From Gammaproteobacteria bacterium (GTDB lineage: Bacteria; Pseudomonadota; Gammaproteobacteria; GCA-001735895), in the NCBI GenBank assembly GCA_022340305.1, contig JAJDOF010000022.1, positions 1 to 52,403 of the forward strand: a stretch of DNA of 52,403 bases. Reading direction: 5' to 3'. Below the pieces are notes generated by a model. The model saw nothing but the letters and a program-made list of their open reading frames with translations. It was not told the DNA's origin and ran no database searches. The position numbers and the translations under genes are program-made. Shown here piece by piece: positions 1 to 52,403 of the stretch (its first letter is position 1; every line of letters starts with the position of its first letter).

Positions 1-101
1 AGGCAGAAAATGCGATCGTAGTTGATTTCAGCGCTCAATCGGTTACCGCTGCCGGATATCCCGGTCGTTGGCCAGATTCAGGCAGGTCGATCCAGTGCAG
101 C

Positions 102-692
102 CTATTTTTTCGTTTTGGCAGATGTTTTCGCCACCAGCTTGCGGATTTTCGCGAGTTGTTGCTTTTCCCAACGCTCGCCGGCTGACAGCATCATCTTCGC
201 TTTTTGCTCACCGAGTTTCAGCAGGGCTTTTTCGCGTTTCAGGGCATTTTTCAGGTTTTCATTGAGTACGGCGATTTCGGCCTTTGCGGCAGCTTTTGCG
301 AGCTGGATTTCCTGCTTTGCCGCCTGGCGAACGCTCCTCAGCGCCGCTTTGGTTTCCCTGAGGTCTTCACGCAGTTTTTTCTGCAATGCCTGACGGCTGG
401 CAGATGCCACCTGGCGTTTGGATGCTGCCTTGTTGCGCTTCGGTGCTTTTCTGGTAGATGTTTTGGGGGCCGCTTTGCTGGCAGCACGCTTCGCGGAGGG
501 GGCGCTACTTTTCTTTGCCGCTACCCTGGGTCGCCGGACGGCGGGTTTGGCGACACTCGCTTTTTTGCTTGCTGCGGTTTTAGCTTTTACCGCGGGAGCC
601 GCTTTTTTGACTGCCTTTTTTTTGACTGTTGCTTTTTTACGGGAACTGCTTTTGCCGGTTGGAGTGGCAGTGGAATCGTCGGTGGTGGGCAT
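102..692 (-). CDS. Histone H1-like Lys/Ala-rich basic protein
   Basis: A 196-residue protein of strongly biased composition. Residues 15-100 are almost only Lys, Ala, Ser, Arg, Thr and Pro, with repeated KKA, KAA and AAKK units like bacterial histone H1 tails and AlgP-type proteins. Residues 100-190 are charged and helix-prone (Glu, Lys, Ala, Leu, Gln) and may form a coiled coil. There is no signal peptide or membrane segment. Such proteins bind DNA or RNA non-specifically through the basic tail, so a nucleoid or RNA-associated role is an inference from composition. It lies 263 bp downstream of the deaD-like helicase on the same strand. Low-complexity sequences vary in length between close relatives, so orthology cannot be claimed. 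I am confident that it is coding and only moderately sure of the role. Confidence 0.75.
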   Translation of the reverse strand: MPTTDDSTATPTGKSSSRKKATVKKKAVKKAAPAVKAKTAASKKASVAKPAVRRPRVAAKKSSAPSAKRAASKAAPKTSTRKAPKRNKAASKRQVASASRQALQKKLREDLRETKAALRSVRQAAKQEIQLAKAAAKAEIAVLNENLKNALKREKALLKLGEQKAKMMLSAGERWEKQQLAKIRKLVAKTSAKTKK

Positions 693-955
693 TATCGAGT
701 CCTGTGTTGTTGGTATTGAGCCCTAGAGTACTGAAAACAGATCACCGATAAAAGCAGAGATTGTCGCATGGTGTTGTTGCGATAGATGCCAGCGCATAAT
801 TCAGGTCCGGGTTGACTCAGGCCCTGAAGTGAAATGGAGTGATCAGTAGGTACCCGGTCCGGGTATTGCCGTAAGATTTTCTACCGGTTTTGTCACTCGG
901 CGATTTCAGCCTGATGATGTCCGTCGATGAGCCCTGAAAATTTGACCGCCTGATC

Positions 956-2854
956 TCACTTCTGCTTGCGGATACGTTTCGGCTTACCCTTGTCTTTTTT
1001 ATCCTTGTGTCTGACCTTGGGTCTGGCGCGCGGCGGTTTGTTGCCAGCGTCCGTGTCCCGGGTTTGTTTTCCACCCAGCAAAGAAATGTCCAGGCGCTGA
1101 CCGGAAACGCGAACCGGCTTGAGCGCGTTGAGTAATTCCTTCGGCATGTTCTCGGGCAGATCGACGACGCTGTATTCTTCGAATATGTTGATACGACCTA
1201 TGTGTTTACTGTCGATATTGGCCTCGTTGGCAATGGCGCCGACGATATTTCCTGGCATGACCTTGTGATTGTGTCCGACTTCGATGCGAAAGCGCTGCTT
1301 GCCGGCCTCGAGGGGATGGTCGTAGGCGTCGTCGGGATTGCGTCGTGGTTTACGGCTGTCGTCGTAGGTCGATTCGCCATCACGTCGTGGTTTACGATTG
1401 TCGGCGTAGGTTGACTCTGCGTCACGGCGAGGTTTACGTTTGTCGTCATGGGTCGCCCTCGATTTATCGCCGCGCGGTTTACGTTCGCGCGCGGAGTCGT
1501 CGAACTCGAATGCGCGCGCCGGCTTTTCATGTGACCTGGACAGCAGGAAGGGCGCGCTGCCCTGCAACTGTTTGGCCAGTGCAGCGGCGATGTCGAGCGT
1601 ATCGACTTCCTTTTCCTGCTGGTATTGCGTAACAAGGTCTTTGAACAGGCTCAGGTCTTCATCCGCCAGTGTATCGCTGATGCGTTGCTTGAATTTTTCG
1701 ATGCGGCGGTTATTGACCATGTCGGTCGACGGCAGTTGCATCAAATCAATTTTCTGGCGCGTTGCGCGTTCGATCGATTGCAGCATGCGTTGTTCGCGAG
1801 GCGCCACGAACAGAATGGCATCACCTTTGCGGCCAGCGCGACCGGTGCGGCCGATGCGGTGGACATAGGCCTCGGTGTCGTGCGGAATGTCGTAGTTAAT
1901 GACGTGGCTGATGCGTTCGACGTCGAGGCCGCGAGCGGCCACATCAGTAGCGACGAGGATGTCGAGTTTGCCGGCTTTCAACTGGGTGATGATGCGTTCA
2001 CGGTTTTTTTGCGCGATGTCGCCATTCAGCGCAACCGCGCGATAGCCACGCGCTTCGAGTTTTTCAGCGATTTCCAGCGTCGCCGTCTTGGTGCGCACGA
2101 ATACCAGCATCGCGTCGGTGGTTTCGGCTTCAAGTATGCGGGTCAACGCGTCGAGTTTGTGCGTGCCGCTTACCGGCCAGTAGCGCTGGCGAATGGTGGC
2201 GGCGGTGGTGGTCTTGAGCTCGATGGTAACTTCAACGGGATCACGCAGGTAACGTTTGGTGATGCGGCGGATCGCGGTTGGCATGGTCGCTGAAAACAAT
2301 GCGATCTGGCGGTCCTTCGGGGATTGCTCGAGCACCCACTCCACGTCGTCGATAAAGCCCATGCGCAGCATTTCGTCGGCCTCGTCCAGCACCAGCGTCT
2401 TCAGTTTGTCGAGCTTGATATTGCCGCGTCGCATGTGATCCATCACTCGACCCGGAGTGCCGACGATAACGTGTACGCCGCGCTGCAGCGCACGAATCTG
2501 GGTGCCGTATTCCTGTCCACCGTATACCGGCAGTACGTGGAAGCCCTTCGTCTTCGAAGCATAGGACTGGAATGCCTCGGCAACCTGAATCGCCAGTTCA
2601 CGCGTTGGCGCAAGCACCAGTACCTGTGGCGTAGTCAGTTTCAGGTCGAGATTGGACAGCGTTGGCAGGGCAAAGGCGGCTGTCTTGCCGGTGCCGGTCT
2701 GGGCCTGTCCGAGAACGTCGCGACCCTCCAGCAGTAACGGAATGGTCTGTGCCTGAATCGCGGTCGGTAACTCGTAACCGAGGGCTTCTAACGCCTTCAG
2801 CAACGGTGCCTTCAACGCCATTTGCGCAAAGCTTGTGGGGGTATCGTCAGACAT
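956..2854 (-). CDS. deaD: DEAD-box RNA helicase, DeaD/CsdA type
   Basis: This 632-residue ATP-dependent RNA helicase is about the length of E. coli DeaD/CsdA, which acts in ribosome assembly and mRNA turnover, especially in the cold. Visible motifs are Walker A AQTGTGKT (51-58), PTRELA (83-88), TPGR, DEAD (157-160), SAT (188-190), and in the second RecA domain VATDVAARGLD and HRIGRTGRAG. After the core comes a low-complexity linker with three 14-residue repeats (468-509), then a DbpA-type RNA-binding domain (about 515-590, containing GNIVGAIANE) and a Lys/Arg-rich tail rich in KDKK and KPKR. The start is the first Met (MSDDTPTSF). Domain content and length favour DeaD over RhlE, RhlB or SrmB. 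Confidence 0.95.
   Translation of the reverse strand: MSDDTPTSFAQMALKAPLLKALEALGYELPTAIQAQTIPLLLEGRDVLGQAQTGTGKTAAFALPTLSNLDLKLTTPQVLVLAPTRELAIQVAEAFQSYASKTKGFHVLPVYGGQEYGTQIRALQRGVHVIVGTPGRVMDHMRRGNIKLDKLKTLVLDEADEMLRMGFIDDVEWVLEQSPKDRQIALFSATMPTAIRRITKRYLRDPVEVTIELKTTTAATIRQRYWPVSGTHKLDALTRILEAETTDAMLVFVRTKTATLEIAEKLEARGYRAVALNGDIAQKNRERIITQLKAGKLDILVATDVAARGLDVERISHVINYDIPHDTEAYVHRIGRTGRAGRKGDAILFVAPREQRMLQSIERATRQKIDLMQLPSTDMVNNRRIEKFKQRISDTLADEDLSLFKDLVTQYQQEKEVDTLDIAAALAKQLQGSAPFLLSRSHEKPARAFEFDDSARERKPRGDKSRATHDDKRKPRRDAESTYADNRKPRRDGESTYDDSRKPRRNPDDAYDHPLEAGKQRFRIEVGHNHKVMPGNIVGAIANEANIDSKHIGRINIFEEYSVVDLPENMPKELLNALKPVRVSGQRLDISLLGGKQTRDTDAGNKPPRARPKVRHKDKKDKGKPKRIRKQK
1328..1453 (-). 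repeat. Three 42-bp in-frame tandem repeats in the helicase linker
   Basis: Three imperfect tandem copies of 42 bp encode 14-residue units: THDDKRKPRRDAES, TYADNRKPRRDGES and TYDDSRKPRRNPDD. They lie in the linker between the helicase core and the RNA-binding domain. Each unit has an acidic-aromatic start and a KPRR basic core, resembling the RG/R-rich disordered tails of RNA chaperones. Units this similar at DNA level could expand or contract by slippage without a frameshift. Confidence 0.85.
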
Positions 2855-3195
2855 CGGTGGCTACGGGATTAAAGCGGGCGCGCATTGTAGCGGTTTGCGG
2901 CCTGATTTTCACTCTTTATTAGCAGGCATAAAGCGATCTGCAGCACAGACCCCTGCCAATGACTTCCCGCGTGGCTAGACCCGGTGCGCCGTTTCGAAGC
3001 CGGCAATCTGGCGTGCGTACCTGAAATCACGGAACAGGTCCATGTCGGCGGCGCCAAAACCGGCGGGTAACACCCCCGCGTCTCACCGTTGCAGCTTGTT
3101 ACCAGGCACTGCTCGCAGCGGCATCGCCGTCAGTTTCAGGCTGGGGTACACGATAATACCCGTAGCCGGTATTCGTTGGCGTCACCTACGCCACT
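2855..3195. other. Intergenic stretch with a possible gene remnant
   Basis: No convincing gene is present. On the minus strand a short open stretch (2975-3073, GTG start, 32 codons) reads like the C-terminus of a soluble protein, including MDLFRDFRYARQIAGFETA, and ends at a TAG. It has no clear ribosome binding site, and a TGA lies in frame three codons before the GTG. It may be a remnant of a lost gene or chance. Confidence 0.25.
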
Positions 3196-3708
3196 TCAGT
3201 CAATTTCGATGTGACTTTGCACAGACACCGCCCGGGTAATGTCAGCACCAACCGGAGAATGCTGCTCCACCCAATGCACCAGGGCTTCAATCTGTTCGCG
3301 GCTGACACCGCTGGCGCCGATCTTGAAGAAAAGATGCATTGCAGAAGAGCCGGGCGATATGCCTTCGTCGAGAAACATGCCGCGCCCATCGGAGCTGGCT
3401 TCGACACGAACTTCGATACTGTCGAGTTGCAGACCGAGTCGCGCGGCGCGTATGGCGAGCAGGGTAGCGTCGCAACTCGCCAGCGCCGCTCGCAGATGCC
3501 AGCCGGGAGAGTTAGCCGTGGCGCCGCCACCGACATGCGCCGGCATGTCGGTATAAATGCTATCGCCCTGGGGGGATTCGATGCGACACCTGAGCCCGCT
3601 GACGATGGTTGCAGTTGCCGGGGCGTCAGCCTGTGGACCCGGATCGGATTGCGACTGTAAATAGTTTTCGACGTTTTCAACAGCCTTTCCGATTTCGACG
3701 TCGCTCAT
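3196..3708 (-). CDS. OsmC/Ohr-family protein
   Basis: A 170-residue OsmC-fold protein. Family members reduce organic peroxides with a pair of cysteines. The OsmC pattern is visible: the GGGATANSPGW loop (60-70), helix LRAALASCDATLLAIRAARLG with Cys79, and a later helix with HWVEQHSPVG. The second conserved Cys, usually in an xCPV context, is replaced by Ser151, so classical two-Cys peroxidase activity is doubtful. A longer reading from 3738 is possible, but the ATG at 3708 has a strong AAGGAG about 8 nt upstream and is chosen. The gene stands alone between deaD and a secreted protein. The protein may bind a small molecule or use another thiol; Cys41 is the only other cysteine I see. Confidence 0.85.
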   Translation of the reverse strand: MSDVEIGKAVENVENYLQSQSDPGPQADAPATATIVSGLRCRIESPQGDSIYTDMPAHVGGGATANSPGWHLRAALASCDATLLAIRAARLGLQLDSIEVRVEASSDGRGMFLDEGISPGSSAMHLFFKIGASGVSREQIEALVHWVEQHSPVGADITRAVSVQSHIEID

Positions 3709-3874
3709 GCTTTTTGCTCCTTGGTACAGGGCCTTCAAAATACTCGAACCGGTATCAATTTAACAACTGAAATATCGCCAGCGAACTCTGTTTGGGGCTA
3801 CCGCCTGCGCATATTGCTGGTGCATTGGCAGTAGCGCGTCGATAATCGGAGTTGCTTGCGCTAAAAAACGCCGG

Positions 3875-4387
3875 CTACTCGGCCCGGTACCTCAACACAC
3901 CCCTGGCGTGTAACGATTGGCGCTGATAAGTGCCGATGCTGATCTCGACGGCAATATCGCCCGGCTCGACGTGAAAGCCGATGGTTTTGAGGTCGCATAG
4001 CAAGTCCATGTGCGAATCGTCATTGATATCCTGCTGTCGGCAGAGATTCTTGTCAGACTTGCCCACCAGGTTTTGCGACACCGCGCGCAGCTTGAGGGTG
4101 CGGGGGTTGAGGTCGGTGACGTCGAAGGCTGCCGATCCCAGTATGGCGATCGGAATCACGCGTTGGGTGACGAGATTCACAGTGTTATCGGGGTTGCCCG
4201 GCAGCAGGTCGATGGTCATGGTCCCGGGGCCCGGTGCAGTAGTCAACAAGTGGGAACTCGCCAGGGATGCAGTAGACGCAAGGCACAGCACTGCGCTGAC
4301 AAGCGTCATTGCCGCCAGCGCGCGGATTTTCCCGGCTATCGCCGTTACAGCCGATATGCGGTTAACAGTTGTGTTCGGTTCTTTCAT
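3875..4387 (-). CDS. Secreted protein of unknown function
   Basis: A 170-residue hypothetical protein if translated from the ATG at 4387 (MKEPNTTVNR); an upstream in-frame start at 4450 adds 21 residues. A hydrophobic stretch (about 20-45, ALAAMTLVSAVLCLASTASLAS) looks like a signal peptide with an Ala-Ser cleavage site. The mature part contains TIDLLPGNPDNTVNL, then VIPIAILGSAAFDVTDLNP, and near the end GDIAVEISIGTY. This pattern of an IxPG-N start, PVAILG core and predicted beta strands is common in secreted multidomain proteins of uncertain function. Here a single module forms the whole protein, with two cysteines. It is probably exported to the periplasm or beyond. No enzyme motif is seen. 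Confidence 0.65.
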   Translation of the reverse strand: MKEPNTTVNRISAVTAIAGKIRALAAMTLVSAVLCLASTASLASSHLLTTAPGPGTMTIDLLPGNPDNTVNLVTQRVIPIAILGSAAFDVTDLNPRTLKLRAVSQNLVGKSDKNLCRQQDINDDSHMDLLCDLKTIGFHVEPGDIAVEISIGTYQRQSLHARGVLRYRAE

Positions 4388-4527
4388 TGAATTGACTCGG
4401 TGATTGCTGTTGGCGCTTGGCTCGCGGCCCGCGAACCGCCACACTGCCATCTGTATTAACGAAGATAACAGTGGTAGTCAACCAGAATACCAGTAATTGT
4501 CCGTGCAATGGGTGATTGCTAAATAGG

Positions 4528-4533
4528 TATACT
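4528..4533 (+). promoter_or_regulatory. Possible -10 element with very short leader
   Basis: TATACT lies 19 bp upstream of the ATG of the FAD oxidoreductase. If used, it would give a leader of only about 12 nt, which fits the lack of a clear Shine-Dalgarno sequence before that ATG. No good -35 box is present at normal spacing. Confidence 0.3.
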
Positions 4534-4552
4534 GTCCCCTGATTTCAAATGG

Positions 4553-5866
4553 ATGACTGCAAATAACATGCTTTTTCCGACAGACGGTCATGGTTGGGCC
4601 GAATTACTGGAGCCGCGACAGCCCCGTCCTGCGCTCGTTGCTGACAAACGGGTTGCGTGGACGGTAATCGGCGCCGGGCTGACGGGTCTTGCCTGTGCGC
4701 GCCGCCTTGCCACATTGCATCCCGACCAGGAAATCCTGCTACTCGATGCGCGTTGCGTGGGGCAGGGGGCCTCGGGACGGAATTCCGGCTTTGCCGTTGC
4801 CACCAGCCAGTTCAACGGTGGTTTTGATCCAGGGCAAATGGAAAATTACCGGCGTGTCAATCGCATCAACCGTGCCGGCCTGGATCTGCTCGACGCCCAG
4901 GTGGCCGCAAACGGTATCGACTGCCAGTGGCGCCGCGATGGTTTTATTCACACCGCGGTCGATCAGGTGGCGTTGCGCGAGTACGATTTTTTCCGGCGTT
5001 ACCTGGAGGCGCTCGAGATCGACCATGTCGTGCTCGATGCCGGCGATCTGCAGACACGCCTTGGTAGCTCGCTTTACCGGGCCGGAATTGCGATCGGCGA
5101 TGGAGCGCTGGTACAGCCGGCGGCACTGGTCCGCGGGCTTGCCGATAGTCTGCCGGCCAATGTGCGATTGCACGAGCAAAGTCCGGTGCTGGAGATTATC
5201 GATGGCCAGCCTTTGAGGTTGCGGCTGGCCGCTGCCATGGTTACCTGTGACAAGGTCATCGTCGCCACCAATTACGAGGCACCCGCACTCGGCTTGTTGC
5301 GGCGCTACCTTATCGGCAGTACGCTGGCGGGCAGTTTCACGCGTGTGCTGACCGCTGCAGAGCGAGCCAGTCTCGGCAGCCTGCCAGAATGGGGCGCAAT
5401 CTCGTTACACAGCGGCGGCGCCACCATACGCCTGACCAGTGACGGTCGCATCAAGATCCGTAACACCGCGGAATATCATGGCGCCCGCTTGCTGAGCGAC
5501 GCCGAGCTCAGTGCACGCCAGGCGACGCACCGTGCCGGTTTTGAAAAGCGCTTTCCACAGCTGGCCCGGGTGCCGTTCGAATACGCCTGGTCGGGCGTCG
5601 AGGGCATTACCGCCAATGGCACCAACTTCTTCGGACGGCAACGCGATAATCTGTATTTCGCCGGCGGTTATAACGGCTCCGGTGTGAGCCGCGGTACCGC
5701 CTTCGGCACAGCCATCGCAGACTACGCCAGCGGTAACACTACGCCGACGGTCAGCGACTGCCTGGCGTCCGTACCGGGGGCCTGGATACCGCCGCGCCCC
5801 CTGCTCGATATCGGCGCCTTTTTCAAGGTCCGCTCACGCTTCAAGGGTGTCGGCCGCGACCGTTAG
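4553..5866 (+). CDS. FAD-dependent amine/amino-acid oxidoreductase (DAO family)
   Basis: A 437-residue flavoprotein of the D-amino-acid oxidase/glycine oxidase superfamily. The FAD-binding Rossmann motif VIGAGLTGLACARRLA is at about 37-52, followed by an acidic strand end (LLLDA) and the GQGASGRNSGF segment typical of PuuB/OrdL-like oxidases. A C-terminal YFAGGYNGSGVSRGTAFG forms the second FAD contact. Relatives oxidise gamma-glutamylputrescine, sarcosine or other secondary amines; the substrate cannot be read here. The gene is alone on its strand, converging with only 1 bp spacing on the DUF2058 gene. There is no strong Shine-Dalgarno sequence, and a TATACT box nearby suggests a very short leader. 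The family is secure, the substrate unknown. Confidence 0.9.
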   Translation: MTANNMLFPTDGHGWAELLEPRQPRPALVADKRVAWTVIGAGLTGLACARRLATLHPDQEILLLDARCVGQGASGRNSGFAVATSQFNGGFDPGQMENYRRVNRINRAGLDLLDAQVAANGIDCQWRRDGFIHTAVDQVALREYDFFRRYLEALEIDHVVLDAGDLQTRLGSSLYRAGIAIGDGALVQPAALVRGLADSLPANVRLHEQSPVLEIIDGQPLRLRLAAAMVTCDKVIVATNYEAPALGLLRRYLIGSTLAGSFTRVLTAAERASLGSLPEWGAISLHSGGATIRLTSDGRIKIRNTAEYHGARLLSDAELSARQATHRAGFEKRFPQLARVPFEYAWSGVEGITANGTNFFGRQRDNLYFAGGYNGSGVSRGTAFGTAIADYASGNTTPTVSDCLASVPGAWIPPRPLLDIGAFFKVRSRFKGVGRDR

Positions 5867-5867
5867 C

Positions 5868-6434
5868 TTACCAGGTGAGATCGTCGGGGATCTTGTAGTC
5901 GGCGTAGGGGTCGTCCTCAGCGCTGCTGCTGTCATCCTGCCGGTTCAACTCGATTACCGTTTCGGGATCGCGTTCGGCTATCTTGCGTGCTACCTCCATG
6001 GGGACTAGTTCGAATCTGCGGCCTTCATTGGCCACTACCGTGGTGACGATGGCGAGACGACCTCCGGTGAGCAGATTCTTTTCGGTTTCACCGATGAAAA
6101 TTTTCTTGATTTTTTTGCGATAGACGAAGCTATAGGGGATCTCACCCTTGCTGCGATCGACTTTATTGGTTTCGATTAGCTGCTTTACCTGGGCGGCGAT
6201 CGCTTTCTGTTCGAACGCCTGTTTGCGCTTCTCGTTGAGCGCGTTATCGCGCGCTACCCGTTCTGCCTGGCGCTTCTGCGCGGCCACTTTGGCGGGATCC
6301 ACTTTCTTTGCTGCAGATTTGCCGCCCGACTTGCGCGCGTGGTTGACGCGTTTCTGTTTTTCCTTGAGGGCCTGCTTGGCGCGGCTTTCATCGACGAGGC
6401 CGGCCTTGAGCAATTGTTCCTGTAATGATGACAT
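5868..6434 (-). CDS. DUF2058 (YaiL-like) nucleoprotein/polynucleotide-associated protein
   Basis: A 188-residue DUF2058 protein starting MSSLQEQLLKAGLVDESRA. The start at 6434 is clear because this N-terminus is the family hallmark; an open extension up to 6680 overlaps the upstream methyltransferase gene and has no family similarity. Residues 20-100 are highly charged (KQKRVNHARK, then KKVDPAKVAAQKRQAERVAR), probably a basic coiled coil. The C-terminal half has YSFVYRKKIKKIFIGE, then RLAIVTT and FELVPMEVARKIAERDP, and ends with an acidic tail (DDPYADYKIPDDLTW). Function is not established; members have been called nucleoproteins. It follows the methyltransferase gene by 32 bp on the same strand, so co-transcription is likely. 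Confidence 0.9.
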   Translation of the reverse strand: MSSLQEQLLKAGLVDESRAKQALKEKQKRVNHARKSGGKSAAKKVDPAKVAAQKRQAERVARDNALNEKRKQAFEQKAIAAQVKQLIETNKVDRSKGEIPYSFVYRKKIKKIFIGETEKNLLTGGRLAIVTTVVANEGRRFELVPMEVARKIAERDPETVIELNRQDDSSSAEDDPYADYKIPDDLTW

Positions 6435-6466
6435 GGTGATTGACCTGGTTTTGAATCGACAGGGTA

Positions 6467-7039
6467 TCAGGCTTTTTGCGCGACGACACGGGCGCTGGCG
6501 ACCTGGCCGCCCTCGGCAATCGCTGTGATGGACTCTTCGTAAAGCAGCAGATTGAGCGACGACACGGCCTCGCGTAATGCGCCGGGCGCCACGCGAAAGT
6601 TCGGGTTGCCCGGTCCGATGACTTCCTGTTCGCAGTACAGGTGTTCCTCGCAGATCAGGAAACCGCCCGGCACCAGGCAATCACACAGCTGTCTGATCAG
6701 TTCAAGCTTGACGTACCACAGCACCACGATCAGGTCATAGTTGCGCGCGAAGGCATAGGGTTCGTCGAGATCATGCTCGATACAGTTGACCTCAAGCCTC
6801 TTTGCAGCCGCTTTTTGCGCGGTTTGTTGCAGCCCCACGTGAGAAATGTCGATCGCATCGACTTGAAACCCGGCCTGGGCCAGGTAAATCGCATTACGTC
6901 CGGCCCCGCTGGCCACGTCCAGCGCTTTGCCCACGGGAATATTCGGCAGCCAGTCGCGCAGCAGGTCGACCGGGTTGGTCTTGCGGTAGCTGTCCTCGGC
7001 GTAGCGCTGGTTCCACTTGTTTCGATCTTCTGTGCTCAT
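6467..7039 (-). CDS. Class I SAM-dependent methyltransferase (TehB-like)
   Basis: A 190-residue SAM methyltransferase. Motif I is ALDVASGAGRNAIYLAQ (about 38-55), the acidic ribose-binding position follows in QVDAIDISHVGL, and motif IV is DLIVVLWYVK. The N-terminus WNQRYAEDSYRKTNP and the compact size match the TehB/thiopurine-like group often annotated as tellurite-resistance methyltransferases. The substrate is unknown; relatives methylate small thiols, tellurite or other small molecules. It is divergent from the cupin gene and lies upstream of the DUF2058 gene, probably in the same transcript. The first ATG (MSTEDRNKW) is used. The gene is complete. Confidence 0.88.
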   Translation of the reverse strand: MSTEDRNKWNQRYAEDSYRKTNPVDLLRDWLPNIPVGKALDVASGAGRNAIYLAQAGFQVDAIDISHVGLQQTAQKAAAKRLEVNCIEHDLDEPYAFARNYDLIVVLWYVKLELIRQLCDCLVPGGFLICEEHLYCEQEVIGPGNPNFRVAPGALREAVSSLNLLLYEESITAIAEGGQVASARVVAQKA

Positions 7040-7136
7040 GTTGGCTGCCCGGGCTGTCGCTTGTGATGTTCAAGCGTTCCAGTTTAACCGATTATGCAGG
7101 CGCAATGAATCTATCCGCTAATCGATATGGCTGGTT

Positions 7137-7142
7137 TATAAT
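7137..7142 (+). promoter_or_regulatory. Consensus -10 box upstream of cupin gene
   Basis: A perfect TATAAT sits 41 bp before the cupin ATG at 7184, between the divergent methyltransferase and cupin genes. No recognisable -35 hexamer is at 16-18 bp, so it would be a weak or activator-dependent promoter. Confidence 0.4.
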
Positions 7143-7183
7143 GGCCGTCTTTGTACACTCATCACAGCCCTGAGATCGAGCAC

Positions 7184-7594
7184 ATGCACAGTACCGACAA
7201 CGAGAAACCCTGGCAGTTCGTGCACAGCGAGGCGGCCGAGGCCGACTGGACGCAGGGAATGCGAGCCATATTCGAATACCGTGACCTCGGCATCGAAGCC
7301 GGCACTAACGGCGATTACGTGGCGCATGTCATTCGCGCCAACGGTGCTCAGGAGGGCGATCAGATCCATGAATGGCACGTGCATGACTGCCGTTTCCAGA
7401 TGGTGTATATCCTCAGGGGCTGGGCCACTTTCGAGTACGAAGGGGTTGGTCTGCGTACCCTGCGCGCCGGCGATTGCATCAACCAGGTGCCATTACTCAG
7501 ACACCGCGAAATAGAATGTTCGACGGACCTCGAGATACTCGAAATCGTTTCGCCCGCCAACTTCGAAACCCGCGTGGTCGAGGCGCCCCGGTGA
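7184..7594 (+). CDS. Single-domain cupin protein
   Basis: A 136-residue small cupin. Motif 1 is HEWHVHDCRFQMVYILRG with closely spaced histidines suited to metal binding; motif 2 is GDCINQVPLLRHREIE. The last strands (LEILEIVSPANFETR) complete the double-stranded beta-helix. Small cupins include metal-dependent dioxygenases, isomerases and sugar-binding regulators; nothing selects among these. An upstream in-frame TTG at 7151 is possible, but the ATG at 7184 lies better behind the TATAAT at 7137. The gene is followed after 33 bp by the TerB-like membrane protein, likely in one transcript. Confidence 0.85.
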   Translation: MHSTDNEKPWQFVHSEAAEADWTQGMRAIFEYRDLGIEAGTNGDYVAHVIRANGAQEGDQIHEWHVHDCRFQMVYILRGWATFEYEGVGLRTLRAGDCINQVPLLRHREIECSTDLEILEIVSPANFETRVVEAPR

Positions 7595-7627
7595 TGAAAC
7601 TGGAGAGTCGAGCGCAAGCGGATCGCC

Positions 7628-8467
7628 ATGCCGGATAGAGCAGAAATCGATGGCTTCGATGGCATCGATACGATTGTTGCCGAGCCGCTCAAGTTCAAGG
7701 TGAAACTCGCCATCGGCGAGGACGCCTACACCTCGTTGCGAGTCAAGAATGCAGTGGTGCAGGTCTGGGATGTCGCGGGTGTCGCCACCACGGCAGCCGT
7801 GGTGGCGAAATCGTCGCTGGTGGCATCTACCTTTTTTGCACCGACCGGTCTGCTCGCGGCTATCGGCATTGGTGCCGCGGTGACGCCAATCGGCTGGGTG
7901 GTCGCCGCCGGCGTGGTGAGCGGCGGCGCCTGGTTTGGTATTACCCGGCATCTAAAGAAAGCCTCCGCGAGCAAGGTAACCGTGGTGCCGAATTTCATCA
8001 ATACCCCGCTCGACGTACTGGCGCTTGGCCTGTTCGACCTGATGGTGCCGCTGGCGCTCAGGGTGGCTGCAGTCGATGGGCGTATCGAAGCGGCTCGTCG
8101 GCAACAGGTCGACGATTATTTTGTCGGCGAATGGGGCTACGATGCGAATTTTGTCGATGCCGGCATACGGCACCTCGAAGCCAGCCTGGCTGAACTGTCG
8201 GTGCGTGAACTGGCGCAGACCATGGCCGAGTTTGCGAGCCAGAATCGCGACTGTAATTTCAGTATGATGTCGCAGGAAATTCTCGACTTTTTGCGACACA
8301 TTGTGGCGTCGGGTGCCGCGGTCGATCCGCGTGAAGAGCAAGCCATTTCAGAAATTGAAAGCATTTTCAAATCGGCCAGTCGATTCTCGCTGCGGCGTAA
8401 ATTGCATGCCGCCTGGGCCATGCTCAGAGAGAGGTCAGGCCGATTGATATCGCGGCGCAAAGCATGA
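7628..8467 (+). CDS. Membrane-associated protein with TerB-like helical domain
   Basis: A 279-residue protein. The middle (about 48-105) is a long Ala/Gly/Val-rich hydrophobic region with PTGLLAAIGIGAAVTPIGWV, probably one or two membrane segments. After a basic linker (RHLKKASASK) the C-terminal half contains LRVAAVDGRIEAARRQQVDDYF, which matches the acidic-helix pattern of TerB/DjlA-N domains, the metal- or partner-binding module of tellurite and stress proteins. The tail is basic (RRKLHAAW, SRRKA). It follows the cupin gene by 33 bp. A TehB-like methyltransferase next door makes a metal or xenobiotic stress theme tempting, but this is circumstantial. An EcsC-type assignment is the alternative. 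Confidence 0.7.
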   Translation: MPDRAEIDGFDGIDTIVAEPLKFKVKLAIGEDAYTSLRVKNAVVQVWDVAGVATTAAVVAKSSLVASTFFAPTGLLAAIGIGAAVTPIGWVVAAGVVSGGAWFGITRHLKKASASKVTVVPNFINTPLDVLALGLFDLMVPLALRVAAVDGRIEAARRQQVDDYFVGEWGYDANFVDAGIRHLEASLAELSVRELAQTMAEFASQNRDCNFSMMSQEILDFLRHIVASGAAVDPREEQAISEIESIFKSASRFSLRRKLHAAWAMLRERSGRLISRRKA

Positions 8468-8732
8468 TCTGCCCGGCCTTGCCGACAGCCAGGACGGCGA
8501 ATCGTGAGAGCGATATTTAATCGCCCTGTACCGTAGCGCTAATCAACTGCGGCATACCGACATGGGCATCATCGGAATCCGGAAATGCTGCACCCCGGTG
8601 GTTGGCATGCCGTTTCAGCCACCTTTCTGGACGACGGTAGACAGGCCTCCTGGCTTCCCGGGATCACTGCGCGGTATGCCGTATCGCGTCCCGCGGGATA
8701 GGGCCATGCGGCAAGCCGATGCAATACGCAGG

Positions 8733-10337
8733 CTAGGCGACCTTGGAGATATCGATCTGGCTGGCGAGATATTCGTCGTAACTTCCCTGGAAGCTGAGCA
8801 TTTTGTGGTCCTTGATCTCGATAATCCGGGTTGCCAGTGAAGATACGAATTCGCGATCGTGGCTGACGAAAATGACCGTGCCATCGTACTTCGCGAGTGC
8901 CCTGTTGAGCGCTTCGATCGATTCCATGTCGAGGTGGTTGGTGGGCTCGTCGAGAATTAAAACGTTGGTTTCCGCCATCATCATCTTGCCGAACAACAGC
9001 CGGTTTTTTTCTCCACCTGAACAGACGCGAACCTGTTTTTTGTAATCGTCAGCGGTAAACAGCAGACGTCCGAGCATAGCGCGCACCATCAGGTCGTCGT
9101 GCTTCGGCTTGCGCCATTGCGACATCCAGTCGAACAGGTTGAGGCTGCAATTAAACTCGGCCGTGCTGTCCTGCGGGCAATAACTCAACGTGGCATTCTC
9201 GGACCACTTGATAGTGCCCGCGTTGTTTTCGAGTTGACCCAGCAGGCAGCGCAGAAACGTGGTCTTACCGGTGCCGTTTTCGCCGATTACCGCGAGGCGC
9301 GCACCGGCTTCGAGAATCAGGTCACCTTCGCTGAACAGGGTTTCTCCGTCAAAGCCATGCGCGAGGCCTTCCATCACCAGCGCCTGGCGATGCAGTTTCT
9401 TTTCCTGCTGGTAGCTCAGGTAGGGGGTGCGGCGACTCGATGGCTTGACCTCGTCGAGCTTGATCTTTTCCATTTTCCTGGCGCGTGAGCTTGCCTGTTT
9501 CGCCTTGGATGCATTCGCCGAAAAACGATCGACAAACTGCTGCAAATCGGCCAGTTCTGCACTCTTTTTGGCATTGGAGCTTTGTAGCTGGTCGCGGATC
9601 AATGTCGAAGCCGCCAGGAAGGCCTCGTAATTACCCGGGTAGATACGCAGTTCGCCATAGTCGATATCAGCCATGTGGGTACACACTGAATTCAGGAAAT
9701 GTCGGTCGTGCGAGATGATAATCATCGTCGACTTGCGCTGGTTGAGCACGGTCTCGAGCCAGTGGATGGTATGGATATCGAGGTTGTTGGTCGGCTCGTC
9801 CAGCAGCAGGATATCGGGGTTGGCGAACAGCGCCTGTGCCAGCAATACGCGCAGCTTCCAACCGGGTGCAACCTGGTGCATCGGACCGAAGTGCAGTGCT
9901 TCGACGATTCCCGCCTGCAGCAGGATTTCACCGGCGCGGCTTTCGGCGCTGTATCCATCCATTTCGGCGAATTCGGCTTCAAGGTCGGCGACCCGCATAC
10001 CGTCGGCCTCCGACATTTCGGCCAGGCCATAAATGCGTTCGCGCTCCTGCTTGACTCGCCACAGTTCGGCATCACCCATGATCACCGTGTTGATGACGCT
10101 GAATTCCTCAAAGGCAAACTGATCCTGGTTGAGCGTGCCGACCTTGTGACCCGGTGTGATCGAGACATTGCCGGACGAAGGAGCCAGGTCCCCGCTGAGG
10201 ATTTTCATCAGTGTCGATTTGCCGCAGCCATTGGCGCCGATCAGGCCATAGCGGTTGCCATCGCCGAACTTCGCGGAAATATTTTCAAACAACGGCTTGG
10301 CGCCAAATTGCATGGTGATGTTCGCAGTTGAAATCAT
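8733..10337 (-). CDS. ybiT: ABC-F ATPase YbiT
   Basis: A 534-residue soluble ABC-F protein with two ATP-binding cassettes and no membrane domain, matching E. coli YbiT closely in length and sequence. Cassette 1: Walker [10 protein letters not shown] (near 35-43), [13 protein letters not shown] in the signature region, Walker [14 protein letters not shown] and switch [10 protein letters not shown]. The linker [15 protein letters not shown] then [20 protein letters not shown] is the ABC-F P-site tRNA interaction motif region. Cassette 2: Walker [10 protein letters not shown], signature [12 protein letters not shown], Walker [13 protein letters not shown] and [16 protein letters not shown] proteins act on the ribosome as translation factors. 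It is monocistronic, with 362 bp of non-coding sequence upstream before glgC. Confidence 0.96.
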
Positions 10338-10699
10338 TGCGTTGATCCAGGGTAATCAGGGTGAAAAAGGTGTCGGTTGCGCGCAGCGATAAGCGAGCAA
10401 ACGGGGCGCACTGTAAAGAGTCGCGAGCGGAATGTCGAGCCCAGCGGAGCATAAATGCGCAATATGCCCCAAATGCGTGCTGTTTTACGCTGAATTGGGG
10501 TCGGTCGGCGTTAAGCCGTGGGGAAATCTATCTTTTCCCCAGGAATTGATTTCTATTTTAGTCCGCCAGAGGTCGCTGGTTGGCCGCGGATAGTGCTTGC
10601 GGTAAACCCGGTAAACGGGGGTGCGAGTATCTCCCGGGCGACTCATCCCGCCACACCAGTCCCCGTGCAATCCCCGATCAAGTGCTTAGGTAGAATCGC
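10338..10699. other. Intergenic stretch with a stem-loop
   Basis: No gene is seen here. At 10519-10541 an 8-bp perfect stem (TGGGGAAA / TTTCCCCA, 7-nt loop) is followed on the plus strand by a T-rich stretch, and it lies about 160 nt beyond the glgC stop on the minus strand. At 10600-10616 CGGTAAAC occurs twice with a period of 9. The upstream region of ybiT contains no clear -10/-35 pair that I can call. Confidence 0.4.
10519..10541. terminator. Stem-loop, possible terminator between glgC and ybiT
   Basis: A perfect 8-bp inverted repeat, TGGGGAAA with TTTCCCCA, encloses a 7-nt loop. The stem ends in A/T pairs and no strong U-run follows on the minus strand, the direction of glgC, so it is only a possible terminator or processing site. 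Confidence 0.35.
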
Positions 10700-11917
10700 T
10701 TAGAAGGCGAAATTTTCCGGGATGACGACGATGCCCTTTGCGGTCACGGTAAATCGTTCACTGTCCTTCACCGGATCGAAGCCAATGACTTCGCCATCCG
10801 GGATGGTGACGTACTTGTCGATTATGCAATTGTTCAAACGCGCTCTTTTACCCACCCTGACATTGCTGAAAATAACCGAATTTGCAACCATCGCCTGATC
10901 GTCAATAAAAACGTTTTTAAACAGTATCGAATGATCGATATTGCCACCCGATATGACCGTGCCACCCGCCAGCATCGAGTTGATAAAGACGCCTTCAGTC
11001 CCTGAATCTCCGGGTACCGCACGTGCCGGGGGAGTTTGCGCCTGGTAGGAACGAATGGCCCAGTCACCCTGGTACAGGTCCATCGGTGGTATCGGCTGCA
11101 ACAGGTCCATATTTGCCTCGTAGAAGGAATCGAGGGTGCCGACGTCGCGCCAGTAGTTATCAGGGGATACCCGACCTTCAGTCTCGCCAAAATAGTGGGC
11201 GCATACGTGATGACTTTTGATCAATTGCGGCAGGATATCCTTGCCAAAATCATGGCTCGAATTATCGTCACGACTGTCCTTGTCGAGGATGTCGATCAAC
11301 AGCGACGTCGAAAAGATATAGATCCCCATGGAGGCGAGCGCATACCCGGCATCGTCCTCACAAGCTTCGACGACATCCGGTTTTTCGACGAAGCGGACAA
11401 TCTTGCGCTTGTCATCGGTTGCCATGATGCCGAATTGGCCGGCATCAGCGACAGGGACTTTCATGCAGGCCACGGTAGCCTCTGCGCCAAGTGCTTGATG
11501 GGTTTTGAGCATGGCGGCGTAATCCATGCGATAAATATGATCACCGGAGAGGATGATGGTCCACTCGGCATTGCTGCGTTTTATCAGGTATTCGTTTTGG
11601 TGTAAGGCGTCGGCGGTGCCCTGGTACCATTTGTCGCCGTTGCGCATTTGCGCGGGTACCGGGGTTATGTACTCGGCGAGCTCGGGGTTAAACACCGACC
11701 AGCCATCTCGCAAATGTTTGTGCAGCGAATGCGATTTGTACTGGGTCAGCACGAGAATGCGGCGCAGGCCTGAATGCAGGCAGTTACTCAGCGTAAAATC
11801 GATAATCCGGTATTTACCGCCGAAAGGAACCGAGGGTTTGGCGCGATACCGGGTCAGGGGCTGCAAGCGCCCGCCGGCCCCGCCAGCCAGGATGATTGCC
11901 AGTACCTTGCTATCCAT
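10700..11917 (-). CDS. glgC: Glucose-1-phosphate adenylyltransferase
   Basis: A 405-residue ADP-glucose pyrophosphorylase, which forms ADP-glucose from ATP and glucose-1-phosphate as the committed step of glycogen synthesis. The N-terminal pyrophosphorylase loop reads AGGAGGRLQPLTRYRAKP (about 11-28), followed by the substrate lysine region PFGGKYRIIDFTLSNC. Further family landmarks are WYQGTADALHQN, ILSGDHIYRMDY, VEKPD and VSPDNYWRDVGTLDSFYEAN. The C-terminal part is a left-handed beta-helix (GTVISGGNIDHSILF, then VRVGKRARLNN) that carries allosteric control. It is slightly shorter at the N-terminus than E. coli GlgC. No glgA, glgB or glgP lies in the window, so this is a standalone locus. 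Confidence 0.96.
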   Translation of the reverse strand: MDSKVLAIILAGGAGGRLQPLTRYRAKPSVPFGGKYRIIDFTLSNCLHSGLRRILVLTQYKSHSLHKHLRDGWSVFNPELAEYITPVPAQMRNGDKWYQGTADALHQNEYLIKRSNAEWTIILSGDHIYRMDYAAMLKTHQALGAEATVACMKVPVADAGQFGIMATDDKRKIVRFVEKPDVVEACEDDAGYALASMGIYIFSTSLLIDILDKDSRDDNSSHDFGKDILPQLIKSHHVCAHYFGETEGRVSPDNYWRDVGTLDSFYEANMDLLQPIPPMDLYQGDWAIRSYQAQTPPARAVPGDSGTEGVFINSMLAGGTVISGGNIDHSILFKNVFIDDQAMVANSVIFSNVRVGKRARLNNCIIDKYVTIPDGEVIGFDPVKDSERFTVTAKGIVVIPENFAF

Positions 11918-12191
11918 GTGAGTCTTAGATCAATCGCTAGTTGAACAGGTTTGCACTGTACCAGCGTGGCGCAGATATCAGTACCTGGCAGGCATTCGAT
12001 CGCTTTTATGCACTATTTTGATGCTTATTCTGAAATACTGCTTTAATTTGGTGCGAAACAGGCGGGCCCCAGGCGTGGGCTGGTGACTCCCACTGCTGTC
12101 GATGCCACAGTGGCGTGGCCTTATGTGGCCGGGTAAGCGGCGCAAAATAGATCGGGATTGTGTCCTGGGATTGAGCAACTGTTCCCTGATA

Positions 12192-13115
12192 CTAAGAGCC
12201 AGTCGCATCGAGCTCTTCGGTGCCGCCGAAGGCTGCCGTCAACGCCTTGATAAAGCCGGACAGCTCCAGCGCCATGATGGAAAAATCCACGTCGAACTGG
12301 GCAGCGGCGTCGTCGGCTTCGCTATCGCTGGCCTGTTCCTGCACGATGTCGGCGAAGCGCAGTCGCTTCACCGTCAGTTTCTCGTCGAGCAGGAACTCGA
12401 GGCGTTGCTGCCAGTTGAGCGCGAGCTTGCTGACGTGCATGCCGGTCTTGAGGTGATTGACGATCTCGGCAGCGGAGAGGTCCTGGTTCTTGCAACGGAT
12501 TACACTGCTGATGTCGGCATTGTCACGCAGTTCACCTTCTTCACCGAGCTCGAATCCCGACTCGCTTTGAGCGGAACTGACCCAGCGCGTCATCACATCG
12601 ATGGGCTGATGCCTGGACACCAGTGGAATCACCGACAACGACCCCAGCGTGTCACGTAGATCCTGCAGAAAATCCTCGGCACGCTTTGCCGAGGCAGCAT
12701 CGATAACCAGTAGCTGATCACGTGGCGAGATATAGGCGAATTGCAGCGATGAGCGGGTGAAGGCTTTGGGTAACAGGCTGAAGTAGACTTCATCGCGTAG
12801 CGCGCGTCGTTCCTTGCGTGGCAGCTGGCGGGCTTCGCGCGACTCGATCTCGAGCGCCTTCTCTTCCAGTTCCTCGTTGATGACGGCGGCCGGCAACAGT
12901 TTGTCCTGGCGCTTCAGACAGAGCATCAGGTAGCCGTTGGTGGCATGTACGAATTCGCTGCCATTACGACCCAGTGGTGGCACCCAGCCCGCGCGGGTCA
13001 TGTCCTGGCTGCCGCAGGGTACAAACGCCTGTTGCTCGAGTTGCTGACCGAGGGTGCTTGCGTCCAGTTCGAATGGCTGGGTGAATCGGTAAAGTTGTAA
13101 GTTTTTGAACCACAT
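12192..13115 (-). CDS. rdgC: Recombination-associated protein RdgC
   Basis: A 307-residue RdgC, a toroidal DNA-binding protein that limits RecA filament activity and helps at stalled replication forks. Diagnostic stretches are the start MWFKNLQLYRF, then QQAFVPCGSQDMTRAGWVPP, LLPAAVINEELEEKALEIE, RRALRDEVYFSLLPKAF, LLVIDAASAKRAEDFLQ and the C-terminal ALNWQQRLEFLLDEKLTVKR. The start at 13115 is set by the family N-terminus and an AAGGG about 12 nt upstream; the open extension to 13172 is not coding. The gene is divergent from the Rieske oxygenase gene and monocistronic. Confidence 0.96.
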   Translation of the reverse strand: MWFKNLQLYRFTQPFELDASTLGQQLEQQAFVPCGSQDMTRAGWVPPLGRNGSEFVHATNGYLMLCLKRQDKLLPAAVINEELEEKALEIESREARQLPRKERRALRDEVYFSLLPKAFTRSSLQFAYISPRDQLLVIDAASAKRAEDFLQDLRDTLGSLSVIPLVSRHQPIDVMTRWVSSAQSESGFELGEEGELRDNADISSVIRCKNQDLSAAEIVNHLKTGMHVSKLALNWQQRLEFLLDEKLTVKRLRFADIVQEQASDSEADDAAAQFDVDFSIMALELSGFIKALTAAFGGTEELDATGS

Positions 13116-13305
13116 GAAAGCGTTTTTCCCTTGAGGAGGCCGGATTAATAAAGCCGCGCAGTCTAACAGCATCGCACCGAAATACCATCAGCATGCTTGC
13201 TGAATGAAAAGCCGACGGGGTTGGAGCCGGCGGTTTGTGATTACCACAAGGTTGCCTGCGGCTGGCAGGCGGGGTAAATTTATCCGCTCAAACGAGGCGA
13301 TCGCC

Positions 13306-14496
13306 ATGAAAACAAAAACAGGTGCTAAAGCCGAGTCGCGTAAGCAAGATGATGACGCGGACTTCGATGGCCTCACCCGGGTAGTTCCATCGTTGGCCGC
13401 CAGCTGCTATATCGACGCAGACTGGTACCAGCACGAGCTCGAGCGTATCTTCTATAGCGGCTGGATATACCTGTGCCATTCCAGTACGCTCGTCGCGGCG
13501 CGCTCGTTTCGCCGATTTCGCATCGGCACCCAGGAGATCGTGGTGCTGCGTGACGATCAGGGTGGGTTGCGCGCCTTCCACAATAGCTGTCGCCATCGCG
13601 GCTCGATCCTGTGTGAACGGGAATCGGGAAGGTTGCAAGGCAAGCTGATCGTGTGCCCGTATCACCAGTGGGCCTACGCGCAGGACGGCGAGCTCAAGGC
13701 GACCAGCTCGATACGCGAGGCGCCTGATTTCGACAAGTCGGATTACCCGCTACACGCGCTCGCCGTCCAGGAATGGCGCGGCGGCATCTTCGTGTCGCTG
13801 GCTGATACTCCCGCGGAGCTCAGCTCCGGCTTTGAGCGTGGTAGCGATCGCATCGATAACTGGCCGATGGAATCGTTGCAGGTGGGTCATCGCTGGCGCA
13901 AGGTGATGCAGTGCAACTGGAAGGTCTTCTGGGAAAATTTTAACGAATGCCTGCATTGTCCCAATATCCACCCCGAGCTGTGCGAGCTGGTGCCGATCTA
14001 CGGGCGGCGAATATCCGGCTATCGCGATGCGCCGGACTGGCATGCACACCGCGACAGCAGCGATCCGAAGTACGCTGGCGGCCTGCGCGCCGGTGCACAC
14101 AGCTGGTCGACGAGCGGGCAGGCCTGTGGACCGGTATTCCCCGGGTTGACGCCGGCCGAGGTGGCGCGCGGTCAGAGTTACTTCGTCAGTCTGCCGTCGG
14201 TGTTCATTGCCTGCCACGTCGATTACATGCGCACGGTGCGCATCCTGCCGCTCGGGCCGGAACAGACCGAAATCGAGGTCGAGTGGCTGTTTCAGCCGCA
14301 AACCCTGGCACGCGATGATTTCGACCTCGAGGACATTACCGGGTTTGCCATCCTGGTCATGCAGCAGGATGCCGCGGCATCAGAGCTTAACCAGCTCGGG
14401 CTGCACGCGCGCCGCTTCAAGCAGGGGGTGCTGATGCCGGAGGAGCACTACGTCAAGGGATTCCAGGACTGGGTGCGTGCGCAGACCGGCGATTGA
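13306..14496 (+). CDS. Rieske non-heme iron oxygenase, alpha subunit (GbcA/CntA-like)
   Basis: A 396-residue ring-hydroxylating-type oxygenase. The Rieske 2Fe-2S ligands are Cys95 and His97 (CRHRGSILC) and Cys117 and His120 (CPYHQWAY). The catalytic domain has WENFNECLHCPNIHPEL with iron ligands His217 and His222, and a likely third ligand in VMQQDAAASE. Glu214 occupies the bridging position that is Asp in naphthalene dioxygenase; Glu there is known in carnitine and glycine-betaine monooxygenases, which favours a quaternary-amine or similar substrate over an aromatic one. The ATG at 13306 follows an AGGCGA; an open extension to 13204 has no family similarity. No reductase gene is adjacent. 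It converges on the aldehyde dehydrogenase gene with an 8-bp gap. Confidence 0.9.
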   Translation: MKTKTGAKAESRKQDDDADFDGLTRVVPSLAASCYIDADWYQHELERIFYSGWIYLCHSSTLVAARSFRRFRIGTQEIVVLRDDQGGLRAFHNSCRHRGSILCERESGRLQGKLIVCPYHQWAYAQDGELKATSSIREAPDFDKSDYPLHALAVQEWRGGIFVSLADTPAELSSGFERGSDRIDNWPMESLQVGHRWRKVMQCNWKVFWENFNECLHCPNIHPELCELVPIYGRRISGYRDAPDWHAHRDSSDPKYAGGLRAGAHSWSTSGQACGPVFPGLTPAEVARGQSYFVSLPSVFIACHVDYMRTVRILPLGPEQTEIEVEWLFQPQTLARDDFDLEDITGFAILVMQQDAAASELNQLGLHARRFKQGVLMPEEHYVKGFQDWVRAQTGD

Positions 14497-14504
14497 CGAC
14501 GTCT

Positions 14505-15890
14505 TCAAACCCTTTTCAAATGATAAGACTTGGGTCGCGTCAGCGATTCAAAGCCGACCGTCGACAGGGTGCAGCCACGACCGGAGTGCTTGACCCCGGT
14601 CCAGGCCAGTGCCGGGTCGAGGTAATCGCAGCGATTCATGAACCAGGTGCCGGTCTGAACCTGGTCGCCGATGGCGATGGCGGCGTCTTCATCCTGGGTA
14701 AAAATGGCCGCGGTTAATCCGAACTCGCTGTCATTCATCAGGCGAATCGCTTCGTCGTCACCGCTCACCGACATGATAGCGATCACCGGGCCGAAGGTTT
14801 CTTCGGTCATCACACGCATCGAGTGGTCGACATCGACCAGCACCTGCGGCGCAAGATAAGGTGTGCCGACAGCGTTGGCAGAAAAGCTGCTCGCCGCGAT
14901 CAGTGCGCGCGCCCCGGCGGCGACTGCGTCATCGATTTGACCCCGCACAAATTCGGCGGCGCTGGTCTTCACCATGGGGCCGAGGTTGGTGTCGGCATCA
15001 TCCGGTCTTCCAAGCCGGTAGCCGGCCACCAGGCTGGTAACGCCGGCGACAAACTCGTCGTAGATTGCAGCGTCGACGTAAACCCGCTCAATACCGCAAC
15101 AGGACTGCCCCGAGTTGAACAGCGCGCCATCGGTGACGGTGTCGATGGCGTGTTGCAAATTGGCGTCCTTGCGCACGTAGGCAGGGTCCTTGCCGCCAAG
15201 TTCGAGGCCGACACCGATAAAACGTCCGGCAGCGGCACGTTCGACCATTTCGCCGCCAGGTACCGAGCCGGTAAAGGCAACGTAGTTGACCAGCGGAGAC
15301 TGGATCACGGCCTCGGTATCGGCGTGGTTCAGGTGCAGATACTGGAACACGCCGGGTGGTAAGCCGGCCTCGTCAAAGGCCTGCTGCAAACGCTCTGCGC
15401 ACAGCGGGGTTTGCGCTGAGTGCTTTAAAATCACGCTATTGCCGGCAAGCAGTGCAGGCACGATCGCGTTCACCGATGTCAGGTAGGGGAAATTCCACGG
15501 CGCGATGATGAATACCACGCCGAGCGCCTCACGCTTGATGTAACGGGTGAAGCCATCTTTTGCCTGCGGCTGCAGGTCGGCGAGTGCATCGGCCGCGATG
15601 GCGATCATGTGGCGTGCGCGTTCTTCGAAGCCACCAACTTCGCCGGGCGCCTGCGAAATCGGGCGGCCCATCTGCCAGGTCAATTCCTCGGCGATCTCGG
15701 TTTTACGCGCGGCAAAGGCGTCAACCGCCTTGCTGCACAACGCCTGGCGTTCGGCGACTGGCATGTTTTTCCATAGCTGCTGCGCTGTTACCGATGCGGC
15801 GAGCGCCTGCTGGATAGCGGCGGCGCTTGCGGTCTCGCGCTCTACGTAGACGCTGCCGTCTACCGGGGAAATGCATTGAATCGTGCTCAT
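14505..15890 (-). CDS. NAD(P)-dependent aldehyde dehydrogenase
   Basis: A 461-residue aldehyde dehydrogenase oxidising an aldehyde to the acid. Active-site residues are visible: Asn133 in APWNFPY, the general base Glu230 in GLELGGKDPAYV, and the nucleophile Cys264 in FNSGQSCCGIERVYV; the cofactor contact TGSVPGG and the late EETFGPVIAI are also present. The conserved KPSExTP segment appears as KHSAQTP, placing it in the shorter succinate-semialdehyde-dehydrogenase-like group. The substrate cannot be assigned. It faces the Rieske oxygenase gene tail to tail, and the M24 peptidase gene lies 143 bp upstream on the same strand. A link in amine or betaine breakdown is possible but inferred from position only. 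Confidence 0.92.
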   Translation of the reverse strand: MSTIQCISPVDGSVYVERETASAAAIQQALAASVTAQQLWKNMPVAERQALCSKAVDAFAARKTEIAEELTWQMGRPISQAPGEVGGFEERARHMIAIAADALADLQPQAKDGFTRYIKREALGVVFIIAPWNFPYLTSVNAIVPALLAGNSVILKHSAQTPLCAERLQQAFDEAGLPPGVFQYLHLNHADTEAVIQSPLVNYVAFTGSVPGGEMVERAAAGRFIGVGLELGGKDPAYVRKDANLQHAIDTVTDGALFNSGQSCCGIERVYVDAAIYDEFVAGVTSLVAGYRLGRPDDADTNLGPMVKTSAAEFVRGQIDDAVAAGARALIAASSFSANAVGTPYLAPQVLVDVDHSMRVMTEETFGPVIAIMSVSGDDEAIRLMNDSEFGLTAAIFTQDEDAAIAIGDQVQTGTWFMNRCDYLDPALAWTGVKHSGRGCTLSTVGFESLTRPKSYHLKRV

Positions 15891-16033
15891 GTGCTTTGCT
15901 CGCGGGGTCCAGGTTGAAACTCAGGAATCAGGGACCAGTATTTTAACGATTCCCGCTTCGATGTCGACCGCATGTTGGTGGCAGCGGCCGATGCGCAAGT
16001 TCCTGCTATCGGTTTACCTTGACTGGCGGGTAA

Positions 16034-17257
16034 CTAGTCAGGGATCACATTCAATGGGTCATCCATCGAGCGACTGGGCTCAGTAAACCAGCGCGGACCA
16101 TCGACACTGATGTAAGCGTGGTCTTCGAGGCGCACGCCGAATTCACCATAGCTGCAAATCATCGGTTCGATAGAGAAGCACATGCCGGGCACGAGCGGCA
16201 GCTCGTTGCCCCTGACGATATAGGGGTGTTCGTGGACATCGAGGCCGACGCCGTGGCCGGTGCGGTGCGGTAATCCCGGAACCTGGTAGCCCGGACCGAG
16301 TCCGGCTGCCTCGATTACTGCACGTGCTGCCAGATCGGGTGCCGAACAGGGCGCGCCGACCTGCGCTGCATTGAAAGCGGCGAGTTGCGCCTGTTGTTCC
16401 AGTTCCCATAGTTCTCGCTGGCGTGCATTGGCCTCACCAAACACGTAGCTGCGGGTGATGTCCGAGTTATAGCCGTGCAGCGTGGCGCCGGTGTCGATCA
16501 ATACCATGTCGTTTTCGGCCAGTGTCTGCGGGTAGGGTACGCCATGCGGGTAGGCGGTAGGTTCACCGAACAGCACGATCTTGAAGGTGGAGCGGCCGTC
16601 CATGCCGCAGGCGACATGGGCATCGTCGAGGAAGGTCTGAACCTCGCGCGAGTCGATACCTGGGTGCAGGATGCGCGCGACGGCCCGGTGTACGCGCAGC
16701 GTGATCGCCTTGGCCTGGGCGAGCAAAGTCAGCTCGGCATTCGACTTGATGCGTCGGCAGGCGGCGATCAATTCTTCACCATTGTTGATGAGCAGGCTGG
16801 AATCATAACGCTGCAGTCGACTGGCGGTAAAAAACGGCGTTTGCGGGTCGATGGCGAGAGTGCAGTGGTTTTGTCGCGCAAACTGCAATGCGGCTTCGGC
16901 GACCTTGGCAGTCGGGTCTTCATGTTCCTCCCAGAGCACGAAATCACCTTCGACGAGCATACCGGCCCGCGTTTTCTGCTCCTCGAAGGCCGGGCAGACA
17001 TACAGTAGTTCGCCGTTGTCGGAGACGATGGCGCCATGCAGGCGCTCACTCGCGTAGCACTGCATTCCGGTGAAATAGCGCAAGCTGGTGGTGGCATCGA
17101 GATACACGGCGTCGACGCTGGTCGCACGCATTATCTCGCGCAGTTTTGCAAGGCGCTGGTGATACTCGTCGAGACCGATCGCAATCGCCTCGTCGCGCTC
17201 TGAAGTCAATCCCTGGAGTTCTATACTTGCGGTCGAGCCGCCGACGCCTGTGGCCAT
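16034..17257 (-). CDS. M24-family metallopeptidase (Xaa-Pro aminopeptidase-like)
   Basis: A 407-residue protein with a creatinase-type N-terminal domain (about 30-170) and a pita-bread catalytic domain. The five dinuclear metal ligands of the family are present: Asp in VLIDTGATLHG, Asp in YNSDITRSYVFG, His in HRTGHGVGLDVHEHP, Glu in CFSIEPM and Glu in GVRLEDHAYI. This favours an active Xaa-Pro peptidase or a related hydrolase over metal-poor creatinase; DMSP lyase DddP and ectoine hydrolase belong to the same fold but their distinctive features are not evident. The start at 17257 has GGAGG 8 nt upstream, whereas the longer frame to 17380 is hydrophobic and Cys-containing without support. It may share a transcript with the downstream aldehyde dehydrogenase. 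Confidence 0.9.
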   Translation of the reverse strand: MATGVGGSTASIELQGLTSERDEAIAIGLDEYHQRLAKLREIMRATSVDAVYLDATTSLRYFTGMQCYASERLHGAIVSDNGELLYVCPAFEEQKTRAGMLVEGDFVLWEEHEDPTAKVAEAALQFARQNHCTLAIDPQTPFFTASRLQRYDSSLLINNGEELIAACRRIKSNAELTLLAQAKAITLRVHRAVARILHPGIDSREVQTFLDDAHVACGMDGRSTFKIVLFGEPTAYPHGVPYPQTLAENDMVLIDTGATLHGYNSDITRSYVFGEANARQRELWELEQQAQLAAFNAAQVGAPCSAPDLAARAVIEAAGLGPGYQVPGLPHRTGHGVGLDVHEHPYIVRGNELPLVPGMCFSIEPMICSYGEFGVRLEDHAYISVDGPRWFTEPSRSMDDPLNVIPD

Positions 17258-17397
17258 TACTTTTCCTCCACGAAGGTAGAAGTCGCAGGTTAACGGATGC
17301 GGGAGTATATTTACAGTCGCATTGACTCGGCAGCTATTGACAGCCGCATAAAATGATAAATGCCTGTGGCTAAGGTTCAATACCGAAGTGGTAACAG

Positions 17398-17859
17398 TTA
17401 TTCGTCGGTGATCGCAGATGAATAGAAGACAACTCGCTGCGTTCGAACAGGCGACCGGCTTCCCCCGGCGATCACGGCCATGCTGATGACCTTGCCGGCG
17501 CCGTAAATAATTCGTGCGTCATAACCATAGCCTCGAATCAGCATCTCACGATTACGATAAAGCCCGGCTACTCCACCCGTTCCGGGATGGCGTATACAGC
17601 CATCGGCGCACGGCCAGATCGGTCCCAGTTCGGCCTGGAACTGCGCTGCGCTGAACGGTCGGTGCGCCAGTAGCAGCAGCGGTTTAGCGCATCCGATATC
17701 GCTCGGGCAACGAAGGCAAGAGTCACCGTCACCGCAGGATACTGAAACCCAGGGGGCGCTGGTCATCGGCGTCTGGCTCTGCAGCAAGGGCGATAAAATT
17801 TAAAGACTATGGTGAACTCCCGCGCAAGCCAGGCTCAGAATCAACGCAAGTGCCAGCAA
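17398..17859 (-). pseudogene. Possible broken gene for a small secreted Cys-containing protein
   Basis: An open frame (17398-17787, 129 codons from TTG) has no recognisable family, but extending it upstream in the same frame past one TAA (17800-17802) gives a TTG preceded by GGAG at 17859 and a signal-peptide-like start LLALALILSLACAGVHHS. After the stop the frame continues with VSCGDGDSCLRCPSDIGC (four Cys). One reading is a small exported protein gene inactivated by a nonsense mutation; the other is chance. There is no homology evidence either way. Confidence 0.3.
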
Positions 17860-17940
17860 TTCACTCCGCTTCCTGCCGGCTTCGAATGTAAACAGGCGGT
17901 AAATTTTTGCACTCTTTGTTTACCAGCTCATGTCTAACGG

Positions 17941-17958
17941 AAGTGTCTTTGGACACTT
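17941..17958. promoter_or_regulatory. Perfect inverted repeat upstream of the VWA gene
   Basis: AAGTGTC and GACACTT form a perfect 7-bp inverted repeat around a 4-nt TTTG centre, 51 bp upstream of the VWA-protein ATG. There is no U-run, so an operator for a dimeric repressor (GTGTC-n4-GACAC) or a leader hairpin is more likely than a terminator. Confidence 0.4.
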
Positions 17959-18009
17959 ATTCTTGGCCCTGTACTTCCACTCACAGCAATACCTTTACAG
18001 GAGTCGACC

Positions 18010-19257
18010 ATGAACAGCAGATCAGTCGCTAAACCGAGAAATCAGTCCGTCCTGTTGCGCCCTGCGGGCATCGCCGGGGCCATCGCCATGATGCTGGCAG
18101 CCAGCAGCGTGCCGGCGCTGGCTAGCGAGGTGAGCAGCGCTCATCGGTTAACTTTCGCCGCGCAACAACCAGCAGCGAACAATCCCGTCGCGATCAGCCA
18201 GCTGAACGCGGCGCCGCGGATTCAACTCGCCATCCTGCTCGATACCAGCAACAGCATGGACGGGCTGATCGACCAGACGCGCAACCAGTTGTGGCAGCTA
18301 GTCAACGAGTTTGCCGCAGCGAAACAGCACGATGTAACCCCGATACTCGAAATAGCGTTGTTCGAGTATGGCAACAGCGGCAATGCCCAAAGCTCTGGAT
18401 ACCTGCGCCAGCTCAGCGGTTTCACCCGCGAGCTCGACGCGGTGTCACAGGGGCTTTTTTCGTTGACCACCAACGGTGGCGATGAGTATTGCGGTTATGC
18501 AATTGAGCGCGCGCTGCAGGCGTTGCAATGGAGTCAGTCAGCGACCGACATCAAGGCTATTTTCATCGCCGGAAACGAGTCTTTCGCGCAGGGGCCGGTG
18601 CGCTACCAGGACGCTGTTCAACTGGCGCGACAATACGGTATCTCGATCAATACTATTCATGCCGGCAGCCATGCCGAGGGCGTGCGCGATGGCTGGCAGG
18701 CAGGCGCCATTCTTGCCGGCGGAGAATATCTGAGCATCGACACCGATCAGAAGGTGGTTCACATCGAAGCACCGCAGGATGAGCGCATCAATGAACTCAA
18801 TGCACGGCTCAACGAAACCTACGTGCCCTACGGGGCGAAGGGCGCCGGTAATGCACAACGCCAGTGGCAACAGGATCAGATGAGTAGCGAGATCTCGACG
18901 GGTTTACTCGCCAGGCGTGCCCGCTCCAAAGCGTCCGAATTCTACGCAAACGCGGACTGGGACCTGGTCGATGCTCTCAAGGATGGTGCAGTGGCCGAGG
19001 AGCAAATTGTGGAAATGGAAGATGCCGAGCTGCCCAGACCGATGCAGGGCCTGTCGGCCCAGCAAAAACTCGACTTCCTGCAACAAAAGCAGCTTGAGCG
19101 AGAGTCAATCCGCGCGGAAATTGTCGAGCTCAGCGAATCGAGATCCAGCTATGTCGCCGAGCAGCAGCAGGCTGCAGCGGCCCCGAGTGTCGGCGATGCG
19201 CTTACCGCGGCGATCCGTAAGCAGGCCGGGCAAAAGAACTTCACTTTCGACGATTGA
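18010..19257 (+). CDS. Exported von Willebrand factor A domain protein
   Basis: A 415-residue protein. The N-terminus (basic, then GIAGAIAMMLAASSVPALAS) is a Sec signal peptide with cleavage near residue 39. A VWA domain spans about 70-270: its metal-ion-dependent adhesion site is the DxSxS motif in LAILLDTSNSMDG, with a conserved Thr region SLTTNGGDEYCG and Asp in ATDIKAIFIAGNESF. The C-terminal third (about 300-415) is charged and helical, with a Glu/Gln-rich probable coiled coil (KLDFLQQKQLERESIRAEI). VWA modules mediate metal-dependent protein contacts. A good AGGAG precedes the ATG, and an inverted repeat lies 51 bp upstream. The gene converges with mtgA (31-bp gap). The partner and process are unknown. 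Confidence 0.85.
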   Translation: MNSRSVAKPRNQSVLLRPAGIAGAIAMMLAASSVPALASEVSSAHRLTFAAQQPAANNPVAISQLNAAPRIQLAILLDTSNSMDGLIDQTRNQLWQLVNEFAAAKQHDVTPILEIALFEYGNSGNAQSSGYLRQLSGFTRELDAVSQGLFSLTTNGGDEYCGYAIERALQALQWSQSATDIKAIFIAGNESFAQGPVRYQDAVQLARQYGISINTIHAGSHAEGVRDGWQAGAILAGGEYLSIDTDQKVVHIEAPQDERINELNARLNETYVPYGAKGAGNAQRQWQQDQMSSEISTGLLARRARSKASEFYANADWDLVDALKDGAVAEEQIVEMEDAELPRPMQGLSAQQKLDFLQQKQLERESIRAEIVELSESRSSYVAEQQQAAAAPSVGDALTAAIRKQAGQKNFTFDD

Positions 19258-19288
19258 CCTTAGCCCGGCGGCAGATCCTGGCGCCGGC

Positions 19289-20026
19289 TCAATCGCTCGC
19301 CCAGCGCCGGAAATGACGACTGATCTTGGTGACGCGATTCAGGAAAGTCCTGTTGCGCGCTGCCGGATTGGTGGTCATCGGCGATGGCAGGGACGCCGCA
19401 AGCTCGATCGCCTGGCGTTTCGACAGGCTGGAAGCAGGGATGCCCCAGTAATGACGTGCCGCGGCATCCACTCCGAACAGGCCGTGGCCGAACTGTGCCA
19501 CATTCAGGTAGTGTTCAAGGATGCGCCGCTTGCTCAGGTGATGTTCCATCGCCAGCGTCAACACCAGTTCATGCCACTTGCGCAGCGGGTTTCGCGAGGG
19601 ACTCAGGAACAGGTTCTTGGCGGTTTGCTGGGAAATGGTACTGCCACCGTAAATCAGGCGTCCGCGCGCCAGGTTGTATTGCATCGCCTCCCCGAGAGCT
19701 TGCCAGTCGATGCCACCGTGGCTGTAGAAGCGCGAATCCTCGGCAATGATGACCGAACGCACCATATGTTGCGGAATACGATTCAGCGCGACCGGATTCC
19801 AGTCGAGTTCGGGCAGGTCGGGATCGAGGCGCTGTTCGGCCTCGTAGTCGCGGATGAAGCTGGAACGTTGAATCGGCCCCTGTTGAAAAGATTGCCAGTC
19901 GGGCCATATCCACGCCAGGTATGCGACATCCAGCAACGCCAGTAACAGCAGCAGGTAAAAGCTCCAGCGCAGCGCACGGGCAATGCGGTGCCCAAATCCG
20001 GATTTACGATAAGTGGCGTATTTCAT
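19289..20026 (-). CDS. mtgA: Monofunctional peptidoglycan glycosyltransferase MtgA
   Basis: A 245-residue GT51 glycosyltransferase that polymerises lipid II into glycan strands and lacks a transpeptidase domain. One N-terminal membrane anchor (about 19-42, FYLLLLLALLDVAYLAWIW) precedes the catalytic domain. GT51 motifs are IIAEDSRFYSHGGIDWQAL (catalytic Glu in EDSRF), GGSTISQQTAKNLFLS, KWHELVLTLAMEHHLSKRR with the second Glu, and ILEHYLNVAQFGHGLFGVD. Length and architecture match E. coli MtgA. The start is the first ATG, in a basic MKYATYRKSGFGHR context. The gene appears monocistronic. Confidence 0.95.
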   Translation of the reverse strand: MKYATYRKSGFGHRIARALRWSFYLLLLLALLDVAYLAWIWPDWQSFQQGPIQRSSFIRDYEAEQRLDPDLPELDWNPVALNRIPQHMVRSVIIAEDSRFYSHGGIDWQALGEAMQYNLARGRLIYGGSTISQQTAKNLFLSPSRNPLRKWHELVLTLAMEHHLSKRRILEHYLNVAQFGHGLFGVDAAARHYWGIPASSLSKRQAIELAASLPSPMTTNPAARNRTFLNRVTKISRHFRRWASD

Positions 20027-20229
20027 CGAATCACATCTTAGAGCATTCGCGTGATCGCGACGAGCCAGACCTGGTCGCAGGCCTCGATTCCCTGGTCAGG
20101 TATGTGGTAACGATAGACTTCAGGCCTGGCGACGGTCAAAGCAGCGGATAAAACGACAGCGCGCTGGTTCGCATTGTCGACAGGCCGATCCCTCGACCCA
20201 GAGCGATGAGCGTGAGGCTGCGAGCTGGT

Positions 20230-21942
20230 TCAGACGGCCTTTAGCTGGACGGGGCCGGCAGTTTTGATGCTGACGCCGGCGCGCGCGACGGCCGCCAACA
20301 CGGCGCGCAGCGACGCACCGACTATGTCTTCGCTGCTACCGGCGCCGCAGACGCGTTGGCCGTTGATGTTGAGTTGCACGTAGGCCATGGCCTCGGATTG
20401 CTCGTTGTCACCCAGGGTGTGCTCGCTGTAATCGACGATCACGATGCGCGCATCGAGGTGCGCGTTGAGCGCGCCGACGAACGCGTCCAGGACCCCTTTG
20501 CCGGCGCTGGAAATCTCGATCGGGCCGCTGTCGGTCAACAGTACCGCGCTAAGCTGGTCGGTGCCCTGGGAGCGTGCGGCCTGGTAGCTGTCTACCGTCA
20601 TCGCGCCCTCGACATCGATATAGGTGTCCTGGAATATCTGTCGAATCTGGTTGGTCGATACTTCGCTTGCGCTTGCCTCGGCATGGCGTTGTACCTGCGG
20701 GCTGAAATCGACCTGCAACCAGCGCGGCAAGATCAATCCATAGTCCTGTTCCAGCACGTAGGCCACGCCGCCTTTGCCCGACTGGCTGTTGATGCGAATG
20801 ACTTCCTGGTAGCTGCGTCCGACATCGCGCGGATCGATCGGCAGATAGGCGACCTTCCAGTGACTGTCGGGGCCGTTGACCTCGCGCTCTTTCGCGTCGA
20901 TGGCGAGGCACTTGTTGATGGCGTCCTGGTGGCTGCCGGAAAAGGCAGCGAACACCAGATCGCCAGCGTAGGGATGACGTGGGTGTACCGGCAATTGAGT
21001 GCAACGTTCAACCACGTTGATGATGCGGTCCATGTCCGACAGGTCGAGCTCGGGGTCGATGCCCTGGCTGTAGATATTCATCGCCATGGTGACGATATCC
21101 ATATTGCCGGTGCGCTCGCCGTTGCCGAGCAGGGTGCCCTCGATGCGGTCGGCGCCGGCCATCACGCCGAGTTCGGCGGCGGCCACGCCACAACCGCGAT
21201 CATTGTGGGTATGCAGGCTCACGCACACCTGGTCACGATGGCTGATGCGATCGCAAATGGTCTCGATCTGATCGGCGTAAACGTTGGCCGTGGCCACTTC
21301 GACGGTGGCCGGTAAATTGATAATGATCTTGTTATGCGTGACCGGTTGCCATACCTCGATGACCGCGTCGCAGACCTCGATGGCGTAGTCGAGTTCGGTA
21401 TTGGTGAAGCTTTCCGGCGAGTACTGAAACTGCCACTCGGTTTCGGGTTGTTCGGCCGCGCGGTCGCGTATCCAGATTGCGCCCTGTACCGCAATGCCCT
21501 TAATTTCAGCACGCGACATTTTGAATACCTGCTCGCGTTGCACTGTCGAAGTCGAGTTATACAGGTGCATGATGGCGCGCTTTGCGCCCTTGAGCGCGGC
21601 AAAGCTGCGCTCGATCAATGACTCGCGCGCCTGCGTCAACACCTGGATGGTGACGTCATCCGGTACCAGGTCCTGTTCGATCAACTGGCGTACAAAATCG
21701 AAGTCAGGCTGCGATGCGGCGGGGAAGCCAACCTCGATCTGCTTGAAGCCAACATCGACCAGCAGTTGGAACATCGCCAGTTTCTGGCTCGGGTTCATCG
21801 GTTCGATCAGCGCCTGGTTACCATCGCGCAGATCGACGCTACACCACTGGGGCGCCGCGTCGATGACCTGATCCGGCCAGCGCCGCGCGGGTTTGGCGAC
21901 CGGTGGGAAGGGGCGATATTTCCTGAAGTTATAGAAAGACAC
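20230..21942 (-). CDS. leuA: 2-isopropylmalate synthase
   Basis: A 570-residue enzyme condensing acetyl-CoA with 2-oxoisovalerate, the first step of leucine synthesis. The long-form N-terminus MSFYNFRKYRPFPP and catalytic VDLRDGNQALIEPM (about 36-49) are typical. Metal and substrate residues lie in VCVSLHTHNDRGCGVAAAE, and the GNGERTGNMDIV segment is diagnostic. The last 150 residues form the LeuA dimer domain that carries leucine feedback inhibition. Translation starts at a GTG (21940-21942) with AGGA 8 nt upstream. It is divergent from an Lrp-family gene across an AT-rich spacer, which suggests control by that regulator. The other leu genes are not in this window. Confidence 0.96.
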   Translation of the reverse strand: MSFYNFRKYRPFPPVAKPARRWPDQVIDAAPQWCSVDLRDGNQALIEPMNPSQKLAMFQLLVDVGFKQIEVGFPAASQPDFDFVRQLIEQDLVPDDVTIQVLTQARESLIERSFAALKGAKRAIMHLYNSTSTVQREQVFKMSRAEIKGIAVQGAIWIRDRAAEQPETEWQFQYSPESFTNTELDYAIEVCDAVIEVWQPVTHNKIIINLPATVEVATANVYADQIETICDRISHRDQVCVSLHTHNDRGCGVAAAELGVMAGADRIEGTLLGNGERTGNMDIVTMAMNIYSQGIDPELDLSDMDRIINVVERCTQLPVHPRHPYAGDLVFAAFSGSHQDAINKCLAIDAKEREVNGPDSHWKVAYLPIDPRDVGRSYQEVIRINSQSGKGGVAYVLEQDYGLILPRWLQVDFSPQVQRHAEASASEVSTNQIRQIFQDTYIDVEGAMTVDSYQAARSQGTDQLSAVLLTDSGPIEISSAGKGVLDAFVGALNAHLDARIVIVDYSEHTLGDNEQSEAMAYVQLNINGQRVCGAGSSEDIVGASLRAVLAAVARAGVSIKTAGPVQLKAV

Positions 21943-22054
21943 GATCTTTATCCTGTTTGTTGAGTTAGTTCAAAGGGGTTTATTTACTAGTGAAGCAATA
22001 TAACCGATGCGGACTAGCTAATGATCGCGTTTATGCCCCATTTTGGCGTAAATT

Positions 22055-22102
22055 TTAGATAATATGATTTTAAATATAAAAAATATTAGATAATATATCT
22101 AA
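22055..22102. promoter_or_regulatory. AT-rich repeat block, likely Lrp-family binding sites
   Basis: TTAGATAATAT occurs at 22055-22065 and again at 22086-22096, exactly 31 bp apart (about three helical turns). The second copy is half of a perfect inverted repeat, TTAGAT-AATAT-ATCTAA (22086-22102). The surrounding 80 bp are almost purely A/T, unlike the GC-rich flanks. Phased AT-rich repeats between leuA and an Lrp-type gene fit cooperative binding by an octameric Lrp-family protein and autoregulation. Confidence 0.6.
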
Positions 22103-22128
22103 AATTACTTAATTTATTAGAGGATATT

Positions 22129-22599
22129 ATGAGTGTATCGCTGGATCGCATCGACAAACACATCCTCCAACTGATGCAGGCCAACGGGCGCATCAGCAAC
22201 CTCGAGCTGGCCGATCAGGTTGGTTTGTCACCCACGCCCTGTTCACGCCGCGTCAAGCGCCTGGAAGAATCGGGATTGATTACCGGTCACGTGACGCTAC
22301 TCGACCCCCAGGCGCTGGGGCTGAACCTGACCGCCATCGTCGGCATCGCAATGGACCGCCATACGCCCGATCGCTTCGAATCCTTCGAAAAGGCGATATC
22401 GACCATGCCGGAAGTGATCGAGTGCAGCATCGTCACCGGGCAAACTGCCGATTTCCTGCTCAAGGTGGTGGTGCGTGATATGCAACACTACGAGAAATTC
22501 CTGCTCGGTAACTTGACGCGCCTGGACGGGGTTACTGGCGTACATTCAAGTTTTGTATTGCGCTACCTGGTGAAAAACACCGCATTACCGCTGGATTAG
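22129..22599 (+). CDS. Lrp/AsnC-family transcriptional regulator
   Basis: A 156-residue regulator. The N-terminal winged helix-turn-helix covers about 6-60 (IDKHILQLMQANGRISNLEL, recognition region LSPTPCSRRVKRLEESGLI). The C-terminal RAM ligand-binding domain runs about 67-148 and includes EVIECSIVTGQTADFLLKVV with the Gly-rich turn that contacts amino acids. The LSPTPC recognition motif is the one found in true leucine-responsive proteins. It is preceded by AGAGGA and faces leuA across an AT-rich spacer with phased TTAGATAATAT repeats, so a role in leucine-sensitive control of leuA and of itself is a reasonable inference. Convergent with dctM. Confidence 0.93.
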   Translation: MSVSLDRIDKHILQLMQANGRISNLELADQVGLSPTPCSRRVKRLEESGLITGHVTLLDPQALGLNLTAIVGIAMDRHTPDRFESFEKAISTMPEVIECSIVTGQTADFLLKVVVRDMQHYEKFLLGNLTRLDGVTGVHSSFVLRYLVKNTALPLD

Positions 22600-22635
22600 G
22601 CATGCGGCGAAGGCGTTTTCTGGCCCTTCCCGTTT

Positions 22636-23940
22636 CTAGGACGACATCAGTGTCGGCAGGTACAACGCGATCGACGGGTAGATGGTGATCAGCACGATCG
22701 CGATTGCGATCATGAAGAAGAAGGGCAGGGCAGCCCTGGCAATATAAATAATATTTTTGCCGGTGAGCGACTGAATCACGAACAGGTTAAAGCCGACCGG
22801 TGGAGTGATCTGCGACATTTCCACGACCAGCACCAGGAATATCCCGAACCAGATGGTGTCGATGCCCGCCTGGGTGACCATCGGCAGCACCACCGAGGTG
22901 GTCAGTACGATGACCGAGATACCGTCAAGAAAACAGCCCATCGCGATGAAGAAAAAGGTCAGGCAGATAATCAACTGCACCGGAGAAAGTCCGAGCGAGG
23001 CGATCCATTCGGCGAGCGCGTTGGGGATGCCGATGAAACCCATCGCCAGCGTCAGGAAATGCGCGCCCACCAGGATCAATCCGAGCATGCAGGAATTCTT
23101 GACCGCGCCGGTGACGCTGTCGAGGAAACTCTGGATGGTGAAGCCACCGAGGATTTTTGATAACAACAGGGCACCGAAGACGCCGAACGCGGCCGCCTCG
23201 GTCGGGGTCGCAACGCCCTGGTAGATGGAGCCGAGCACGCCACCGATGAGAATCACGATCGGCAACAGCTTTTTCAGTGCGAGTATTTTTTCCTTGAAAC
23301 TGTAACTGATGTCATCCACCACGCCGTGTCGATTGCCGCTAACGATGGACCAGCCAATGGTGTAAGCCATGAATAACAGGATCAACACCAGCCCGGGCAA
23401 TGCACCGGCGAGAAACAGGCGTGCGATCGATACTTCTGCGGCGACCCCGTAAATGATCAGGATGATGGACGGCGGGATTAACAGCCCGAGTGTTCCCGAG
23501 CCTGCCAGCGTGCCGATAGCCATGGAATCGTCGTAGCCACGCTTCGACAGCTCGGGTAAGGTCATGCGGCCGATGGTAGCGGCGGTAGCCGCCGATGATC
23601 CGGAAACCGCGGCAAAAATACCGCAGCTCAGAATGTTGACGTGCAGTAACTTGCCGGGCAGGCGCGACAGCACCGGGGCCAGGCCTTCGAACAGGTCGCG
23701 CGACAAACGCGTACGAAACAGGATTTCACCCATCCAGATGAACAGCGGCAACGCGGTTAGCGACCAACCCGTGGTAGCGCTCCACGAAGAGGTACCAAGC
23801 AGCAAACCGATGCTGCTGTTTTCGATCAGCGCCAGGCCAATGATGGCGAGCCCCGTCAGGGTCAGGGCGACCCATATTCCGCTGGTCAACATCAACAGCA
23901 TGCACACCACCAGGATTCCGCCGACGACTGTCATATCCAT
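22636..23940 (-). CDS. dctM: TRAP transporter large permease (DctM family)
   Basis: A 434-residue integral membrane protein with about 12 hydrophobic segments, the transport subunit of a sodium-driven TRAP system. Family landmarks are the second helix region TGLAIIGLALIENSS, ALPLFIWMGEILFRTRLSRDLFEGL, the conserved GTLAGSGTLGLLIPPSIILIIYG split into two helices, FGVFGALLLSKILGG, and near the end the EMSQITPPVGFNLFVIQSL signature. It is the last gene of dctP-dctQ-dctM, 3 bp after dctQ. The substrate is set by the binding protein and is not readable from this subunit. Confidence 0.95.
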   Translation of the reverse strand: MDMTVVGGILVVCMLLMLTSGIWVALTLTGLAIIGLALIENSSIGLLLGTSSWSATTGWSLTALPLFIWMGEILFRTRLSRDLFEGLAPVLSRLPGKLLHVNILSCGIFAAVSGSSAATAATIGRMTLPELSKRGYDDSMAIGTLAGSGTLGLLIPPSIILIIYGVAAEVSIARLFLAGALPGLVLILLFMAYTIGWSIVSGNRHGVVDDISYSFKEKILALKKLLPIVILIGGVLGSIYQGVATPTEAAAFGVFGALLLSKILGGFTIQSFLDSVTGAVKNSCMLGLILVGAHFLTLAMGFIGIPNALAEWIASLGLSPVQLIICLTFFFIAMGCFLDGISVIVLTTSVVLPMVTQAGIDTIWFGIFLVLVVEMSQITPPVGFNLFVIQSLTGKNIIYIARAALPFFFMIAIAIVLITIYPSIALYLPTLMSS

Positions 23941-23943
23941 GGT

Positions 23944-24465
23944 TTACTCCGCCCCGCTGTTGCTGAGGTCGTCTTCGTTGAGCACATATTGCGGTGTCTC
24001 GCCCATCAGCATGATGCGAAAGCTGTCGAGCATCGCGATGAACAGGAATAGCGAGCCGACCGCCATCGGTGTCTGTACCATCCACAACGGAATCACCAGG
24101 TAGGTATCGGTAACCTCTTCGTAGTCGAAGGAATCGTAGACCGTAAAAATCGTGTAAAAGGCGAGGTATCCACTGATCAGCAGGCCGCAGACCAGGTTAA
24201 AGAACTCCAGGTAGCGGCGTTTCCTGCCCGCCAGGCGCGCCACCAACATGGTGACGCGGATATGACCACCTTGCTGGAAGGTGTAGGCCAGCCCGAAAAA
24301 TATCGTCGCTGACAGCAACCAGCCGGCAAAATCCTCCGATGAAGGGATCACGGTGTTCATAAAGCGCGCCACGATCTGAGCCAGGATGAGCGTGGTCATA
24401 GTCACCAGCGAGGTGCCGGACAGCACCGCCGAGGACAGGTAAAAGTATTTTCGTATCGGGCTCAT
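23944..24465 (-). CDS. dctQ: TRAP transporter small permease (DctQ family)
   Basis: A 173-residue protein with four predicted membrane helices (starting near residues 10, 45, 90 and 132). The segment VIPSSEDFAGWLLSATIFFGLAY corresponds to the conserved charged-aromatic stretch of DctQ proteins, and GGHIRVTMLVARL follows it as usual. The C-terminus is an acidic cytoplasmic tail (VLNEDDLSNSGAE). It partners DctM in the membrane. It lies between dctP (upstream, 110-bp gap) and dctM (3-bp gap). Confidence 0.92.
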   Translation of the reverse strand: MSPIRKYFYLSSAVLSGTSLVTMTTLILAQIVARFMNTVIPSSEDFAGWLLSATIFFGLAYTFQQGGHIRVTMLVARLAGRKRRYLEFFNLVCGLLISGYLAFYTIFTVYDSFDYEEVTDTYLVIPLWMVQTPMAVGSLFLFIAMLDSFRIMLMGETPQYVLNEDDLSNSGAE

Positions 24466-24575
24466 GATCGCTTTGTACCTGGCTGAAATTGCGCCTGGTG
24501 AGCGCAGTTTTCGCGGCCGCCGAAATCGCTATCTCGATAGCGATTCAGCATGTGTCTGCTACCGAGCACGCCACA

Positions 24576-25547
24576 CTACATGGCATTGTAAGCATCGATA
24601 ACTTTCTGGCCATCGGCGCCGGCTTCCTCCAGCCACTCCTTGACCATCACTGCGCCGATGGCGCGTAACTCGGCATCCAGCTTGGCGCTCGGGGCGGATA
24701 CCTGCATGCCGTTTTCGCGCAGCAGATCGGTGTGCTCGACTGCAAGCTTGCGACCCAGCGCCCAGCCTTTCTTTTCGGCGTTGGCGGCGGCCGTCAGGAT
24801 CACTGCCTGGGTATCCTTGTCGAGGCGGTCGAAGATCTTCTTGTTGACGAACATCATGTTCTTCGGAATCCAGGCGTTGATCGTGGTGAAGTGGCTGATG
24901 TAATCCCAGCTCTGGCTATTTACGCCGGTGCTTGGCGAAGTCACCATGGCGTCGATCGCGTTGGTGGTGAAGGCCTGGGCTACATCGCTGAAGGGGATGT
25001 TCACCGGGGTGGTGCCCATCAGGTCGGCGAGCCGCGATGTTGTCGGGCTGTAGGCGCGCATCTTCAATCCTTGCAGGTCGGCCAGGCTGTTGACCGGCTT
25101 GTTGGAATACAGGTCCTGCGCCGGCCAGGGCGAGGTATACAGCAGCATCAGCTTGTCCTTGGCAAGTTCCGCCTCCAGCGCGGGTTGCGAGGCCCGGTAG
25201 AGTTTCTCCGCACTGTCGAAGTCGGTGGCGAGGAAGGGGATATTATCGAGCTTGAAAATCGGATTGATGTTTCCGAGGCGCCCGATAAATACTTCGCCGA
25301 TCTGCACCTGGCGTGATTTTACCGCACGGTGAATTTCGGGATGCTTGATCAGCGCACCGCCGGAGTGGACCTTGATAGTCAGCTTGCCGCCGGATTTGGC
25401 ATTGACTTCATCGGCGAAGCTGCGCGCTACCTGGGTTTGATGGGTGCCATCGCCGTAAGGCGTGGGCAGGTCCCACTTGTCGGCCGCCACTGCCAGTGAA
25501 CTTGCGAAGGCAAACAGGATGCCAAGAGCTAAAGTTATATTTTTCAT
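24576..25547 (-). CDS. dctP: TRAP transporter solute-binding protein (DctP family)
   Basis: A 323-residue periplasmic binding protein. The start at 25547 is preferred over an upstream frame to 25667: it has AAGGAA about 10 nt upstream and a classic signal peptide MKNITLALGILFAFASSLAVAA. The DctP pattern is clear, with DEVNAKSGGKLTIKVHSGGA, the first hinge region with GEVFIGRLGNINPIF, and LKMRAYSPTTSRLADLMGTTPVNIPFSDVAQA, whose Arg is the conserved carboxylate-binding residue of the family. That residue points to an organic acid as ligand. Downstream genes dctQ and dctM complete the system; a sugar-acid or hydroxy-acid ligand is possible given the dehydrogenase genes on the far side. Confidence 0.94.
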   Translation of the reverse strand: MKNITLALGILFAFASSLAVAADKWDLPTPYGDGTHQTQVARSFADEVNAKSGGKLTIKVHSGGALIKHPEIHRAVKSRQVQIGEVFIGRLGNINPIFKLDNIPFLATDFDSAEKLYRASQPALEAELAKDKLMLLYTSPWPAQDLYSNKPVNSLADLQGLKMRAYSPTTSRLADLMGTTPVNIPFSDVAQAFTTNAIDAMVTSPSTGVNSQSWDYISHFTTINAWIPKNMMFVNKKIFDRLDKDTQAVILTAAANAEKKGWALGRKLAVEHTDLLRENGMQVSAPSAKLDAELRAIGAVMVKEWLEEAGADGQKVIDAYNAM

Positions 25548-25889
25548 CAGACGAATTCTTCCTTTCTGTATGGTATATCGGCAGGTGAGTATTGTGTCGG
25601 GATTACCACTTGCCGGGGGAGTAGGTGTCAGGGAGGTCAATTTAGCATTGGTTGTCACGAAGAGCAAAATAGCGTTGTTGGGCCAGGTCCACGGCTGACC
25701 CTGTACCGCATTGGAACGAGTCAGTATCGCCCACCTGTCGCGGAACCAGCACCGCGGCTAGTGCGGAATTTGACCGCCAGGCCGTTGCGTCCGCTCGTCG
25801 AGATCGGGCGGTGGTGGCAAATGCCGCCCCGACCTTTTCGGGATTTTAACGTCTAAACTCAGCAATCATGTAGCATTGGATAATTTACG

Positions 25890-26939
25890 ATGATTAAAGT
25901 CGATAGCCGCGTTCCGGTAATAGCGAACGCCGACGAATTCAGTATCCCCTGGCAAACGTTGCAAACCATCATTGCCGGCAGGTCGCTAATCGATACGCTT
26001 GAATTGCAGGTTGCCAACCTCGATGAGGCGCGCCGATTTTTGTTGGCGTATGGGATGGGGGACGGCGACGATCCTGAAGGATTGCGCAGCATAGCGCTCG
26101 AGTATATCGAAACCGTGCTGTTGGCGGACAGCGAACTGTGCCTGCCGCAGGCGTTACATGACCTTTCGTTGGTGCAACTCATGGTGACGGCGTCGAAACG
26201 GCCCCGAACCGCAATTTGCGAGTGGTCCTGCGTGATCCTCAAGGTCTGCCATGCTGTTGCGCATGCCCGCTGGACGCGTGACGAGGACGCCTATCGAGGT
26301 GCTCTGGCCCTGGTTCAGGCGCGGCTCGAACCCTATCTGACCCACTCCAGTGACGGGCCCTGGATCGGTGATGATCGCTGCCGCATTCCCATTGTCGAAT
26401 ACGGCATCAAAACGGAGAAGCACTTTTTTCGCCTGGTGACCAAGCTGCTGGTCAAGGAAGGCAACCTCAGCAGTGAAATTTACGATCACATTGGCATGCG
26501 CTTCGTCACCCACGATATTTTTTCAGCGATTTTGCTGATCAAGTTTCTGCGCACTCGCCACGTGTTCATGTATGCCAATATGCTGCCGCAGGAAGCGAAA
26601 AACTCGCTGGCCGAATTTCATCAGATCGAGGCGTTGTTTGCCGAATTCAGCGAACCCACGGAGAGCGCGATAAAGGCGCGCGGTGAGCAGGTCTGGCCGC
26701 CGGCAAAAAATCAATATTCCAGCAAAAAGTTCAAGATGATCAAAATTATCGAGCGCGTGCTGGTGACCACAGGCAGCGGTCGCAAGGTATTCTTCCCCTG
26801 TGAATTCCAGATTCTGACCCGGAAAACGCAGGATTCGCTGAGTCACAAAAACACGCATCACTCAGCCTATGAAAAGCGCCAGGTGAAAGGCGTACGGCGG
26901 CGTTTATTTCACGGGACTTCGTTGTTAAAAACCGATTAG
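25890..26939 (+). CDS. Uncharacterised protein with RelA/SpoT-synthetase-like motifs
   Basis: A 349-residue soluble protein that I cannot place in a named characterised family. Residues 1-150 are predicted helical. The C-terminal half has a motif order resembling the (p)ppGpp synthetase (RelA/SpoT nucleotidyltransferase) fold: YGIKTEKHFFRLVTKLL (171-187, compare the basic KSPxSIxxK helix), IYDHIGMRFV (197-206, compare DxxGxR with the Mg-binding Asp, here Asp199), NQYSSKKF (274-281, compare NGYxSLH), and PCEFQILT (303-310, compare VExQIRT with the catalytic Glu, here Glu305) followed by HHSAYEKR (323-330). It may belong to one of the uncharacterised TIGR04552/TIGR04562-type families, recalled from memory and unchecked. 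There is no HD hydrolase or TGS/ACT domain. Monocistronic. Confidence 0.7.
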   Translation: MIKVDSRVPVIANADEFSIPWQTLQTIIAGRSLIDTLELQVANLDEARRFLLAYGMGDGDDPEGLRSIALEYIETVLLADSELCLPQALHDLSLVQLMVTASKRPRTAICEWSCVILKVCHAVAHARWTRDEDAYRGALALVQARLEPYLTHSSDGPWIGDDRCRIPIVEYGIKTEKHFFRLVTKLLVKEGNLSSEIYDHIGMRFVTHDIFSAILLIKFLRTRHVFMYANMLPQEAKNSLAEFHQIEALFAEFSEPTESAIKARGEQVWPPAKNQYSSKKFKMIKIIERVLVTTGSGRKVFFPCEFQILTRKTQDSLSHKNTHHSAYEKRQVKGVRRRLFHGTSLLKTD

Positions 26940-27010
26940 CTAATTCCGCGGAATGCTGCCCGGTTAAACATGAATATTCAATAAAAACAAAGGTGTAGTC
27001 GATTCGGGAA

Positions 27011-27024
27011 TGAAAGTGCTTTCA
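27011..27024. promoter_or_regulatory. Short palindrome upstream of the dehydrogenase operon
   Basis: TGAAAG-TG-CTTTCA is a perfect 6-bp inverted repeat 137 bp upstream of the HIBADH-family gene. It could be an operator for the operon; a motif this short can also arise by chance. Confidence 0.2.
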
Positions 27025-27160
27025 GCTTTCTGGATATTGCGCAGAGGTCCCCGATTCGACACCGCGGCGGTGGCGCTGCTGGCCGCAGCTAAATCCGATT
27101 GACCGCACAAGGCTTGCGAGCTACGGTTAGCCGATTCAATTAGACCCCGGGAGAGCGGAA

Positions 27161-28138
27161 ATGCAGGTTGGATTTGTCGGTCTGGGTAACGTCGGCGCGA
27201 AGCTGGCGGGCAGCCTGTTGCGCCATGGGCACACGCTACGCGTACGCGATCTCGAGCGGGCGGCGGCGGCGGAGCTGCTGGCGGCGGGTGCGATCTGGGC
27301 CGATAGCGGCCGCGAGCTGGCCGCTGCCAGCGAAGTGGTGATTACCTGCTTACCGTCACCGGTGGTTTCGGCGCAGGTGCTGGAGGAAGCGGACGGTATC
27401 CTGCAAGGTCTCGGCGAAGGTGCGATCTGGATGGAAATGTCGACCACCGAAGCCGCCGATGTGTGCCGCCTCGGTGAACTGGTGCGCGCGCGCGGCGCGA
27501 CTGCGCTCGATGTGCCGGTTTCCGGTGGCTGTCATCGTGCGTCGACCGGCAATATCGCCATTTTTGCCGGTGGCGCGCGCGCCGACTTCGAGCGCGTGCT
27601 GCCGCTGCTCACGGTGATGGGACGTCAAATCGTGCACACCGGCGCACTCGGTTCCGCATCCATTCTTAAAGTCATCACCAATTACCTGGCCGGGGTACAA
27701 CTGATTTCTACCGGGGAAGCCTTCATGGTGGCGAAGAAGGCCGGTATTGATCTTGCCGTCGCCTACGACGCCATACGCGTGTCTTCCGGAAATTCATTCG
27801 TCCACGAAACCGAGGGCCAGTTGATTCTGAACGGCAGCTACGACATCAACTTCACCATGGATCACGAGTTAAAAGATGTGTCGCTGTTCGACCAACTCGG
27901 CAAGTCGCTCGACGTACCGCTGGAACTGTCGCCGGTGGTGGTCGCCGCGGTGCGTGACGGGCTTGAGCGTTACGGCCCACGGGTGTGGTCGAGCCAGGTG
28001 GTCAAGCGTCTCGAAGATGATTGTGGCGAAGACTTGCGCGCGCCGGGTTTCCCCGAATACCTCGTCGATCATGAGCCGGGAGGCGAGGGCGCCGAGGTGG
28101 TGATCGCAAACCGACGAGACAGCGATCACTCCTCATAG
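27161..28138 (+). CDS. HIBADH-family NAD(P)-dependent dehydrogenase
   Basis: A 325-residue beta-hydroxyacid dehydrogenase of the 3-hydroxyisobutyrate/tartronate-semialdehyde/L-threonate dehydrogenase family. Visible are the dinucleotide motif VGFVGLGNVGAKLAGSLL (3-20), the substrate loop DVPVSGGCHRASTGNIAIFAGG (117-138), and the catalytic helix with Lys170 and Asn174 (ILKVITNYLAG). Such enzymes oxidise a beta-hydroxy acid to the semialdehyde or keto acid. GGGAG precedes the ATG. It begins a run of four same-strand genes (SDR epimerase 33 bp on, then P1 peptidase and Nudix hydrolase). With the nearby TRAP transporter it may serve hydroxy- or sugar-acid use; the substrate is inferred only. Confidence 0.92.
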   Translation: MQVGFVGLGNVGAKLAGSLLRHGHTLRVRDLERAAAAELLAAGAIWADSGRELAAASEVVITCLPSPVVSAQVLEEADGILQGLGEGAIWMEMSTTEAADVCRLGELVRARGATALDVPVSGGCHRASTGNIAIFAGGARADFERVLPLLTVMGRQIVHTGALGSASILKVITNYLAGVQLISTGEAFMVAKKAGIDLAVAYDAIRVSSGNSFVHETEGQLILNGSYDINFTMDHELKDVSLFDQLGKSLDVPLELSPVVVAAVRDGLERYGPRVWSSQVVKRLEDDCGEDLRAPGFPEYLVDHEPGGEGAEVVIANRRDSDHSS

Positions 28139-28171
28139 CCGCCAGAATCCGCACGAAACCGGGAGGTAAAA

Positions 28172-29179
28172 ATGCATTTACTGGTGACCGGCGGTTGCGG
28201 CTTTGTGATGAGTCACGTGATGCGGCAATGGGTTGAACGCGGCGCCGATTATCGCGTGACCAGTGTCGATGTGTTTGCGGCCGATTGCGCGTTGCGGGCT
28301 TTTCTCGAACCTTATGCGGGTCAAATACATTTGCTCGAAGGGTCGGTGACCGAGCGCTCGTTATGGGAAGGGGAATTGGGTCACCTTGAACCCGACTATT
28401 TCATCCATGGTGCTGCGATGACGCCGAATCGTAACGGCTCGGAGAAAAGCCAGGCGCGCACTGTGGTCGAGGTCAATATCCAGGGCGTGTTGAATGCGCT
28501 CGAGTGGGCGCGCAATTGCAAATCGCTCAAGCGCATGCTGCACGTCAGCACTGGATCGATCTATGGCGACGACGGGCCTGATGGAGCATTGCCGGAGGAC
28601 GGTTTCGAAATGCGCAGCCCGGATTCACTCTATCCCATCACCAAGCGCGCCGGCGAGCTGCTCGCGCTGCGTTATCGTGAGCTGTTCGAACTGCCGCTCG
28701 CGGTGTGTCGGCTTTCCAGCATCTACGGGCCGATGGATCGCTGGACGCCGGGGCGAGATTTCCAGTGCGCCCCAAACCTCATCGTGCAGCACGCGTTGCA
28801 GGGCAAGGCCATCCGCGTCTGCGGTGCGCAGGGAGTGGAGGACTGGTTGCACGTCGCCGACGCGGCGCGGGGCATGCTGGCGCTGATCGATTCGAAGAAT
28901 GCCGAACCTGCCGTGTTCAACATCGCCTATGGTGAAGCCGTCAGCATTCGCGAGCTGATTGAACTCGTGGCCAGCAGGGTTGCCGGTACCCGGTGGCAGG
29001 AGACGTCTGCGCCGCTGGTCGACCTGATCGGCCACCCCGACAAGCGGCGCGGTGCCTGGGGGGCTTACGATAACAGCCGCCTGCGCGCGTTGGGTTGGTC
29101 GCCCACACCACTGCCAGAGGCACTGGCGAGTTATATCGACTGGCTGCGCGAAGCGGCGGGCGATATTGACCGTGACTAA
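28172..29179 (+). CDS. NAD-dependent epimerase/dehydratase (extended SDR)
   Basis: A 335-residue extended short-chain dehydrogenase acting on a sugar or sugar-like substrate. The N-terminal Rossmann motif is TGGCGFVMS (6-14), a variant of the usual TGGxGFIGS. Asp33 in SVDVFAAD probably binds the adenosine ribose. The catalytic triad is present: Ser in LHVSTGSIYGD, and Tyr and Lys in LYPITKRAGE (YxxxK). CRLSSIYGPMDRWTPG and EDWLHVADAARGMLAL follow the sugar-epimerase pattern. GGGAGG lies just upstream of the ATG. It sits second in the four-gene run and resembles erythronate dehydrogenases or nucleotide-sugar epimerases; I cannot choose between these. Confidence 0.9.
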   Translation: MHLLVTGGCGFVMSHVMRQWVERGADYRVTSVDVFAADCALRAFLEPYAGQIHLLEGSVTERSLWEGELGHLEPDYFIHGAAMTPNRNGSEKSQARTVVEVNIQGVLNALEWARNCKSLKRMLHVSTGSIYGDDGPDGALPEDGFEMRSPDSLYPITKRAGELLALRYRELFELPLAVCRLSSIYGPMDRWTPGRDFQCAPNLIVQHALQGKAIRVCGAQGVEDWLHVADAARGMLALIDSKNAEPAVFNIAYGEAVSIRELIELVASRVAGTRWQETSAPLVDLIGHPDKRRGAWGAYDNSRLRALGWSPTPLPEALASYIDWLREAAGDIDRD

Positions 29180-29244
29180 GGCCTGCGTGAATCTGTCAAC
29201 CGGTTTCGAATCCGCTAAACTGTCGGCTGTTTTCAGGAGGAAAC

Positions 29245-30378
29245 GTGGTGACCGCAACAGCATACCGATCTGAGTCCCCCCGCGCGCGCGACCTGGGGCT
29301 TGATTTCCCGGGTACGCCGGGCAGGCACAATGCACTGACCGATGTGCCGGGAGTGCTGGTCGGTTACTCGACCCTGGTTTCCGGCGAAGGCCCGCTGGTG
29401 GTCGGTAAGGGACCGGTGCGTACCGGGGTGACGGCGATTTTGCCGCGCGGCCACGATGCGCGGCCAAACCCCGTGTTTGCCGGAAGCTATGCGTTGAACG
29501 GCAACGGCGAGATGACCGGAACGCACTGGATTCGAGATGGTGGTTATTTCCTTGGACCGGTGTGCATCACCAATACCCACAGTGTCGGCATTGCGCACCA
29601 CGCCAGTGTCGGCTGGATGCTGGATACCTACCGCGAGCATTTCTACAATCACCATCTGTGGGCGATGCCGGTGATTGCAGAAACCTACGACGGTACGCTG
29701 AACGATATCAATGGCCGACACGTCACCGAGCAGCACGTGCGCGCGGCGCTCGATAGCGCGGCGGGCGGTGCGATTGCCGAAGGTAATGTGGGCGGTGGCA
29801 CCGGCATGATGTGTTTCGAGTTCAAAGGTGGCACGGGCACGGCCTCTCGACGTGTCGAAATTGACGGTCAAAGCTACACCATCGCGGCGCTGGTGCAGGC
29901 CAACTATGGCATTCGACCGTGGCTCACCATTCTCGGGGTGCCGGTAGGAAAATACCTGACCGAAGATCGCATTCGCCAGGAGCACGAACTCGGTTCCATC
30001 ATCGTGGTGATTGCTACCGACGCGCCGATGCTGCCGCATCAGTTACAGCGCGTTGCCAAACGCGGTGCGCTGGGTATCGGTCGTTGTGGTTCGCCAGGTG
30101 GCAACAGTTCCGGTGATATATTCCTGGCCTTCAGCGTGGCCAATGACGCGCCGCTTGCGATGCACAACAGGGCGCATTTGAGTGCGCAATTCATCAATGA
30201 CGAATACTTTGATGGACTATATGCGGGGGCAGTCGATTCAGTTGAAGAAGCCATAGTCAATGCGCTGATCGCTGCGCAGGATACGCCGACCATCAAGAAC
30301 CCGGCGGATCGCGTTTGTCGCGCGCTACCGCAGCAGCAACTAGTCGATATCATGCGCCGTCACGGCCGCTGCGCATGA
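29245..30378 (+). CDS. P1 family peptidase (DmpA-type aminopeptidase)
   Basis: A 377-residue N-terminal nucleophile hydrolase of MEROPS family S58 (DmpA/BapA), which cleaves itself to free the nucleophile and then releases N-terminal residues from peptides, amides or beta-peptides. The family start LGLDFPGTPGRHNALTDVPGVLVG, the loop GNVGGGTGMMCFEFKGGTGTASR (spread over 180-202) and the processing site SPGGNSSGDIFLAF are present. Cleavage would be before Ser289, with Ser288 at the position that is Gly in DmpA. Starts are GTG at 29245 or 29248; AGGAGG at 29235-29240 fits 29248 slightly better. It lies 65 bp after the epimerase gene and may break down a peptide or amide imported or made by neighbours. 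Confidence 0.92.
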   Translation: MVTATAYRSESPRARDLGLDFPGTPGRHNALTDVPGVLVGYSTLVSGEGPLVVGKGPVRTGVTAILPRGHDARPNPVFAGSYALNGNGEMTGTHWIRDGGYFLGPVCITNTHSVGIAHHASVGWMLDTYREHFYNHHLWAMPVIAETYDGTLNDINGRHVTEQHVRAALDSAAGGAIAEGNVGGGTGMMCFEFKGGTGTASRRVEIDGQSYTIAALVQANYGIRPWLTILGVPVGKYLTEDRIRQEHELGSIIVVIATDAPMLPHQLQRVAKRGALGIGRCGSPGGNSSGDIFLAFSVANDAPLAMHNRAHLSAQFINDEYFDGLYAGAVDSVEEAIVNALIAAQDTPTIKNPADRVCRALPQQQLVDIMRRHGRCA

Positions 30379-30439
30379 GGGTATACACCGCAGTCGCCGA
30401 GGCTCGCTGCTCCTGCCGTAGTACCGTGATGGCGGGCCG

Positions 30440-30913
30440 ATGAAGCCGCAGCAACCAGCGGTGCAAAACTACCGATCGAATGTCGGCATCATGATCGTCA
30501 ACCGCGATGGTAAAATCCTCGCCGGTGATGCATTCCACTATCCCGGCGAATGGATGATGCCGCAAGGAGGCATCGATGCACAGGAATCGGCCGAGCAAGC
30601 CATGCGCCGAGAGTTGTTCGAGGAGACCGGCCTGGATTTCGCGCAGGTTCGCCTGATTCGTGAACACGATGGCTGGTTGCAGTACCTGTTTCGCAAACCG
30701 CAGTACAAGGACGGTGTGTTTTATGTGGGCCAGCGACAGAAGTGGTTTCTGCTCGAATATAACGGACCCCTGCCGGATGCTACAAGTGTGCAGGAGCAGG
30801 AATTCAGCTGTTTTGGCTGGGTCGAACCCGAATGGTTAGTCGCCCAGATTCCCCCGTTCAAGAAAACCGTCTACCGCACCGTGGTTAGTGCGTTCCGTGC
30901 GCATTTTCCCTGA
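30440..30913 (+). CDS. rppH: Nudix hydrolase, RppH-like
   Basis: A 157-residue Nudix protein. The Nudix box runs from GGIDAQESAEQAMRREL to FEETGLD (about 43-66), matching GX5EX7REUXEEXGU. The start NYRSNVGIMIVNRDGKIL and the later VGQRQKWFLLEYNG are features of RppH, the RNA 5' pyrophosphohydrolase that triggers mRNA decay, and set it apart from MutT or ADP-ribose hydrolases. However HYPGEWMMPQGG replaces the usual HSWQFPQGG, so a related dinucleoside-polyphosphate activity stays possible. It is last in the four-gene run, 61 bp after the peptidase gene; linkage to that operon may be only positional. Confidence 0.85.
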   Translation: MKPQQPAVQNYRSNVGIMIVNRDGKILAGDAFHYPGEWMMPQGGIDAQESAEQAMRRELFEETGLDFAQVRLIREHDGWLQYLFRKPQYKDGVFYVGQRQKWFLLEYNGPLPDATSVQEQEFSCFGWVEPEWLVAQIPPFKKTVYRTVVSAFRAHFP

Positions 30914-31190
30914 GGCGGTGATTGCACCGGGCGAGCTTCCGCAGGTTATCGCGCAGGCTTCGCTGCGCGCTTGACTCGGACTGACAAACTGCCGGTCGAG
31001 GATATTGGTTCCCCACCGGTCGCCTGCGACAACAGGGCCTTGCCGATACATTTGCCACGAATCGTCATCGACGATAAACCAGCGCAGATGTACCGTTGCG
31101 CCGCCGAAGTCGGTTGCTTTGCTCCCGTAAAATGAAAATCGGTATACTGTTCACGGAATTTTCCCGCTGCGAATTTTATGGAGAGACTAG

Positions 31191-32195
31191 ATGCGCGCAT
31201 ATGAAATTGTTTCGGATGGCGGTGTCGAAGCGCTGGCCTTGAATTCCCGCCCGACGCCGCAACCCGGTCCGGGTGAAATCCTGGTGCGGATGCGCGCCTC
31301 GGCGATTAACTATCGAGATCTGTCGACTATTCTGGATCCCGCGGCGCGTGGCATACCCTATCCGCGTATTCCTAATTCAGACGGTGCCGGCGAGGTGGTT
31401 GAAGTCGGTGCCGGTGTTACCCGTTTTGCAGCGGGAGATCGCGTTGCCGGCTGTTTTTTCCAGAACTGGAGCGATGGTCGGATTTCGACCACGGCGATGG
31501 CGAGTGCGCTCGGCGGCCCTGTCGATGGCGTACTCGCCGAGGAGGTCGTGTTCAGCGCACAGGGCGCGGTGCATCTACCGCCGCAGTTGTCGTTCGAGGA
31601 GGGCGCAACGCTTCCCTGTGCGGGCCTCACCGCGTGGAATTGCCTGATCGAACAAGGGGGCTTGACGGCCGGCAAAACAGCGCTGTTTCTGGGTACCGGC
31701 GGGGTATCGATTTTCGGTCTGCAGATCGCCAAAATGATCGGCGCGCGAGCGATTATCACGTCATCCAGTGATGCAAAACTGGCGCGCGCGGCAAGTCTCG
31801 GTGCGGACGAGATGATCAACTATCGGCAGACCCCTGACTGGCAGGCGAGGGTGCTGGAACTGACCGCCGGCGTCGGTGTCGATGTGACCATCGAAACCGG
31901 TGGTGGCGGGACGCTGGAGAAGACCATCGAGGCCACCCGGGTCGGTGGTACCGTCAGCCTGATCGGTGTGTTGACGGCAGGCGCGATCAATCCGTCCAAC
32001 GTGATGCGCAAATCGATCCGATTGCAGGGTGTTTATGTGGGCAATCGGCGTATGTTCGAAGAGATGAATGCGGCGCTCAGCTTGAACCAGGTTACCCCGG
32101 TGATCGATCAGCTGTTTGCTTTCGACGACGCGCGCTCTGCCTATCAGGTCATGCGTGAAGCCAGCCATTTCGGCAAACTCGTGGTCACCATTTAA
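31191..32195 (+). CDS. Zinc-independent quinone-oxidoreductase-like MDR protein
   Basis: A 334-residue medium-chain dehydrogenase/reductase. The N-terminal GroES-like domain has NYRDLSTILD and IPNSDGAGEVVEVGAGVTRF; the Rossmann domain has ALFLGTGGVSIFGLQIAK (about 163-180). Neither the catalytic-zinc Cys/His pattern nor the four-Cys structural zinc loop is present, as in NADPH:quinone oxidoreductases and some enoyl reductases. It probably reduces quinones or enones with NADPH. GGAGA stands 8 nt before the ATG. It is transcribed with the same polarity as the following msrB (102-bp gap), and a shared oxidative-stress role is possible. Confidence 0.9.
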   Translation: MRAYEIVSDGGVEALALNSRPTPQPGPGEILVRMRASAINYRDLSTILDPAARGIPYPRIPNSDGAGEVVEVGAGVTRFAAGDRVAGCFFQNWSDGRISTTAMASALGGPVDGVLAEEVVFSAQGAVHLPPQLSFEEGATLPCAGLTAWNCLIEQGGLTAGKTALFLGTGGVSIFGLQIAKMIGARAIITSSSDAKLARAASLGADEMINYRQTPDWQARVLELTAGVGVDVTIETGGGGTLEKTIEATRVGGTVSLIGVLTAGAINPSNVMRKSIRLQGVYVGNRRMFEEMNAALSLNQVTPVIDQLFAFDDARSAYQVMREASHFGKLVVTI

Positions 32196-32297
32196 TTCCA
32201 ATCTTAGCGCTGCCTTCGCATCGGGTTGTCGACGCTCAAGGGAATTAAATGTGGTTTTTTGTGTCACAACATCCATGAACTTAGCGGAGAATAAATT

Positions 32298-32819
32298 ATG
32301 GAACGCCGATTATTTATTGCCGGAGCGATCGCTTCTGGCGCGGCCGTTATTGCCAGCAAAAGCGTATTTGCCACCTCGGACTCGGCAGCCATGAAGGGAG
32401 ATTTTCCAGCGATCAACAAGAGCAAAGATGAATGGCGCAGGTTGTTGGGCGAGCTGCAATACCAGGTGCTGTTCGAGGAATCCACTGAGCGGCCCTGGAG
32501 CAGCCCGTTGAACGACGAAAAGCGTGCGGGCACCTATATTTGCTCGGCTTGTTACTTGCCGATGTTTTTATCAGAAACCAAGTTTGACAGTGGTACCGGT
32601 TGGCCCAGTTTTTACCAGGCGATCGAATCGAACGTTGCCAGCAAGCGTGACTGGAAGTTGATTCTGCCACGTACGGAATATCACTGCGCCCGCTGCGGCG
32701 GTCACCAGGGGCACGTGTTTGACGACGGCCCCAGGCCTACCGGGCAACGCTGGTGCAATAACGGTGTTGCACTGCAGTTCGTTGCTGACGGTGAGCCCTT
32801 GCCGGAACTGCGCGTCTGA
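32298..32819 (+). CDS. msrB: Exported peptide-methionine (R)-S-oxide reductase
   Basis: A 173-residue MsrB that repairs methionine-R-sulfoxide in proteins. The N-terminus MERRLFIAGAIASGAAVIAS carries a twin-arginine motif (RRLFIAG) and a moderately hydrophobic segment, so Tat export to the periplasm is predicted; cytoplasmic MsrB lacks this. The zinc ligands are Cys82/Cys85 (CSAC) and Cys130/Cys133 (CARC). FDSGTGWPSFY and the GGHQGHVFDDGPRPTGQRWC core hold the substrate residues and catalytic Cys153. The residues after it, NNGVALQF, differ from the usual xNSxxLxF. No resolving Cys is seen elsewhere in the mature part. GGAGA precedes the ATG. Confidence 0.93.
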   Translation: MERRLFIAGAIASGAAVIASKSVFATSDSAAMKGDFPAINKSKDEWRRLLGELQYQVLFEESTERPWSSPLNDEKRAGTYICSACYLPMFLSETKFDSGTGWPSFYQAIESNVASKRDWKLILPRTEYHCARCGGHQGHVFDDGPRPTGQRWCNNGVALQFVADGEPLPELRV

Positions 32820-32969
32820 TTCGGGTCGACGACAGTTCCTGACCTGGTGGGGGTCATTTAAATGGAGACTGCAGTTCGACACCGCGGCACGATCGCGGAA
32901 CATTCAAGCAGGAGAGGTTAGCGCTGAATCAAGGTGTATTTTCCGGCAATATACAACGATTCCAATTGT

Positions 32970-33848
32970 TCATTGGAGTTGGGTGATCTGGTAGCCGCGA
33001 CTGGATAGCATAGAAAGTAAGCCATCGCTTCCCACCAGGTGCAACGCACCGACCAGAATAAACTCGATTTCGGCGGTTTTCGACATGGCTACGATTTGGG
33101 GCATCCAGGCGTTATTGCGATCGACCAGCAGGGCTTGATAGATCGCGGGAAAATCATCGCGTAACGGGATTGCAGACGTTGCTTCGAGCCTGCGCAAGTC
33201 ACCGCTGCGCCAGGCCTGGTTCATGGATTGCCACAGAGCGGGCAAATTTTCCAGATCGGCGAGGTTATATGCCAGCATCTCGTCCTCGCGTCCAGCGCCC
33301 ATGCTGGCGATGAAAGCGACCTGTTCCTCGGCTGTTTCGAGCTTTCCCTTTGCTTTTCGTTCTTTATCCGCGCGTTGGTTGAAGTAGCTATCGACACCGG
33401 TGCCGGCCAGGCCGAGCCGTTGCAGCTCGACCATGGCCATCATGGCGGCAACCATACCGGGTTTGAAAACTTCGACGCTGGCCATCGGCACCCCTCGAGT
33501 GGTAAAAAATTCATCGATGGAGCGATAGGTGCCTTCACTGAGAACTTGACGCAGGTTGCGGCCATCGCTGTACCGCAGTTCCGCCAGCATGTACTGCTGG
33601 AACTGGGGGCTCTCCATCTTTGCCAAATCCGTTTCGAAAACTACCTGGGTCGCTTGCTGGTACGCCGTCTCAAAAGCAGTGGGCAGGGGATAGTCCTCGG
33701 CGGTCAATACATGCATGGTGCCGCCAATAAACATCAGGTTGGTGTTCTTTTCGACCCGCCACACTGGCGACTGGGCATGCGCTGGCAGGGCTAACCACAG
33801 CAATAGCGATAAAAATAGAAACTTGCGGGTGCTGGTTGGGATTTCCAT
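32970..33848 (-). CDS. Exported TraB/GumN family protein
   Basis: A 292-residue protein with a signal peptide (STRKFLFLSLLLWLALPAHA, cleavage near residue 25). The TraB/GumN pattern is present: the early GGTMHVL with its His, a central helical region with conserved Glu residues, and the late VGALHLVGSDGLLSML. The GTMH and GALHxxGxxG motifs are those proposed for a Tiki-like metalloprotease active site. It is likely periplasmic, and its substrate is unknown. It converges on msrB with a 150-bp gap; no operon partner is seen. Confidence 0.88.
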   Translation of the reverse strand: MEIPTSTRKFLFLSLLLWLALPAHAQSPVWRVEKNTNLMFIGGTMHVLTAEDYPLPTAFETAYQQATQVVFETDLAKMESPQFQQYMLAELRYSDGRNLRQVLSEGTYRSIDEFFTTRGVPMASVEVFKPGMVAAMMAMVELQRLGLAGTGVDSYFNQRADKERKAKGKLETAEEQVAFIASMGAGREDEMLAYNLADLENLPALWQSMNQAWRSGDLRRLEATSAIPLRDDFPAIYQALLVDRNNAWMPQIVAMSKTAEIEFILVGALHLVGSDGLLSMLSSRGYQITQLQ

Positions 33849-33908
33849 GTGCGTTGCAGTACTCCGTTGCGGTACTGTAATGAGGGATCATAGTGGCAGC
33901 CTAGCGAC

Positions 33909-34082
33909 ATGTTGGTAAATTGCAAGGGGGACGGCAAATCTGATCCTCCGCTTCCCGCGCGGAACCGCCAGCAGGGCCGGATCGCTAAGCTTATGGTCTG
34001 CTTCACGAGCGAATCGAGACAATGGCTTGAACAGCATGATCTGGGATCACTGGACGCAATTCGCGCGATGAAAATTCAGTAA
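33909..34082 (+). CDS. Possible small protein upstream of the FHA gene
   Basis: A 57-codon ORF ending three bases before the ATG of the next ORF. The C-terminal half SRQWLEQHDLGSLDAIRAMKIQ looks like folded-protein sequence (amphipathic helix), while the N-terminal half is basic and Pro-rich. An internal ATG at 33993 would give 29 residues. There is no strong ribosome binding site at either. The tight spacing to the FHA ORF suggests a coupled leader peptide or small partner; chance is possible. Confidence 0.3.
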   Translation: MLVNCKGDGKSDPPLPARNRQQGRIAKLMVCFTSESRQWLEQHDLGSLDAIRAMKIQ

Positions 34083-34085
34083 TTA

Positions 34086-34598
34086 ATGCCTTTTGTCTTT
34101 GTTTTTACTGAAAAAATAAGCACCGTCATCTATTATCAGGGTTCGCCTGTTAGCAATAGCGACAATCCGCAAGGTCCGCCATTTACCCGGTTTATGAGCT
34201 TCATTCCGGGCCGGTGCAACGAGATAGATAAAATGAAAGATAAACGGCGAATCACTCTGGAGCGCATGGAAGGCCGCACTTTTATACTCGGCCGTGAAGG
34301 CCATATATACATCGATTCTCCCACCGCCAGTAAATACCACGCAGAAATCCGAATAAAAGGAGGCAAGGTATTCCTGCGCGATCTGAAGTCCACCAATGGA
34401 ACCTTTTTGCTGAAAAACAAAACCCTGGTTCCTTTTCAGGAGGGTGTCGTGGACCCTCGGCAACCCATTGTGATCGGCAGACATGCCTATGTCATTCAGG
34501 ATTTACTGGCTATCGCCAGTGAATTTGTTGCGGCGGATGAAAGTACCACGCGTCTGGACCTGTCGCAAAACAGCGGAAAAAGCATGGTCCGCGAGTAA
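34086..34598 (+). CDS. FHA-domain protein
   Basis: A short protein dominated by one forkhead-associated domain, a phosphothreonine-binding fold. The core is RTFILGREGHIYID, then SKYHAEIRIKGGKVFLRD and LKSTNGTFLLKNK, giving the conserved Gly-Arg, Ser-x-x-His and Asn-Gly positions. The frame opens at 34086 (170 residues), but the FHA domain starts right after the ATG at 34233 (MKDKRRITLER, 121 residues), and the 49 residues before it are not domain-like, so 34233 is a strong alternative. No Ser/Thr kinase or type VI secretion gene is adjacent. The C-terminal tail contains ESTTRLDLSQ with possible phosphosites. Confidence 0.8.
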   Translation: MPFVFVFTEKISTVIYYQGSPVSNSDNPQGPPFTRFMSFIPGRCNEIDKMKDKRRITLERMEGRTFILGREGHIYIDSPTASKYHAEIRIKGGKVFLRDLKSTNGTFLLKNKTLVPFQEGVVDPRQPIVIGRHAYVIQDLLAIASEFVAADESTTRLDLSQNSGKSMVRE

Positions 34599-34716
34599 TC
34601 AGGCTTACGGGATATTTCAGTTGTGCCTTGTTCGACTGCGGGTAATCAATGGACCATGATCCGCTCGCTCCATCCATTGAGCCACAGGCATTGAGAATCG
34701 ATTATTTCTACCCGGG

Positions 34717-35445
34717 CTAAAGCGGCAACGACAGGGGTACTCGCAGCACCTTATTGAACTCTTCGGTCCAGCGCACCGAGATGCGCGCATGCACCTTGCC
34801 CTGGCGACCAAATATATCGGTTGGAGCGTGTTCGGGCTTCACATATACCGCGTTGTGCCAGACACCGGGGTGAATATACAGACCCATGCCCGCCTCCACG
34901 TAAAACGCCGTAAAGTCTTCCGCTTTGATCGTGTCGCCAAGCGCCGGAGCCAGATTTGCGACAAAAGGGCTGTGCTGCGAATAGAACATTTGCCCACCAT
35001 CAGGGTGATAATCCGAGTACCAGACGTAAACGTGGTCGACCTGCCGGGCAGCCGGGTTTTGCGGTAAGGATTCAATTTCTGTCGACTGACCGGGGAGCGC
35101 CCCGAGCGCCAGCAGATACTTGTTCGCAGTAGTGGCAAGTGCCAGGTTTTCGCCGAACAAATTTCCATCACGCCAGAACAGCCTGAAAGCACCCTCCGTA
35201 GTTCCACCTTCATCGCCCGTGCCGGGATCGAGGCTGCGCCAACCCGCATGTGGCCAGGGCACAATCTCAAAATTACGATTTTCGACGGTGAAGTTCCGAG
35301 GGTCGTCGACCAGCTTCCCGTAACCCCTGAGCGACTCCTCCGTGGCTCTTACGATCGGCACGTCATGCACGTCGACCGCGGATGGAATCTGCGGACTCTG
35401 ATAGGTTATTTCGTCGGTACCCCGATGTGATTTTGGTTGCGCCAT
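34717..35445 (-). CDS. Ureidoglycolate lyase-like (AllA family) protein
   Basis: A 242-residue cupin-fold protein resembling ureidoglycolate lyase, which splits ureidoglycolate to glyoxylate and urea in purine breakdown. Pattern: VPIVRATEESLRGYGKLVDDP near the start, EIVPWPHAGWRSLDPGTGDE, FYSQHSPFVANLAP in the middle, and the characteristic GMGLYIHPGVWHNAVY late, with the conserved His of the family. It is longer than E. coli AllA (160 residues), having an extra N-terminal part. No other allantoin genes are in the window, so the true substrate may differ. Single gene facing away from the SulP gene over a palindrome-rich spacer. Confidence 0.8.
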   Translation of the reverse strand: MAQPKSHRGTDEITYQSPQIPSAVDVHDVPIVRATEESLRGYGKLVDDPRNFTVENRNFEIVPWPHAGWRSLDPGTGDEGGTTEGAFRLFWRDGNLFGENLALATTANKYLLALGALPGQSTEIESLPQNPAARQVDHVYVWYSDYHPDGGQMFYSQHSPFVANLAPALGDTIKAEDFTAFYVEAGMGLYIHPGVWHNAVYVKPEHAPTDIFGRQGKVHARISVRWTEEFNKVLRVPLSLPL

Positions 35446-35969
35446 AGTGTGGAAATTATAAACCGATGCAGTTCGTAGGGACAGTGTGCGCTGTCGAAAA
35501 TCCAGGATATCGCGGGCATTAACTTTTAATCCCCACCCGGGGTATGAGCCTGCAAACTATCGTCCCTGCTGGCTGCAGCAGTACAGGGCGCACCGTTATT
35601 ATCGATGGCGGTACAGGTGAGGGCGAATACGATGTTTCGGACTGACCGAGGTCAGCGGTAGTCCGCGGACTTGTATTATGGCACTGACGCGCCTGGTGTA
35701 CCACCAGTAAACCTTTGTCGGGTAGTAAGCGCGGTGATTGTGGCAGAATATCGATAGCCGTGCAGGTGATTAACCGATATGATGGCGCTCGCTCAGGGAA
35801 TGAGCGATGAACCGAATGCTGCCGAATCAGGATTTCAACCGCTATCCTGCAGGCAAGGCTAGCCTCAATCCGCCTGCCCCTTCTTGTTTTTATTCGCTTA
35901 ACAGACCCGCATTAGCGTGGATATGACCGTTATCGCCTGCAACTTGGGCCCGGTCCAGACTCCGCTGTT
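35446..35969. other. 524-bp divergent intergenic region, highly palindromic
   Basis: There is no convincing gene between the AllA-like gene and the SulP gene. The stretch from 35564 to 35707 is dense in perfect inverted repeats, described separately. The remaining 260 bp before the SulP start contain CGATATGATGG (near 35777) as a weak -10-like sequence but no matching -35. A structured RNA or several regulator sites are possible. Confidence 0.4.
35564..35707. promoter_or_regulatory. Cluster of four perfect inverted repeats
   Basis: Within 144 bp: CTGCTG-4 nt-CAGCAG (35566-35581, itself nested between CCCTG and CAGGG), CTGACC-GA-GGTCAG (35642-35655), the 10-bp palindrome GTCCGCGGAC (35661-35670) and CTGGTG-TAC-CACCAG (35693-35707). 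Arms are 5-6 bp and exact. They could fold as consecutive hairpins in a leader RNA or small RNA, or bind several dimeric regulators. Confidence 0.4.
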
Positions 35970-37481
35970 TTGCTCCATCCGAGATATATTTTGAACACTT
36001 TTTCTATACGGCGCCTACACAACGAATGGTGTGGCAATATCCGCACCGAGATCCTGGCGGGGTTGGTCGTTGCACTGGCACTCATTCCCGAGGCGATTGC
36101 CTTCTCCATTATTGCCGGTGTCGACCCAAAAGTCGGGCTGTATGCATCGTTTTCGATTGCGGTCATCGTCGCCATTACCGGTGGCCGCCCTGGCATGATT
36201 TCGGCCGCGACTGCGGCAACCGCAGTATTAATGGTCACTCTGGTCAAGCAGTATGGGCTGGAGTATTTGTTAGCGGCCACAATCGTGGCTGGATTGATTC
36301 AGATACTGGCCGGATTGCTACGGCTGGGGTATGTGATGCGCTTTGTGTCGCGCTCGGTGATGACTGGTTTTGTCAACGCACTGGCGATACTCATTTTCAT
36401 TGCGCAATTGCCCGAACTCATCGAGGTACCCTATATAACTTATTTTATGGCCGCTGCCGGGTTGGGGATCATTTACCTGTTTCCCTACATCACCCGGGCC
36501 ATTCCATCGCCGTTGGTCTGTATCTTGCTTCTGACCTCGATTTCGATGTACCTGCATCTGGATCTGCGCACCGTCGGGGACATGGGTGAGTTACCGTCAA
36601 CCTTGCCCATCTTCCTGTTACCCGATATCCCGTTAACACTGGAAACACTGTGGATTATCTTGCCCTACTCGGTGGCCGTGGCTGCGGTTGGCTTGCTCGA
36701 ATCCTTGATGACCGCGTCGATAGTTGATGAGCTCACCGACACCAATAGCGACAAAAATCGCGAATGCATCGGCCAGGGAATCGCCAATACGGCGACCGGA
36801 TTCATTGGTGGCATGGCAGGATGCGCGATGATTGGTCAGTCGATGATTAATGTAAAGTCCGGTGGGCGCGGGAGATTATCTACCTTGTGTGCGGGTATGT
36901 TCCTGTTGCTGATGATTGTTTTCCTGGGTGACTGGGTGAAACAGATTCCGATGGCTGCGCTGGTTGCGATCATGATCATGGTATCGATCGGTACCTTTAG
37001 CTGGTCGTCGATCAGGAACTTGAAGGATCATCCGCGCAGTTCGTCCATCGTCATGCTGGCGACAGTCGCTGCGGTGCTAGCTACCCATAACCTTGCCATC
37101 GGGGTGATGGTGGGGGTGCTGTTCTCGGCAATTTTCTTTGCCTGGAAAATTGCGCAGATTTTTCGCATCACGTCGCTGCTGAGCGAAGACGGTAAGGCGC
37201 GAACATATCGGGTTGAAGGGCAGCTATTCTTTGCCTCGGTAGACGATTTCAGGGCCTCCTTTGACTTCAAAGAAGTGCTGGAGAGTGTCACTATCGATGT
37301 TAGTCATGCCCATATCTGGGATATTTCCAGTGTTGCTGCGATCGACCTGGTGGTTCTGAAATTTCGCCGGGAGGGTGCAGAAGTCGAGATTATCGGGCTT
37401 AATGAAGCGAGTGAAACGATTGTCGATCAACTCGCTATCCACGATAAACCAGGCGCTCTTGAACGCTTGCTCGGACACTAG
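35970..37481 (+). CDS. SulP (SLC26) family anion transporter
   Basis: A 503-residue membrane transporter of inorganic anions (sulfate, bicarbonate or carboxylates). The family signature [23 protein letters not shown] lies about 27-49, followed by VGLYASF and [19 protein letters not shown]; about 11-12 hydrophobic segments run to residue 390. A C-terminal STAS domain covers about 405-500 with [21 protein letters not shown], where the usual phosphorylatable Ser region is altered. The start is unclear: TTG at 35970 or TTG at 35991 (MNTFSIRRL, behind a GAGA). The universal stress gene follows after 7 bp, forming an operon, a pairing known for bicarbonate-type SulP genes. Substrate undetermined. 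Confidence 0.93.
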
Positions 37482-37488
37482 GTAGAAA

Positions 37489-38346
37489 ATGATGATTAGT
37501 CTATTGGCACTTATCGACGGATCGGGATATTCCAGGAGTGTGTGTGATCATGCGGCCTGGTTTGCCAGGCGCCTGGGCGCAGCCGTTGAGATCGTTCATG
37601 TGCTTGGCCGTCGCGATGTCTCCAGCAAGCCGGAAGACCTCAGTGGCAATATCGGCCTCGGTGCAAGAAGCGCATTGCTTGAGGAACTGGCCGAGCTCGA
37701 TGCGCAAAAAGCCCGTTTATCGCAAAAACGCGGCAGGGCAATTCTGGATGACGCCAGGGATTCCGTCAGCGCATCCGGGGTCAACCAGGTGACGACTAAA
37801 TTGCGCCTGGGCGAAATCGTCGAAATGTTACAGGACCTGGAAGCCGACAGCGACATGATTGTCATCGGTAAACGTGGTGGTGGAGCTGATTTTAATCGAT
37901 CACACCTCGGCTCGAACCTCGAGCGTGTGGTACGTTCCAGTCATAAGCCGGTGCTGGTAGTCCCGAGCGCATTTGAGCCAGTTCAGCGTTTTCTGATTGC
38001 CTATGATGGCGGCCCCAGTGTCATCAAGGCCATCGCGGAGATCGCGCGCAACAAGGTGTTCGCCGATCTCGATTGCGAGCTTTTACGCGTCGGCACCGAG
38101 ACTCCCGAGTTGGTTGCTCAAATGGAAACCTCGGCCAGGCAGCTGCGCGAGGCCGGCTACAGGGTGAAAACCAAGTTCGAGCCGGGTAAGCCTGAAACGG
38201 TGATCGCCCGTGAAGTAGAAAGTGACGCCTACGATCTGCTGGTGATGGGGGCCTTCGGCCATTCAAGGATTCGCCATCTCATCATTGGTTCAACGACCAC
38301 CGAAATGATACGCAATTGCAAGATACCGATATTGCTATTTCGTTGA
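37489..38346 (+). CDS. Tandem universal stress protein (UspA family)
   Basis: A 285-residue protein with two Usp domains (about 1-148 and 155-285). Each ends with the nucleotide-binding signature: GKRGGGADFNRSHLGSN then VVRSSHKPVLVV in the first, and GAFGHSRIRHLIIGSTTTE then IRNCKIPILLF in the second. The second matches the ATP-binding G-x2-G-x9-G-S/T pattern well; the first is looser. It begins at ATG ATG seven bases after the SulP stop and is probably translationally linked. Usp domains next to SulP transporters are thought to gate or signal transporter state. A hairpin terminator follows at 38384. Confidence 0.93.
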   Translation: MMISLLALIDGSGYSRSVCDHAAWFARRLGAAVEIVHVLGRRDVSSKPEDLSGNIGLGARSALLEELAELDAQKARLSQKRGRAILDDARDSVSASGVNQVTTKLRLGEIVEMLQDLEADSDMIVIGKRGGGADFNRSHLGSNLERVVRSSHKPVLVVPSAFEPVQRFLIAYDGGPSVIKAIAEIARNKVFADLDCELLRVGTETPELVAQMETSARQLREAGYRVKTKFEPGKPETVIAREVESDAYDLLVMGAFGHSRIRHLIIGSTTTEMIRNCKIPILLFR

Positions 38347-38383
38347 ATTGTTGACCAGGTCGGGGTGCTGGCACAGGATGGTC

Positions 38384-38402
38384 ATTCGCTTTGTTAGCGA
38401 AT
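38384..38402 (+). terminator. Hairpin after the SulP-Usp operon
   Basis: ATTCGCT-TTGTT-AGCGAAT is a perfect 7-bp stem with a 5-nt loop, 37 bp past the Usp stop codon and followed by a T-rich stretch (TTCTGTTGGTTATGTTTT). It is the best intrinsic-terminator candidate in the window, though the T-run is interrupted. Confidence 0.5.
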
Positions 38403-38510
38403 TTCTGTTGGTTATGTTTTGTCGTGGATTCTGCAACGGGTTAACTGGCTACAATGTTTCCCGGGGTACTCCAATATTGAGAGCAACTGTGATCTAATCT
38501 CGATACGCTT

Positions 38511-39314
38511 ATGACGCTAAAAGAACATCAACTGGCTAGTCTCGAACGTGACGGGTTCCTGGTGCTTCCCGATCTGTTTGGCCTGAGCGAAATACAGCTG
38601 CTGCAGTCACGTCTTCCCGCTTTGTTGGCACAGGAGAACCCAGCCAACATCATTGAAAAAGCGTCTGGACAAGTGCGCACCGCGATGGGCATACATCTGC
38701 GCGACGAGATTTTCGCGAAACTGGCTCATCATCCGCGACTAATAGGTGCTGCCCGTCAGATCCGGGCCGAACCGCTGTATATCCAGCAGGTCAAGGTCAA
38801 CGTCAAGGCCGCGTTTTCAGGCGAGGTCTGGCAGTGGCATTATGACTTTGCGACCCATCACCATGACGACGGGGTGCCAGAGCCCCTGGCATTGAATCTC
38901 CACGTTTTTCTGGATGACGTTAACGACTTCAACGGTCCGCTGTATTTTATTCCGGGTTCGCACAAGTTTGGCGCACATCGGGCAGTGCACGATACCTCGA
39001 CCACCTCATACCCGCTGTGGGTAGTTGAACCAACCGTGGTGCGTGAGATGATTGCCAATGCCGAGGCCATTGATCCCAACCGGGCAATTGTTGCGGCTAC
39101 CGGCAAACGGGGTACCGGCCTGATATTTTTCGATACCCTGGTGCATGGATCTCCAGTCAATCTGTCGCCATGGGACCGATCGATTTTTTCGTTAATCTTG
39201 AATCCGGTGAGTAATGCCAGTACCCGGGACACCCGGCCGGAATTCAAACATCATCGTGATTTCACCGATGTTCAGGCAGATGCTGACGATTGCCTGCAAT
39301 ATGGAGCAGGGTAA
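38511..39314 (+). CDS. Phytanoyl-CoA dioxygenase (PhyH) family 2-oxoglutarate oxygenase
   Basis: A 267-residue Fe(II)/2-oxoglutarate dioxygenase. The iron triad is His110 and Asp112 in WQWHYDF, and His212 in FDTLVHGSPVN; Arg223 (SPWDRSIFSL) would hold 2-oxoglutarate. The order of segments (LYIQQVKVNVKAAFSGEVWQ, then LHVFLDDVNDFNGPLYFIPGSH) is like ectoine hydroxylase and other PhyH hydroxylases of small molecules, but there is no ectoine cluster nearby. The substrate is unknown. It is transcribed alone after the terminator of the SulP-Usp unit; TACAAT at 38450 is a possible -10. Confidence 0.9.
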   Translation: MTLKEHQLASLERDGFLVLPDLFGLSEIQLLQSRLPALLAQENPANIIEKASGQVRTAMGIHLRDEIFAKLAHHPRLIGAARQIRAEPLYIQQVKVNVKAAFSGEVWQWHYDFATHHHDDGVPEPLALNLHVFLDDVNDFNGPLYFIPGSHKFGAHRAVHDTSTTSYPLWVVEPTVVREMIANAEAIDPNRAIVAATGKRGTGLIFFDTLVHGSPVNLSPWDRSIFSLILNPVSNASTRDTRPEFKHHRDFTDVQADADDCLQYGAG

Positions 39315-39833
39315 ATCAACGCCGGCGTAGTGTTTATCGCATGCTCTCGACAGCTGGCGAGCATGCCCTGAATTTCAGGCCGCTGCTAAAATCAGATCTG
39401 CCTCCAGGGTACGGGGCAGGACTCCGCCCTCGTGATTTTTCTCCAGGGTTGTTGCTGCTGTGCCTGGATAAGGTGGATGCCAGCTAGCTAACTGTTAATA
39501 GACTGACTGCAGGATTACTGACCGGGTTGCCTGATCTTGGCAGGCGAACTGGTAAAGCCAGCCCCATGTCATCACTTGTTTGAGAAAGGCTGGTGGGCCA
39601 GGGAATAAACGAGTGGTTTCGATCGATTCCCGATGCCCTGCTGGTCGAAAATCCTCTCGTGTCCTCGCAGTAACTTGAACTGTTCGGCGTTTGCCATGAA
39701 GGCCTGTGCGCGCATTTTCCGACCTTTTTCTTCTTTGGCGTGAGCCTGGTCACATCAATAGCGTGCGTCTAGTCACGTTAATATGTAGCCGATCGAGCCA
39801 GAATTAAGTCATGTCAGTTTCAGGAGAAATCCC
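39315..39833. other. Gene-poor stretch with one small candidate ORF
   Basis: There is no larger gene. It holds a 47-codon minus-strand ORF (39572-39715), listed separately, and at its right end the ribosome binding site of the 53-residue protein. An overlapping 89-codon minus-strand frame (39484-39753) is Ser/Pro-rich and unconvincing. Confidence 0.4.
39572..39715 (-). CDS. Possible 47-residue small protein
   Basis: The ORF begins MRAQAFMANAEQFKLLRGH and ends LVYSLAHQPFSNK. AAAGG stands about 8 nt before the ATG. Composition is that of a soluble protein with an amphipathic N-terminal helix; there is no known family. The overlapping longer frame on the same strand has poor composition. It could also be the tail of a decayed gene. 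Confidence 0.35.
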   Translation of the reverse strand: MRAQAFMANAEQFKLLRGHERIFDQQGIGNRSKPLVYSLAHQPFSNK

Positions 39834-39995
39834 ATGTATGACTATGAAAGCGCCGATCAGAAAAGTATGGATGAATTGAACCAGGGCCAACTGCTGGTAC
39901 TCGATGGTACGGTTCACCTGGATTATTCAGAAGATGAGCAGATCCCGCGAGTCAAGGGCTTGCTTGAATTGCTCGGTGAGTACATCGGCAACTAG
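39834..39995 (+). CDS. Small acidic protein (53 residues)
   Basis: An ORF of 53 codons with a strong AGGAGA 7 nt before its ATG. The sequence starts MYDYESADQKSMDELNQGQ and ends RVKGLLELLGEYIGN. It is acidic (many Asp/Glu), has no Cys and no membrane segment, and looks like a compact soluble protein with a C-terminal helix. It stands alone between a PhyH dioxygenase and the convergent RIO kinase gene. Function unknown. Confidence 0.6.
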   Translation: MYDYESADQKSMDELNQGQLLVLDGTVHLDYSEDEQIPRVKGLLELLGEYIGN

Positions 39996-40126
39996 GCCGA
40001 TCATGAAGACTGTCGCGTTTGCCGACGGTGAAGAGGTGCAGGGAACCGCTGTGCAACCAGGCACCTGATCAATCGATAGTGCGGGTGAAAACCTCACTGC
40101 TTTGTGGCCTTGTCGCCGACCCGGGA

Positions 40127-40972
40127 CTAGGCTTGTGCAAGTCGCTCCAGGCGTTGTTGCTCCTCGATCATGGCCTGTTTGATTTCTTCGATGACTGCGT
40201 CGACGTCCGCATCCAGCTCGATAACATCGAACTCGCCACTGAGCGCAACATCCGGGTGTAATTCGCCAGCCTCGTATAGTGCCCAGATTTCCTCGGCGTA
40301 GCGGGTATCGAGGATTTCGGGAGCGTACAGCCCGTAGTAGGCGGTAATTTTATTGACATCACGGGCGAGGAAATGTTCGGCGTGATTATTGGCTGCCGCG
40401 TTGACTACCTGCGGCAAGTCGATAATGACCGGCCCTTCGGCGTCGACCAGCACGTTGAACTCCGACAGGTCACCGTGCACCAGGCCTTCGCACAACATGC
40501 GTACCACGTAACGCATCATCAACTGATGATCTTCGATGGCCTGCTCGGGCGACATGGCGACGTCGTTAAGGCGTGGCGCTTCGGCGCCGTGTTCGTCACA
40601 GATCAATTCCATGAGCAAAACGCCATCGAAGCAACCATAGGGTTTCGGCACGCGTACCCCGACCCGTGCGAGTCGAAACAGCGCATCGACTTCGGTATTC
40701 TGCCAGACCTGTTCCTGTTCCTTGCGGCCAAAGCGTGAACCTTTCTCCATCGCGCGGGCGCGGCGACTGTTGCGCACCTTGCGACCTTCCTGGTAGAGCG
40801 TTGCCTGCTTGAAGCCGCGTTTGTCGGCTTCCTTGTAGATCTTGGCGCAACGGATTTCATCGCCACAACGCACGATAAACACGTCGGCTTCCTTGCCGCT
40901 CATTAACGGACGGATCACTTCATCGACCAGGCCGTCTTCGACCAGTGGTTTGATGCGCTTGGGGATTTTCAT
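40127..40972 (-). CDS. RIO-type serine protein kinase
   Basis: A 281-residue atypical protein kinase of the RIO family, like the Pseudomonas PA4780-type enzymes. Features: LMSGKEADVFIVRCGDE (nucleotide-binding loop, about 23-39), Lys44 in RCAKIYKEADKRGFK, the RIO-specific insertion with RNSRRARAMEKGSRFGRKEQE, catalytic HGDLSEFNVLVD with Asp168 and Asn173, and metal-binding Asp185 in VIIDLPQVV. The C-terminal part is acidic and helical (DADVDAVIEEIKQAMIEEQQ). Bacterial RIO kinases autophosphorylate on Ser; targets are mostly unknown. Monocistronic, converging on the 53-residue protein gene. Confidence 0.95.
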   Translation of the reverse strand: MKIPKRIKPLVEDGLVDEVIRPLMSGKEADVFIVRCGDEIRCAKIYKEADKRGFKQATLYQEGRKVRNSRRARAMEKGSRFGRKEQEQVWQNTEVDALFRLARVGVRVPKPYGCFDGVLLMELICDEHGAEAPRLNDVAMSPEQAIEDHQLMMRYVVRMLCEGLVHGDLSEFNVLVDAEGPVIIDLPQVVNAAANNHAEHFLARDVNKITAYYGLYAPEILDTRYAEEIWALYEAGELHPDVALSGEFDVIELDADVDAVIEEIKQAMIEEQQRLERLAQA

Positions 40973-41169
40973 GGCGGCCTTATACCCTAGTTGGGTCGAC
41001 TATGATAGTAAATGGCCGTATTTTCTGGTCTAGCTGTCAGTATAAAGGTGGCGAAGGGACTATTTATTGACTGGTTTTCGGGGTTGGGTAAAGTTGCATC
41101 CCTGCGTCTGTTTCCCTCGCTTTTTTCGCTTTGCTACTTTTTCACTGAGTTGTGGTTTGCTCCTGCGGT

Positions 41170-41175
41170 TATAAT
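41170..41175 (+). promoter_or_regulatory. Consensus -10 box before a small ORF
   Basis: TATAAT lies 31 bp upstream of the ATG at 41207. It implies that the longer frame opening at 41012 is not translated in full, because transcription would begin near 41182. No convincing -35 at 17 bp is visible. Confidence 0.4.
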
Positions 41176-41206
41176 CGGTGTTCGAAATGGCACCTGGATA
41201 GACATC

Positions 41207-41473
41207 ATGCCCCCCGCAGAAGATTTCAGTGAAGCAGCGAAAATAGCCCATCGGGCCTTTATCGATATGAGTACCAGCAAGAATGCTTATTTCAACCGCC
41301 TGGCGGCGGTCGATGCGATATATGAAGCGGGTGGTGCCCCGAGTCTCGCGGAAAATCTGGAGCTGGAAAAACTGCTGGCCATTCACGACAGGAATGTATT
41401 GGCCTTCAAGACGGCAATCGATGCAGTAACCGACGATATGGAAAAGCAGGCTTTGTTTCAACTCATGTCCTAG
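41207..41473 (+). CDS. Small hypothetical helical protein
   Basis: An 88-residue protein starting MPPAEDFSEAAKIAHRAFIDMS. It is predicted all-helical and charged, with no Cys, signal or membrane segment. The frame extends upstream to 41012, but that part is hydrophobic and Phe-rich in an unlike way, and a TATAAT at 41170 sits inside it, so 41207 is chosen. The regular pattern (EAAKIAHRAFIDM, YFNRLAAVDAIYEA, LELEKLLAIHDRNVLAFKTAI) suggests a small helical bundle or dimer. No family recognised. Confidence 0.6.
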   Translation: MPPAEDFSEAAKIAHRAFIDMSTSKNAYFNRLAAVDAIYEAGGAPSLAENLELEKLLAIHDRNVLAFKTAIDAVTDDMEKQALFQLMS

Positions 41474-41642
41474 AAGATTCCAATGGCACAATACGGTCGA
41501 AGATCGCCGGGTATTGCCAGCAACGCAGTCGAATGCTTATATCTACGGTCGCTTTCGCACTTGAGCCGCAGTTGCAGGGAGATAGGCATATGCCCTGGCC
41601 CGGCACTGCTATTGAAAGTGGAAACAGTACGAGCTAGCCAGC

Positions 41643-41930
41643 ATGTTATATCGATACATTGATTCTCCCATCGGGCAACTGTGATTGGCCGGTGATGCGG
41701 ATGGGTTGAAAATTATTGGCTTCCCCGATGGCAGGGACAAAATCGTTGTCGATCCGGCCTGGGAATACCGGGTGAATTGCTTTCCCGATGTGCAATCCCA
41801 GTTGGCGGAATATTTCCAGGGCAGGCGTCGCTCCTTTCACCTGAAACGCTCACCGAGTGGCACGGATTTTCAGTTAGCAGTGCCCGGGCAGCGGTGTGGG
41901 AATACGCGAACGATGATAATTGTCATCGCC
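41643..41930 (+). pseudogene. ogt: Decayed O6-methylguanine-DNA methyltransferase gene
   Basis: Frame from ATG 41643 reads MLYRYIDSPIGQL, then an in-frame TGA (41682-41684), then LAGDADGLKIIGFPDG, SQLAEYFQGRRRSFHL and SPSGTDFQLAV. These match in order the N-terminal domain of Ogt/MGMT (SPIGxLxLAGD, LxEYFxGxRxxFxL, GTxFQxxVW). After FQLAV the frame loses similarity (PGQRCGNTRT), and the active-site PCHRV motif and DNA-binding helix are absent. The gene therefore has a premature stop and a lost or scrambled catalytic domain. It could only be functional if a TTG at 41685 started a truncated protein without the active site. Its end abuts the convergent DUF748 gene. Confidence 0.75.
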
Positions 41931-41963
41931 CATCAGTCTTGCCTGCGCCTGGCGGCATTTCGA

Positions 41964-44954
41964 TCAATCCGATTTTGCGCCAAGCTTTACCTGCATTTCG
42001 ATTGAACCCCCGTCATCCCGCGTGATCGCCTTGTTCTCGGTTATTAATACCCGATCCTGCAAACTATCGGTGATCGCAAGCAATGCCATTTTCAATGCCT
42101 CGGCGCGTGCCGTTGCCAGGCTCGCCAGGTCGTTTTCGTCAATGACCCGTGAATCGATAAGCTGTCTACGCAGCTCGCCTGCATAGGCCAGGCTATCGAA
42201 ACTGGGAGCGGGTTGGTCCTGGCCCTCGATCTGCACCAGGGTGGTAAATTGCATCTGCAATTCCTCGAGGGTCTGAAACGCCGCCCCCGTATTCGGTTGC
42301 TCGCTGTACAATTGTTCGAGCGCCATTCTGCGCAGATCTGCATACTGAATTGACGGGTCGCTGGTGGCGGTAAGTTCGGTGATGCGCAGTTCCAGGATCT
42401 TGTCCAGTTCGGCGGTACGCAAAGCGAGCCCATCCGCGACAGCGTCCGCAACACCGGCGATGGTCAGTTGCAGTTCGGGCCGGAGTACCAGGGCTTCAGC
42501 CAGTTTTCCGGTTTTTTCCATTTCGGGCGGAGTTAAATCGGCGCGGCCGTCGAGGAACTTGACGTGCTCGAGTTCGCTCGCTTCCATTCCCAACAAGCTC
42601 CCGAGAGCGGTAAAGGGTGAGAGAACGATCTTGACCAGCAGATCACCAAGCGCCTTGAGGACCACACCGCCATAGTTGAAATCAGGTTCGTTGACGTTGC
42701 CGCGTACCGGCAGGTCAATATCGATCTTGCCGTTGACGTCTTTGAGCAGGGCAACAGCAAGGCCCAGGGGCAAATCCATCGCATCCGGGTGAGGCACTTT
42801 CTTACCGAGTTCGAAGTCGCTCAGGATGATGCTGTTTTCACCGGCCAATTGTCCATCGTGAACCTGGTATCCGAGTTTCAGATCGAGTTTGCCGCTGGCG
42901 ACCTCACGTCCGGCAAAGGGAATGCTGTAGGGGGTGAACTTCGGAACACTGATGTTCTCAAACGCCACCAGCAGGTCCGTGTTCGCGGCTGGGTCTAACG
43001 GTGTGACCGTTCCGCTAATGCGTGCAAAGCCGTATTCGTCGACTTTGCCTTCCAATGCGACGGTGGAAGGTTCGCTGCTCTCGGTCGATATAGTGGTCAT
43101 TTTACCGTTAAGCGCATCAATTTTTACCGCAAACGGCAGGGGTAGGGACAAGTCCTGAAAATCGGCTGATGCGTTCGCCAGGACAATGTCCCCAATTCTG
43201 ATTTTAAGCTCAGAATTCCCTTCCCCGGTTTCGACTTTGGCCGTTACTTCGCTCGGTTCCGATACTGTTGCGCCCGTATCGACTTTTTGCACCTGGCCGA
43301 TATTCAGACTGCTGTCCTGGTTAATCAGGATGTCACCATAGAGCTGGTCAAAATGAATCCTGGAAATATCTAGCTGACGCTTAGCAAGGCTTAATGCGAT
43401 CTTGTCGGCGCGGAAGCTTTTCCAGCTCGCGAGGCGTTCCTGGTTGATCGATTCCGCGATAGCCAGGTCGACGATCTCGAGGTCACCGTTGAATAGCAGA
43501 GGCTCCAGGGCTGAGCCGCTGATGTGCCCGCCCAGGTTTATCGCTCCCGAATCCATGCTCAGATTGGCGTGCTGTTTGATGTAGGGATGGGCGCCTGCAA
43601 GTTGAACGGCATCGATTGCCACGTCGAAATCAAACAGTGGTTCAGGCAATACCGACACCTCACCCTGGAGTGACAGCCTGCCACCACTGAGCGCCTGCAG
43701 GTTGAGGCGGGTAGGGAAACGTTTGCCGGGCAGATTACTGATATCGCTGATATCCAGGTTGAAGTCGGTAACCCCAAGCTTCGCCTCGGGGGCAACCGTC
43801 TTATCGATGAGGTTCACAGCCAGGTTGTTGATGGCCAGGTTTCCGACTGACAGCTGCCATTGACCTTCCGAGGAGTTCTGATCATTGTCGTTGGCCACGG
43901 TTTCGTCAGCGACGTTGGTTACGTTTTGTTCGGCAGAATTTGTCGGTCTGGGTTCAACATTGAACACGCCATCTTCAGCACGAGACAAATCGATTTGCGG
44001 GTTATCGACCGATATTGATCCGAGGGTTACGGTTTGTTCTGGCCAGTGAAACTGCCCATCGGCCAGGTGAATCCTGGGCAGCTTGAGAATTTGCTGGTCC
44101 GGGCCTGCAAAATCAAATCCCGTACCGTCGGCGAAACTGTTGATGACAACATCTGTGAGGGTCAGATTAAAGTTGATGATACTGGCTTTGATCTGGCCAC
44201 TATTTGTTTGATCGACCTCATAATCCAGTTCGAAATCCGCCGAGCCATTGACAATCTCGAGGCCGGTTTGATGGCGAATATAAGCCGAGGCTAGTGGAAA
44301 GCGGGATTCTGCAATCGACGCACGGCCGGAAGATCGCAACGGATTCAATTGCAGGTCTCCGTTCCAGCTCAAGGTACCGGAGTTTTCGGTGACGATGACG
44401 ACGGATTGCTGCCCCACGCGATCGGGCAGGGTGTTCAGTTCCTTGATGCCTATATTGATGGGGCCAAAGCGAGCCTGCAGCGGCTCCACCGGGAATTGAT
44501 CGGTCCAGTTGATAACCCAGTCTTCGATCGTGAAATTGAAAACGAGTGCGGGTAACAATCCGCTATCTTCGTCACCGTTAGCAGCCTTGTCATCGGCTTT
44601 GTTATCCGCAGATTGCGTCAGGTAAGCGAAATCCATGTTTCCGGATTTATCGCGTGTTACAAACAGTTCGGGTGAGGACAGTCGGATCTCATCAAAAGTC
44701 AGGGCGAAGCGGAATAACGAACTAAGCTGAAAATTCGTGAAAATTTCCTGAATTCGGGCAGTCGGCTCACCCTCAGGGTTGTCGAGTTCAAGCCCATTGA
44801 TTCGCAGGCTCAGCACAAATGGATTGATTTCGATCTTTTCAACGCGCAACTCGGCATCGAATTCCTGTTGCATCGTTGCGACCAGGTTTCTTTCCAGCAG
44901 GTACGGGGCGAGAAAGAACCCCAGCAGGCCATAGACAATGATTGCACATACCAC
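41964..44954 (-). CDS. DUF748 (AsmA-like) large envelope protein
   Basis: A 996-residue protein as read from the GTG at 44954. It begins with one membrane anchor (AIIVYGLLGFFLAPYLL) followed by LVATMQQEFDAELRVEKIEINPF, the usual DUF748 start; the rest is long, beta-rich and repetitive with AsmA-like character (LRINGLEL, DLSRAEDGVFNVEP, DLPVRGNVNEPDFNYGG near residue 740). It ends in a helical OmpA-like region with RPELQLTIAGVAD. It is anchored in the inner membrane with a periplasmic body, and AsmA-like proteins are thought to move lipids between membranes. The true start is probably farther upstream: GGAAGG precedes an ATC (45000-45002) in frame, with no ATG, GTG or TTG in between. Confidence 0.88.
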   Translation of the reverse strand: MVCAIIVYGLLGFFLAPYLLERNLVATMQQEFDAELRVEKIEINPFVLSLRINGLELDNPEGEPTARIQEIFTNFQLSSLFRFALTFDEIRLSSPELFVTRDKSGNMDFAYLTQSADNKADDKAANGDEDSGLLPALVFNFTIEDWVINWTDQFPVEPLQARFGPINIGIKELNTLPDRVGQQSVVIVTENSGTLSWNGDLQLNPLRSSGRASIAESRFPLASAYIRHQTGLEIVNGSADFELDYEVDQTNSGQIKASIINFNLTLTDVVINSFADGTGFDFAGPDQQILKLPRIHLADGQFHWPEQTVTLGSISVDNPQIDLSRAEDGVFNVEPRPTNSAEQNVTNVADETVANDNDQNSSEGQWQLSVGNLAINNLAVNLIDKTVAPEAKLGVTDFNLDISDISNLPGKRFPTRLNLQALSGGRLSLQGEVSVLPEPLFDFDVAIDAVQLAGAHPYIKQHANLSMDSGAINLGGHISGSALEPLLFNGDLEIVDLAIAESINQERLASWKSFRADKIALSLAKRQLDISRIHFDQLYGDILINQDSSLNIGQVQKVDTGATVSEPSEVTAKVETGEGNSELKIRIGDIVLANASADFQDLSLPLPFAVKIDALNGKMTTISTESSEPSTVALEGKVDEYGFARISGTVTPLDPAANTDLLVAFENISVPKFTPYSIPFAGREVASGKLDLKLGYQVHDGQLAGENSIILSDFELGKKVPHPDAMDLPLGLAVALLKDVNGKIDIDLPVRGNVNEPDFNYGGVVLKALGDLLVKIVLSPFTALGSLLGMEASELEHVKFLDGRADLTPPEMEKTGKLAEALVLRPELQLTIAGVADAVADGLALRTAELDKILELRITELTATSDPSIQYADLRRMALEQLYSEQPNTGAAFQTLEELQMQFTTLVQIEGQDQPAPSFDSLAYAGELRRQLIDSRVIDENDLASLATARAEALKMALLAITDSLQDRVLITENKAITRDDGGSIEMQVKLGAKSD

Positions 44955-45428
44955 CGACGTATAGCGGGGGTGCTGTTTTGCATAGCCAATTAGTGTTTTG
45001 ATGGTATTGCTTCCTTCCCAGACCCGCGAAAATGTGTCCCCGGATTTTTATCGATAACCTAAATACGCGCAGCCGACCATGGTTGCATGAACGGTTACAA
45101 GCGACAGACTTTACTATCGCCGGTCTTTGATCTCAAGAGATTAGGGGCTGAATTTTGCGTCCCGGGTCGTCCGGCTGCGACTCGACCGATGATCTGGTTC
45201 GACAGCGTGAATGCGTTGGCGAATAATCATTCCAAAAATCAGGGCCCCGCCCTTTGCTCCCTCTGCTATTTTTCCTGCAAGAGCACAAGCCAGGGCCTGG
45301 TCCAGCACTCCCTTTATCCATGCCCGGGCCTTTGCGTTATGCAGGAGTGGCATGGGACAATAGCCACCGCGAAAACCGATTATGTATTCGACTCGAATCG
45401 AGAGCGGAGCAGGGTTAACCAGGTTGTC

Positions 45429-45848
45429 ATGATATCGATGCAGTATTTTCAACTGAAAGAGGACAGTGAACTGCCGAGCATCGGGCACTTCGCGCCGTTC
45501 AAGGTAGTCCTTGCAATCGAGGACGACGTCAGCCGCGCCCGTCAACTTGAGGTTGCAAACTGGATGATTGCAGAGGGTGGTCGCTACGTAATGATATGTG
45601 GCGAAAATTGCGCGGGCTGGCAGCAGGCGATCCGCCAGGCCAACCTGGAGCTGTACGATATCGAGGATATGAATCCGGCGGATTTCGTTATGATTACCAG
45701 CCATGCGCACGAGCGATTGCGCAGCGTGTTCTGGCACGCCAGGAAACATGCCAATCACCCGAATGTCAGGTTTGACCAGGTGATTACCATTCATCTCGGC
45801 CAGCGGAATCGCTCGGTGGAGTATCTGGCGATGTTTGACAAGGCTTAG
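45429..45848 (+). CDS. Small hypothetical protein (DUF7684-like)
   Basis: A 139-residue cytoplasmic protein of unknown function beginning MISMQYFQLKEDSELP; a Met three codons in is an alternative start, and the frame is open up to 45087 without support. Notable stretches are ANWMIAEGGRYVMICGENCAGWQ, DIEDMNPADFVMITSHAHERL and VFWHARKHANHPNV. This Gly-Glu-Cys-Trp pattern with a later Phe-Trp and His cluster recalls small DUF7684-type proteins, a memory-based and unchecked link. No catalytic motif is evident. The two-Met start has only a weak AGG upstream. Neighbours give no clue. Confidence 0.65.
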   Translation: MISMQYFQLKEDSELPSIGHFAPFKVVLAIEDDVSRARQLEVANWMIAEGGRYVMICGENCAGWQQAIRQANLELYDIEDMNPADFVMITSHAHERLRSVFWHARKHANHPNVRFDQVITIHLGQRNRSVEYLAMFDKA

Positions 45849-45930
45849 AGTCCAGGCGCAGGGGACGGGGCGATAATTTTAAAATGAATCATGGAGAACG
45901 CAAAATCATGACAGGACCGGGTTAAAGGCT

Positions 45931-46149
45931 ATGCGTTGGCGAGAAGGTCAGGAAGTCGACCCGAACAACCCTTATACCGAAAACACCCACATGATGCTGG
46001 ATATGGCGTACTGGATGTCCATCCCGATCGGCCTGATATTGTTGTGGATGGGGATCAGGGGGCGTGTGATGTGGCTCAAGGTGTGGAGCGTTGGCCTGAT
46101 CATCCTCGGCATTGGCATTCTGATTCACAACCATTTCGGCATAAGCTGA
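45931..46149 (+). CDS. Small two-helix membrane protein
   Basis: A 72-residue protein with a polar N-terminus (MRWREGQEVDPNNPYTENTH) and two membrane helices, about 26-42 (YWMSIPIGLILLWMG) and 47-66 (VMWLKVWSVGLIILGIGILI), joined by a basic turn. The ends would both face the same side. AAAGG is close to the ATG. It lies 32 bp before the convergent MscS gene. Unknown function; the composition argues against a chance ORF. Confidence 0.6.
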   Translation: MRWREGQEVDPNNPYTENTHMMLDMAYWMSIPIGLILLWMGIRGRVMWLKVWSVGLIILGIGILIHNHFGIS

Positions 46150-46181
46150 TATTCAGTCGCGACAGATACCGGGAAAACTGA

Positions 46182-47027
46182 TCATGGGGCAACTTTCGGG
46201 TCGCCAAAATAGACCTTGGTATGGGGCCAGGGAATCTCGATATCTTCCTGGTCAAACCTGTTCTTGATGCGTTTGCGCAGTTCTCCCGTCAGCGCCCACT
46301 GCTCTCCGGGTTTGGTATCACCGCGAATGCAAATGTCTACGCCATGATCACCGAGATCGCTAACGCGCATGGCAGAGGGCGTAGTGGTTAACAGAATGCC
46401 AAACTCAGGATCGTCCTGCAGGCCCTGGCATACCTCATCAATCACTTTATAGACTTTGCCGATATCCTCCTTATACGCCACTGTCACGAAAAGGTTGATT
46501 CGAGCCCAGTCCCGTGTCTGGTTACTGGCGTGTGGGATCTGACTATTGGGAATGATGTGCATGGTGCCATTAATTTCCCGCAAAACTGTACGCCGCGGCG
46601 TGATCTGCTCGACGGTACCCTCCATGCCTGCAATCACCACCCAGTCACCGGGCCGGTACCAGTCTTCAATAAAGATGAAGAAACCCTGCAAATAATCTCG
46701 AATAATATTTTGCACGGCAAAGCCGAGCCCCAGGCTGACGACACCAAGTGTCGCGAGCAGGGGAGTGGTATCTACCTGTAAAACGCCGAGCACCATTAAA
46801 ATGCCAACAAGCGAGATAACAATGGTGGCTATTTTGGAAATGACGGAGGTAATCATCCCGGAGCGTACATCAGTTTCATCGTGGGGTTCGGGCATGGCGT
46901 GAAGCGTTTTCGCGATCAGCTTCCTCTGAACGATAATTAGCCCGAGTGCCAGAATAAAAATGAGCGCAATCCTGCCCGCGATGAGCATCAGCGGAACCAG
47001 GTCGGGAACGAAATCAAGCGAAGACAT
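46182..47027 (-). CDS. MscS-family mechanosensitive channel
   Basis: A 281-residue small-conductance mechanosensitive channel. Three membrane helices come first (about 10-32, 58-80, 85-110); the pore helix follows as LGVVSLGLGFAVQNIIRDYLQGFFIFIED, with the Gly/Ala-rich packing pattern. The cytoplasmic beta domain has RPGDWVVIAGMEGTVEQI and the MscS hallmark VLREINGTMHIIPNSQI. The C-terminal domain ends KRIKNRFDQEDIEIPWPHTKVY, also typical. It opens under hypo-osmotic stress to release solutes. Monocistronic, convergent with the two-helix protein gene. Confidence 0.95.
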   Translation of the reverse strand: MSSLDFVPDLVPLMLIAGRIALIFILALGLIIVQRKLIAKTLHAMPEPHDETDVRSGMITSVISKIATIVISLVGILMVLGVLQVDTTPLLATLGVVSLGLGFAVQNIIRDYLQGFFIFIEDWYRPGDWVVIAGMEGTVEQITPRRTVLREINGTMHIIPNSQIPHASNQTRDWARINLFVTVAYKEDIGKVYKVIDEVCQGLQDDPEFGILLTTTPSAMRVSDLGDHGVDICIRGDTKPGEQWALTGELRKRIKNRFDQEDIEIPWPHTKVYFGDPKVAP

Positions 47028-47651
47028 GGATCGCCGCCGGGCAGGGGGTCCAGTAAAGGACTGATAAGCCGAATTGTGAATGAGTCAAAGGTGTTTTCTT
47101 CCTGTCGGGTGCGGCACTCTGGGCTGGCATCGAAGTGGTGGATGCCGGGTAGTTGAATCAGTAAGCGCCTGGCAATGGAGGGCTCAGAACGAGACGCGGC
47201 TTTTCAGGTAGCCGCAGACGTGAGCCAGCCTGCTCACAGATTGCTGTCGATCATACGCTCGGGCTTCGGGATAAGCCAAGTATATCTCCGCCTCGATGCT
47301 TCCGCGGATAAATTGAATTGGGTCGGGTTGGTCGGGGGGTCTGCTGCCGGAGGGTACGGAATCACGAGCACGGGTAAATACATTCTTCGGCAGAGCGGTA
47401 GCCAGCGGCTCGATTAGCTTTGCAGTTTAGAGTGTGTCTCAATATCCGACCCTCATAAACGGTACCTGTATTCGAGCGGCACTGATTCACGCTATCGCTG
47501 CAGCTCGAGCGCAGGGCAGATTCTGATCCGCACAACGTTGAGCGGCCTGGTCCAGGTAACGATCTGCGTCGGGTCGCGTCGGAGCGGGTGCAGCTGAGGG
47601 TGTTTATCCCGACCGCTACGATAACTGACGAGCGATCCGTAGCGCGATTTG
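47028..47651. other. 624-bp stretch without a convincing gene
   Basis: A plus-strand frame (47175-47417) and a minus-strand frame (47362-47796, overlapping the next gene) have poor composition and no ribosome binding site. I see no RNA gene, repeat or clear terminator. Confidence 0.5.
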
Positions 47652-48038
47652 TTATATCGGTGAATCTTTGTCGGCTTGGGGATTTAATACAAAGGCATTT
47701 TGACCCATCTGGTGGTAGGTTGCACCAAACCCCTTGAGAATCTCTTTCGAAGCATCGTCTGGGTTCCCCCAGCACTGACAGGTAATCTTGTCGCAAGCGT
47801 CTATGACTGCCCCCAGCGGCTGCTTACCTTTCTCGTTATCGAGATGCGCGACGAAGGCTTTATCGTTGGCGTAAATCTCAACCCATTGGCTCATCGAGTC
47901 GGACGGATAGTCAACGTGATAACAGATTACACCGGGATGATCATCTAGCATCACCTGGCAAAGCTTTTCCTGGTTGGCTTTAAAATCAGCTTCTCTACCG
48001 CTTTTTATATCCCATTGGATTTTCAACATAAATGGCAT
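47652..48038 (-). CDS. Antibiotic biosynthesis monooxygenase (ABM)-fold protein
   Basis: A 128-residue protein with the ferredoxin-like ABM fold: beta strand MLKIQWDIKSGREADFKANQEKL, the mid segment HPGVICYHVDYPSD, and QWVEIYANDKAFVAHLDNEKGK, in which the last part is the usual helix after the third strand. The C-terminal extension (about 85-128) has three Cys residues in DACDKITCQC. Such proteins oxidise quinol-like substrates or act as small oxygenases without a cofactor. The start at 48038 has AAGGAGA 6 nt upstream; the frame extends to 48074 without support. Role in this locus unknown. Confidence 0.8.
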   Translation of the reverse strand: MPFMLKIQWDIKSGREADFKANQEKLCQVMLDDHPGVICYHVDYPSDSMSQWVEIYANDKAFVAHLDNEKGKQPLGAVIDACDKITCQCWGNPDDASKEILKGFGATYHQMGQNAFVLNPQADKDSPI

Positions 48039-48326
48039 GGTATTTCTCCTTTGCAGAGCCTGAATCTGGAACATCGAAGGGTAACAGGAAATTTACTTTA
48101 TCAATCACTTATGTGTTTATTCCCTATATGAATCGGGCGGTACATTTCTAGCTGATCTGTGCCTGAATATCAGGCCCGGCAGAAATCCCGTTGCCGGTAG
48201 AGCCGGTATACGAACTGTGAACAATGGCAGGCCTGACATTCCCGGATTGACACTGAAATGCGGAGCCTGACGGTGTATCCCCTGTGCGGTCGATATTCGA
48301 ATGTTTTGCGATACCGGGCCGGGGTG

Positions 48327-50747
48327 TCACAGCGTAGTCATCTGTAGATGGTGGTATGGCGGTCTATCCCGGTAACGACGAATCGCCAGGCGCAGGATTT
48401 CCTCCAGAAAATCACCGTAGTCCAGTCCATCCAGTGCAGCTACTGTGGGGACGCAATCCGTCGGTCCGATCGACGGATTCGGATTCACTTCCAGCACAAA
48501 GGGATTGCCTTTCGCATCAATCCGAACCTCGGCACGACCGTAATCGCTGCAGCCAACAACGTTATAGGCATCCAGCGCGATCTCCGATATCAATGAAGTC
48601 AATTTTGCCGGGACTCCTTTGGGGGGGCGCTGAACTTCGATTCCTTTCTTATGAATTGTGCTGCCCAGGAATTTTGCCTCGTAGGGGTACATATGCCAAT
48701 AGCCATCCGGCAAGTCTTTGAATATCGATCGTGACAAGGGCAGGATTCTCTGGGAGTCATCCCAGTTCCCCATTATCGAAACATCGTACTCATCTTCGGA
48801 GATGAATTCTTCAATCAACACGGGACGCTTGAGTTCTGTTAAAACGTAATCAATGCGATCCTTCAACTCGCCGTGGTTCTCCACGACCGAATCATTGGTG
48901 ATGCCGATTGAACTATCGGAATTTGCCGGTTTTACAATGGCTGGAAGTGGAAAATCACGATCGTAGTCGTCGCTCACGCTATACATATAGTCCCATCGTG
49001 GCGTCGGAATATGATGAAAGCTGAGCAATTTCTTCACCCGGATTTTATCCAGGCACAGGCCGAGGGTGAACGGGTTGGATCCGGTATAGGGAACTCTCAG
49101 GATGTCATAAAGCGAGGCCGCATGGGGCTCCAGCAGGCTGGACTGGTTAATGCGCTCGCACAGGTTAAAGACGATATCGATCCTGGCATCCGTTATTTTT
49201 TTTACCGCTTCGAACGGGTGATTGAAATCCAGGAATGTAGTTTTGTAACCCCGTTGCTCAAGCGTCGCGGCGATCGTCTGCGCATCCGAGGTCAGCTCTG
49301 CTTCGATCGGGTCGTCACTATCCGCGAATCCGTTACTGGCGATGCCCACATGAAGCCTGTTCTGGTTTTCATATTCGATGGATCGAATCATCTCGATTCG
49401 AGCAGCGCCGATAACCGCATCTTTCGCCATCCGCGCCGAGGACAACGAGTTCTTTCTTTTGGTCTTGCCGAGTGAAGATCCACGAGTGAACTTGGCGATT
49501 TCAATCGTTACGCTGCCCATCGCGCGCTCAACTCGCTCTTCCGCCTCGCCCATGGTATCTGCCATCGCATACACCCATCCCAGGTACTCATAGCCCAGCG
49601 GTGGCGCCAGAACGGGGTCGCCAATATCCTTGAACAACTCGATCTCACCATGGGGCACCGATTTCGGCACGGATAACGAGGTCAGCAAGCCGGAATGTGC
49701 GGGCAGGAAATACTTGCCCGATAAATATTTTTTCGGCCTTTCCGGTTTCTGGATGGGTCGAATGTACTGGCCTGTTGCAATGAGGGCAGCGCTTTCAACC
49801 AGGTCAACGCCCCATGCCTCCTTGACGAAATAGTAGACCTCGTCCCCCCCCATGCGCAGATTGATCTCGATTGGCATGGCGCCACGCGCCCCGTACTTGG
49901 CCTCAAAATGAATGCAGCCGTGGCCAACCCCGAGACGCTCCAGAATCTCCTCGGCCAGATCGACCAGTTCTGCCTGTTGGGAGGGCGATAAACGGGTTGG
50001 AATACATTGCCCCGTTTCAACGAAGAATGGCTCTCGCGTCGCATCGTTGTCACTCATCGACCAGAATTTGATCTTGCCGTTTTGCAACAGGATATCGATA
50101 TCGACCTCGTTGCCGTCGATATATTCTTCCGCCATGATGGTCGTACCGGCGGCCAGTGCGGACTCCACTTCGGAAGTCATGTTTTCACGAATGTACTCAA
50201 CCGTCTCGCGGAGTTGCTGATCGTCTTCCACTCTCACGACGAAGGCGCTACTGGCGCCGTAAACAGGTTTGACGACAAGGGGATAGCGCAATTGTGACAC
50301 GTAATGTTGCGCAGGCTTATCCGTATCGATAAGGGCATAGCCGGGAGCTGGCAGGTTGTTGTCTTTACAGAATGAGCGGAACAGGAATTTATCCCGGGCA
50401 AGCCGGGCGATATCGTAGGGTATACCCTTCAAGCCGAGGAAATCACTGATTCTGGAAGTCAGCAGAACATCGTCTTCCCAGAAGGTCATGACCCCGTCAG
50501 GATCGAGATCCGGGTTTACCAGGATAAAGTCGGCTATCGCCTGTAATGCTGCCGCGTGGTCGTTGGTATCGGCGAAAATCCAGTGTGAGGCATAGGCCCT
50601 GGCCCAGTTTTCGGCTACATTGAGAATAATCAGCGTGCAGCCAAGTTCCTTCAGTCGTTTCAGGGTAAAGCGCTTTTTTCGATTTCCCGTGTTAACGATT
50701 AGCAGCTTTTTGCCCTTGAGGTCATTGCCCCTGGTTTTGTTGGTCAT
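48327..50747 (-). CDS. Double ATP-grasp ligase (amino-acid-ligase-like plus Ddl-like)
   Basis: An 806-residue fusion of two ATP-grasp enzymes. Module 1 (about 1-430) resembles the carbamoyl-phosphate-synthase/carnosine-synthase group: KKLLIVNTGNRKKRF near the start, PLVVKPVYGASSAF, EEYIDGNEVDIDILL, and the metal-binding CIHFEAKYG (Glu282) and PIEINLRMGGDEVYYF (Glu294, Asn296). Module 2 (about 465-800) resembles D-Ala-D-Ala ligase: IVFNLCE, VPYTGSNPFTLGLCLDK, AIVKPANSDSSIGITN, and the metal site FVLEVNPNPSIGPTD. Both modules keep their ATP and metal residues. Each should join a carboxylate to an amine using ATP. The start at 50747 overlaps the acetyltransferase stop (ATGA) and has AGGA 6 nt upstream; a start at 50771 is less likely. 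The product is unknown; a small peptide or amide is inferred. Confidence 0.85.
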   Translation of the reverse strand: MTNKTRGNDLKGKKLLIVNTGNRKKRFTLKRLKELGCTLIILNVAENWARAYASHWIFADTNDHAAALQAIADFILVNPDLDPDGVMTFWEDDVLLTSRISDFLGLKGIPYDIARLARDKFLFRSFCKDNNLPAPGYALIDTDKPAQHYVSQLRYPLVVKPVYGASSAFVVRVEDDQQLRETVEYIRENMTSEVESALAAGTTIMAEEYIDGNEVDIDILLQNGKIKFWSMSDNDATREPFFVETGQCIPTRLSPSQQAELVDLAEEILERLGVGHGCIHFEAKYGARGAMPIEINLRMGGDEVYYFVKEAWGVDLVESAALIATGQYIRPIQKPERPKKYLSGKYFLPAHSGLLTSLSVPKSVPHGEIELFKDIGDPVLAPPLGYEYLGWVYAMADTMGEAEERVERAMGSVTIEIAKFTRGSSLGKTKRKNSLSSARMAKDAVIGAARIEMIRSIEYENQNRLHVGIASNGFADSDDPIEAELTSDAQTIAATLEQRGYKTTFLDFNHPFEAVKKITDARIDIVFNLCERINQSSLLEPHAASLYDILRVPYTGSNPFTLGLCLDKIRVKKLLSFHHIPTPRWDYMYSVSDDYDRDFPLPAIVKPANSDSSIGITNDSVVENHGELKDRIDYVLTELKRPVLIEEFISEDEYDVSIMGNWDDSQRILPLSRSIFKDLPDGYWHMYPYEAKFLGSTIHKKGIEVQRPPKGVPAKLTSLISEIALDAYNVVGCSDYGRAEVRIDAKGNPFVLEVNPNPSIGPTDCVPTVAALDGLDYGDFLEEILRLAIRRYRDRPPYHHLQMTTL

Positions 50748-51223
50748 TTTGATCCTGAAGTTGCTAAACAAAATTCGGGGCGTACCGGCTTGCGAAAAAA
50801 CACCGTGCGTTCGGATTCCGCAAAACCCAGAGCCTTATGCGCCGCGATACTGTCAGCGTCATATTCGAATACATCCGAGGCAAATTCCCGGCAACCGTGC
50901 TTCGCTCCCCAGCGTTCAACTTCCAGGCACAGGGAACTGGCATATCCTCGCTGACGAAATTCCGGCCGCACATAAATTCCTTCCAGAAAGGTTACCCGGC
51001 CCGGACGACAGCCGTTGACGGGCTCGGTGCGCACAGACGCTTCGGCAAATCCTACCGCGCGGGAACGCTTGTCCAGGGCAATGAACCCCTGGAACATGAA
51101 CAGGGCAGCAGAAAAGTCGCGCAGGAACTCGGCATGTTCCTTTTTGCCAAGTTCGGGGATGAATTCCCGACGCAGCGCTATCCAGTCATTGTCCCTGATG
51201 TCAGTTGCTACTCGTACCGGCAT
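50744..51223 (-). CDS. GNAT acetyltransferase, AAC(6')-I-like
   Basis: A 159-residue GNAT N-acetyltransferase. Its layout matches aminoglycoside 6'-N-acetyltransferases: DNDWIALRREFIPELGKKEH near the start, FIALDKRSRAVGFAEASVR, VTFLEGIYVRPEFRQRG, where RPEFRQRGYA is the acetyl-CoA pyrophosphate loop, then GCREFASDVFEYDADSIAAH and the terminal ALGFAESERTVFFRKPV. Many such genes act on metabolites, not drugs. Its stop codon overlaps the ATP-grasp gene start (ATGA), so the two are translationally coupled. That makes acetylation of the ligase product or substrate the most economical guess. It starts the unit, preceded by about 1 kb of gene-poor DNA. Confidence 0.88.
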   Translation of the reverse strand: MPVRVATDIRDNDWIALRREFIPELGKKEHAEFLRDFSAALFMFQGFIALDKRSRAVGFAEASVRTEPVNGCRPGRVTFLEGIYVRPEFRQRGYASSLCLEVERWGAKHGCREFASDVFEYDADSIAAHKALGFAESERTVFFRKPVRPEFCLATSGSK

Positions 51224-51640
51224 TGATGCAGCCCCGATTGCGTGATGATCTTGAGAAGATAAAGATGCGGGAAGAATAAGCTTCCCTCGGGTGATATCAA
51301 GCGCTAATTACCCGGACACAATGTCCCGGTCCAGCCGGGCATCGATGCTGGCTCAGCACGATAGCAGCCAGCCTGGTTTTCCTGTGCGCCAGGCCCGATA
51401 ACCGGTGCGCTATTCGAATCCGAACTATCGTTGTGCCGACGAAGCAGAGAAAGACCGCCCCGAGTTGTAACCTGTAAATTCGTCGCATCTCGGCCTGGAT
51501 AGGCCAGTTTAAGGTATCCGTTCTCTACAGGCTATGGCCAGCCCCTGGCATGCGTTCGATTTCGAATTGGCGTGAAGATGATATATGGCGATAACTTGAC
51601 CCTGGACCGGTTGGCGCGAAGCGATGGGCTATCAATGAGA

Positions 51641-51685
51641 AGAGAGCGATTCCAGCATGAGCTTGCAGCTGCCCTGTCGCTCTCT
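51641..51685 (-). repeat. Perfect 9-bp inverted repeat with 27-nt loop
   Basis: AGAGAGCGA at 51641-51649 pairs with TCGCTCTCT at 51677-51685. It begins about 33 nt beyond the stop codon of the small membrane ORF on the minus strand, so it would lie in its 3' untranslated region. There is no U-run, so it is not a standard intrinsic terminator. Confidence 0.45.
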
Positions 51686-51718
51686 GGAGCTGGCCCGGTG
51701 TTTAACGACAGGATGTTT

Positions 51719-51838
51719 TCAGCGAGTCCTGAGACGCGGAAGCATCCTTACTATTTTGCGCCGGGTGAAAACCAGTCCGAGCACGGCCGAGACAAACAGC
51801 ACTATCGTCACCACGAGAACAAACTTTATCGTATCCAT
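51719..51838 (-). CDS. Possible 39-residue single-span membrane protein
   Basis: The ORF reads MDTIKFVLVVTIVLFVSAVL, then GLVFTRRKIVRMLPRLRTR: one hydrophobic helix (about 5-24) followed by a strongly basic tail, the layout of many small regulatory membrane proteins with an outside N-terminus. There is no strong ribosome binding site. The opposite-strand frame (51572-51877) is His/Tyr/Asn-rich, as expected of an antisense shadow of a hydrophobic helix, which favours the minus strand. An inverted repeat lies downstream. Confidence 0.45.
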   Translation of the reverse strand: MDTIKFVLVVTIVLFVSAVLGLVFTRRKIVRMLPRLRTR

Positions 51839-52239
51839 ATCGTATTCAAATTTAACTGTAGCAACGATATCAAGTGAAGTGTCTGTTCGCATCACCCAAA
51901 CAGGCTAAATCCTCAAGGTTTTCAGGGGGATAGTGAGATTTACTGCACATTCCCTGTGGAAACCCCTGCCATGACGGGATTTTGTCAGGCGCGGTTGATC
52001 CTCAGCATCTGAACCGAATGCACATATCCGGCTCACGGATTAAAGATTGCCTGGCCAGGTTCAGGTATCACGGCAAGCAGGCAATTTATTACAACCCGAA
52101 CAGCGCCGTGGAGAAGCTGGTATAGCCACGAGTGCGTGTCCCGATAGTTGCCTGCCCTGCAGGACTAATTTTGCTGGCGCGTCGGGTAGATAATCACCGG
52201 TCTGTTATGATGCGCCACCAACCTGCGCAGATCCTGATA

Positions 52240-52403
52240 ATGACAGTAAACGAATTTGCATCACTACCCATCAAGACTGAATTGCTTGCCAGTATTGCCT
52301 CGCTGGGATACGAACATATGACTCCGATACAGGCGCAGACTTTGCCATTACTGCTCAAGCGCCAGGATTTACTGGCACAGGCAAAAACCGGTAGTGGCAA
52401 AAC
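52240..52403 (+). CDS. dbpA: DbpA-like DEAD-box RNA helicase, 5' part
   Basis: The first 54 codons of a DEAD-box helicase cut by the window end. The Q motif LGYEHMTPIQAQTLPLLL and the Walker A region LLAQAKTGSGK are complete. AKTGSGK, with Lys where most DEAD helicases have Gln-Thr, is typical of DbpA, the helicase activated by 23S rRNA helix 92 during large-subunit assembly. The C-terminal RNA-binding domain that would confirm this lies outside the window. The start is ATG 52240; there is only weak ribosome binding sequence, with a TATGAT 28 bp upstream. Confidence 0.85.
   Translation, partial: MTVNEFASLPIKTELLASIASLGYEHMTPIQAQTLPLLLKRQDLLAQAKTGSGK

Follow-up and report, generated by a model that had tools for sequence, protein, structure and literature searches.

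What a ligase with two ATP-grasp modules in a single chain might make, and whether the acetyltransferase (GNAT) gene directly upstream of it serves the same pathway, are the questions raised by a two-gene locus in the window (the whole stretch of gammaproteobacterial DNA that was analysed, 52,403 nucleotides; Table 1). An earlier note on this DNA had proposed that the pair makes two amide bonds and one N-acetylation in one pathway. Both minus-strand open reading frames, with the overlap of four bases that joins them, are genuine features as read from the sequence. The Pfam matches of the two proteins include no condensation, adenylation or carrier domains of the NRPS type, no tRNA was found within the window, and scans of the region for promoters and terminators returned sites no commoner than in shuffled sequence.

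Table 1. Positions of the two genes and of the modules and motifs of the fusion protein within the window
Feature	Position	Strand	Remarks
GNAT gene, AAC(6')-group-E-like	50744..51223	-	159 aa ORF
Bimodular ATP-grasp ligase (fusion) gene	48327..50747	-	806 aa ORF; start ATG 50747-50745, stop at 48327
ATGA stop/start overlap of GNAT and fusion genes	50744..50747	-	GNAT stop TGA 50746-50744; read from sequence
N-module, L-amino-acid-ligase-like ATP-grasp	49488..50747	-	fusion residues 1-420
LAL_C2 domain	49497..49709	-	residues 347-417; Pfam PF18603
EINLRMGG, N-module metal/phosphate motif	49845..49868	-	residues 294-301
Inter-module linker	49356..49487	-	residues 421-464; pLDDT <50 at residues 422-440
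C-module, D-Ala-D-Ala-ligase-like ATP-grasp	48363..49355	-	fusion residues 465-795
EVNPNPSIG, C-module metal motif	48465..48491	-	residues 753-761

That the fusion contains two complete and different ATP-grasp modules, as the earlier note had stated, is borne out by Pfam and by separate sequence and fold searches, which lead to different ligase families. The N-module matches ATP-grasp_4 (residues 154-301, E 3.7e-28, 98.6 bits against a cut-off of 27) and LAL_C2 (29.9 bits against a cut-off of 29.4), so that the ATP-grasp domain and the LAL C-terminal domain by which L-amino acid ligases are recognised both exceed their cut-offs. Its closest solved structure by phmmer is the L-amino acid ligase BL00235 (3vot, E 9.8e-28), and Foldseek matches it to 3vot_A (TMt 0.87), RizA (4wd3, 0.74) and BacD (3vmm, 0.69), with 16-24% identity in the alignments; these enzymes share the fold, the sequence match and the LAL_C2 domain with the N-module, but their solved chains are single-module (413-474 residues), whereas the fusion adds a second ligase. 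Of the two affinities first suggested for the N-module, that with amino acid ligases therefore holds, and carnosine synthase has no support as the nearest relative: BL00235, RizA and BacD lead by both sequence and fold, and carnosine synthase is absent from the match lists of libraries that may hold no such entry. K120, K160, S167, E214, E282, E294 and R298 are invariant in the 25 aligned family members (alignment A3, which, like the residue counts and the tree, leaves out L036, with two ORFs, L037, cut by a contig end, and L074, with an N-module only), and N296 of EINLRMGG is kept in 21 of them. K120, K160, E282, E294 and R298 we take to be the ATP- and magnesium-binding residues and the conserved arginine of L-amino acid ligases, which are thus present in 25/25 members. 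From a further set of loci, the rows L078 and L079 (wrong ORFs) and L077 and L081 (partial) enter no conclusion.

The C-module matches Dala_Dala_lig_C (residues 595-785, E 1.7e-36), finds 3r23 and 1iow by sequence among solved structures and 3r5x/3r23 by fold (Foldseek TMt 0.86-0.87), and combines the ATP-grasp fold with residues K568, K606, E646, E653, R738, E753 and N755, which match the ATP/metal set of D-Ala-D-Ala ligase (Ddl). Both metal motifs singled out at the start are present, and alignment reveals no loss of ATP-binding residues from the host fusion. The C-module differs from Ddl (3r5x, 1iow) in its scores, which span 121-189 bits against Ddl family models and all lie under cut-off (PRK01372, 188.6 against 243; TIGR01205, 155.7 against 245.65), and in acceptor-side residues: in Ddl numbering, Ser281, Leu282, Tyr216 and Asp257 are replaced by D764, C765, F693 and E740. 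The fusion is not the housekeeping Ddl of the host, because the host genome has two true Ddl genes elsewhere, both scoring above the family cut-off.

That the fusion would act as a ligase is well supported by its family membership, and since two complete modules retain their ATP/metal residues, the two amide bonds postulated in the earlier note may fairly be expected. The conservation of the C-module bears on how many bonds are made. E753 is kept in 22 and N755 in 21 of the 25 aligned members; L067, L072 and L073 have lost several key residues, and single changes occur in both L063 copies (N755 to D) and in L069-L071 (R738 to K), which implies that not every member depends on having both ligases active. 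Such losses lend some weight to the idea that the N-module alone ligates and the C-module survives as a remnant with a regulatory or substrate-binding role, or that both modules jointly make one bond as in carbamoyl phosphate synthetase, a precedent for two ATP-grasp modules acting on one product. This idea is improbable: all four proteobacterial members have an intact set of C-module ATP/metal residues, including E753 and N755, the two modules are nearest to different ligase families, and the AlphaFold2 model of the 806-aa fusion (mean pLDDT 84.2) does not superpose as a whole on CarB (rmsd about 24-26 A), a weak test because module placement is unsure at pTM 0.55.

The family is widespread enough that the fusion is no accident of one assembly. 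A search for relatives gave 10 loci, of which eight match the query nearly end to end (including L036, split into two ORFs), while L029 starts, and L037 ends at a contig end, inside the fusion gene; every named locus comes from a MAG. The fusion is present in three gammaproteobacterial MAGs at 72-76% identity, and its architecture is held from 76% down to 38%. Most relatives were found in Patescibacteria, ultra-small bacteria known for reduced genomes, where the family profile finds a match in 16 of the 379 genomes sampled. These relatives in other MAGs and in Patescibacteria rule out a one-off fusion or annotation artefact, and the GNAT/fusion pair is genuine and recurrent. The fusion is rare around the host, as the host genome alone has a full-length copy in overlapping samples of 143, 369 and 398 genomes (E<=1e-30, with scoring confined to each genome's top candidates), the other matches listed spanning one module. 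Viral contigs gave 13 pattern matches and no relative of the fusion, and none of the matching phage (13) and plasmid (65) records spans 80% of the fusion query in one place, leaving a phage or plasmid origin unsupported. The tree resolves its backbone poorly, with 7 of 22 inner branches left open. It groups the four proteobacterial fusions in a single clade (100/100) that adjoins L035 and L061 (97/98) and is nested among the Patescibacteria fusions, and one lineage of a mainly Patescibacteria family may have passed to the Proteobacteria.

The GNAT protein (P0002) matches Acetyltransf_1 (Pfam, E 5e-16), and its best solved structure is the AAC(6')-Iy enzyme 1s3z (E 7e-28); against AAC_6p_group_E it scores 122.1 bits and the L030 GNAT 137.3 bits, both under the cut-off of 140. 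A similar GNAT gene lies directly upstream of the fusion, on the same strand, in L028 and L030 as in the host, so that the two genes do co-occur in three of three readable proteobacterial loci, the number on which their link rests. The GNAT stop is 19 bases from the ligase start in L028 and L030, and the ATGA overlap is special to the host locus among the three. Neither the fusion (E<=1e-30) nor the GNAT (E<=1e-15) was found among the 20 same-genus genomes listed, and the two were therefore probably acquired together by the host.

It is nonetheless conceivable, though unlikely, that the GNAT has no part in the pathway and is a mobile aminoglycoside acetyltransferase which came to lie upstream by chance, the ligase working alone. 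P0002 is as near to an environmental AAC(6') of Azospirillum (48% identity) as to the L030 GNAT (48%; 50% to that of L028), and a P0002-like GNAT is absent from all seven fusion-bearing Patescibacteria genomes tested (E<=1e-5). Against this, the GNAT recurs in the same place and orientation at three loci whose outer flanks differ, it was probably gained with the fusion, and the three GNATs form one clade (89/97, in a tree of only 9 rows). The pairing of GNAT and fusion thus holds for the Proteobacteria, where it recurs at two other readable loci, and not for the Patescibacteria tested; from its absence there it follows that the conserved core is the double ligase, coupled with epimerisation in some lineages, and that the AAC(6')-like GNAT is a proteobacterial addition.

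The GNAT might instead protect its maker from a harmful peptide product of the fusion by N-acetylating it, just as the tabtoxin resistance acetyltransferase disarms its own host's toxin. P0002 has its closest relatives in the AAC(6') group, in which the named enzymes acetylate antibiotics, and ATP-grasp ligases do make bioactive peptides, two being used by the phosphonoalamide pathway according to the available part of its description (PMC11867202). Such self-protection has a rather low probability, given that the two-gene unit has no exporter and no recognised toxin-specific tailoring gene, and that close coupling of the GNAT suits biosynthesis as well as resistance.

The surroundings of the fusion in Patescibacteria, where neighbours were mostly named by similarity or left unnamed and only selected proteins were profile-scanned, suggest a wider pathway. 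A MurL-like gene is the commonest partner, present at 8 of 23 loci; none is nearby at the other 15 (L037 being unreadable downstream), among them L035 and L061, which stand closest to the proteobacterial clade. At E<=1e-100 a MurL-like gene occurs in 5 of 16 fusion genomes versus 2 of 363 others (one-sided Fisher p 1.4e-6, in a test that ignores relatedness and with one of the four profile sequences taken from a genome in the sample). Those two others are G935 and G992. In G935 (L107) the MurL-like gene is followed by a pair of Ddl-like ATP-grasp genes that are separate from each other, the same arrangement without the fusion; in G992 the 14.7 kb examined contain two MurL-like genes but no related gene of the ATP-grasp type, and such a gene is likewise missing near the weaker MurL-like genes of G884, G939 and G947. 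The proteobacterial hosts G000, G785 and G786 yielded no MurL-like gene, and G784 one weak match (E 2.2e-5).

Identity to the first of the eight partners is 24-44%, and the similarity of these partners to MurL is remote: of the four that were scanned, three reach 38.2, 30.3 and 19.5 bits against a cut-off of 700 (best E 6e-10), and the L034 partner has no MurL match. In a check for an adenylating fold of the ATP-pyrophosphatase type, Foldseek places QueC first for a MurL-like model (E 2.6e-3), with TilS, MnmA and TtuA in the top ten, no match at E<=0.001 and one of five models confident. MurL is an ATP-dependent peptide epimerase that needs ATP and Mg2+ and releases AMP, in the accessible portions of its descriptions (PMC5808125, PMC8788868), with which a model nearest to QueC would be in line; the putative MurL-like partners differ in adjoining ATP-grasp ligases. 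An unrelated L-Ala-D/L-Glu-epimerase-like gene is found at L033 and L067, a few loci have genes for a third ATP-grasp protein, a KamA-like aminomutase, a decarboxylase or a methyltransferase, and GNATs of another family than P0002 (PF13480) occur at 7 of 23 loci, in four cases on the opposite strand. Together these neighbours look more like a modified-peptide pathway than synthesis of a compatible solute or storage compound, a role entertained in the earlier note for which no evidence was found.

Several of the same observations could be read as a role in the cell wall, the fusion making a short peptide or a modified D-Ala-D-Ala-type dipeptide for peptidoglycan while the MurL-like neighbours supply D-Glu as in Xanthomonas: the C-module resembles Ddl, MurL belongs to peptidoglycan metabolism in the available text of both sources (PMC5808125, PMC8788868), epimerase-like genes of the L-Ala-D/L-Glu type are present at two loci, and three of the seven Patescibacteria genomes tested (G788, G792, G793) have no Ddl over cut-off. 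The other four (G787, G789, G790, G791) do have a true Ddl over cut-off as well, the acceptor positions Ser281, Leu282 and Tyr216 are altered, the aminomutase, decarboxylase and methyltransferase neighbours do not fit, and the family is found in only a small fraction of the sampled Patescibacteria, all of which makes this role very doubtful.

Among known systems, N-acetylglutaminylglutamine amide synthesis shares the idea of a GNAT and an ATP-grasp ligase producing an N-acetyl dipeptide, with both in a single polypeptide, whereas here the GNAT is separate and the ligase doubled. Iyer and co-workers have reportedly reviewed amidoligases of the ATP-grasp fold, and their review may describe related gene neighbourhoods. 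The phosphonoalamide ligases PnaC and PnaB, of which one makes dipeptides and one a tripeptide, are likewise two ATP-grasp enzymes but are encoded by separate genes and have an identified product, and no GNAT or MurL-like partner is named for them in the available part of the paper (PMC11867202). In an engineered cascade, TabS ligation, a dipeptide epimerase and N-acylation via an acyl-CoA synthetase follow the same logic of ligation, C-terminal epimerisation and N-acylation, but the cascade was assembled by people from unrelated genes and uses the synthetase for its acyl step, as far as the accessible text goes (PMC13338154). Operons have also been predicted in which an oxygenase-cupin gene adjoins one or two ATP-grasp peptide ligases, with peptide-derived metabolites as the proposed products; the partners there are of the oxygenase-cupin and Rieske kinds, and in the portion available no two-module fusion accompanied by a GNAT or a MurL-like gene is described (PMC2922099). 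No description of a double-ATP-grasp ligase of this kind or of its product, nor of a peptide product of such a Patescibacteria pathway, turned up in a partial literature coverage that is thin for subscription journals and preprints and thus weak as a negative.

On balance it is probable that the fusion is a bifunctional, NRPS-independent peptide ligase, linked to an epimerase in some Patescibacteria and to an N-acetylating GNAT in Proteobacteria. Family membership, intact residues, gene pairing and phylogenetic nesting are computed results; that the two ligations run in series is inferred, as are the substrates, the acceptor of the acetyl group, the reaction of the epimerase and the direction in which the fusion was transferred. 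Each module would use ATP and Mg2+ to form an acyl phosphate that is then attacked by an amine; the N-module most likely would yield a dipeptide or aminoacyl amide, to which the C-module, with its altered acceptor pocket, would add a second amide bond. At about a third of the Patescibacteria loci, the protein encoded by the MurL-like gene would switch the configuration of the peptide's C-terminal residue. The AAC(6')-like GNAT, having presumably joined the fusion in Proteobacteria, probably N-acetylates the product or a building block. More tentatively, the fusion may lie at the heart of a so far undescribed Patescibacteria pathway that makes peptides without an NRPS, in which two amide bonds are made, a MurL-like or dipeptide-epimerase-like partner creates a C-terminal D residue, neighbours in some lineages supply beta- or methylated residues, and a single transfer to Proteobacteria was accompanied by addition of an AAC(6')-like N-capping acetyltransferase.

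The free-peptide ATP-grasp ligases matched here are single-module, and a two-module form that is conserved would amount to a compact peptide synthase (about 90 kDa, estimated from its length) that may be useful for one-pot tripeptide synthesis. An AAC(6')-like enzyme in a biosynthetic setting makes the natural substrate of a "cryptic" AAC(6') testable in one case, and the wider pathway, if real, would give one branch of the AAC(6') family such a substrate. That the fusion is spread among Patescibacteria, some of which pair it with epimerase-like genes, points to a pathway for peptides in organisms of small genome, and would assign a peptide-making role to bacteria better known for genome reduction.

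The overlap proposed earlier between the stop codon of a GNAT gene (product P0002) and the start codon of a gene fusing two ATP-grasp modules (product P0001) is confirmed in the window sequence, in which the two genes share ATGA.

Genes of the GNAT-ligase unit in the window
Feature	Position	Strand	Basis
GNAT (P0002), 159 aa	50744-51223	-	ORF read from sequence
Two-module fusion protein (P0001), 806 aa	48327-50747	-	ORF read from sequence

The description of P0002 as AAC(6')-like stands as regards its nearest group, and the nearest solved structure is AAC(6')-Iy (1s3z, E 7e-28), but its score against AAC_6p_group_E (122.1 bits) is below the 140-bit cut-off. The G+C contents of the fusion (52.5%) and GNAT (55.2%) genes are close to that of the window (56.1%), which disfavours a very recent arrival of the pair. 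Downstream of the unit, a 140-aa ORF (window 47652-48074, - strand) resembles, by eye, an antibiotic-biosynthesis-monooxygenase-type protein, and has no Pfam match at E<=1e-5.

The two modules of P0001 are of different kinds, as the earlier note had it: Pfam identifies ATP-grasp_4 and LAL_C2 in the first half and Dala_Dala_lig_C in the second, and the nearest sequences are the L-amino acid ligase BL00235 and the D-Ala-D-Ala ligases, respectively. Foldseek searches with an AlphaFold2 model (mean pLDDT 84.2; pTM 0.55, leaving the relative placement of the modules unsure) give the same answer, the predicted fold of the N-module (residues 1-420) being L-amino-acid-ligase-like (3vot_A, TMt 0.87; RizA, 0.74; BacD, 0.69) and that of the C-module (residues 465-795) Ddl-like (3r5x/3r23, TMt 0.86-0.87). 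All residue counts refer to A3, which aligns 25 fusion proteins: K120, K160, S167, E214, E282, E294 and R298 of the N-module are invariant, and the C-module residue E646 is kept in all 25, K568, K606 and E653 in 23, E753 in 22, N755 in 21 and R738 in 19. All seven C-module residues are present in the four proteobacterial members, and the claim that both modules keep metal-binding residues is upheld by E294 throughout the alignment and by E753 and N755 in these four. Several ATP/metal residues of the C-module are lost in three Patescibacteria members (L067, L072 and L073), with single changes in other members; the N-module is intact in the three despite these losses, and a PF13480-type acetyltransferase (by similarity) directly follows the fusion in L072 and L073. 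Aligned with E. coli DdlB, the C-module is altered on the acceptor side, where Ser281, Leu282, Tyr216 and Asp257 (DdlB numbering) correspond to D764, C765, F693 and E740 of P0001, and it falls outside the Ddl family both by score and by these acceptor-side residues. Because the ATP/metal side is kept and the acceptor side altered, the C-module should, judging from sequence, act in a Ddl-like manner, yet D-Ala is improbable as its acceptor.

Proteins of ~640-690 aa in genomes of the same class (L006:1474-3420, L008:1447-3375, L015:505-2451, L017:1450-3459 and L018:628-2688) have a first half that is SAM-methyltransferase-like by eye and a Ddl-like second half with EVNPNPGWCWDGK or a sequence near it. 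This second half is resembled, by eye, by two stand-alone Ddl-like proteins that are 41.5% identical to each other, one in the window's own genome (L113:4382-5395, contig C78) and one of Patescibacteria (L032:1358-2389). The own genome also encodes a further ATP-grasp_4 ligase (L112:2114-3481, contig C109), ~5 kb from one of two true ddl genes, and L014 contains a protein similar to it by eye.

P0001 was scanned against 84,980 species genomes by exact patterns from this one query, a method that would miss distant members, and ten loci were found: three from proteobacterial MAGs (L028, Chromatiales, 76% identical to P0001 in alignment A2; L029, Lysobacterales, 75%; L030, Gammaproteobacteria, 72%) and seven from Patescibacteria MAGs (L031-L037, best segments 44-52% identical). 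Of 379 Patescibacteria genomes searched with a profile, 16 encode a family member, among them G787, the source of L031; together the two approaches give 22 Patescibacteria genomes with 23 loci. Among 143, 369 and 398 surrounding genomes (overlapping samples), the whole fusion is found only in the window's genome, whose host is probably a gammaproteobacterium, judging from its relatives. Neither the fusion (E<=1e-30) nor a P0002-like GNAT (E<=1e-15) was found in the 20 same-genus genomes listed, and weaker GNAT matches (2.8e-19 and 1.1e-17) occur in two other genomes among the 143. In a maximum-likelihood tree of 25 proteins, the four proteobacterial fusions form one clade (100/100), adjoined by L035 and L061 of Patescibacteria (97/98) and nested within Patescibacteria diversity. 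Passage of the fusion from Patescibacteria to Proteobacteria is likely rather than proved, because this tree is midpoint-rooted and 7 of its 22 inner branches are open.

The association of fusion and GNAT recurs in Proteobacteria but not in the Patescibacteria genomes tested: in L028 and L030 a P0002-like GNAT (50% and 48% identical, respectively) lies directly upstream on the same strand, in both cases 19 bases from the ligase start, and such a GNAT is absent from all seven Patescibacteria genomes tested. The contig of L029 starts inside the fusion, and no other match occurs in its genome, so pairing cannot be judged there. Because the outer flanks vary among proteobacterial loci, the GNAT and fusion are the shared unit. 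The GNATs of the window, L028 and L030 form one clade (89/97, 92% of bootstrap trees, only nine rows compared); an Azospirillum AAC(6') is also 48% identical to P0002.

The commonest partner in Patescibacteria is a gene of 451-464 codons remotely similar to MurL, an ATP-dependent peptide epimerase, in eight of the 23 loci. It adjoins the fusion in seven (L031, L032, L033, L034, L063, L064 and L066) and lies two genes on in L067; as called, the two ORFs share 4 bases in L031, L032 and L034, and 11 in L064. The Ddl-like copy of L032 lies just upstream of this pair. The products contain an [ST]FGK[DE]S loop and WCxxCxxC. Four that were scanned have no Pfam match, and a profile of these four found no solved relative; NCBIfam gives remote MurL matches for L032 (E 6e-10), L033 (1.4e-7) and L031 (2.7e-4), and none for L034. 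The best model (pLDDT 83.3; the other four 62-67) is closest to QueC, and TilS, MnmA and TtuA rank high as well, though no match is better than E 2.6e-3; all four are N-type ATP pyrophosphatases. Two reports describe MurL as dependent on ATP and Mg2+; it inverts a terminal Glu with release of AMP, probably via an adenylate (PMC5808125, PMC8788868).

Across the 379 genomes, MurL-like genes at E<=1e-100 occur in 5/16 with the fusion versus 2/363 without (one-sided Fisher p 1.4e-6), at E<=1e-50 in 5/16 versus 5/363 (p 1.5e-5) and at E<=1e-10 in 7/16 versus 23/363 (p 6.7e-5), p-values that ignore relatedness, one profile sequence being from a sampled genome. One of the two fusion-free exceptions at E<=1e-100, G935, has a MurL-like gene and, after it, two Ddl-like ATP-grasp genes that are separate from each other (L107:5998-9488), an unfused counterpart of the fusion; the other, G992, has two MurL-like genes. 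No Ddl-like ATP-grasp gene was found in the stretches examined near the MurL-like genes of G992 or of G884, G939 and G947, the last three scoring 1e-72 to 1e-74.

Other neighbours vary by locus, and none is universal. L-Ala-D/L-Glu-epimerase-like genes lie in L033 and L067, where the best NCBIfam match (201 and 169 bits, respectively) is below the cut-off of 500; both clusters also encode similar ~365-aa proteins (L033:13344-14453 and L067:7461-8543) that belong to no NCBIfam family and, in Pfam, show no more than a marginal, below-cut-off match to Aminotran_5 (L067). L033, L062 and L069 have a third ATP-grasp gene (by similarity also L070 and L071) and an ornithine/DAP-decarboxylase-like gene (by similarity also L032, L070 and L071). 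PF13480 acetyltransferases occur in seven loci (by Pfam in L031 and L069, by BLAST in the others); those of L066 and L069-L071, like the GNATs near the fusion in L064 and L065, are on the opposite strand. Methyltransferases are found in L032 and L067 (by similarity L068), and L068 also has an MFS transporter. In L063, a KamA-family radical SAM protein (235 bits, above the 199.2 cut-off) is encoded between two fusion copies, and both copies, the MurL-like, the aminomutase-like and a SET-domain gene form one cluster (L063:5989-13885). SET-domain genes lie beside or near the fusion at L031:10479-11225, L066:4194-4607 and L063:13340-13885. None of these neighbours was recognised in L035, L036, L037, L059, L060, L061 or L074, for which a minority of flanking genes was scanned.

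ATP-grasp peptide ligases are of a kind already known: operons containing one or two such ligases were predicted earlier (PMC2922099), the phosphonoalamides are a natural two-ligase precedent in which PnaC forms dipeptides and PnaB a tripeptide (PMC11867202), and an artificial cascade that combines a ligase, an epimerase and N-acylation has been shown to work (PMC13338154). Among the matches listed in the open-licence literature, no description was found of the conserved fusion of two modules accompanied by MurL-like partners, or of its GNAT-linked proteobacterial offshoot. In the most likely pathway, inferred as to its order, substrates and products, the N-module would link two amino acids and the C-module would attach a third unit or an amide. 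Where Patescibacteria have a partner resembling MurL or a dipeptide epimerase, inversion of the C-terminal residue would follow; in Proteobacteria, the GNAT would acetylate either the product or a building block at its amino end.
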